NCBI GenBank assembly: GCA_021200695.1
Contig: JAJQGF010000010.1
Coordinates: 1 to 32,519 of the forward strand
Source: Lachnospiraceae bacterium
GTDB taxonomy: Bacteria > Bacillota > Clostridia > Lachnospirales > Lachnospiraceae
Direction of reading: 5' to 3'
Length of the DNA: 32,519 bases
Below are positions 1-32,519 of this stretch, in pieces. The position numbers and the translations under genes are program-made. The stretch's first letter is position 1; each line of letters opens with the position of its first letter. The notes below the pieces were generated by a model. It saw only the letters and a program-made list of their open reading frames with translations, had not been told where the DNA came from and ran no database searches.

Positions 1-417
1 GTCCTCCCACTCATCATGTATAAGCTTTCCGGCATCCTCCTCCATGTGAATTTCATGGATTCTGATTTTCCTGCTCCCGCTTTCAGTTTCAATTTCCACA
101 TAACCGTCCCTGCATATAGGCAGGTAAAGCTGGGATATCTGGTAATTCTGCGGATTATCAGGATAAAAATAATTTTTTCTGTCAAACTTACAGTATTGCG
201 TAATGCGGCAGTTAGTGGCAAGTCCCACAGCCATTGCATACTCTACCACCTGTTTGTTTAACACGGGAAGCGACCCGGGCATACCTGTACACACAGGACA
301 GGTATGAGTGTTGGGCTTTCCGCCGAAGGCGGTTGAGCAGCCGCAGAAAATCTTTGTTTTGGTGGCAAGCTCTACATGAACCTCCAGGCCTATGACAGTC
401 TCATATTCTTTAGCCAT
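1..417 (-). CDS. gatB: Aspartyl/glutamyl-tRNA amidotransferase subunit B, N-terminal part (cut by window edge)
   Basis: Translating the minus strand from the ATG at 417 gives a start [17 protein letters not shown] followed by CGCS and CPVC cysteine pairs, which are the hallmark N-terminus and zinc-binding cysteines of GatB. Only about 139 codons are inside the window; the rest lies to the left. GatB is the kinase/transamidase subunit of GatCAB, which phosphorylates Glu- or Asp-charged tRNA and amidates it with ammonia from GatA. A GGAGGA site sits just upstream of the ATG. It is the last visible gene of an aspS-gatC-gatA-gatB operon, 30 bp after the gatA stop. The ORF track does not list it because it runs off the edge. 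Confidence 0.95.
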
Positions 418-447
418 TTTATTCCTCCATAATCTCTCACTGAGAGC

Positions 448-1884
448 TCAATGTTGTCTTTCAAAAGTATATGCCGCACGTATAAGCTTCTTTTCATTGA
501 AGCAGTCGCCGATAAGCTGCAGCCCTATTGGCAGACCGTTTTTGTCCTCACCGCAGGGAATACTGATTCCCGGAAGACCCGCAAGATTGACAGAAATAGT
601 ATATATATCCCCAAGATACATTTTAATGGGGTCCGACAGACTGCTTCCGAGCTTAGGCGCAGTAGTCGGCGCAACAGGCCCCAGAATTACGTCATATTTC
701 GCAAACGCAGCATCAAATGCCTTTTTAATAAGCGACTTAACTCTCAGAGCCTTCAGATAATACGCATCATAATACCCTGAGCTTAATACAAAGGAGCCGA
801 GCATTATACGCCTCTTTACCTCAGGCCCAAAGCCCTCCGAGCGTGTTCTCTTATACATTGAATGCAGCTCATTTGCGCCATCGGAACGATATCCGTATTT
901 TACACCGTCAAATCTTTCAAGATTTGAACTCGCCTCCGCGGCTGCTATTGTATAATAAGTGGGGATTGCATACTCCACAAGGCTTAAGTCAAACTCCTCT
1001 ACAGCTGCGCCCCTGTCCTTTAGCACCTGCGCTGCGCCGAGCACAGCCTCCTTTACCTCACTGTCAAGCCCCTCTCCAAAATAGTCTCTGGGAATGCCAA
1101 TCCTTAACCCCTTAACATCCTCCACTAGGGCAGATGTAAAATCCGTGTCATTTCTCTTCATAGATGTGGAATCCTTTATGTCATGCGACGCTATACACTC
1201 CAATACAGTGGCGCAGTCCGTCACATTCCTGCACAGAGGTCCGATTTGGTCAAGAGAAGAGCCGTATGCTATAAGACCGTATCGGGATACGGTTCCGTAC
1301 GTGGGCTTCATGCCCACCACACCGCAATAGCCCGCAGGCTGTCTGATTGAGCCTCCGGTGTCTGAGCCAAGTGCAAAAAAACATTCCCCCGAAGCTACCG
1401 CAGCAGCAGAGCCTCCTGATGAGCCTCCCGGTACATGCTCGATATTTCTGGGATTTTTGGTGGGTCCATAGTATGACGTCTCCGTGGTAGAGCCCATAGC
1501 AAACTCATCCATGTTAGTTTTTCCTATTACTACCGCACCTGCCTCCTCAAGCCTGAGCACAGCCTCAGCACTGAACGTAGGTATAAAATTCTCAAGAATC
1601 TTTGATGAGCAGGTAGTGAGAAGCCCCTCCGTACACATATTGTCCTTTATTGCAACAGGTACTCCCGCAAGCGGACTGTCAAGCTCTCCCGCCTCAATTC
1701 TTTTCTGAACCCCGGCAGCCTTCCGCAATGCTCTGTCACTGTCCACGGTAACATAGCAGTTATATTCTTTTTCCGTCCTGTCAATCTGAGCAAGCACTGC
1801 GTTCATTGCCTCAACCGCAGTTGTCTCTCCAGCTTTGATTGCTTTTGCAAGCTCTACAGCAGATAAAGCCAAGATATCCATCAT
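448..1884 (-). CDS. gatA: Aspartyl/glutamyl-tRNA amidotransferase subunit A
   Basis: This is the glutaminase/amidase subunit of GatCAB in the cytoplasm; it releases ammonia from glutamine and channels it to GatB. The 478-residue length is normal for GatA. The amidase-signature Ser-cisSer-Lys triad is visible as Lys80 (in VAIKDN), Ser155 (in GGSSGGSA) and Ser179 (in GSDTGGS). The start has two consecutive ATGs after AAAGGA, so translation may begin at residue 1 or 2. The gene follows gatC by 17 bp and precedes gatB by 30 bp, so the three subunits are co-transcribed with aspS under the T-box leader. No anomaly was seen. Confidence 0.97.
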   Translation of the reverse strand: MMDILALSAVELAKAIKAGETTAVEAMNAVLAQIDRTEKEYNCYVTVDSDRALRKAAGVQKRIEAGELDSPLAGVPVAIKDNMCTEGLLTTCSSKILENFIPTFSAEAVLRLEEAGAVVIGKTNMDEFAMGSTTETSYYGPTKNPRNIEHVPGGSSGGSAAAVASGECFFALGSDTGGSIRQPAGYCGVVGMKPTYGTVSRYGLIAYGSSLDQIGPLCRNVTDCATVLECIASHDIKDSTSMKRNDTDFTSALVEDVKGLRIGIPRDYFGEGLDSEVKEAVLGAAQVLKDRGAAVEEFDLSLVEYAIPTYYTIAAAEASSNLERFDGVKYGYRSDGANELHSMYKRTRSEGFGPEVKRRIMLGSFVLSSGYYDAYYLKALRVKSLIKKAFDAAFAKYDVILGPVAPTTAPKLGSSLSDPIKMYLGDIYTISVNLAGLPGISIPCGEDKNGLPIGLQLIGDCFNEKKLIRAAYTFERQH

Positions 1885-1901
1885 TTATCCTTTCTACGCC
1901 T

Positions 1902-2195
1902 TTACTCAAATGTTTTAGGCACCATAAACATATTGTCCTTGCTTCCCGGCGCATTTTTAAGTATATTTTCACTGTCGTCGCCGTTTGTCACAATATCCTC
2001 GCGAAATACATTCTGCACCGGAAATATATGGGACATAGGCTCTACACCGGTGGTGTCAAGCTCTCCGAGCTTATCAATATAGTCAAGCATACTGCCCATA
2101 TCCTTTTTGGCCTGCTCCTTCTCCTCATCCGAAAGCTCAAGCTTTGCCAATATTCCCACATAATCAATTGTCTCATCGCTGATAACATTAGCCAT
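1902..2195 (-). CDS. gatC: Aspartyl/glutamyl-tRNA amidotransferase subunit C
   Basis: GatC is a small protein (97 residues here) that wraps around and stabilises the GatA-GatB interface. The sequence has the typical N-terminal helix ([17 protein letters not shown]), the central [12 protein letters not shown] segment and the [16 protein letters not shown] stretch common to the family. The ORF track starts three codons earlier at a GTG, but that GTG is part of the GGAGGTG ribosome-binding site, so the ATG at 2195 (MANVISDE) is the better start. It sits between aspS and gatA in the same operon. Confidence 0.95.
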
Positions 2196-2237
2196 TATTT
2201 TCACCTCCGCGCTTATATATTCATATTTATGGCAGCT

Positions 2238-3974
2238 TTAATCTCTTACCTTTATATGAACCTCACGAAGCTGCTGCTCTGTGACATCATTAGGCGCTCC
2301 GCACATTAAATCCTGTGCATTTCCGTTCATGGGGAACGCGATAACCTCACGTATATTCTCCTCATTCCTTAAAAGCATAATCATTCTGTCAACTCCCGGC
2401 GCCATTCCCGCATGAGGAGGCGCTCCAAACTGAAATGCGTGATAGAGCGCACCGAACTTCGTCTTAAGCGTTTCCTCATCATAGCCCGCGATTGCAAACG
2501 CTTTCTTCATAATCTCTATATCATGGTTTCTCACAGCGCCCGAAGAGAGTTCAACACCATTACATACAATATCATACTGATAAGCCAGAATATCAAGAGG
2601 CTCCTTTTCATTTAATGCCTCAAGACCTCCCTGCGGCATTGAGAACGGATTGTGTGTAAAGCTGAGCTGCTTAGTCTCCGGCTCCATCTCATACATAGGA
2701 AAATCATTTACATAGCAGAAACGGTAAGCATTCTTTTCGCACAGGTCAAGTCTGCTGCCAAGCTCATTTCTAATCTGTCCTGCGTAATAGTTAGCCCTCT
2801 CCTCCTTATCTGCTATAAAGAATATTGTATCTCCCGGTTCAAGTCCCGCAAGCCCGATAAGCTCTCCCTTTAAATCGTCAGGTATAAACTTATCGATAGG
2901 ACCCTTATATGACAAATCCTCTGCTACCTCAAGATAGCCTAAGCCGCCCATTCCAAGGCTTACCGCAAAGGAAAGAAGCTTTTCGTGAAAGCCCTTGGAC
3001 ATGTCTGCATGTACCTTTATCGCGCGAACCGTCCTCTTTATAAATGGTTTAAAGGTACATTTCTGGAAAAAATCAGTAACATCTATAATCCTTAACGGAT
3101 TTCTTAAGTCAGGCTTATCAGTTCCAAACTCCAGCATCGCCTGTCTGTAGCTGATTACAGGGTAGGGAGCCCTGGTAACCTCATAGCCCTCAGGCGCGAA
3201 TTTTTCAAAGGTTGCAGAGAGCACCTCCTCCCCAACGCGGAACACATCCTCCTGAGTTGCAAAGCTCATCTCAAAATCAAGCTGATAAAACTCTCCGGGA
3301 GAGCGGTCAGCCCTTGCGTCCTCATCCCTGAAGCACGGTGCTATCTGAAAATATTTGTCAAAGCCTGACACCATTAAAAGCTGCTTGTACTGCTGAGGCG
3401 CCTGCGGCAGCGCATAGAATCTGCCCTTAAACTTTCTTGATGGAACAATATAGTCTCTTGCGCCCTCAGGTGAAGACGCGCATAATATCGGTGTCTGAAT
3501 CTCAAGGAAGCCCATTTCAGTCATCTTGCTGCGCAGGAAGCTTATTACCTGCGAGCGGAAAATAATATTGTCTCTTACCTTCTGGTTTCTTAAATCCAGG
3601 TACCTGTATTTAAGGCGTACATCCTCCCTGATTTCCTTAGATGTCATAATCTCGAACGGAAGCTGCGCGTATACCTTTCCCAATACATCTATAACTCTTG
3701 CCTCGAGCTCAACCGTGCCCGTCAGGAGCTTCGGATTATAGGTCTCCTCATCTCTTTTTTCGATTGGACCCTCAACAGAAATACACATTTCCTTTGTAAT
3801 TCCCTTTAAAAGCCCGGTCTGCCTTATAACCACCTGAAGCACTCCGTACATGTCCCTGAGGTCAATAAAAGACACTCCGCCATGGTCTCTTATGTTTTCA
3901 ACCCAGCCTGCGACCCTAAGCGTCTCGCCGATATACTGCTCTCCAATCATGTTAATTGTAACGTCTCTGTACAT
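2238..3974 (-). CDS. aspS: Aspartyl-tRNA synthetase, probably non-discriminating (Asp/Asn)
   Basis: This class II synthetase of bacterial type (578 residues) charges tRNA-Asp with aspartate. The N-terminal OB-fold anticodon domain has the RDHGG motif with His31. Motif 2 is FRDEDARADRSPGEFYQLD, a GAD-like insertion follows, and motif 3 is GMAPGVDR. The C-terminus (AQDLMCGAP, QLREVHI) resembles the alphaproteobacterial-type lineage. From published work, His31 marks enzymes that also mischarge tRNA-Asn, while discriminating enzymes usually have Leu there. The second marker, a Gly near residue 80, appears to be Glu77 here. Co-transcription with gatCAB supports the transamidation role. The ORF track starts at an upstream TTG, but the ATG at 3974 follows GGAGGTGAGG and is preferred. 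Confidence 0.95.
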   Translation of the reverse strand: MYRDVTINMIGEQYIGETLRVAGWVENIRDHGGVSFIDLRDMYGVLQVVIRQTGLLKGITKEMCISVEGPIEKRDEETYNPKLLTGTVELEARVIDVLGKVYAQLPFEIMTSKEIREDVRLKYRYLDLRNQKVRDNIIFRSQVISFLRSKMTEMGFLEIQTPILCASSPEGARDYIVPSRKFKGRFYALPQAPQQYKQLLMVSGFDKYFQIAPCFRDEDARADRSPGEFYQLDFEMSFATQEDVFRVGEEVLSATFEKFAPEGYEVTRAPYPVISYRQAMLEFGTDKPDLRNPLRIIDVTDFFQKCTFKPFIKRTVRAIKVHADMSKGFHEKLLSFAVSLGMGGLGYLEVAEDLSYKGPIDKFIPDDLKGELIGLAGLEPGDTIFFIADKEERANYYAGQIRNELGSRLDLCEKNAYRFCYVNDFPMYEMEPETKQLSFTHNPFSMPQGGLEALNEKEPLDILAYQYDIVCNGVELSSGAVRNHDIEIMKKAFAIAGYDEETLKTKFGALYHAFQFGAPPHAGMAPGVDRMIMLLRNEENIREVIAFPMNGNAQDLMCGAPNDVTEQQLREVHIKVRD

Positions 3975-4013
3975 TTTCTTCCTCACCTCCGCACAAACGT
4001 GCAATTTTTAATA

Positions 4014-4052
4014 AAATAAAAAAGCCCGAAATACAGTAATCTGTATTCCGGG
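4014..4052 (-). terminator. Rho-independent terminator of the aspS T-box leader
   Basis: On the minus strand CCCGGAATACAG pairs with CTGTATTTCGGG (12 bp including one G-U) around an ATTA tetraloop and is followed by a run of six T. It lies directly downstream of the T-box antiterminator sequence, as expected for an attenuator. It is also the only good intrinsic terminator between the upstream glnA/dap operon and aspS. Confidence 0.93.
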
Positions 4053-4270
4053 ACGGATAAGTTTACCCGCGGTACCACCCGTATTGACAATTCCGCTTAC
4101 TCGAAATCATCCTCTCAAGCACTTAACGCGTGCAACGGGCTGACCTGACAGTCTCCTCTCGAACAGCCTGCTCCGGAGCGTTCCCTCTACCGCTTCCTGC
4201 CGACAGCGCTTTCAGTCGGTGGCGCCGTCTTCCTGTTGCTCTCCCCGGTAGGAGTCTCTTTCACAGCATT
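4014..4270 (-). promoter_or_regulatory. T-box leader controlling aspS-gatCAB
   Basis: The minus strand contains GGGTGGTACCGCGG (4067-4080), the near-invariant T-box sequence, preceded by about 190 nt of structured leader and followed by the terminator hairpin. T-box RNAs bind a specific uncharged tRNA; pairing of its acceptor end with the UGGN bulge stabilises an antiterminator and switches on the downstream operon. The bulge here reads UGGU. I could not assign the specifier codon with confidence: GAC and AAC triplets both occur in the 3' half of the Stem I region. The regulated genes imply tRNA-Asp or tRNA-Asn. The 5' boundary is estimated from the promoter. Confidence 0.95.
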
Positions 4271-4276
4271 TATCAT

Positions 4277-4305
4277 ATTTTACGTGTGAACGGTTAACTT
4301 GTCAA
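4277..4305 (-). promoter_or_regulatory. Sigma-A-type promoter for the T-box/aspS-gatCAB operon
   Basis: On the minus strand TTGACA (4300-4305) is followed by a 17-nt spacer and TAAAAT (4277-4282), a near-consensus housekeeping promoter. The -35 box overlaps the stop codon of the preceding membrane-protein gene (stop at 4302-4304). The predicted start of transcription near 4270 matches the 5' end of the T-box leader. Confidence 0.85.
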
Positions 4306-6206
4306 GTATCAATTTTACTTTTTCCCCGCACCAGGAGCGTTATAAGCACCGGCACAAATACCATTATCGGCATAATGTACCTTACAGTCACCACCGGGCC
4401 AAGAAGCAGCGTACCAAGATACATTAACGGAAATACCGTAATTAAAAGCTCCTTGCGCCTTCTCTGATACAGAAATCCGACAGCACAGATAAACAGTGTC
4501 CAGCAGTAAAGGGCCGGCTTAAACAGGTTTGACAATACCGGTACCTTATAGAAGCTGTTATCGTTTACTATCTCCCCAAGCGCTTTTTTAAGAGCCGGAA
4601 GCCTGGTTTCGTCAGGAATACCGTCCGGCTGCGCCTCTGAAACGCTTGCATTGAATGTAAACAGCGCGCCCTTTCCTTTATCAGAACCATAACCCAGATT
4701 CTCAGCCCATGTAACATCATCCAAAAACCAATAGCCATTTGTAAGACACAAAAATGCATCTATATACTCGTTAGGATATTTCATTCCAACCTTAGCCCAT
4801 GCCCTCCACATGGCAGCCATATCGCTTTCCCATTGCTCATCATACTGATATGCCGTCACATATATTTTTACCGAATCGGCAATGGGCGGATTATATCCCT
4901 CCCACACCTCATGTGACACATATTTATCTATCAACGCGTAGGTTTCCTCATCCAGCTCATTTCCATTCAAATAACCGTGATAATATCCTACACGTGCAAA
5001 CTGCTGCATCGGAACACTGTACATTTCCGCAGAGCTTCCCTTTCCAAAATACCCGCATACTGTAACAAGTCCCTCCAGAGCAAGCTCACCGGACACCGCA
5101 ATCAGCGCAAAAAGCAGAAGAGTCCGAAGCCTCTCCCTTCCCTTTGTAAATATTACATATATGAGCGCAAAAGCCACAAAGGCATAAATTGCATTATTTC
5201 TAAATAAAAGCATCGCAAAACCGACAACAAATGTAAATATATTGAGCAATGTCCTGCTGCGCTCTTCATAAAAAAAGCATCTCTCCATTATTAGAAGCAT
5301 AAATACAATAAACAGTGCTGAGAAAATTACATCCTTTGTCACAGACACCGAGAGGATTGAATTATATGGAAACACTCCAAAAAACAATAGTGCCGCAGCG
5401 GCTGCCGCCTTTCTGTGGCAGAGCCTGTATATAAAAGTAACTGCATAGGCAAGCGCAGCTGAGAGCAGCAGCATTTGGAAAATACTGTAAAATGCCATAC
5501 CAGTCTGCAATGAACCCAGCGCCTCACCTATCTCGAAGCACACCCATATAAGCAGTGTATGAGCTATCGGATGATGTGCCTTAAAATATGGCGGACCCCA
5601 TGAAGCCTGCAAAGACTGAACATTGAAATCATATGACATTACAGCAGGATAATATGCAAGAAATACAGGAAGCCAGCATAATAATATCAATGCCATACAG
5701 AGCAGATAAAGCTTAACCGTCCCGCCAGACCTGCACTCCCCGCCTTTTTCTGCTGAAGCAGCGCAGTGCCGTTCGTCCAAAGAGCCTCTGTCTCTTCGGT
5801 AATATCCCGACAGGGCTTCAAAAAAAATATATGAGAACGGAAATACCGCCATTCCGAGCAATAAGGAGCATATAATTATTTTCCCCTTGCCTGCAAAGCC
5901 GCTCTCCGTCATTCCGTTTACCTTTATCTGCCAGCCCATGACAAAGCTTAGTGAAAACAGAAACGCAAGGACAACAGCATAGACGATTCTGCGCACAGGC
6001 GCTCCCGCCTCAGACTTCCCTGCCGCCTCGCCAAATCTTGAAAAAATAATTTTCAATACATAATTTTGCAGAATATAAACAGCCGCAAATATGGGTACGG
6101 ACAAAATACTGTTTGAAAAATCAGTACCTGAGGACAAAGTGCATATATAATTTATTCCCATTGTTCCAAGAACAGACATTAGTATATTCAAAATAATTTT
6201 TTTCAT
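4302..6206 (-). CDS. Polytopic membrane protein, DUF6020-like (probable GT-C-type glycosyltransferase)
   Basis: A 634-residue protein with roughly a dozen hydrophobic segments and a large extracytoplasmic region near residues 400-530. It carries YPAVMSYDFNVQSLQA and AHHPIAHTLLIW motifs, which I associate from memory with the DUF6020 family of Firmicutes membrane proteins. These resemble lipid-linked-sugar (GT-C) glycosyltransferases, but no member I know of has a proven reaction. The ATG at 6206 overlaps the stop of the upstream gene in an ATGA arrangement, implying translational coupling; the ORF-track start is a TTG three codons earlier. It ends the proposed glnA-dap operon, and its stop lies inside the next promoter. 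Function in envelope polysaccharide assembly is inference. Confidence 0.8.
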   Translation of the reverse strand: MKKIILNILMSVLGTMGINYICTLSSGTDFSNSILSVPIFAAVYILQNYVLKIIFSRFGEAAGKSEAGAPVRRIVYAVVLAFLFSLSFVMGWQIKVNGMTESGFAGKGKIIICSLLLGMAVFPFSYIFFEALSGYYRRDRGSLDERHCAASAEKGGECRSGGTVKLYLLCMALILLCWLPVFLAYYPAVMSYDFNVQSLQASWGPPYFKAHHPIAHTLLIWVCFEIGEALGSLQTGMAFYSIFQMLLLSAALAYAVTFIYRLCHRKAAAAAALLFFGVFPYNSILSVSVTKDVIFSALFIVFMLLIMERCFFYEERSRTLLNIFTFVVGFAMLLFRNNAIYAFVAFALIYVIFTKGRERLRTLLLFALIAVSGELALEGLVTVCGYFGKGSSAEMYSVPMQQFARVGYYHGYLNGNELDEETYALIDKYVSHEVWEGYNPPIADSVKIYVTAYQYDEQWESDMAAMWRAWAKVGMKYPNEYIDAFLCLTNGYWFLDDVTWAENLGYGSDKGKGALFTFNASVSEAQPDGIPDETRLPALKKALGEIVNDNSFYKVPVLSNLFKPALYCWTLFICAVGFLYQRRRKELLITVFPLMYLGTLLLGPVVTVRYIMPIMVFVPVLITLLVRGKSKIDT

Positions 6207-7372
6207 TGTATCCAACCCCAGCAGATTGCAAGATATTCACCCAGAAAATACATACCCCTGAGCCATATAAGGACATTGACAATAAATATGGGCACGGATA
6301 AATCGCTTCTGCTTTTTATTATCTTAACCATAAGCGAAATTATAACGCAGATAAGCAAGACCATTGTCCCAAATGTAGCGCGGTCGGGATAATGCGGCGA
6401 CAATACCATCGCGCCCCATGAGAGTATGGCAGCCGCTGCCAGCAGAAGGTTCCTCCTTCCTATTGGAAGCCCCAATACAGGTCCGGCGATTATCATCACA
6501 AACACAAGGAGTAAAACAGTCGGAAAAAGATAGTCGCACATTGCCGTGCTCTCAGCATATCCCCTGAGAAAGCATCTCCAAAGAAGTCCATATTGATTTT
6601 CCTCTATCTGCGCACTTCTTACAAAATTGCCCGGTGCAATTATCACCATAATGCTGCCGAACAGACAGCTTATATTTCCCAATATCATCCATGCGGATAT
6701 TCCCGAATGCTCCCTGAGCTTAATTATAATAACTAAAAGGCTGACAATCCATACCGCCGCACCCATGTTTTCATTGCTCCAGCCCGCAAGAATGCCAAGC
6801 GGAATTATCCATAATGTAATTCCAAAAAGCTTATTTGCAGGCTGCCCTGTCTCCGAAACAAGGCAGTCAGCATCGTCAAGCTCACGCAGGTAACAGTACA
6901 GATACAGCATAATAAACACCGTAATATACAGATAATTAGCCGCTCCCGCCTGCCAGAACATGCTCATCTTCCAATTTGCGTTAAGTCCCAGAAGCATTGA
7001 CAATGCAGCAAATATCCCAGGCATTCCTCCGCCCCTTTTTATACCCGCATTAAGGCATATCACAAAGCATAGAAGCAGTGTCACCGCAACATTAAGTATA
7101 TCTGCAGCAGTCTCCCCCGAAAGCAGGGTCAGCTGAAGCAGGGCATGCGTCATGCTTCTTCCGCCCCAATTAAAATAATGCCAGATTTGGCTTTCGACTA
7201 TATCGGCAAAATTTTTAATCGGTTCTTCACTTGAAAGCTTTGTTGAATACCAGATATCATCCATCATAAACGGAATTTCTTTATGTACCGCATAAATTAC
7301 ACAGATTGAAATCAGAGTGAGAATACATGCCGCAGTGCACAAAATTATATTTTTTTTATTTTTATGCTTCAT
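6203..7372 (-). CDS. Polytopic membrane protein, DUF6056-like
   Basis: A 389-residue protein with one N-terminal membrane helix (about residues 9-29), an acidic pair Asp38-Asp39 just outside it (PFMMDDIWYS), a WGGRS motif in the first extracytoplasmic loop and about nine further hydrophobic helices. The layout, an acidic pair after the first helix followed by W-x-GR, recalls DUF6056 and GT-C-fold sugar transferases. The reaction is unknown. The ATG at 7372 follows GAGGAGA and is preferred over the ORF-track start 22 codons upstream. It lies 43 bp after dapL and overlaps the next membrane protein gene by 4 bp, so the two probably act together. Confidence 0.8.
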   Translation of the reverse strand: MKHKNKKNIILCTAACILTLISICVIYAVHKEIPFMMDDIWYSTKLSSEEPIKNFADIVESQIWHYFNWGGRSMTHALLQLTLLSGETAADILNVAVTLLLCFVICLNAGIKRGGGMPGIFAALSMLLGLNANWKMSMFWQAGAANYLYITVFIMLYLYCYLRELDDADCLVSETGQPANKLFGITLWIIPLGILAGWSNENMGAAVWIVSLLVIIIKLREHSGISAWMILGNISCLFGSIMVIIAPGNFVRSAQIEENQYGLLWRCFLRGYAESTAMCDYLFPTVLLLVFVMIIAGPVLGLPIGRRNLLLAAAAILSWGAMVLSPHYPDRATFGTMVLLICVIISLMVKIIKSRSDLSVPIFIVNVLIWLRGMYFLGEYLAICWGWIQ

Positions 7373-7415
7373 TGCTGTATTCTCCTCTCTGCAGCATATC
7401 TGTGTCCGGGTCCGT

Positions 7416-8645
7416 TTACCCAATATGCGCAATGGCACCCTTCATACGCTCTACCGCCTCTACGGTATTTTCGTAGCTTCCGAACGCAGTAAGACGGAAA
7501 TATGTCTCACCGCTCGGTCCAAAGCCGGAGCCCGGCGTACCTACTACATTTACGTTTTCAAGCAGATAGTCAAAGAACTCCCAGCTGGTCATTCCTGCCG
7601 GAGCCTTGAGCCAGATATAGGGAGAGTTTACGCCTCCCGACACCGTATAGCCTGCGGCCTTAAGATTATCAAATATATAATGTGCGTTGTTCATATAGTA
7701 AGCAACCTGCTTTTTGAGCTGCTCTTTTCCGGCTTCACTGTACACGGCCTCTCCGGCGCGCTGAATAATATACGGCGCACCGTTGTACTTTGTTCCGTGG
7801 CGTCTTGCCCAAAGGGCATTGAGAGATACTCCGTCTGCCTTTAAATCCTTAGGAATTACAGTGTAGCCAAGCCTGAGTCCGGTAAAGCCTGCATTCTTTG
7901 AAAAGGAATGAAACTCTATGGCGCAGCTCCTCGCGCCCTCGCACTCATAAATGCTGTGAGGAATGTCAGGCTCTGAAATATATGCTTCATATGCGGCGTC
8001 AAAAAGAATCACCGCACCAACCCTGTTCGCGTAGTCAACCCACTCCTGAAGCTGCTCCTTGTTTACGACAGCGCCTGTAGGGTTGTTGGGAAAGCAGAGA
8101 TAGATAAGGTCAGGCGTCTCCCTAGGCAGCTCGGGCGCAAAGTTATTTTCAGCCGTACACGGCATATATATTACATCACTCCATGTCTCGGATTTACTGT
8201 CATATGTACCGGTTCTTCCCGCCATTACATTTGAGTCCACATAGACCGGATACACAGGGTCACACACTGCAATCTTATTGTCAATGCTGAAAATTTCCTG
8301 AATATTTCCACAGTCGCATTTAGCACCGTCTGATACAAAGATTTCATCAGGAGTAATATTACAGCCTCTGGCCCTGTAATCATTCTCTGCTATTGTATTG
8401 CGCAGGAATTCATATCCCAAATCCGGAGCATATCCGTGGAAGGTTTCTGCGTTTGCCATCTCGTCCACCGCACCGTGAAGGACTTCAATTATAGCCGGCG
8501 CAATTGGCTGTGTCACATCTCCGATGCCGAGCCTGATGATTTTAGCCTCCGGATGCGCCGAAGAATACGCATTTACCTTCTTTGCAATAGTTGAAAAAAG
8601 ATAGCTCCCGGGTAATTTTAAATAGTTATCGTTTATCTTAAACAT
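7416..8645 (-). CDS. dapL: LL-diaminopimelate aminotransferase
   Basis: DapL converts tetrahydrodipicolinate directly to LL-diaminopimelate using glutamate, bypassing the succinylase/acetylase routes to lysine and cell-wall meso-DAP. The 409-residue length matches the family. Visible signatures are [10 protein letters not shown] near the N-terminus, [19 protein letters not shown] and the PLP-binding Lys250 in [10 protein letters not shown]. The start used is the ATG at 8645 after GGAGGAATA; the ORF track extends 14 codons too far. It follows dapF by 38 bp, so two consecutive steps of the same pathway are encoded together, downstream of glnA. Confidence 0.96.
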
Positions 8646-8683
8646 ATTATTCCTCCATTCCGCTGTCATACAGCTTAATATTT

Positions 8684-9526
8684 TCACACTTCTCCCTCAA
8701 ATACGGTTTCTGCCGGCCCCGTCATAAAGATTAGATTTTTCTCACAATCCCACTTAATCTGTAACTCGCCGCCTATTAGTTTAACAGTTATCTCATCATC
8801 CGTCAAACCGTTCAATATACATGCTACAGCCGCAGCACAGCAGCCTGTGCCGCATGCAAGCGTTTCTCCGGTTCCTCTCTCCCACACTCGCATAAATACA
8901 TTTTTTTTATCAATAACCTGTACAAACTCGGTATTGGTTCTGTTAGGAAAGCGCTCATGGTTCTCAATTAAAGGGCCAATCTGCTCCAGCTTAAGCCCCG
9001 CCACGTCGTCCATAAATATCACTGCATGCGGATTGCCCATAGATACGCATGTCATCCTATAGGTGACTCCTGCTGCCTCTATCGGCTCATCCACAACGCT
9101 GTCTCCCTCAGCCTTCACGGGAATAAGCTCAGGCTTCAGAATCGGGCTTCCCATATTTACCCGGACTCTTACCACCTCTCCTCTTCCCTCTCCATCAGCT
9201 GTCAGCTCGAGATATTTGATTTTGCCGCAGCTTATTACGGATATCTCCTTTTTATCAGTCATACCCTTGTCATATACATATTTTCCGACACAGCGTATTC
9301 CATTCCCGCACATCTCCGCACGGCTTCCGTCAGCATTATACATCTCCATCTCAAAGTCAGCCTCATCGCTCGGGTTTATAAAGATAACGCCGTCGCCGCC
9401 TATTCCGAAATGTCTGTCACTAAGACGCTTTGCCAGCTCAGGCTTTCCATTGTCACAAACCTTTTCCTTCGCTCCGTCGATGTAGATATAGTCATTTCCG
9501 CACCCATGCATTTTTGTAAATCTCAT
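8684..9526 (-). CDS. dapF: Diaminopimelate epimerase
   Basis: DapF epimerises LL-diaminopimelate to meso-diaminopimelate by a two-cysteine acid/base mechanism in the cytoplasm. Both catalytic cysteines are present: Cys73 in EMCGNGIRC and Cys225 in LACGTG. The start [13 protein letters not shown] is canonical, and at 280 residues the length is normal. The ATG at 9526 has an AAAGGAGGT site; the ORF track runs 24 codons further upstream into the preceding gene. The gene lies 25 bp after the 719-residue membrane protein and 38 bp before dapL. Confidence 0.96.
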
Positions 9527-9551
9527 AACAAACCTCCTTTGCTCAGCCCGG

Positions 9552-11711
9552 TCAGGCATTTTCACGCTTCTTAACGCGCAGCGCAGCATACAGTCCATAG
9601 CCCGCCAATCCTGCCGCCGTCAATGCGTTTATAATATCCGCCACATAAAAATATGTGAATCCATAAAAGCTTATCTCGATATGAGCAGCCTCCTTCGGAA
9701 GCTCACATGCCGCGCGGTAGTCGATTACCAGCACTTCCTGCTCAACTCCGTTAACCGTCAGCTTATATCCGGGATAATAATACAACGGAAATATAAGATA
9801 GTCACTGTCAACACTGTCTGATGCGGGCTCTATGTCCACAGTTACAGAACTTCCTTTTTTATTATAATTTGAATATACCACTTCCGTGCCGTTACAGGTA
9901 TAAACATTATATCTGCTGCCGCTTCCCAAATCATTTGCGTACAGATAAAGTCCGTCGTGGAATCGAGAGCTTTCAATATACATTTTGTCATCCGTAGATA
10001 TGACATTATATGATATACTATCAAAATAATAAAATGCGGAGATTAGACTTATAAAAATTATAATTCCTCCGATAGTTTTTTGTAATATGTCTTTTTTCAG
10101 CAACAATAACCCGCACACAGCTACAATACATAGGAATATGCTTGCGATTCCGAGAAAACGCCACGGGAACTGCAGTGGATAAAATAATTTCTCAAAAAGT
10201 TTGTTCCTTCCGAATTCCTCCCACGGAAACAGCCATGATGACATTATGAGTGAAATTCCTCCAAACACCAGACAATGGCTTCCGACAGAGTAAACATATG
10301 TTTTGCCGCCATAATATATTGCCGCAGCTGCAAATATTATTATTCCTATTGCCAACACGCCTCCGACAGTAATGGGCATTTCATTATAGGTATATCCCCT
10401 TACCTCATCGCTTCCCGCAACCGTAGGGAAAAAACTGAACATCTGCGAAAAATACGCCGCCGAGCCCTCAAGGTCCCTATCCTGATTAAATACGACAAAG
10501 TCCTCGCACATATACCGCAGAAAGGGTACCAGAAACGAGGCGTTAAGCAGAAGCGTTAATACTGCCGTCTTAAATATAGAAATTAATCTTTTCTTTTTCT
10601 GATATACCTTTTTTGAAAAAAGCCATACGGCTCCCTCCAAAAGTATAAACATACCGCACAACTCAAATGAAAGCACATGGGACTCAATAACACCGGTGAG
10701 TCCAATAAGCAACACATACCACCTTTTGCGCTCTCCCCACAGAAGTTCAAATACTCCCCACAGCACCAACGGAAAAAAAGTCATAGCTATGCTTTCTCCA
10801 AGCGCTGCTCTGAAATATACATTATTAAGCCTGTATAAAGAAAAGGTATACAAAACACATGCCGCGATTCCCGCTCTTTTGGAATTAAATATCCCTCTTC
10901 CGCAAAGATAGCTGAACGCTGCCGTTCCTATATTTACAGCAAACAGCAAAAGCTTATATCCAAGCATCACAGACATTCCCATCATATGCATTAATGCCAC
11001 GGGATAAAGAAAAAGCTGCGGGTACATTGACGCAGAAATATTGCCTAAAAGCTTTGACTGAATGGGATTTATTCTCACTGGGAATTCTCCAGCCTCCAAG
11101 GCCTTATAAATCCCCTCGATTCTTGTAAAGTGAAATAATGAATCTCCCCCGAGAAAAATAAAATCCGAAAACAGCGGAAGACTTGCTATCGCCCCAAGCA
11201 ATACAATAAACGCCGGAATTTTGTATTTATCAAACGGAACATGCCACCCCAGAAGAACCGTTCCCGCCGCAATAAGAATAAATAATCCCGCAAGATAATA
11301 ATTGTCATAATCGAGAAGCTGCAATCCCTGAATATGAGTGGACTCAATATAGTATTGCTCTCCATCCATTGCCGTAGCTATTCGCACATCGTATAGGCTC
11401 TCGTCCAGATGAAATGTAATCTCAAGCCTTCCTAAACCGGCTTCCATTTCCTGCCTTGCTATCTCCAGACCTCTTTCATTATCAGAATCGGCATACTCCT
11501 CAGTATATATGACAATTTCATTTCCCTCGGGCGAATCGTGATATACAATGCTTGCCGTATAGTCTCCCTCCGGCAGCATATCAAGCACTATATCAACCCC
11601 TTCAGTATTTTCGGAATATGCCTGAGGCTTAAGAAACATAAATACGGCAAGCAGCAAAAGAAAAAAAACTATAATTTTATGGATTGTTGTAAGCCTGTAT
11701 TTAATCATCAT
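9552..11711 (-). CDS. Large polytopic membrane protein, PTPS_related (PF10131)-like
   Basis: A 719-residue protein with a signal-anchor helix (about 11-28), an extracytoplasmic beta-rich domain (about 30-135), about twelve membrane helices and a C-terminal globular domain followed by a last helix. The GGDSLFHFTRIEGIYKALEAG segment with downstream YPQLFLYPVALMH and YRLNNVYFRAALGES matches my recollection of the membrane domain called 6-pyruvoyl-tetrahydropterin synthase related, and of YfhO-like GT-C proteins. A lipid-linked-sugar transferase is the likeliest role, but this is inference. AAAGGA precedes two consecutive ATGs, so the start could be residue 1 or 2. It lies 19 bp after the ANTAR gene and 25 bp before dapF, within the glnA operon. 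Confidence 0.8.
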   Translation of the reverse strand: MMIKYRLTTIHKIIVFFLLLLAVFMFLKPQAYSENTEGVDIVLDMLPEGDYTASIVYHDSPEGNEIVIYTEEYADSDNERGLEIARQEMEAGLGRLEITFHLDESLYDVRIATAMDGEQYYIESTHIQGLQLLDYDNYYLAGLFILIAAGTVLLGWHVPFDKYKIPAFIVLLGAIASLPLFSDFIFLGGDSLFHFTRIEGIYKALEAGEFPVRINPIQSKLLGNISASMYPQLFLYPVALMHMMGMSVMLGYKLLLFAVNIGTAAFSYLCGRGIFNSKRAGIAACVLYTFSLYRLNNVYFRAALGESIAMTFFPLVLWGVFELLWGERKRWYVLLIGLTGVIESHVLSFELCGMFILLEGAVWLFSKKVYQKKKRLISIFKTAVLTLLLNASFLVPFLRYMCEDFVVFNQDRDLEGSAAYFSQMFSFFPTVAGSDEVRGYTYNEMPITVGGVLAIGIIIFAAAAIYYGGKTYVYSVGSHCLVFGGISLIMSSWLFPWEEFGRNKLFEKLFYPLQFPWRFLGIASIFLCIVAVCGLLLLKKDILQKTIGGIIIFISLISAFYYFDSISYNVISTDDKMYIESSRFHDGLYLYANDLGSGSRYNVYTCNGTEVVYSNYNKKGSSVTVDIEPASDSVDSDYLIFPLYYYPGYKLTVNGVEQEVLVIDYRAACELPKEAAHIEISFYGFTYFYVADIINALTAAGLAGYGLYAALRVKKRENA

Positions 11712-11730
11712 ATTCCTTTCTGTCAGCGCA

Positions 11731-12279
11731 TTATCCTCTCATCATGGAGAGTACCATAAGCGCCGTCTCAACCATATTTGTCCCACTGTCCATACTGCAT
11801 TTCTGAATATATCTGTGGGCCTCCTCCTCAGTCATGTGATTGCGCGCCATAAGAATTTCCTTGGCCTCCTTTATGGCGCTCTCCTCCTCGGCACTTCTGA
11901 CCTTAGGCTTAGACTTTGCCCTGCGCCTTCTCCTCTCAATACCCTCCACCAGCATATTTACCGTGTTTATCAAATCATCTGTCTTTAGAGGCATTGAAAG
12001 GCACACTATGTCATTTCCGTAACATTCATCTATAAGACGCGCCGACGCCATAAGCAGCATTTCAAAGCCTGAGGGAAGATATTCATGTAATTCTGAATAT
12101 ACCATATCCGTAAGCTTATAGCTGCATACCACCAACCCATCGCTCAGGCCATCCGCCTGACTTACCGCCTGCGCGCCGGTCGTACATATACCGGTGACGC
12201 TGAAGCCGCTTCTCACCAGAATATTTCTGATAATCTTGGCCTCCTCCATCTTCGGCAGCGCTACTATTATATTTGTCAA
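11731..12279 (-). CDS. ANTAR-domain RNA-binding regulator with degenerate receiver domain
   Basis: A 182-residue protein. The N-terminal 110 residues have a response-regulator-like receiver fold, and residues about 125-180 form an ANTAR domain (IKEAKEILMARNHMTEEEAHRYIQ). ANTAR proteins bind paired stem-loops in mRNA and prevent termination, often in nitrogen metabolism. The receiver lacks the usual phospho-acceptor: the beta-3 strand reads LVVCSYKLTD, with Cys/Ser where Asp is expected, and beta-1 (ALPKME) lacks the acidic pair, so ordinary phosphorylation is unlikely. It starts at TTG (12279) after GGAGGT and lies 38 bp downstream of glnA. Control of glnA or another nitrogen gene is suggested by position only. 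Confidence 0.9.
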   Translation of the reverse strand: MTNIIVALPKMEEAKIIRNILVRSGFSVTGICTTGAQAVSQADGLSDGLVVCSYKLTDMVYSELHEYLPSGFEMLLMASARLIDECYGNDIVCLSMPLKTDDLINTVNMLVEGIERRRRRAKSKPKVRSAEEESAIKEAKEILMARNHMTEEEAHRYIQKCSMDSGTNMVETALMVLSMMRG

Positions 12280-12317
12280 ATGCCCACCTCCTTCTCGTCA
12301 AAATTAAAGAGGTGAAA

Positions 12318-13655
12318 TCAATATTTATACAGATATCTGTCAAGCTCCCACTCTGATATCTGGGTGCTGTACTCAAACCACTCCTGCCTCTTGGCATCAA
12401 TATATCTCTGTGCTATATGCTCACCAAGCACATCGCATATAAACTCATCCCTTTCAAGCTCATCTACAGCCTCCTGAAGCGTTCCCGGAAGACTGTCTAT
12501 GCCCATGGCTTTTCTCTCATTGTCAGACATTTCAAATATATTGGCATTTACACTTCCCGGAGGCATAATTTTGTTGGATATGCCGTCCAGACCTGCGCTT
12601 AGGCAGACCGCCAGAGTAAGATATGGATTTGATGCCAAATCCGGACTTCTCAGCTCTATTCTGGTATTGCAGCCCTCCTTTACTGAAGGAATGCGTATCA
12701 GGGGACTTCTGTTTGTCGCACTCCATGCAATATACACAGGCGCCTCATATCCGGGTACAAGTCTCTTGTAGGAATTTACAATAGGATTTGTGACCGCAGC
12801 CATTCCCTTTATATGCTTCATCAGACCACCTATAAAATAATATGCTTCTTTGCTTAAGCCTATGGAATCCGAAGCGTCCTCAAAAATATTTTTACCGTTC
12901 ATGTCGTGAAGGGACATATTTATATGCATGCCTGAGCCGTTGACACCCTGCTTGGGCTTGGGCATAAAGGTCGCGTGAAGCCCATGTCTCTTCGCTATGG
13001 TACGGACAGCAAGCTTAAATGTCATTACATTGTCAGCCACAGTAAGAGCATCATCATATCTTAAATCTATCTCATGCTGCGCCGGCGCTATCTCATGGTG
13101 TGACGCCTCGATAACAAATCCCATATCCTCAAGCGTCATAACCATGTCACGTCTTGCATTTTCACCGAAATCAAGAGGCCCCACGTCAAAATATCCCGCC
13201 TTCTCCTGCGTCTCAACGGTTGGCATTGTGTTCTCATCTGTATCAAAAAGGAAGAATTCACATTCGGGTCCTACCTTAAATGTATAGCCCAAAGCTTCAG
13301 CCTTTTTTATTGCACGCTTTAAAACATATCTTGAGTCGCCCGCAAACGGCTCCCCATTGGGACGGTATACGTCGCATATCATTCTGGCGACCTTGCCCTG
13401 CTGGGGTCTCCACGGAAAGATTTCAAGAGTTGAATAGTCAGGATACAAGTACATATCTGACTCCTCAATCTTTACAAAGCCTACAATCGCAGAGCCGTCG
13501 AACATACATTTATTGTCCAATGCCGTCTCAAACTGGCTCGCAGTTATTGCTATATTTTTCAGGCTGCCGAACATATCTGTGAACTGAAGTCTTATAAATT
13601 CGACATCCTCCTCCCTGACAATCCTTATCACATCTTCTTTTGTGTAATTATTCAT
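12318..13655 (-). CDS. glnA: Glutamine synthetase type I
   Basis: GlnA makes glutamine from glutamate, ammonia and ATP; it is a cytoplasmic dodecamer. The 445-residue length fits the Gram-positive GSI-alpha form, which lacks the extra insertion of the adenylylated proteobacterial enzymes; I see no NLYDLP adenylylation motif. Signatures include the N-terminal DMFGSLK, FDGSAIVGF (the latch region), the ATP-binding KPKQGVNGSGMH and NPIVNSYKRLVPGYEAP. The ATG at 13655 follows GAGGT by 5 nt. It heads the predicted operon with the ANTAR gene and dapFL, and is preceded by a promoter and a structured leader. Whether expression responds to glutamine through that leader is untested. Confidence 0.97.
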   Translation of the reverse strand: MNNYTKEDVIRIVREEDVEFIRLQFTDMFGSLKNIAITASQFETALDNKCMFDGSAIVGFVKIEESDMYLYPDYSTLEIFPWRPQQGKVARMICDVYRPNGEPFAGDSRYVLKRAIKKAEALGYTFKVGPECEFFLFDTDENTMPTVETQEKAGYFDVGPLDFGENARRDMVMTLEDMGFVIEASHHEIAPAQHEIDLRYDDALTVADNVMTFKLAVRTIAKRHGLHATFMPKPKQGVNGSGMHINMSLHDMNGKNIFEDASDSIGLSKEAYYFIGGLMKHIKGMAAVTNPIVNSYKRLVPGYEAPVYIAWSATNRSPLIRIPSVKEGCNTRIELRSPDLASNPYLTLAVCLSAGLDGISNKIMPPGSVNANIFEMSDNERKAMGIDSLPGTLQEAVDELERDEFICDVLGEHIAQRYIDAKRQEWFEYSTQISEWELDRYLYKY

Positions 13656-13670
13656 GCATTACCTCATTTC

Positions 13671-13725
13671 TGCGCAGTATCTTAAATATATTGGAGTCTG
13701 CGGATACTGCGCATTCACAAACTCC
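13671..13725 (-). promoter_or_regulatory. Candidate structured glnA leader RNA (H-type pseudoknot or alternating helices)
   Basis: On the transcribed strand GGAGTTTGTG (13716-13725) can pair with CGCAGACTCC (13693-13702), giving 10 bp with two G-U. TGCGCAGTATC (13703-13713) pairs perfectly with GATACTGCGCA (13671-13681), giving 11 bp. The order is 1-2-1'-2', with linkers of 2, 0 and 11 nt; this is H-type pseudoknot topology. The last strand ends about 4 nt before the glnA ribosome-binding site. Neither helix is followed by a T-run, so any control would be on translation or RNA stability rather than termination. It does not match a riboswitch that I know. A DNA operator made of the same inverted repeat is the main alternative. 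Confidence 0.6.
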
Positions 13726-13735
13726 GTTTGTACCA

Positions 13736-13765
13736 ATAATATCAATCGTGTTTATATATTGTCAA
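13736..13765 (-). promoter_or_regulatory. Promoter of glnA
   Basis: On the minus strand TTGACA (13760-13765), an 18-nt spacer and TATTAT (13736-13741) form a near-consensus promoter. Transcription would begin near 13729, leaving a leader of about 70 nt that consists almost entirely of the paired elements described separately. Confidence 0.8.
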
Positions 13766-13872
13766 TCAATACTATAAAAAATACCCCCAATAAATTCATC
13801 ATATTTTACGAACGTTTTTCATATCCTTTAAGTAAGAATATGTCTCAGCGATAGCCTATAAGGAGAACACTG

Positions 13873-14349
13873 ATGAGCGCAAAAACAAAAATTGTCGTAC
13901 TTCATATGAAAGAATTAATTTATACCGGCATCTTTGCCGCATTAGGGATATTGTTTATATTATTATTTATATTTATGTTTCTTCCCGATAAAAATGACGA
14001 GCAGTCTGATACGGAATCAGAAGAGAGCTCCGAACAGTCCGCCGAAACCGCTTCGGAAAGCATTTACATACCGGGAGTGTACACTACAGAGCTTGTGCTT
14101 GCAGGTGAAAGCATTGACGTCGAGGTCATAGTGGACGATGCAGGCATCTCCTCTGTCAGACTTGTAAATCTTAGCGATACCATAACCACAATGTACCCCC
14201 TGCTCGAGCCCACATTTGCTTCAATATGCGAGCAGCTTTATCAGACGCAGAATATTGAGCAGGTCACCTACACCTCTGACAGCAAGTACACATCTCTGGT
14301 ACTTCTCGAGGCAATAAACAGTTCGCTTGAAAAAGCTCTGATACCATAG
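13873..14349 (+). CDS. Small membrane-anchored protein with FMN-bind-like C-terminal domain
   Basis: The only plus-strand gene, 158 residues. A single membrane helix (about residues 16-37) is followed by an acidic Ser/Glu-rich linker (about 40-63) and a globular domain starting YIPGVYTTELVLAG. The pattern of short beta strands (DVEVIVDDAGISSVRLVNL) with a C-terminal YTSLVLLEAINSSLEKA loosely resembles FMN-binding domains, but the usual covalent-flavin Thr motif is not evident. I recall similar proteins in other Lachnospiraceae with no assigned function. The ATG at 13873 has an AAGGAG site. It is divergent from glnA and convergent with nadE, with only 6 bp between their stop codons. I see no convincing promoter for it. 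Confidence 0.75.
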   Translation: MSAKTKIVVLHMKELIYTGIFAALGILFILLFIFMFLPDKNDEQSDTESEESSEQSAETASESIYIPGVYTTELVLAGESIDVEVIVDDAGISSVRLVNLSDTITTMYPLLEPTFASICEQLYQTQNIEQVTYTSDSKYTSLVLLEAINSSLEKALIP

Positions 14350-14355
14350 CCTGAC

Positions 14356-16293
14356 TCACCGCCTGCCAGCGTCATTATTCAGCCGGATTCCTTCAAGCTG
14401 CTCAAGCCATATACGGGCGCAGGCATCGGAAGGCATTCTGAGGTCGCCTCTCGGCGATACAGCTACACTTCCCACCTTGGGGCCGTCCGGCAGGCATGAG
14501 CGCTTAAACTGATTTGCAAAAAAACGCTTGTAAAATGTTTTCAGCCACTTAAGCAGGGTCTCCCCGTCATACTGCCCATTAAATGCTTCAACAGCTATTC
14601 TGTATATTTTTTCAGGCGGAAAAGCACATCTTAACATATAGTATAAGAAAAAGTCATGCAGCTCATACGGCCCCACCAGCTCCTCTGTCCTCTGTGCTAT
14701 ATTGCCGTCAACCGGCGGCAGCAGCTCAGGGCTTACCGGAGTGTCAAGCACATCATAAAGAAGTGCGCCCAGCACAGTGTCCTCACAAATGTCCGCATAG
14801 TATTTAACCAGATGGCGCACAAGAGTCTTCGGCACTCCCGCATTTACACCATACATTGACATATGGTCGCCATTATAGGTTGCCCAGCCCAATGCCAGCT
14901 CTGACATATCTCCCGTTCCTATTACAAGACCGTTTTCCTTGTTTGCAATATCCATGAGCACCTGTGTGCGCTCTCTTGCCTGACCATTCTCATAAACAGC
15001 GTCATGCCTGTTTATATCCTGGCCTATATCATCAAAATGCCCTGACACAGCCTCCCTTATATCTACCCTGATTAGAGATGTATCAAGCGCCTCTGCCAGC
15101 TTACATGCATTTTCATATGTCCTGCCGGTAGTTCCAAAACAGGGCATCGTTACCGCAGCAATCCCCTTTCTGTCAAGTCCCAGAATATCAAAGGTTCTTA
15201 CTGACACTAAAAGCGCAAGCGTAGAGTCAAGTCCACCGGAGATTCCTATAACAACCTTTTTAGCGCCTGTATGCTCAAGCCTTTTCTTTAGTCCATAAGA
15301 CTGAATTGACAGTATTTCCTCACACCTTTTTGCTCTCTCGCCCTCGTCTGAAGGCACAAAGGGCTGAGACTCAAAGCTGCGCTCAAGCTCAGTGACAGTC
15401 CTGTTCATTCTGACTGCTATGAGCTTATACGATGCTGTGGGCATCTCCCCGAAGGTTCCCATTCTCCGTCTCTCCATGTTCATACGGTCAATATCTATGT
15501 CGCCATAGCAGACTGAGTTTTCAAAAAGCCTTGTCTGCGAAAGAACAGTCCCATTTTCAGCAATAATATTATGTCCTCCGAACACAACATCCTGTGTGGA
15601 CTCACCCTCTCCCGCAGAGGCATATACATATCCGCAGAGCAGTCTTGCACTGGCGGATTTTACAAGAAGCTCTCTGTAGCTGTCCTTCCCTATGGTTTCA
15701 TTTGAGGCGGACAGATTGACAATCAGCGTTGCACCCATAAGAGCATGTCTGCCTGCCGGAGGCTCCGCAACCCATAAATCCTCGCATATCTCACAGCCCA
15801 CCATTAATCCCGGAAGGTCAACGCAGTCAAATAAAACATTAGTTCCAAATGGTATCGGTGTATTTTCATACACAAACTCCTCCACCGTTTCATTACCGTT
15901 TGCAAAATAACGCCCCTCATAGAATTCCGCATATGTCGGGATATTCCTCTTGGGTATCATTGCAAGTACCCTTCCATCATGTAAGACCGCGGCCACATTA
16001 TATAGTCTGCCCTTCTTTTCTACGGGAAGTCCAACAAAAACAAGCGCATCAGTCCCCTCTGTCGCCCCTGCCACTACGGATAAAGCCTCCAAAGCCTTTT
16101 TAAGCAGCTGCTTCTGAAGAAATAAATCCCCGCAGGTGTACCCCGTGAGACACAGCTCCGGAAACACTATAACCTTTGCGCCATGGGCATAACACTCCCT
16201 GAGCTTTTCACATACAGCCTCTGCGTTATATTCAGTATCTGCAACCTTTATCACGGGAGTCGCCGCCGCCGTCTTTATAAAACCATCCTTCAT
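14356..16293 (-). CDS. nadE: Glutamine-dependent NAD+ synthetase
   Basis: This is the last step of NAD synthesis, amidating deamido-NAD with ammonia from glutamine. The 645-residue protein fuses an N-terminal nitrilase-type glutaminase domain, with the triad Glu46 (FPELCLTG), Lys115 (IPKRNIP) and Cys170 (CEICEDLW), to a C-terminal synthetase domain with the pyrophosphatase motif SGGLDST at about 352-358. The length is normal for the large NadE form. Its ATG overlaps the hslO stop codon by 4 bp (ATGA), so the two are translationally coupled. It converges on the plus-strand gene with no room for an intrinsic terminator. Confidence 0.96.
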   Translation of the reverse strand: MKDGFIKTAAATPVIKVADTEYNAEAVCEKLRECYAHGAKVIVFPELCLTGYTCGDLFLQKQLLKKALEALSVVAGATEGTDALVFVGLPVEKKGRLYNVAAVLHDGRVLAMIPKRNIPTYAEFYEGRYFANGNETVEEFVYENTPIPFGTNVLFDCVDLPGLMVGCEICEDLWVAEPPAGRHALMGATLIVNLSASNETIGKDSYRELLVKSASARLLCGYVYASAGEGESTQDVVFGGHNIIAENGTVLSQTRLFENSVCYGDIDIDRMNMERRRMGTFGEMPTASYKLIAVRMNRTVTELERSFESQPFVPSDEGERAKRCEEILSIQSYGLKKRLEHTGAKKVVIGISGGLDSTLALLVSVRTFDILGLDRKGIAAVTMPCFGTTGRTYENACKLAEALDTSLIRVDIREAVSGHFDDIGQDINRHDAVYENGQARERTQVLMDIANKENGLVIGTGDMSELALGWATYNGDHMSMYGVNAGVPKTLVRHLVKYYADICEDTVLGALLYDVLDTPVSPELLPPVDGNIAQRTEELVGPYELHDFFLYYMLRCAFPPEKIYRIAVEAFNGQYDGETLLKWLKTFYKRFFANQFKRSCLPDGPKVGSVAVSPRGDLRMPSDACARIWLEQLEGIRLNNDAGRR

Positions 16294-17174
16294 TGAAGCC
16301 CCTTCATTTTGTAAATATTTTTAAGCTCATCAACGCTGAATATATAATTTGTATTGCAGAAATGACAGTTCAGTTCTATCTCCTTACCATCGTCTATCAT
16401 ATCCTTAAGCTCGCTCCTGCCAATACTTACAAGCGCCTTTTTCACCCTTTCCCTGCTGCAGCTGCACGAAAAAGCGCAGGGCATGGTATCTGTTATTTCA
16501 GGTTTCAAACCATCTAATATTATCCCGAGCATCTCCTCGGGACTGTTTCCCGCATCAAGTATGCCTGTGACAGAGCTAACCTCCCTGAGATTTTTCTCCA
16601 GACGCGTGATTACCTCCTCATCGGCAAATGGCATAAGCTGGATAATAAACCCTCCTGCCTGCCTAACAGTATTATTCTTCTCCATTAAAACTCCGAGACC
16701 TACCGAAGAGGGCACCTGCTCAGAGGACGCAAAATAATATGTCAAATCCTCCGCAATCTCACCTGTCTGAAGCTCAACCCTGCCGGCATATGGCTCCTTT
16801 AAGCCCATGTCCTTTATAACGCTTAAATAACCCTTACCTACAACGCCCGACACATCAAGCTTTCCGTTTGGCTTTGCAGGTATAATTACATCAGGCACAT
16901 TTGCATAACCCTTTACATTCCCCTCAGAATCCGCAGTCACGGTAATTCCGTTTACCGGTCCGTCTCCCTTTACCTGAAGAGTCAGAAGGTCGCCGTCTCC
17001 CTTTAACATGCTGCCCATCATTACACCCGCGCTCAAAAGTCTTCCCAGAGCGGCGGTTACCACCGGACTTGTATTGTGTACCGTTCTTGCCTTTTCAACA
17101 AGCTCCGCCGTTGTACAGGCAAATGCCCTTATCTGCGCATCCGCCGCCGTTGCTCTCACTAAATAATCCGACAT
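16290..17174 (-). CDS. hslO: Redox-regulated chaperone Hsp33
   Basis: Hsp33 is a cytoplasmic holdase activated by oxidation of a zinc-bound cysteine cluster. The 294-residue protein has the family N-terminus (DYLVRATAADAQIRAFA), the central NTSPVVTAALGRLLSA segment and a C-terminal redox switch with CSCS and CHFC motifs. All four zinc cysteines appear intact. AAGGAG lies upstream of the ATG. It is 33 bp after the methyltransferase gene and overlaps nadE by 4 bp; both products relate loosely to redox balance. Confidence 0.96.
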   Translation of the reverse strand: MSDYLVRATAADAQIRAFACTTAELVEKARTVHNTSPVVTAALGRLLSAGVMMGSMLKGDGDLLTLQVKGDGPVNGITVTADSEGNVKGYANVPDVIIPAKPNGKLDVSGVVGKGYLSVIKDMGLKEPYAGRVELQTGEIAEDLTYYFASSEQVPSSVGLGVLMEKNNTVRQAGGFIIQLMPFADEEVITRLEKNLREVSSVTGILDAGNSPEEMLGIILDGLKPEITDTMPCAFSCSCSRERVKKALVSIGRSELKDMIDDGKEIELNCHFCNTNYIFSVDELKNIYKMKGLQ

Positions 17175-17207
17175 ACCAGACTCCTTATACTTTCCCTTAT
17201 GTCCTGC

Positions 17208-18008
17208 TCAGCCTGTCTTGCCCTGCTCTCCGGCTACCAGATATACCCTCTGGCTGGTCTCTGTGACTGCATTATGCGTATCTGCATCTGTAACCTCGAT
17301 AACCCGCATACCTGCTTTCTCGACAAGACTGACCATTTCTTCAACACGGTATCCCCTCTGAAAATGGGTTTCCTCAAATTTTCTGAAAAGACTGTTTTTC
17401 TCTCTTACAAATACCGTGACATCATACTCGTTTATCGCAGTATCTTCATCATAATAGTTTTCCCAGATAAAGCTGCAGTCATCACGGTTTTCCGCAATAA
17501 CAGTATCTCCTATTACGTCCCGGTATTTATAATCTGTATTAAAATCAAAAATAAAAATTCCCTTAGGATAAAGATAATTGTTTACAAGTCTGAAAACCGT
17601 AATAAGCTCTTCATCCTCCAATATATAATTCACGCTGTCGCATACGCTTATCACTGTGCCTACCGTACTGTAAAGCTCAAGCTCTCTCATATCCTGAAGC
17701 AGATACAGAATATCCGAGCCGCTCTCTTCTCTTTTCCTCACGGCAATGTCAAGCATTGCTTCAGAGTTGTCCACGCCGATTACATCATATCCTCTCTTAT
17801 ACATAAGCTCCGTGAGACTGCCCGTACCACAGCCCAGCTCCAGCACAAGATTTCTCTCGGACTCAAGCGCATCCTGCGAATTTCTCACAGGCTTCGACAA
17901 TCCATACCTTTCTATTATATTTGTAAGCGTTTCACTCCACTCCTCATATGGAGTATCATCCATCAGTTCATCATATACCTCTGCAAAATCCGTGTATTGT
18001 CCCGACAT
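17208..18008 (-). CDS. Class I SAM-dependent methyltransferase
   Basis: A 266-residue protein with the SAM-binding motif I LELGCGTGSL (about residues 57-66), an acidic residue ending strand 2 (IGVDNS) and a conserved CDSVNYILE segment. The N-terminal QYTDFAEVYDELMDD is typical of the small-molecule methyltransferases often found next to hslO in clostridia. The substrate is unknown. The ATG at 18008 has AGGTGG upstream that overlaps the stop of the previous gene; the ORF track begins four codons earlier at a GTG. It belongs to the run ending in hslO-nadE. Confidence 0.9.
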   Translation of the reverse strand: MSGQYTDFAEVYDELMDDTPYEEWSETLTNIIERYGLSKPVRNSQDALESERNLVLELGCGTGSLTELMYKRGYDVIGVDNSEAMLDIAVRKREESGSDILYLLQDMRELELYSTVGTVISVCDSVNYILEDEELITVFRLVNNYLYPKGIFIFDFNTDYKYRDVIGDTVIAENRDDCSFIWENYYDEDTAINEYDVTVFVREKNSLFRKFEETHFQRGYRVEEMVSLVEKAGMRVIEVTDADTHNAVTETSQRVYLVAGEQGKTG

Positions 18009-18020
18009 TGCTCTAACCAC

Positions 18021-18497
18021 CTAAAATACCGCTGCGATTGCGCCGAATACACCCGCGCTCAACAGTCCCATTATAATACCGGCAAGAATTACCCCAAGAA
18101 GAACAGCTATTACACTTGACTTAAAATCCATATCCAGCAGACTCGCCGCCAATGTCCCTGTCCATGCTCCGGTTCCGGGAAGGGGAATTCCGACAAACAG
18201 CAACAGCGCGGCAAAAAGACCTCTCCCTGCCTTCTCCTGAAGCTTCACACCTCCCTTGTGCCCCTTTTCAAGACACCATGAGAAAAATTTCCCAATCACA
18301 GGCTTATCCGCTCCCCACTCAAGAATCCTTCTTGCAAAAAGATATATAAACGGTACGGGAAGCATATTCCCTATTATACATATAATATAGCTCTGCAAAA
18401 GCGGAAGTCCGAAGCCTACCGCATAAGGAATCGCTCCCCTGAGCTCGATAAGCGGCACCATTGAAATAAAAAATATTATAAGATAGTTTTTGAGCAT
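18021..18497 (-). CDS. Small multi-drug export family membrane protein (PF06695/COG2426-like)
   Basis: A 158-residue integral membrane protein with about four to five hydrophobic helices. The motifs MVPLIELRGAIPYAVG near the N-terminus and FVGIPLPGTGAWTG in the middle are characteristic of the family labelled small multidrug export protein. The mirrored proline/glycine re-entrant motifs resemble DedA-like transporters. The transported substrate is not established. AAAGGA precedes the ATG. The stop codon overlaps the ribosome-binding site of the methyltransferase gene, so expression is coupled. Confidence 0.88.
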   Translation of the reverse strand: MLKNYLIIFFISMVPLIELRGAIPYAVGFGLPLLQSYIICIIGNMLPVPFIYLFARRILEWGADKPVIGKFFSWCLEKGHKGGVKLQEKAGRGLFAALLLFVGIPLPGTGAWTGTLAASLLDMDFKSSVIAVLLGVILAGIIMGLLSAGVFGAIAAVF

Positions 18498-18524
18498 AAC
18501 CGTATTCCTTTCAAATTTTAAGAT

Positions 18525-19514
18525 TTAAGCATTATTACAGATTTCCCTGAGGGCATCCGTGAGGGCATCCATCTGAGCGTCAGTTCCGATTGTTATACGC
18601 ACTGAATTGCTTATCCTCGGCTTATCCCAATATCTCACATATATATCCCTTTCTCTGAGCTTTGTAAAAATTTCCTTCGCGGGTACAGCTTCATGCGATG
18701 CAAAAATAAAATTCGCACAAGAGTCAGGAAAAGTAAATTTCAAATCCCTAAGCACATTTTTAATTCTCTCTCTTGTAGCAATGATTTTACCCGTAATCTC
18801 TTTAAAATAAGCTTCATCCCTGACTGCCTCCACACCTATCACCTGCGAAGGCATATTTATTGTATACGAGTTAAATGAGAATTTGACATCCTTCAGATAT
18901 TGTATAAGCCTTTCATTTCCTATACAGAAGCCAATTCTCATACCTGCCATTGCACGTGATTTTGAAAAGGTCTGGACTATAAGCAGATTATCATATTTTT
19001 CAAGAAGCGGAAGCGCGCTTACTCCTCCAAAATCAATATATGCCTCATCAACTATAACTACAACACCGGGATTCGCCTTTACAATCTCCTCAACAGTATC
19101 AAGGCTCTCCAGAAGTCCCGTTGGCGCATTTGGATTGGGAAATATTATGCCGCCGTTAGGCTGTTTATAATCATTTGGATTAATGTGCCAGCTTTCATCG
19201 AGAGGGCAGGTCTTATATGGAATCCGATAGAGCTTTGCCCATACATCGTAAAAGGAATATGTCACGTCGGGAAACAGTATTGGCAGGCTTCCGTTAAAAA
19301 ACGTCAAAAATGCCATAGACAGTACATCGTCTGAGCCCACCCCCACAAACACCTGCTCCTTTTTTACATGATAATAGTCTGCCAAAGCACAGGTAAGCGA
19401 AGCAGTGTTTGAATCAGGGTACAGTCTGATAGCGTTGCAGTCCATGCCCGCCGCCAATCTGGCAACACCCGGCGCCGGCGGATATGGACACTCATTTGTA
19501 TTAAGCTTTATCAT
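18525..19514 (-). CDS. hisC: Histidinol-phosphate aminotransferase-like enzyme with broken 5' end
   Basis: This fold-type I PLP aminotransferase transfers an amino group from glutamate to imidazole-acetol phosphate in histidine synthesis, or to aromatic keto acids. The signatures are IKLNTNECPYPPAP, FPNPNAPTG, VIVDEAYIDF and the PLP Lys185 in TFSKSRAMAG. The 329-residue ORF is about 20 residues short. In the same frame, upstream of this ATG and without a start codon, the sequence encodes IPYVAGEQPDKKN, the conserved family N-terminus. The likely original start (19582) is in another frame, so one nucleotide appears to be missing near 19557-19561. The ATG at 19514 has no ribosome-binding site of its own. 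No other his genes are nearby, so the pathway is uncertain. Confidence 0.88.
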   Translation of the reverse strand: MIKLNTNECPYPPAPGVARLAAGMDCNAIRLYPDSNTASLTCALADYYHVKKEQVFVGVGSDDVLSMAFLTFFNGSLPILFPDVTYSFYDVWAKLYRIPYKTCPLDESWHINPNDYKQPNGGIIFPNPNAPTGLLESLDTVEEIVKANPGVVVIVDEAYIDFGGVSALPLLEKYDNLLIVQTFSKSRAMAGMRIGFCIGNERLIQYLKDVKFSFNSYTINMPSQVIGVEAVRDEAYFKEITGKIIATRERIKNVLRDLKFTFPDSCANFIFASHEAVPAKEIFTKLRERDIYVRYWDKPRISNSVRITIGTDAQMDALTDALREICNNA

Positions 19515-19582
19515 ATTTTTTTTATCAGGCTGTTCTCCTGCGACATAAGGGATAGTCTTCGCACATTATCTTCCCATTTCAT
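19511..19582 (-). pseudogene. Displaced 5' end of hisC (23-codon ORF ending at the hisC ATG)
   Basis: A GAGGA site is followed by ATG at 19582 and codons for MKWEDNVRR, which is how many HisC proteins begin. After GTG-CGA the frame diverges from the conserved KTIPYVAGEQP continuation; restoring one base near 19557-19561 rejoins the frames. As written, this ORF stops at a TGA overlapping the downstream ATG (ATGA), just after a run of eight A. Reinitiation at that overlap, slippage on the A8 tract, or a sequencing error are all possible. Confidence 0.75.
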
Positions 19583-19623
19583 TATGTATTGTCCTCATTT
19601 CTGCAGATTTTACACATCAGTAA

Positions 19624-20634
19624 TTATTTTATGGCAGAGAGCTTCGCAAAATATTCTTCCGCCTGCTCATTCATTCCCAATGCCCTGTAGCATCTTACCA
19701 GGCCCTCCAAAGGTTCAATATCTCCTGCAAGCTTTTTTACAACAGGCTCAGTCTCATAGACAGCATTATAATACCATATGACTGCTTCGTCAAAGTCTCC
19801 CTCCGCCTCATAGAAAATTCCAAGCTCACAGCATATTTCCGAGCATCCGCCGCAGGCCACCAGCTTTGTCGTATATTTCATAAAGCCTGTCATATCCTTT
19901 AACACCCTCGCCGCATGTGCAGCCGCAAGACATGCTTCATTAATTTCATCAGCGCTTCTTTGGGTATCCATAGCCGATTCTTTAAAGAAATCATAGGCCA
20001 GAATAAAATCCTCATCACTGCCCGCGATAAAAAGCTCTCTTACATACATATTATGTAGGCGCTTTGAAAGATATCTGCCCTCTGAAATCTGTTTCCTAAA
20101 GGCGGCAAAATCTCTCTGAGCATGGCTTTCATGCGGCTTATGTGTTATAACTATATCACTATCAAATATTACCGGTTCAAGCCGCACCGTCTCATGGATT
20201 GACTCCTCCCACACAAATGTCCTCAACCGTCTGAAAAGCTTTGGCCTATACTCCTCGTCATAATTATATACTGCTCCAAACTCAAGCTGATTGCCATATT
20301 TCATTTGTACTATATCTATTTCCGGCAGCAGCTTATCCTTAAGCAGGGCAAATTTTTCTCTATTATCAGATGTCAGGAGCTCATCGGCATCAGCAGAATA
20401 TATATACTCCTGCGTGGCCTTTGAGAATGCAAAATTTCTGGCCGCTGAAAAGTCATCTGTCCATTTAAAATCAAAGATTTTGTCTGTGTAATGCGATGCT
20501 ATTTCCTTAGTCCGGTCCAATGAGCCGGTATCCACGATAATTATCTCGTCCATAAGACCGGATAAGCTGTCAAGGCATCTTGCAAGAACCTTTTCTTCAT
20601 TTTTCACTATCATACATAAGGAAATTGTAACCAT
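19624..20634 (-). CDS. Family 2 glycosyltransferase with C-terminal TPR-like helices
   Basis: A 336-residue protein whose first 200 residues form a GT-A domain: SLCMIVKNEE at the start, IIIVDTGSLDRT, and the metal-binding Asp-Ala-Asp at 82-84 (YSADADE). The IHETV segment near 145 fits the WaaE/SunS-like branch. The last third is helical with a TPR-like pattern (CELGIFYEAEGDFDEAVIWYYNA). It transfers a sugar from a nucleotide donor, possibly to a protein or lipid; the acceptor is unknown. There is no membrane anchor. It lies 68 bp after the prepilin peptidase gene, so modification of pilins or the adhesin is a possibility suggested only by position. Confidence 0.88.
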   Translation of the reverse strand: MVTISLCMIVKNEEKVLARCLDSLSGLMDEIIIVDTGSLDRTKEIASHYTDKIFDFKWTDDFSAARNFAFSKATQEYIYSADADELLTSDNREKFALLKDKLLPEIDIVQMKYGNQLEFGAVYNYDEEYRPKLFRRLRTFVWEESIHETVRLEPVIFDSDIVITHKPHESHAQRDFAAFRKQISEGRYLSKRLHNMYVRELFIAGSDEDFILAYDFFKESAMDTQRSADEINEACLAAAHAARVLKDMTGFMKYTTKLVACGGCSEICCELGIFYEAEGDFDEAVIWYYNAVYETEPVVKKLAGDIEPLEGLVRCYRALGMNEQAEEYFAKLSAIK

Positions 20635-20702
20635 ACCGCACCTTCTGCCGCTTATGCAAATTTACAGAGCCTCAAAAAGAATTACAAATTTAAAATAATA
20701 TA

Positions 20703-21317
20703 TCACTTTCCATGTAAAAAAACAAGCAGATTAATCCAGAAGGCCATGGTTATATAGGGCACAAATGGCACGGGAGTCTTTAAATTTCCCTTTTTGTCTA
20801 TGTTTCCTGCAAAATACTGCGCCGCGGACAATAGAAAAAAAGAAAATATCATATGCATTAAAAAGCCCGTAATGTCCATGCCGAAAATGCTCTCCATAAC
20901 AGCACATATACAGAAGGCATGGCAGTCTGCCCTGCCATACAGCTTTACAAGGAAAATTTCCTGAATAACAAAAAACAGTGTAAGACATACCAGCCCCCAT
21001 ACAGATACAGGATGCCATATGTATATTATAAGCTCTGATGCCGCCGCAAGCCACCATATAAAATCATATACCTTATTTGAAAGCATATCCATAACAGACG
21101 CAAAAAGTATGCAGCCCGACAGAATTCCCATGAGTATAATATCCGTTATATTATCAAATTTTTCCATAACGCTTCCCACAGACAAAACGCATGTACTGCA
21201 GACGGAGGCAGCGGCGGATATAAGCAGTAAATATCCGCGGCCGTTGCCTGAAAGCTCTGGCGCCTCCTGCAAATCCCACTTTTTAGCCAGTGCGAAGCCC
21301 GAAAACAGTATTATCAT
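20703..21317 (-). CDS. Prepilin peptidase, A24 family (TadV/CpaA-like), start uncertain
   Basis: A membrane aspartyl protease that cleaves prepilin leaders. At least 204 residues with about six hydrophobic helices. The two catalytic aspartates are probably those in SVMDMLSNKVYD and GRADCHAF, and a late PFVPYI motif fits the family. The ATG at 21317 has no Shine-Dalgarno site. The same frame stays open for 21 more codons upstream and encodes a hydrophobic stretch (ISFGVYLIISIFIN), so the true protein may begin near 21380. Only non-standard start codons occur there, and an ATG preceded by GGGGTG is one nucleotide out of frame. It closes the Tad locus, 85 bp after the adhesin gene. Confidence 0.85.
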   Translation of the reverse strand: MIILFSGFALAKKWDLQEAPELSGNGRGYLLLISAAASVCSTCVLSVGSVMEKFDNITDIILMGILSGCILFASVMDMLSNKVYDFIWWLAAASELIIYIWHPVSVWGLVCLTLFFVIQEIFLVKLYGRADCHAFCICAVMESIFGMDITGFLMHMIFSFFLLSAAQYFAGNIDKKGNLKTPVPFVPYITMAFWINLLVFLHGK

Positions 21318-21402
21318 ATTTATAAATATACTTATAATAAGATATACACCAAAGCTTATATCATAAATATTTTCACATATAATTAATCACCCCGCATCCA
21401 TA

Positions 21403-24400
21403 TCATCTTAATCTTGTCCTGAAATCGTCAAGCACCGTTCCTTCCACTCCCACAACACTAATTCGCGGATGCTCCTCGAGCATCTTATCACCTTTATATG
21501 CTCTCACCGTTATCTCATAACTCCGGTTTTCCGGCGTGTATAACGGTATCATAAACTGCAATGCCTCATCATGTCTGTACCCCGGAAGGTCGGTATAATC
21601 AATACAGATATTAAGCTTCGGGTTCAGCGCCGTAAGCTCATCAGGGAATTCCACTTCAACCTTATCGGCATATCCCCATGTGGATATTCTCAGAATTCCG
21701 CTTTCTCCTGACTGAAACACAGGCTCATGGGGCTCAAGTATTCTCTCTACATCAGTATGCAGCGCAAACTCAGTAGCCCCAAAGCTGTACTCACATTTGT
21801 TTCCAACATTGTCCTCCGCCGATATATATATAATGAAATCACCGCTGAAAATCGGCTCATCCTCCGTAATATCAAGATATATACTTCCGTCTTCGTCAGA
21901 CTCCCATTTGCGCTCACATGCATTATCAGAATTTATGACAGATATTTCAAAAGACCTGAGCCCACTGAGCATGTCAGCGGCATTAAGCTTAATTAATACA
22001 TTTCCCTCATCTCTGTCTATAAGCGCTATATTCTCAAGAGCCTCCATACCGCTTACTATTGGCGCCTCACCATCACCTATAATTACCAGACCGTTTTCCA
22101 AATCAGCTTCATAGTCAGAGAAAATTATCTGTCCATTTTTTTCCACTCCGGCTCGCGGAGTGACAATTATACCTTTACCTCCATCATCATATGAAATGGT
22201 AAATTTGTGCTTTACGCTAAGTCTGCGGCATCCGTCAAGCCTCTGTGCCCTCGTATACGGATAGTCCGACAGCAATGTATCTCCGTCACACTCCGTATAT
22301 ATCTCGTCGCTATTCAGTGTAATTTCCTCCGAGACAGCCGTATTTGAACAGACAACCTGATTTTTACCAATATTTTCACCGCATTCAGATTCAAAAACAG
22401 CATAATTTATCTGATAGACTTCTGAAGCCCGCCCAAGAATGTATGCCTCGTAATTCACCATAAAAGGAGTAATTCCATCACTTCGCACATAAAATACATT
22501 ATTATCCTGCCCGACAGCCCCGCTGTACACATTTTCCCCTTCCTCAAGAGATAGCTTTACAGTACATACCTGCCATGGAATATCTGTATACGGATTTATT
22601 TTTATATGTACTGTTTTTCCTACATTCCCGGCATAATCCACAGCAGCAATATGCAGATACTCCGTGTTTTTTTTCACAGATACCACCGTATATTCCTCAT
22701 CGCAGAATTCTCCATTGTACTCAGAGACTTCAAGCTCAGCTCTCTCGTCCAATACAATATAATAGCCCTTTACTCCAGTAACAATAGTGTTTGATGTTAT
22801 ATTAGAGCTGCATAAAAGCTCTGTGCTTTCCGCAATATACGATTCTGCCATATGATAGTAGGTTGTTCCAATGTCTTTTGGCGCTGACCAGACTATCTTT
22901 ACGTTTTCGGCATCCGGTGCAATTATTTCTACCGTACCCGTGTCAACTGCCTCCGGCGCATTAAGGTCCGGTGCCGACACACCCTTCAGTGATAAAATAT
23001 TTAAGAAGCCTACCTCATCAGATACGATTTCCGCATATCCGTCGCCGATGCCTCCTCCGCTGCTCTCAGTATAATAATCCGCACACCCGGTGTTTATATA
23101 ACTGCTTCCTCCGCATGCGGGTTCACTTGACAATACCTGTCCCTCCGTATAACCGCAGGTCAGCCTTTTCCCACCTTCAAGCCTGAGTGTATAAAAGGCA
23201 TGCTCTCTTACATCAACAGCCGGCATTTCCGACACAACTGTTATTGCCGTTGTCCCTGCGGGCAGCTCAATGTCCTCAATTATGTAGTATACCCTCGAGC
23301 CAAAAAAATCGGGATTAAGGTCAGCATATGTAGTTCCTCCGAAAATCCTTGCAGCCCTCGCGATGGTTTCGTCATATCCCGGGTCAAAGGAAAGGTTGCT
23401 GTAGCTGCTGATTAACTGGTCAGAATTATTATATGTCATGTGGTAAAGTCCGGGATTATCCACAGGTCCCCACTCAACTCCCCAATCCTCTTCATTTCCG
23501 TCCGAATCATAATCCTGCCACCTCGACACAACATATTTTTCGGAGCCTCTGTTTATACTGCAATAAATTCTTTCCCCATCCTGATTGTATATTGCAATGC
23601 CTCCATTCTCAATGTAATTTCCGGAGTACCCTTTTCCGCTTGTGCAGTTCTGGCAGACCTCAAGCCTTACAGCCTCAGCACCATCCGTCGGAATCTGATT
23701 TTGTGGTATTATAGTCAATGGAAAGCCCTCGTTCTCCATATCAATAAATGCCTGCCTGTATTGCTGTTCCTCTCCTAATCCATAGGAAATTACTCTCATC
23801 GGATACTCGTCATCTCCGTCTTCATAATAATACGACCATGAGGCAGCTTTTGCTGCATACTCCGAAAGAATGTCCACGGAGATGTCTTCATAGCAGCTCT
23901 GTGTATGACTGTGGATTATAAGTCTCCCTGCTTTTCCTCCGTAATATCCCCCACCGCCTCCTGCCTCGCCGTCCTCTCCGCAGATTCCGGTGGACAGTAT
24001 TCTGTCTGCTTTTCCGCCGGGCTTTCCATCGCCCATAACAGAGGCGCCTCCGCCGCCTCCCGCAACAAGTATTACTCCGCTGCGCTCTGTAGAAATAACG
24101 GTACATCCGCCTCCGTTTGCAAACATACCTCCGCTGCCTCCGCCGTTATATCCGTCTGAGCCTCCTATGGTTAATGTCACCCTCTCCCCCGAATAAAGCC
24201 ATAATCTTGCCCTGACCGTTCCGCCCTCTCCGCCGCTGAATTTATCGTATCCTCCGCCCTGCGCACCACTAGCGGTAATTATATAAAAGCCTGTATAAGG
24301 TACGGTATATATTTGCTTTTTTCCCGAAAAGGTATATTGCATTCTCAGAGACATATCGTTTCCTATGTCTGCCGCGGTGCTTATAAGCTTCCACTCGTCC

Positions 24401-25860
24401 TCATATTCGCTTCTCTGATACAGCCTGTAGCTTTTTTCCTTATTATCCTCCTGACTCCATTCCAAATCTACAGCTCCTCTTCCGTCGTTATCCGAAAGAT
24501 TATTCTCCGCATACAGCTTAAGCTCTACCCATTGGGCATACAGTGTCATATCATGTGCCGGTATCAGCTCGTCACCTGCCCCTCCGGCAGGAAGCTCAAA
24601 GCCTTCATCATAATACCAGCCGCCAAAGGAGCAGCCTTCTCTGCTTATATTGGGAAGCACGATACTGTCCGCGGCATAATTTGCCTTTATAGTGTCAATA
24701 TTTCCATCAGACGCCGTAAACCGATATATCACACCGTCAAAGCTGCCCTCAAACGGCTCCTGCTCAGTCCAGCCGGAAAAATGCATTTCACCTGTTACAG
24801 GAGACAGCTGTCCTGCACCATATGTCTCAAAGCTTACCGTATGTCCGTCAGGGGCTTTAAGCTTCTCCTCGTCAACGATATATTGAGAATAAAAGGTATT
24901 CGTTATATATGTCTTCTCTTTATTTCCAGCATACTCGCCTCCTGACGGGTCAATTACCAAGGTACTCTCAGATGCTCTCCACATGGCATACAGCACAACT
25001 GTACCCTTTTTACTGTCAATATTGCAGTCCGCAGATGTAAGATTTAAAATTTTTTCCTCATCCTCATAGGACACACCGCTTCCGTCAGGCATTGTATTCC
25101 ATCCGTCAAATTCATATCCCGGCCTCACATATCTGTTTTTGGAAAGACGCATGACAGGAGTTACCGGACTGCCCTCATATTCCTCCGCGTTGTTGTACAT
25201 ATGCCTGCTGTCCGCCATATATCCGAAATTTGTCTGTATTGTGTTTACATCATAGTGTACCTTATACTGATTTGCGGAAACCGCCTTACATTCATGCCTG
25301 CCTATAGTCCTCCCCTGCTCAAGATTGTCACACCAGGGACATAAATAATAATATGCTTTATTTCCGCCCACTTCCAGATAACTTATGGAGGCAGCGGCAG
25401 CCTCACTCATATAAAAAAGCATATCGGATATTTTCTCACCACAGTCTGCACAGTAAGCATTCCAGCCGGAATAATAATAGCGAAAGCACGGCGACCTGCC
25501 GTATGCGATTCCATGCCATTCTCCCAGGCCTGACGGATAGCTGTCATGTGTACATATGCCGGTACGGTGAACCACCACCCACTTTCCCACAGCCAGCTGT
25601 CCGCTGCGTAAGACCTTGTAATAATGCTCTCCCTCCACTAGCTGAGGAAGACTTGAGCTGATTCCGGAATACACAGTCGTTCCCTCCTGATACCATGTAT
25701 AATCAGTCTCCCCACTGTCTGTCGTCCACGCTTCCCCATCAGGGCTTAAGGAAACATAAGGGCTGTCATATATTGTTTCTGCTCTGCAGCTTATGCCGCA
25801 TTTTATCCATACTGCTGCCAGCAGCATAGCTGTTAAAAGTCTTGTAAGAGTCCTATTCAC
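21403..25860 (-). CDS. Giant secreted adhesin of the Tad locus (InlB B repeats, Gly-rich domain, CxxC pairs)
   Basis: A 1485-residue exported protein. A signal peptide covers residues 1-27 (cleavage after CRA). A cysteine-rich region follows with CADC at 137-140 and CPWC at 174-177. Two Listeria-Bacteroides (InlB B) repeats follow at about 200-295 and 300-447, with GYEFDGWNTMPDGSG and FGGWYYDEGF cores. A Gly-rich domain lies at about 525-650 (VAGGGGGAS), followed by beta-rich, probably Ig/FN3-like segments. There is no LPXTG motif or C-terminal anchor helix. It starts at GTG and overlaps the cpaB end by 8 bp. Its position between cpaB and the prepilin peptidase suggests a pilus-associated or tip adhesin; that role is inferred. 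Confidence 0.85.
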   Translation of the reverse strand: MNRTLTRLLTAMLLAAVWIKCGISCRAETIYDSPYVSLSPDGEAWTTDSGETDYTWYQEGTTVYSGISSSLPQLVEGEHYYKVLRSGQLAVGKWVVVHRTGICTHDSYPSGLGEWHGIAYGRSPCFRYYYSGWNAYCADCGEKISDMLFYMSEAAAASISYLEVGGNKAYYYLCPWCDNLEQGRTIGRHECKAVSANQYKVHYDVNTIQTNFGYMADSRHMYNNAEEYEGSPVTPVMRLSKNRYVRPGYEFDGWNTMPDGSGVSYEDEEKILNLTSADCNIDSKKGTVVLYAMWRASESTLVIDPSGGEYAGNKEKTYITNTFYSQYIVDEEKLKAPDGHTVSFETYGAGQLSPVTGEMHFSGWTEQEPFEGSFDGVIYRFTASDGNIDTIKANYAADSIVLPNISREGCSFGGWYYDEGFELPAGGAGDELIPAHDMTLYAQWVELKLYAENNLSDNDGRGAVDLEWSQEDNKEKSYRLYQRSEYEDEWKLISTAADIGNDMSLRMQYTFSGKKQIYTVPYTGFYIITASGAQGGGYDKFSGGEGGTVRARLWLYSGERVTLTIGGSDGYNGGGSGGMFANGGGCTVISTERSGVILVAGGGGGASVMGDGKPGGKADRILSTGICGEDGEAGGGGGYYGGKAGRLIIHSHTQSCYEDISVDILSEYAAKAASWSYYYEDGDDEYPMRVISYGLGEEQQYRQAFIDMENEGFPLTIIPQNQIPTDGAEAVRLEVCQNCTSGKGYSGNYIENGGIAIYNQDGERIYCSINRGSEKYVVSRWQDYDSDGNEEDWGVEWGPVDNPGLYHMTYNNSDQLISSYSNLSFDPGYDETIARAARIFGGTTYADLNPDFFGSRVYYIIEDIELPAGTTAITVVSEMPAVDVREHAFYTLRLEGGKRLTCGYTEGQVLSSEPACGGSSYINTGCADYYTESSGGGIGDGYAEIVSDEVGFLNILSLKGVSAPDLNAPEAVDTGTVEIIAPDAENVKIVWSAPKDIGTTYYHMAESYIAESTELLCSSNITSNTIVTGVKGYYIVLDERAELEVSEYNGEFCDEEYTVVSVKKNTEYLHIAAVDYAGNVGKTVHIKINPYTDIPWQVCTVKLSLEEGENVYSGAVGQDNNVFYVRSDGITPFMVNYEAYILGRASEVYQINYAVFESECGENIGKNQVVCSNTAVSEEITLNSDEIYTECDGDTLLSDYPYTRAQRLDGCRRLSVKHKFTISYDDGGKGIIVTPRAGVEKNGQIIFSDYEADLENGLVIIGDGEAPIVSGMEALENIALIDRDEGNVLIKLNAADMLSGLRSFEISVINSDNACERKWESDEDGSIYLDITEDEPIFSGDFIIYISAEDNVGNKCEYSFGATEFALHTDVERILEPHEPVFQSGESGILRISTWGYADKVEVEFPDELTALNPKLNICIDYTDLPGYRHDEALQFMIPLYTPENRSYEITVRAYKGDKMLEEHPRISVVGVEGTVLDDFRTRLR

Positions 25861-26509
25861 ATACCTTCACCACCCTCAGCGAGCCGGATTTTAATTCGGT
25901 GTAAAAGCCTTCAACCTCAGACTTATCAATATAAACATTAATTCTCTGGGCAGCCGTCTCCGAATCACCGCTTTTTATAATTGCCCCTGAACCTGAAAAC
26001 ACCTGCTGTACATACACATTACTCCATTTAAGCTGTACAACACCCGAATCATCCGCACCGTAAATATGAATACGGTCACCCGCCCTGAGCATTCCTCCTG
26101 CAAGCTGATATACATCCTCCGCTTTAATTCCGGCTATTACAGGCTCCTCCATTCCCTCTGTCGCCTCGCTTACGCTGTCAAACATTCCATATGTCAACAG
26201 AGCCCCTCTGTCAATATTGTAATTTGCCGTCATTCCATTTAAACCTGCCAAATCCGTTACCGCAGTCTCCGGTATAAGCTTTATGTCAGCCTTTTGCACC
26301 TCTATATACCCGCCTATGTTTTCCTCCGTCATTGTCTGTCCCTTAGGGATTGATTCTGTGGCAATATAAACATCACCCTTTTCGTAATCGGAAAGGGTAT
26401 TCTTCTCAATCTGAAGCATTACCGCAAAAACCGCGGCTGCTGCAATCATTGCAGTGATAACACCTCCCATCCAAAATCCTGTATTGGAAAGCTTATTGTA
26501 AATTTTCAT
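25853..26509 (-). CDS. cpaB: Flp pilus assembly protein CpaB/RcpC-like (SAF domain)
   Basis: A 218-residue protein with an N-terminal membrane anchor (about 13-31) and an extracytoplasmic SAF domain starting VYIATESIPKGQTMTEENI. A second beta-rich RcpC-like domain with LRAGDRIHIYG follows. In Tad systems this protein acts at the outer face of the assembly platform; in Gram-positives it has no secretin partner and its exact job is unclear. A GGGAG site precedes the ATG. The gene follows an intergenic stem-loop and overlaps the adhesin gene by 8 bp. In many Tad clusters cpaB comes first; here it is after the pilins. Confidence 0.88.
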   Translation of the reverse strand: MKIYNKLSNTGFWMGGVITAMIAAAAVFAVMLQIEKNTLSDYEKGDVYIATESIPKGQTMTEENIGGYIEVQKADIKLIPETAVTDLAGLNGMTANYNIDRGALLTYGMFDSVSEATEGMEEPVIAGIKAEDVYQLAGGMLRAGDRIHIYGADDSGVVQLKWSNVYVQQVFSGSGAIIKSGDSETAAQRINVYIDKSEVEGFYTELKSGSLRVVKVCE

Positions 26510-26542
26510 AATTCCATTCTCCCTTGTATTATTTTAGAGGCA

Positions 26543-26569
26543 GGCAGCCGCATAAAAATTGCAGCTGCC
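26543..26569 (-). repeat. Intergenic stem-loop between the TadF-like gene and cpaB
   Basis: On the transcribed strand GGCAGCTGC pairs with GCGGCTGCC (9 bp, one G-U) around a 9-nt AT-rich loop. No T-run follows, so it is not a normal terminator. It lies in an 82-bp gap in an otherwise tightly packed operon and may set RNA processing or stability at the end of the pilin block. Confidence 0.65.
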
Positions 26570-26591
26570 GTATTGAACTGTGCAGTATGCT

Positions 26592-27185
26592 TCAGTTGTC
26601 AACCACATCCACCAGCTTTCCCTTCTTCGCATTTACCTGCATTCCAAAGAAAGCGCTTACAGGAAAGGAAATCTCACTGTAAACTCCCGTCGCCTCTATC
26701 ATTATTCCATTAGGTGCAAAAGCCTCACCTGTTTCCCGGAACTCCTCGCTGACAATTCCTTCATCGTTCACACTTATTATTTCAACGCCGTAATCACTCA
26801 CATTGTAAATAATATAGCATTCGATAACAGGCTTTCCTGAGAAAAGTCCGGTATTTGTATTTTCCCAATCGTCATTTAGACCGAGATTTTCTTTCAGCGC
26901 GCTTTTATATATCTCAAAATGCAGCTCGGGCTCATTTATTATCATATTGTGCGAAATACCATATTCCTCAATATCTATCAGCGCTGATGCAAGATTTGCG
27001 GCAGCAAGCGCATCCTCCATATAGAGAGCTGCCGCTTTGTATACCTCAAGCTGCAGTCCCGCGCATAATAAAACCGCAACAAAAAGAATTGAAAATAAGC
27101 CCATAGCCCACTCAACCTGCCCCATCTGATATGACAGCTTTTTATTTTTGAGATTAGTATTTGGCGGTGGAAACCCTGCGTTCAT
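26592..27185 (-). CDS. TadE/TadF-like pseudopilin
   Basis: About 197 residues from the ATG at 27185 (MNAGFPPPN). A short basic N-terminal part is followed by a membrane helix starting at YQMGQVEWAMGLFSILF, whose Gly followed by Glu recalls the class III prepilin cleavage region. The remaining 140 residues are extracytoplasmic. TadE/F proteins are minor pilins needed for pilus biogenesis. The ORF track begins 36 codons earlier inside the previous gene. GGGGAG lies about 10 nt before the chosen ATG and only 1 nt from an ATG at 27194, so the exact start is uncertain. It overlaps the upstream gene by about 32 bp. Confidence 0.75.
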   Translation of the reverse strand: MNAGFPPPNTNLKNKKLSYQMGQVEWAMGLFSILFVAVLLCAGLQLEVYKAAALYMEDALAAANLASALIDIEEYGISHNMIINEPELHFEIYKSALKENLGLNDDWENTNTGLFSGKPVIECYIIYNVSDYGVEIISVNDEGIVSEEFRETGEAFAPNGIMIEATGVYSEISFPVSAFFGMQVNAKKGKLVDVVDN

Positions 27186-27558
27186 TAAATTCATACTCCC
27201 CTCTGAGCTTTCCGCTGATATCAAGCACAATTCTCTGGCCATAGCCCGCAGGCTGCGTTGTCGTGTCCCCAAGCTCCCCTCCTGTAACCCCAATCTCCTC
27301 CAACTCTCTAAGCAGATTCGTCTGGTCGTCAGCAGTAAGATATCCCACTGTTTCCATTCTCAGTATATATTCCCGCGCCAGCTGCCCGACCTTAGTCTTC
27401 TGGAGCACAAGCTCAATACATCCAAAATATGAGACAACTATGACTGTCATTGCCATTATGCAAATTCCTGTGGCAGCCAATTCTCCTATGCCTCCTGCGC
27501 TCTTTAAAGCGGCTGCCCCATTAATGCTTTTTTTTAATTTTTTTATTATGTTCTTCAT
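27154..27558 (-). CDS. TadE-like / DUF4320-like minor pilin
   Basis: A 134-residue protein with a basic N-terminus (KNIIKKLKKS), one membrane helix (about 27-50, IGELAATGICIMAMTVIVVSYF) and a soluble tail containing REYILRMETVGYLT and QRIVLDISGKL. This recalls the DUF4320 family found in Firmicutes pilus and conjugation clusters. Its probable role is a minor pilin. Two starts are possible: the ATG at 27558, chosen because GGTGGGG lies directly upstream, or one four codons earlier at 27570. It lies between the small pilin and the next pseudopilin and overlaps the latter. Confidence 0.75.
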   Translation of the reverse strand: MKNIIKKLKKSINGAAALKSAGGIGELAATGICIMAMTVIVVSYFGCIELVLQKTKVGQLAREYILRMETVGYLTADDQTNLLRELEEIGVTGGELGDTTTQPAGYGQRIVLDISGKLRGEYEFNERRVSTAKY

Positions 27559-27589
27559 TTTCCCCACCATCTGCTCAATACGGCATGCT

Positions 27590-27802
27590 TTAAACGGATG
27601 TGCCGTTTAAAATAATCTTTGCCTTCTCAGTCATGGCGCTTACCAACGTCTGTATAAACTCAGTAAGACTGTCCTTCATTACCACGCACAGCAGGAGCGC
27701 TATTATGCAAAGGCCTACCGTCACTAATATTCCGTCGATTCCAGACTCCTTATGTATTGCAAGACTGATTATTTTGTTTGCGCCATCTTTTATTTTTTTC
27801 AC
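27590..27802 (-). CDS. Small Flp-like major pilin candidate
   Basis: A 70-residue protein with a basic N-terminus, the segment HKESGIDGILVTVGL leading into a single hydrophobic helix (about 21-42), and a short amphipathic tail. Size, position after tadC and the Gly-containing entry into the helix fit the Flp1-like pilin group that polymerises into Tad pili after prepilin cleavage. The classic Glu at +5 is not present; Asp in SGID may substitute. It starts at GTG (27802) after GGGTGAG. A GC-rich stem-loop lies immediately upstream. Confidence 0.72.
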   Translation of the reverse strand: MKKIKDGANKIISLAIHKESGIDGILVTVGLCIIALLLCVVMKDSLTEFIQTLVSAMTEKAKIILNGTSV

Positions 27803-27816
27803 TTTCTCACCCTTCT

Positions 27817-27857
27817 GCGGCGCTTTTCAGTATTGTCAGAGCCTGTGACTGCGCCGC
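27817..27857 (-). repeat. GC-rich stem-loop between tadC and the pilin gene
   Basis: Seven-base arms GCGGCGC and GCGCCGC enclose 27 nt that can pair further (GTCA with TGAC). It ends about 5 nt before the pilin ribosome-binding site. It has no T-run. It is a candidate processing or stabilising element raising pilin output over the assembly proteins. Confidence 0.55.
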
Positions 27858-27882
27858 GGACACAAGCCTGATGTAAAGCTGT

Positions 27883-28719
27883 TTAAAAGCTGAGCGCTGC
27901 GCTGAACATATAGTCAACGCATGCATATAAAATTACAATAAGAACCGCCGTAAGAATTCCCAACTGATAAAAGGTTATGCTTCTGTCAAGCTTTCCCTTT
28001 TTCTTTTCCATTACTGAGCCCTCCATATCCTTTATCTGTTCGGAAATGTCCCCCAAAAGCTCTACTGCCTGTCCTGACTCTAATGCCTGAAGAACTGTTA
28101 TACAAAGAGAATCAATATAACGATTATCAAACTTTGACTGAAAATCCTCCAATGCTTTAAAAATATCGGACTTAACCACCAGGTCCGAGGCAAGCTCAAG
28201 CAACGCACTCCTGAGTCTTTTCTCCCTTACGCCTCCGTAGCATTCAAGAAGGGCATTCGACATATTTATTCCCGCTCGTATCTGCATTGCCAATGATGAA
28301 TATACCAGCTTTATATCAGCAAGCATTTTTTCATTATCAACTTTGTTGAGATATGCCAGTAAAAGCATGGGCATAAGCCACATAAGCGCAGAAAATGCAA
28401 TTCCGCAGACTGTTGAAAAAGCGCTTCCCGCAAAAAAGCCTGTCAAGGCACACAATACCCCTGCCGCAAGATATTTCCCCGGGCTTATGCCCCTGCCAAA
28501 ATGAAATGCCGCACCGGTTCTTTTCAACATTCCTTCAGTTTCAAGGTACCATCCCGTCCTCCTTCCCTTTCGACTTATCAAGCCTGATATTTCCCGACAT
28601 GCCGACAATATTAATTTGTCTGTTCTTTTAAAAAGCAATATTAGGACTGCAAGAAATACAAGCGCTGCGCATACTGCTCTCAGTACGGCTGTAGCTGTAA
28701 AAAGCTTATCTGTTGTCAT
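27883..28719 (-). CDS. tadC: Tad pilus inner-membrane platform protein TadC-like (type II secretion F domain)
   Basis: A 278-residue protein with an N-terminal helix, two central helices (about 85-125) and a C-terminal helix. The cytoplasmic T2SSF domain between them contains YSSLAMQIRAGINMSNALLEC and LCITVLQALESGQAV, the typical paired helical motifs of GspF/TadB/TadC proteins. Together with TadB it forms the membrane platform moved by the TadA ATPase. The ATG at 28719 follows GGAGGG; the ORF-track start is seven codons upstream. The TadB and TadC labels are assigned by gene order. Confidence 0.88.
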   Translation of the reverse strand: MTTDKLFTATAVLRAVCAALVFLAVLILLFKRTDKLILSACREISGLISRKGRRTGWYLETEGMLKRTGAAFHFGRGISPGKYLAAGVLCALTGFFAGSAFSTVCGIAFSALMWLMPMLLLAYLNKVDNEKMLADIKLVYSSLAMQIRAGINMSNALLECYGGVREKRLRSALLELASDLVVKSDIFKALEDFQSKFDNRYIDSLCITVLQALESGQAVELLGDISEQIKDMEGSVMEKKKGKLDRSITFYQLGILTAVLIVILYACVDYMFSAALSF

Positions 28720-28765
28720 TTTCCCTCCAATTTTATACAATTCCGCCGTCTATACAACGCCATAA

Positions 28766-29704
28766 TCAGTTTTCACATATCTGCCTCAAAAAAAGACAGA
28801 CTATCACCGCGGTTATTGCAACCGCAGTTCTTCCGAAAAAAGAATAAATCAGTATATCCCACACGGATTTTTTAATCAGTCCATCCACTACTGCAAGTGA
28901 CAGCGCCGACATTATCAGAAGCAGCGTCATATTGATGGCAGCCTCTCTCAGCATACTTTTTTTCTCCTGAGAGGTTTTTAAATAATCTCTCATGCTTCTT
29001 CTGCTTTCCGATACCAACATTGAGAAATCCGCACAATATCTGACATTAATTTCCATGCTTCTTATAATCTCCTTAAACTGAGGATGTTCAATTTTTTCTG
29101 CCATTGACAAAAGCGCGGCTCCTATGTCGCCGGTGGTACGTGCCTCATAGCTGCATTCCTCCAGCGCACTTTTCATGGGCTCCTCCACATATCTGCCAAT
29201 CTGTCCGAGTATTCCCGATATCTCACCCGAGGTAATACTATAGCTTCCCAGAAAATCAAGAAATTTCAGAAGATTATCATTAACTGAATTCATATTTCTC
29301 ATTCTTTTAACCTTAAAAATCACTGTTTCCGAAGCAAGCCCGAGCCCCACTCCCGCAAATGCCGCCGCAATTCCAAACAGCTTACACAATATCAGAAATG
29401 CAGCCGAAAAAAATGCTATATTCAGCGCTATAAAGACCTCAGCTGTGACATACGGAAAGGCCCTTCTGAAGCCGCTGTAGCACAGCATCTTCTCAAGCCC
29501 TGTCCACCACAGCTTATCATTGTCAGACATTTGAAGTCTCTGTCTGCTCATTTTAATTCTTTTCTCGGCGGTTTCACGCACACTATCCCTTGTACTAAGC
29601 AGAAGCCTCCTTATCATCCTTGTCCTCTTCATACCTGAAAACCACATGAAAAAGCCCAAAAACAATAAAACAAATATTAAAATATTTTTAAAAGATACGC
29701 TCAA
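28766..29704 (-). CDS. tadB: Tad pilus inner-membrane platform protein TadB-like
   Basis: A T2SSF-type membrane protein of about 312 residues with an N-terminal helix, a central helix pair and two C-terminal helices. The conserved region includes NDNLLKFLDFLGSYSITSGEI and TTGDIGAALLSMAEKIEHPQFKEI. It is a partner of TadC in the assembly platform. The start chosen is a TTG at 29704 preceded by AAAGGAG at good spacing, overlapping the tadA end by 17 bp; the ORF track uses an ATG eight codons upstream that has no clear site. It is 46 bp before the tadC start. Confidence 0.86.
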   Translation of the reverse strand: MSVSFKNILIFVLLFLGFFMWFSGMKRTRMIRRLLLSTRDSVRETAEKRIKMSRQRLQMSDNDKLWWTGLEKMLCYSGFRRAFPYVTAEVFIALNIAFFSAAFLILCKLFGIAAAFAGVGLGLASETVIFKVKRMRNMNSVNDNLLKFLDFLGSYSITSGEISGILGQIGRYVEEPMKSALEECSYEARTTGDIGAALLSMAEKIEHPQFKEIIRSMEINVRYCADFSMLVSESRRSMRDYLKTSQEKKSMLREAAINMTLLLIMSALSLAVVDGLIKKSVWDILIYSFFGRTAVAITAVIVCLFLRQICEN

Positions 29705-30827
29705 GCTTAAGCTCCTTTCTGATATCATCCCAACCGCTGCAGTTAAATATTTCTTTAACCTTAAAATTTTCCATAAATACCAAGGTCTTAAAGCAATCCA
29801 TCATTTTCATAAGCTCATCACGCGAATACCTGCTGTCGTACATGGCATAATCCACAAGCTTATAAACTGATTTGTCCGCAGACGGCGCATGAATGGTAGC
29901 CGCACATATCTGTCCGGTATATGCTGCATTAAGCAGATACAGCGCTTCATCTCCCTTTACCTCTCCGATAATAAAATAATCCACATCCATTGTAAGTCCA
30001 GCTATGCTTATGTCCTTTAAGTCATAGCTGACCGCGCTCTCCGAGGTTTTAGGCAGGGAGTGCAGAAACATCATGTCAGGGTGATATCTGGTGGTCAGCT
30101 CGTCCGCCTGCTGCGCGACAAGAACTGCACAGTTGTCCGGAATTGTCTCCTTAAGAGCGTTTAGAAGTGTTGTTTTTCCTGATGAATTGCCCCCGCTTAT
30201 CAGCATAGAGCCTTGCCTGAGCCTGCCAATGAGAAGCTCCGCCGTCTCCTGCTTCAGCATATTTTTTGTTATAAGCTCTTTAACTACGGGAAATTTCTTC
30301 GGGACCTTTCGTATACACAGATAAGGCTGGTTAAAGGTATTCACAATAGGCATAGAAATCGTAAATCTGAGAATAAAATCCGGATGACTCTCCGTATCAG
30401 TAAATCTTTGAATTGCGTTAAGATTTGAAATATTAACCTGATTCTTTGTTGCAATGTAATCTATAAATTGTCTGTATTCCTTTTCAGACGAAAATGAAAT
30501 ATCCGAATCCAGTCTGGCGCCGTTTTTCTTAATTCTTATACAGTCAAAGCCGACGACCCTGATATCAGAAACCTCTTCATCGTCAATAAGCGGGGAAAGC
30601 CTTGAATATCCAAAAATATACTGTTGAAAGGAGTCTATAATCTCCCTGAGCATGTACTCCTCCGCAATATACCTTGAACGCATATGGCTCTCTGCCTCTT
30701 TCAGGAAATCGTCCTTTGAGATAATTCCCTTTTTCATCTGCAGGAGCGAGTTCTGCTTTGTCGTGATATAATCCTTAACAAGACTTTGCAGTCCCTCGTC
30801 CGCGGATTGTATTTTCTGTAATGTCAA
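29688..30827 (-). CDS. tadA: Tad pilus assembly ATPase TadA/CpaF-like
   Basis: A hexameric secretion ATPase powering pilus assembly from the cytoplasm. Of 379 residues, the N-terminal domain spans about 1-170. The Walker A motif is GGNSSGKT at 212-219 and the Walker B region is DYFIIGEVKGDE at 283-294. A YLCIRKVPK segment before Walker A is typical of CpaF. The frame begins at TTG (30827), right after an in-frame TAA. The strong GGAGGG site lies 14 nt away and points instead at three ATGs in another frame, which make a tiny ORF whose TGA overlaps this TTG. Either coupled reinitiation or a one-base frame error explains this. It heads the Tad operon. Confidence 0.92.
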   Translation of the reverse strand: MTLQKIQSADEGLQSLVKDYITTKQNSLLQMKKGIISKDDFLKEAESHMRSRYIAEEYMLREIIDSFQQYIFGYSRLSPLIDDEEVSDIRVVGFDCIRIKKNGARLDSDISFSSEKEYRQFIDYIATKNQVNISNLNAIQRFTDTESHPDFILRFTISMPIVNTFNQPYLCIRKVPKKFPVVKELITKNMLKQETAELLIGRLRQGSMLISGGNSSGKTTLLNALKETIPDNCAVLVAQQADELTTRYHPDMMFLHSLPKTSESAVSYDLKDISIAGLTMDVDYFIIGEVKGDEALYLLNAAYTGQICAATIHAPSADKSVYKLVDYAMYDSRYSRDELMKMMDCFKTLVFMENFKVKEIFNCSGWDDIRKELKLERIF

Positions 30828-30841
30828 TTATTCATCATCAT
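30824..30841 (-). other. Five-codon leader ORF (MMMNN) overlapping the tadA start
   Basis: GGAGGG is followed by ATGATGATGAATAATTGA. The stop TGA overlaps the TTG used by tadA (TTGA). The arrangement could couple tadA translation to the leader ORF, or could be the remnant of a start lost through a single-base change. Confidence 0.5.
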
Positions 30842-31056
30842 CCCTCCTCGTCAATAATTCCCTGAATGCGCGCACATATAAAGGGTACAAAAAAGACCTG
30901 AAAATAAAAATCATGATTTCTTAGCTGAGACAGCCGGACATTTCAGACACCCATTGATATATTGGGTAATTGTCAGTCTACACTGAAATAATCCGTCTGT
31001 CAAGCAGATTTTTATTTTCAAAGCCTTTATTTTTTTAATGCTTTATTTTTCCTGCC
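30828..31056 (-). promoter_or_regulatory. Intergenic region and leader upstream of tadA
   Basis: This 229-bp gap contains the promoter described separately and about 130 nt of untranslated leader. The leader starts with ACCCA and TGGGT arms around a 9-nt loop. Farther on, CTGAAA pairs with TTTCAG, and the TGGGT arm could instead pair with a distal TACCC just before the ribosome-binding region. I recognise no known riboswitch; in particular I see no cyclic-di-GMP aptamer core. No clear terminator follows the EAL gene, so read-through from it is possible. Confidence 0.45.
30975..31003 (-). promoter_or_regulatory. Promoter of the Tad operon
   Basis: On the minus strand TTGACA (30998-31003), a 17-nt spacer and TAGACT (30975-30980) form a sigma-A-type promoter with a perfect -35 and a weaker -10. 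The predicted start is near 30968, about 140 nt before tadA. Confidence 0.65.
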
Positions 31057-32463
31057 TCAGAAGCTTCTGCCGTTCTCCTCCTGTTTCCTCAAAAGCTCAT
31101 CAAACTCACTGATTGGCATCGGCTTATAAAACATAAAGCCCTGTGCGTTAAGACAGCCACAGCTTATAAGGAAATCCCTCTGCGTCTCATTTTCCACGCC
31201 CTCGACAATCATTTTCATGTTTAATGCCTGAAGCATTTTTATAGTGTACTCAAGAATAATCTTGCTCTTGTCATCCTCAATGTCAATAATAAATCCCCTG
31301 TCTATCTTTACCTCATCCACAGGCTGGGTCTTAAGCATATTCATTGTTGAATAGCCTGTTCCAAAATCATCCATAGAAACGACAAAGCCCTGAGCCTTAA
31401 GCAGCTTCATTCGGTAATACATTCCCTCCTCGTCCGTAAGGAATGCGCTTTCCGTAAGCTCAAGAGGCGTATAGCTTGCAGGCACCTCATACTTGTTTTT
31501 CAAATTAAAAAACGTATCACAAAGGTTCTTATCATAAACATGAATTCTTGAAATATTTATTGAAATTGGAACAGCGTCCCTTTTAGCCTTAAGAAGACTG
31601 CTCAGATATTGATATACCTGCTCCCACACGGCTTCGTCAACGTTTATTACAAAACCATTCTTTTCAAGTACCGGAATAAACTCTCCGGGATTTATTATTC
31701 CCTTCTCCGGATGCAGCCAGCGCACCAGAGCCTCTCCTCCGATAATTCTGCCCGTAAGCATATTTACCTTGGGCTGTATGTAAGGAACAAGCTCTCCCTT
31801 CTCAAGGGCGGCAACAATGCTGTTCTCCACCTGTCTTTCCTTCATAAGCTGTGTGCGCATCTTTGAATCGAAAAATTTATAATCCGCATAGAACTTTCCC
31901 TTGATAGTATTCATTGCCATTGTGGCACAGTCCTTCAGATAGCTGACAGCAGGCTGCTTCTCCGTGGAGGCACAAATGCCAAAGGATGGCAGCACCTTGT
32001 ACGCAAAAGGCAGCTCCTGTATTTGCCTCTTAATGTCAACCGCAATATCAGCGACCTCCTGCTCTGTACTATAAGCCGTAAACAGGCAGAAGTTGTCAGC
32101 GCGCATATGAGATACACAGGTCTTCTCCCTGGTCTTTGAATACTCTCTGAAGCAGTCGGCTATATGCTTTAAAAGACGGTCTCCCTCGCTTCTTCCGCAA
32201 AATTCGTTCACGGCCTTAAACTGTGTAATATCCATGACAATCAAAGCAAATTTATCATCAGGATTTTCCTTTACCATCTCGCCTGCAAGATAAAAAAACA
32301 TTTTGAGCGTCGGTAATCCTGTCAGGTTGTTGTAATTCTCTGCTGCATTTATGTCCGATATTTTATTTTTTGAGTAGAGATATAACTCCTGCTTACCCTC
32401 GTCTGTTGACTGTGGTGATTCATACAAAATCTTTTCATTGCCGTCATTCTTATTATCATTCAT
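31057..32463 (-). CDS. EAL-domain cyclic-di-GMP phosphodiesterase with degenerate GGDEF domain
   Basis: A 468-residue cytoplasmic protein without membrane segments. A GGDEF-type domain lies at about 45-200, but its active-site loop reads RADNF (121-125), so diguanylate cyclase activity is unlikely. An EAL domain lies at about 215-460. EALVRW at 244, ISINIS, LELTES, MDDFGTGYS, VKIDRGFI and VEGVEN are all present, so cyclic-di-GMP hydrolysis is expected. The degenerate GGDEF half may sense GTP, as known for some relatives. The ATG at 32463 follows GGTGGGG; the ORF track starts five codons earlier. It lies on the same strand just upstream of the Tad operon, suggesting control of piliation by cyclic-di-GMP. 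Confidence 0.93.
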   Translation of the reverse strand: MNDNKNDGNEKILYESPQSTDEGKQELYLYSKNKISDINAAENYNNLTGLPTLKMFFYLAGEMVKENPDDKFALIVMDITQFKAVNEFCGRSEGDRLLKHIADCFREYSKTREKTCVSHMRADNFCLFTAYSTEQEVADIAVDIKRQIQELPFAYKVLPSFGICASTEKQPAVSYLKDCATMAMNTIKGKFYADYKFFDSKMRTQLMKERQVENSIVAALEKGELVPYIQPKVNMLTGRIIGGEALVRWLHPEKGIINPGEFIPVLEKNGFVINVDEAVWEQVYQYLSSLLKAKRDAVPISINISRIHVYDKNLCDTFFNLKNKYEVPASYTPLELTESAFLTDEEGMYYRMKLLKAQGFVVSMDDFGTGYSTMNMLKTQPVDEVKIDRGFIIDIEDDKSKIILEYTIKMLQALNMKMIVEGVENETQRDFLISCGCLNAQGFMFYKPMPISEFDELLRKQEENGRSF

Positions 32464-32519
32464 AAATAACCCCACCATGAATAATGATTTTCACTTATCC
32501 CTAATTACCATACCAATAT

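Follow-up and report, generated by a model that had tools for sequence, protein, structure and literature searches.

We found that the leader of glnA in the analysed window, a 32,519-nt stretch of a Lachnospiraceae genome, carries one copy of an apparently undescribed structured RNA element, which on sequence evidence seems to be present in tens of copies per genome in many gut Lachnospiraceae. The reading that we prefer, and to which we give a probability of roughly 60%, is a dispersed family of pseudoknots at start codons, which would spread by copying and insertion and act on translation initiation or mRNA survival, and which would not be a sensor dedicated to glutamine.

The glnA region and a second copy of the element, described below, lie on the minus strand of the window. 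A promoter of the form TTGACA-N18-TATTAT (13736-13765; 11 of 12 consensus positions in the scan, TG before the -10 box) precedes the 5' strand of helix S1, GGAGTTTGTG (13716-13725), linker L1, which reads AA (13714-13715) and is UC in most other copies, and the 5' strand of helix S2, TGCGCAGTATC (13703-13713). There follow the 3' strand of S1, CGCAGACTCC (13693-13702), linker L3, AATATATTTAA (13682-13692), and the 3' strand of S2, GATACTGCGCA (13671-13681); all four strands were assigned from the sequence and from double changes, which for the 5' strand of S1 fall in the core pairs. The conserved tail GAAATGAGG (13662-13670), near-invariant in 101 copies, contains the Shine-Dalgarno (SD) sequence GAGG (13665-13662) and is separated by TAATGC from the ATG (13655) of glnA, which encodes a glutamine synthetase of 445 amino acids (12318-13655; Pfam PF00120, PF03951). 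This copy includes an exact match to the tail GCGCAGAAAYGRGG plus ATG (G000:C309:13653-13675). The initial annotation had described two long helices in 1-2-1'-2' order with the last strand next to the ribosome-binding site, and its geometry is correct throughout: S1 has 10 bp and S2 has 11 bp, the linkers measure 2, 0 and 11 nt, with none between TGCGCAGTATC and CGCAGACTCC, and GATACTGCGCA runs directly into the SD-bearing tail.

Both glnA-leader helices are real and lie far beyond chance expectation. A scan of both strands of the 32.5-kb window for H-type knots with at least 8 bp in each helix returned the glnA-leader knot only, and four shuffled windows gave a single minimal 8+8 match. The predicted transcript begins some 5 nt before helix 1 and would hence include both helices, with a leader that consists almost only of the knot; a start downstream of helix 1, which had been named as evidence against the structure, is thus not what the promoter predicts. 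The minimum free energy (MFE) fold of the leader combines helix 2 with the small hairpin ACAAAC-GGA-GTTTGT that had also been noticed before. Single-helix energies of -14.3 kcal/mol for S1 and -16.5 kcal/mol for S2 mean that the window leader could still form two alternative hairpins. The family consensus, CAAGTTTGTG-TC-TGCGCTGC-ATC-CACAAACTTG-NNATGCGCAAAAG-GCAGCGCA-GAAATGAGG-N6-ATG, has linkers of 2, 3 and about 13 nt, the last of them A-rich toward its 3' end, and these suit a true H-type knot. The core of the S2 5' strand in the family is TGCGCNGC, the inner ATC being unpaired in most copies; the zero linker and 11-bp S2 of the window copy represent the strained end of this range, and its inner ATC/GAT pairs may be fortuitous.

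Among 195 distinct glnA leaders from Lachnospiraceae, the top four pseudoknot scores belonged to the window and three relatives (weaker helix at least 22; maximum 19.5 in 585 shuffled leaders), and the knot is present in just these 4 of the 195, namely the window, strain GAM79, its close relative G089, and G042 (locus L133). The GAM79 leader, TTTTTCACGG-A-TGCGTCCGCC-CCGTGGAAAA-GGAGCAGACA-GGCGGCGCA, keeps the 1-2-1'-2' order with different letters, and helix 1 is wholly different from that of the window while its pairing is retained. The window and GAM79 are not neighbours in the GlnA tree, where they sit among relatives with terminator leaders. Many relatives place a hexaloop hairpin of the ANTAR type, GAAC-AAGGGC-GTTC (loop with A at position 1 and G at position 4), overlapping a terminator, directly after the same type of TTGACA promoter; such leaders (e.g., L033, L041 and L164) are common in the family. 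The glnA leaders L098, L092 and L101 have another structure just before the ribosome-binding site, a nested AAGTCGC..GCGACTT with inner hairpins.

No ANTAR-type hexaloop hairpin was found in the glnA leaders of the window, GAM79 and G089, and the window leader has neither a terminator nor an A1/G4 hexaloop, which agrees with the earlier view that the ANTAR two-hairpin motif is missing. The window has lost the ANTAR-type terminator hairpin and kept the gene for an ANTAR-domain protein downstream of glnA (11731-12279; Pfam PF03861). This gene, together with the ANTAR-type terminators at the same place in relatives, would fit an ANTAR-bound antitermination leader, or alternatively a DNA operator with inverted repeats bound by a repressor. 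We consider this highly improbable, since the window leader lacks both ANTAR hallmarks, the element also occurs inside operons, and in L133 an ANTAR-type terminator is followed downstream by the knot, which ends in the same tail. Helix 1 changes in sequence and keeps its complementarity, which makes it unlikely that a repressor binds the inverted repeat as DNA.

The location in a glnA leader, abutting the SD, had led to the proposal of a cis-regulatory glnA switch. The cis-acting structured RNA in this proposal stands; a metabolite switch specific to glnA, responding to glutamine or 2-oxoglutarate, is hardly credible, as most glnA leaders lack the element, which precedes dozens of unrelated genes per genome. 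Rfam likewise offers no match, in keeping with the earlier statement that the leader does not resemble glutamine riboswitches: searches of Rfam 15 at gathering thresholds found nothing in the window or in 20 copies from the genus, and in 20 further loci from the family the element itself had no match even at E <= 1.

The extent of the family became apparent with two covariance models. Model R1, built with helix 2 and the tail only from three distinct divergent glnA leaders, has matches in 125 of the 138 genomes of the genus, where the same knot stands before unrelated genes. Model R2, which contains helix 1 only, gave 102, 73, 51 and 23 matches at E <= 0.01 in four genomes, numbers that include decayed copies; since many weaker matches are such copies without helix 1, these are not counts of intact pseudoknots. 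Strong R2 matches occurred in 47 of 334 sampled Lachnospiraceae genera. Across the class, 341 genomes yielded a single weak 50-nt match outside the family, and the element thus appears to be essentially absent from other Clostridia; the searches scored 150 candidates per genome in the four-genome census, 40 for the genus and 12-14 for the family and the class. The element had no match in plasmid records and weak partial matches only in phage records. IMG/VR gave two matches, a tail-like one and a real copy (L435); the latter is a consensus copy before a cation-transporting ATPase gene (about 7797-7870) on a contig classed as viral. Neither its sequence strings nor its topics were matched in open-access full text.

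The second copy in the window (27802-27872), supported by its sequence, the knot script and an R2 match in its own genome (E = 4.5e-7), reads CAGGCTTGTG-TC-CGCGGCGC..CACAGGCTCTG..GCGCCGCAG. The script assigns 11 bp to its S1 and 9 bp to its S2, and it is more diverged than the glnA copy. It is placed between an ORF at 27883-28740 and a GTG start at 27802, from which the frame begins VKKIKDGANKIISLAIHKESGIDGILVTVGLCIIAL.

Covariation supports both helices, and each was tested independently, because helix 1 lies outside R1 and helix 2 outside R2. In 31 copies, including that of the window, all eight core S1 pairs and 12 of 16 pairs overall show double changes, a result reached in 0 of 500 shuffles, with 60 double-change cells against 17.7 in shuffled data. 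With 101 copies, 15 of 16 pairs, again including all eight core S1 pairs, show double changes (173 cells, compared with 50 in shuffles), and the paired fraction falls from 89.5% to 21-54% in slid controls. For helix 2, the family search with R2 supplied 30 copies, with two exceptions from other genera; these carry double changes in five of eight pairs, with U-A, G-C and C-G at one position. The compensatory changes in relatives whose absence had been named as a possible objection are therefore found in both helices. This covariation shows that both helices are kept, and is by itself compatible both with a simultaneous pseudoknot and with two alternative hairpins.

Copies vary around this core. 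A script found the knot in 90 of 95 copies, in some weaker ones off the family position, and some copies have lost helix 1 and retain only the tail. Short forms that keep only ATGCGCAAAARRCAGCGCAGAAATGAGG before the start codon, with a TGCGC able to pair with GCGCA, were seen in L029, L310, L320, L337, L341, L343, L344 and L348. Extra hairpins occur in the last linker or the helix 1 loop in L323, L324, L325, L327, L331, L345 and L346, and leave the knot helices unbroken. The element before a ctpB-like gene is intact in G038 (L312) and decayed in the window's own genome (L302).

The copies share a fixed position relative to genes. They end in GCGCAGAAAUGAGG-N3-9-AUG, so that the pseudoknot abuts the SD, and the distance between fold, SD and AUG is fixed across copies. 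After 119 of 131 copies, the terminal ATG or GTG opens an ORF of at least 80 amino acids (or one open to the end of the locus), compared with 24% of background ATGs. The exact tail followed by ATG occurs 3-37 times per genome in each of 12 element-bearing genomes, and was found neither in the reversed control nor in three genomes without R2 matches. The target genes identified by HMM include ilvD, eno, leuB, nagA, metK, dapL, atpD, pyrG, glmS, gpmI, argC, proA, pnp, yidC, pyrI, ispF, dapA, rnc, cas7, rsfS and the genes for 1-phosphofructokinase, triose-phosphate isomerase (tpiA), Fe/Mn superoxide dismutase (sodA), an S41 peptidase and UPRTase; lipoproteins are also among the targets. There is no common pathway. 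A same-strand ORF ends at most 138 nt upstream of 32 copies, with a gap to the knot of 1-43 nt in 27 cases, and one copy lies below a lysine riboswitch and another below the ANTAR-type terminator of L133. These locations within operons and below other leader elements make an action after transcription more likely, and the element probably acts there rather than on transcription initiation or termination.

A single ligand or RNA-binding protein that senses all copies, and thereby controls tens of genes per genome as a translational regulon, is possible, if tentative. Such a global regulatory RNA would fit the S2 core and tail, which are strongly conserved across 47 genera, the many targets in central biosynthesis and glycolysis (metK, pyrI, pyrG, leuB, ilvD, argC, proA, dapA, gpmI, eno, tpiA and glnA) and the recurrence of metK, gpmI and pyrI as targets in different genera. 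However, the targets, among which are also cas7, sodA, rnc, yidC and lipoproteins, share no pathway, carriage turns over fast, as the 4 of 195 glnA leaders illustrate, and, L3 being weakly conserved, no ligand pocket is obvious outside the S2 core and tail.

The family seems to have reached its diverse positions by copying. The similarity between non-orthologous copies begins about 40 nt before helix 1 and stops at the ATG, and near-identical copies of 70-110 nt stand before unrelated genes. Genome G332 has 19 tail-bearing sites before different genes, with a median identity of 89% over 70 nt; 83 of 171 copy pairs are at least 90% identical, two copies (L389 and L391) are identical, and the coding and upstream flanks reach 57-60%. 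A 110-nt stretch of locus L288 recurs with 80-94% identity before unrelated genes in about 30 genomes. The element thus shows the many near-identical dispersed copies with unrelated flanks that mark BOX/RUP-like repeats; terminal inverted repeats were not seen in its copies by eye. Tandem elements, in which 3-4 nt separate the GAGG of one copy from the start of the next, were observed in L402 (G332) and at G099:C11:60782-60992.

Near-identical copies before unrelated genes, the tandem insertion in L402 and decayed copies with only the tail could also be explained by a small selfish interspersed repeat that is tolerated only at sites to which it brings a functional ribosome-binding site, any host function being incidental. 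We regard this as doubtful: neutral debris would not covary, and the compensatory changes in both helices across genera argue for selection on the RNA fold after insertion.

Some copies carry an AU-rich hairpin, P0, upstream of the knot (GATTGAAAATT..AATTTTCAATC or GAGTGAAAAAT..ATTTTTCACTC), and these copies suggest where insertion could take place. All 23 copies with a canonical P0 have a second SD before it, in most of them 3-6 nt away. Pairing with the anti-SD at -5 kcal/mol or better was found in 23 of 23 canonical P0 cases (mean -8.9 kcal/mol) versus 22 of 138 upstream control windows (mean -2.0 kcal/mol; p = 2.5e-13). In the tandem case L402, another copy provides this upstream SD with its tail. 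The element-free orthologs of the L288 gene show ordinary spacing, with an SD 5-8 nt ahead of the start codon. The second SD 5' of P0 places the element between SD and AUG, as if the ribosome-binding site had been replaced, and the simplest reading is that it sits in the SD-AUG gap, having replaced the original SD. P0 is missing from more than half of the copies and is thus not family-defining. Copies without it, which include both copies in the window, show no enrichment of an upstream SD; perhaps they are older, or they form a different type. As a general rule the upstream SD was rejected, since it holds for canonical-P0 copies only and the signal was weak when a less strict P0 finder was applied. 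A second P0 type, GAACCAAC-CTTTGTTGGTTC, forms tandem repeats just upstream of helix 1 in L384 and L367 (G332).

P0 begins with GAGTG or GATTG, which puts a GTG or TTG 5-8 nt from the upstream SD, and for 7 of 32 P0 frames the stop is precisely the TGA within GAAATGAGG; 10 run far into the gene region. Ribosomes could accordingly load at the upstream SD and translate a short GTG/TTG ORF from P0 to this TGA, or use a standby arrangement like that of tisB, whose leader is known to combine a pseudoknot with a loading site upstream (PMC7708055). We find this rather improbable, because most copies lack P0 and the frame is unconserved between subfamilies, with early stops in several copies; a conserved leader peptide was rejected because of this unconserved frame.

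In the preferred reading of a dispersed start-codon pseudoknot, a copy-and-insert process would place the element in the SD-AUG gap, after which the gene would be translated from the replacement SD of the element, GAAAUGAGG, 5-9 nt from the AUG. The pseudoknot could then act on translation initiation or on mRNA survival of the following gene. Situated 5 nt upstream of the SD, it would face the mRNA exit side of the 30S subunit with a fixed fold and could prevent the SD from pairing with upstream RNA, so that the element would work in any context. At the sequence level, the analysis establishes the conserved structure with its fixed distance to SD and AUG, the start-codon position, the near-identical non-orthologous copies, the second SD 5' of P0, and the sense orientation and spread of the element. 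The stronger formulation, a class of mobile elements that inserts specifically in the SD-AUG gap with a pseudoknot-coupled replacement ribosome-binding site and rewires tens of genes per genome, appears to us an even bet. Sequestration of the SD by the S1 5' strand was also considered; MFE folds extend S2 by a weak UUUGU/AUGAG pairing worth about 1 kcal/mol in the consensus copy, and the idea was set aside because this pairing would not survive many S1 changes.

Known systems share single features with the element. The pneumococcal BOX and RUP repeats are short, dispersed at high copy number in one bacterial group, transcribable, able to fold as RNA and probably non-autonomous (PMC3049150), and resemble it in size, copy number and a likely effect on neighbouring genes. 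They are, however, stem-loops with paired terminal inverted repeats, whereas the element is an H-type pseudoknot without obvious terminal inverted repeats, contains an SD, lies in sense orientation at start codons and covaries in both helices. SAM-II and preQ1 riboswitches are likewise compact H-type pseudoknots in leaders, with the last strand at or next to the SD, but each serves few genes of one pathway, while the element precedes up to tens of unrelated genes per genome and has no Rfam match. The tisB leader also forms a pseudoknot, and ribosomes load in a region about 100 nt ahead of its start codon (PMC7708055); there, a single gene is concerned, its ribosome-binding site is sequestered and the loading region is single-stranded, in contrast to the element, whose upstream SD is confined to P0-bearing copies. 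TAACTGA direct repeats of Beggiatoaceae, about 170 sets of which most lie within nucleotides of the start codons of unrelated genes (PMC4679880), share this position and have a proposed role in translation. Unlike the element, which carries an SD, they are unstructured heptamers without a pseudoknot that seemingly replace the SD. ANTAR two-hairpin leaders, finally, occupy the same glnA leaders in many relatives, but act by transcription antitermination; their motif is absent from the window leader, and in L133 the knot lies downstream of an intact one. None of the compared systems combines a covarying knot, its own SD, a start-codon position and a site in the SD-AUG gap. We describe the element as a variant of dispersed structured repeats that may deserve a separate category of its own.

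The signature GCGCAGAAAYGRGG-N3-9-ATG with an upstream knot could be used for annotation, and the family offers hundreds of natural replicates for testing how an SD-adjacent pseudoknot affects initiation. How such an element would find the SD-AUG gap would be a new question for mobile-element biology. If our reading is true, a dominant gut family carries a large and apparently unannotated layer at the level of translation, which moves between genes and takes over their ribosome-binding sites. This would represent a new route by which regulation can spread through a genome.
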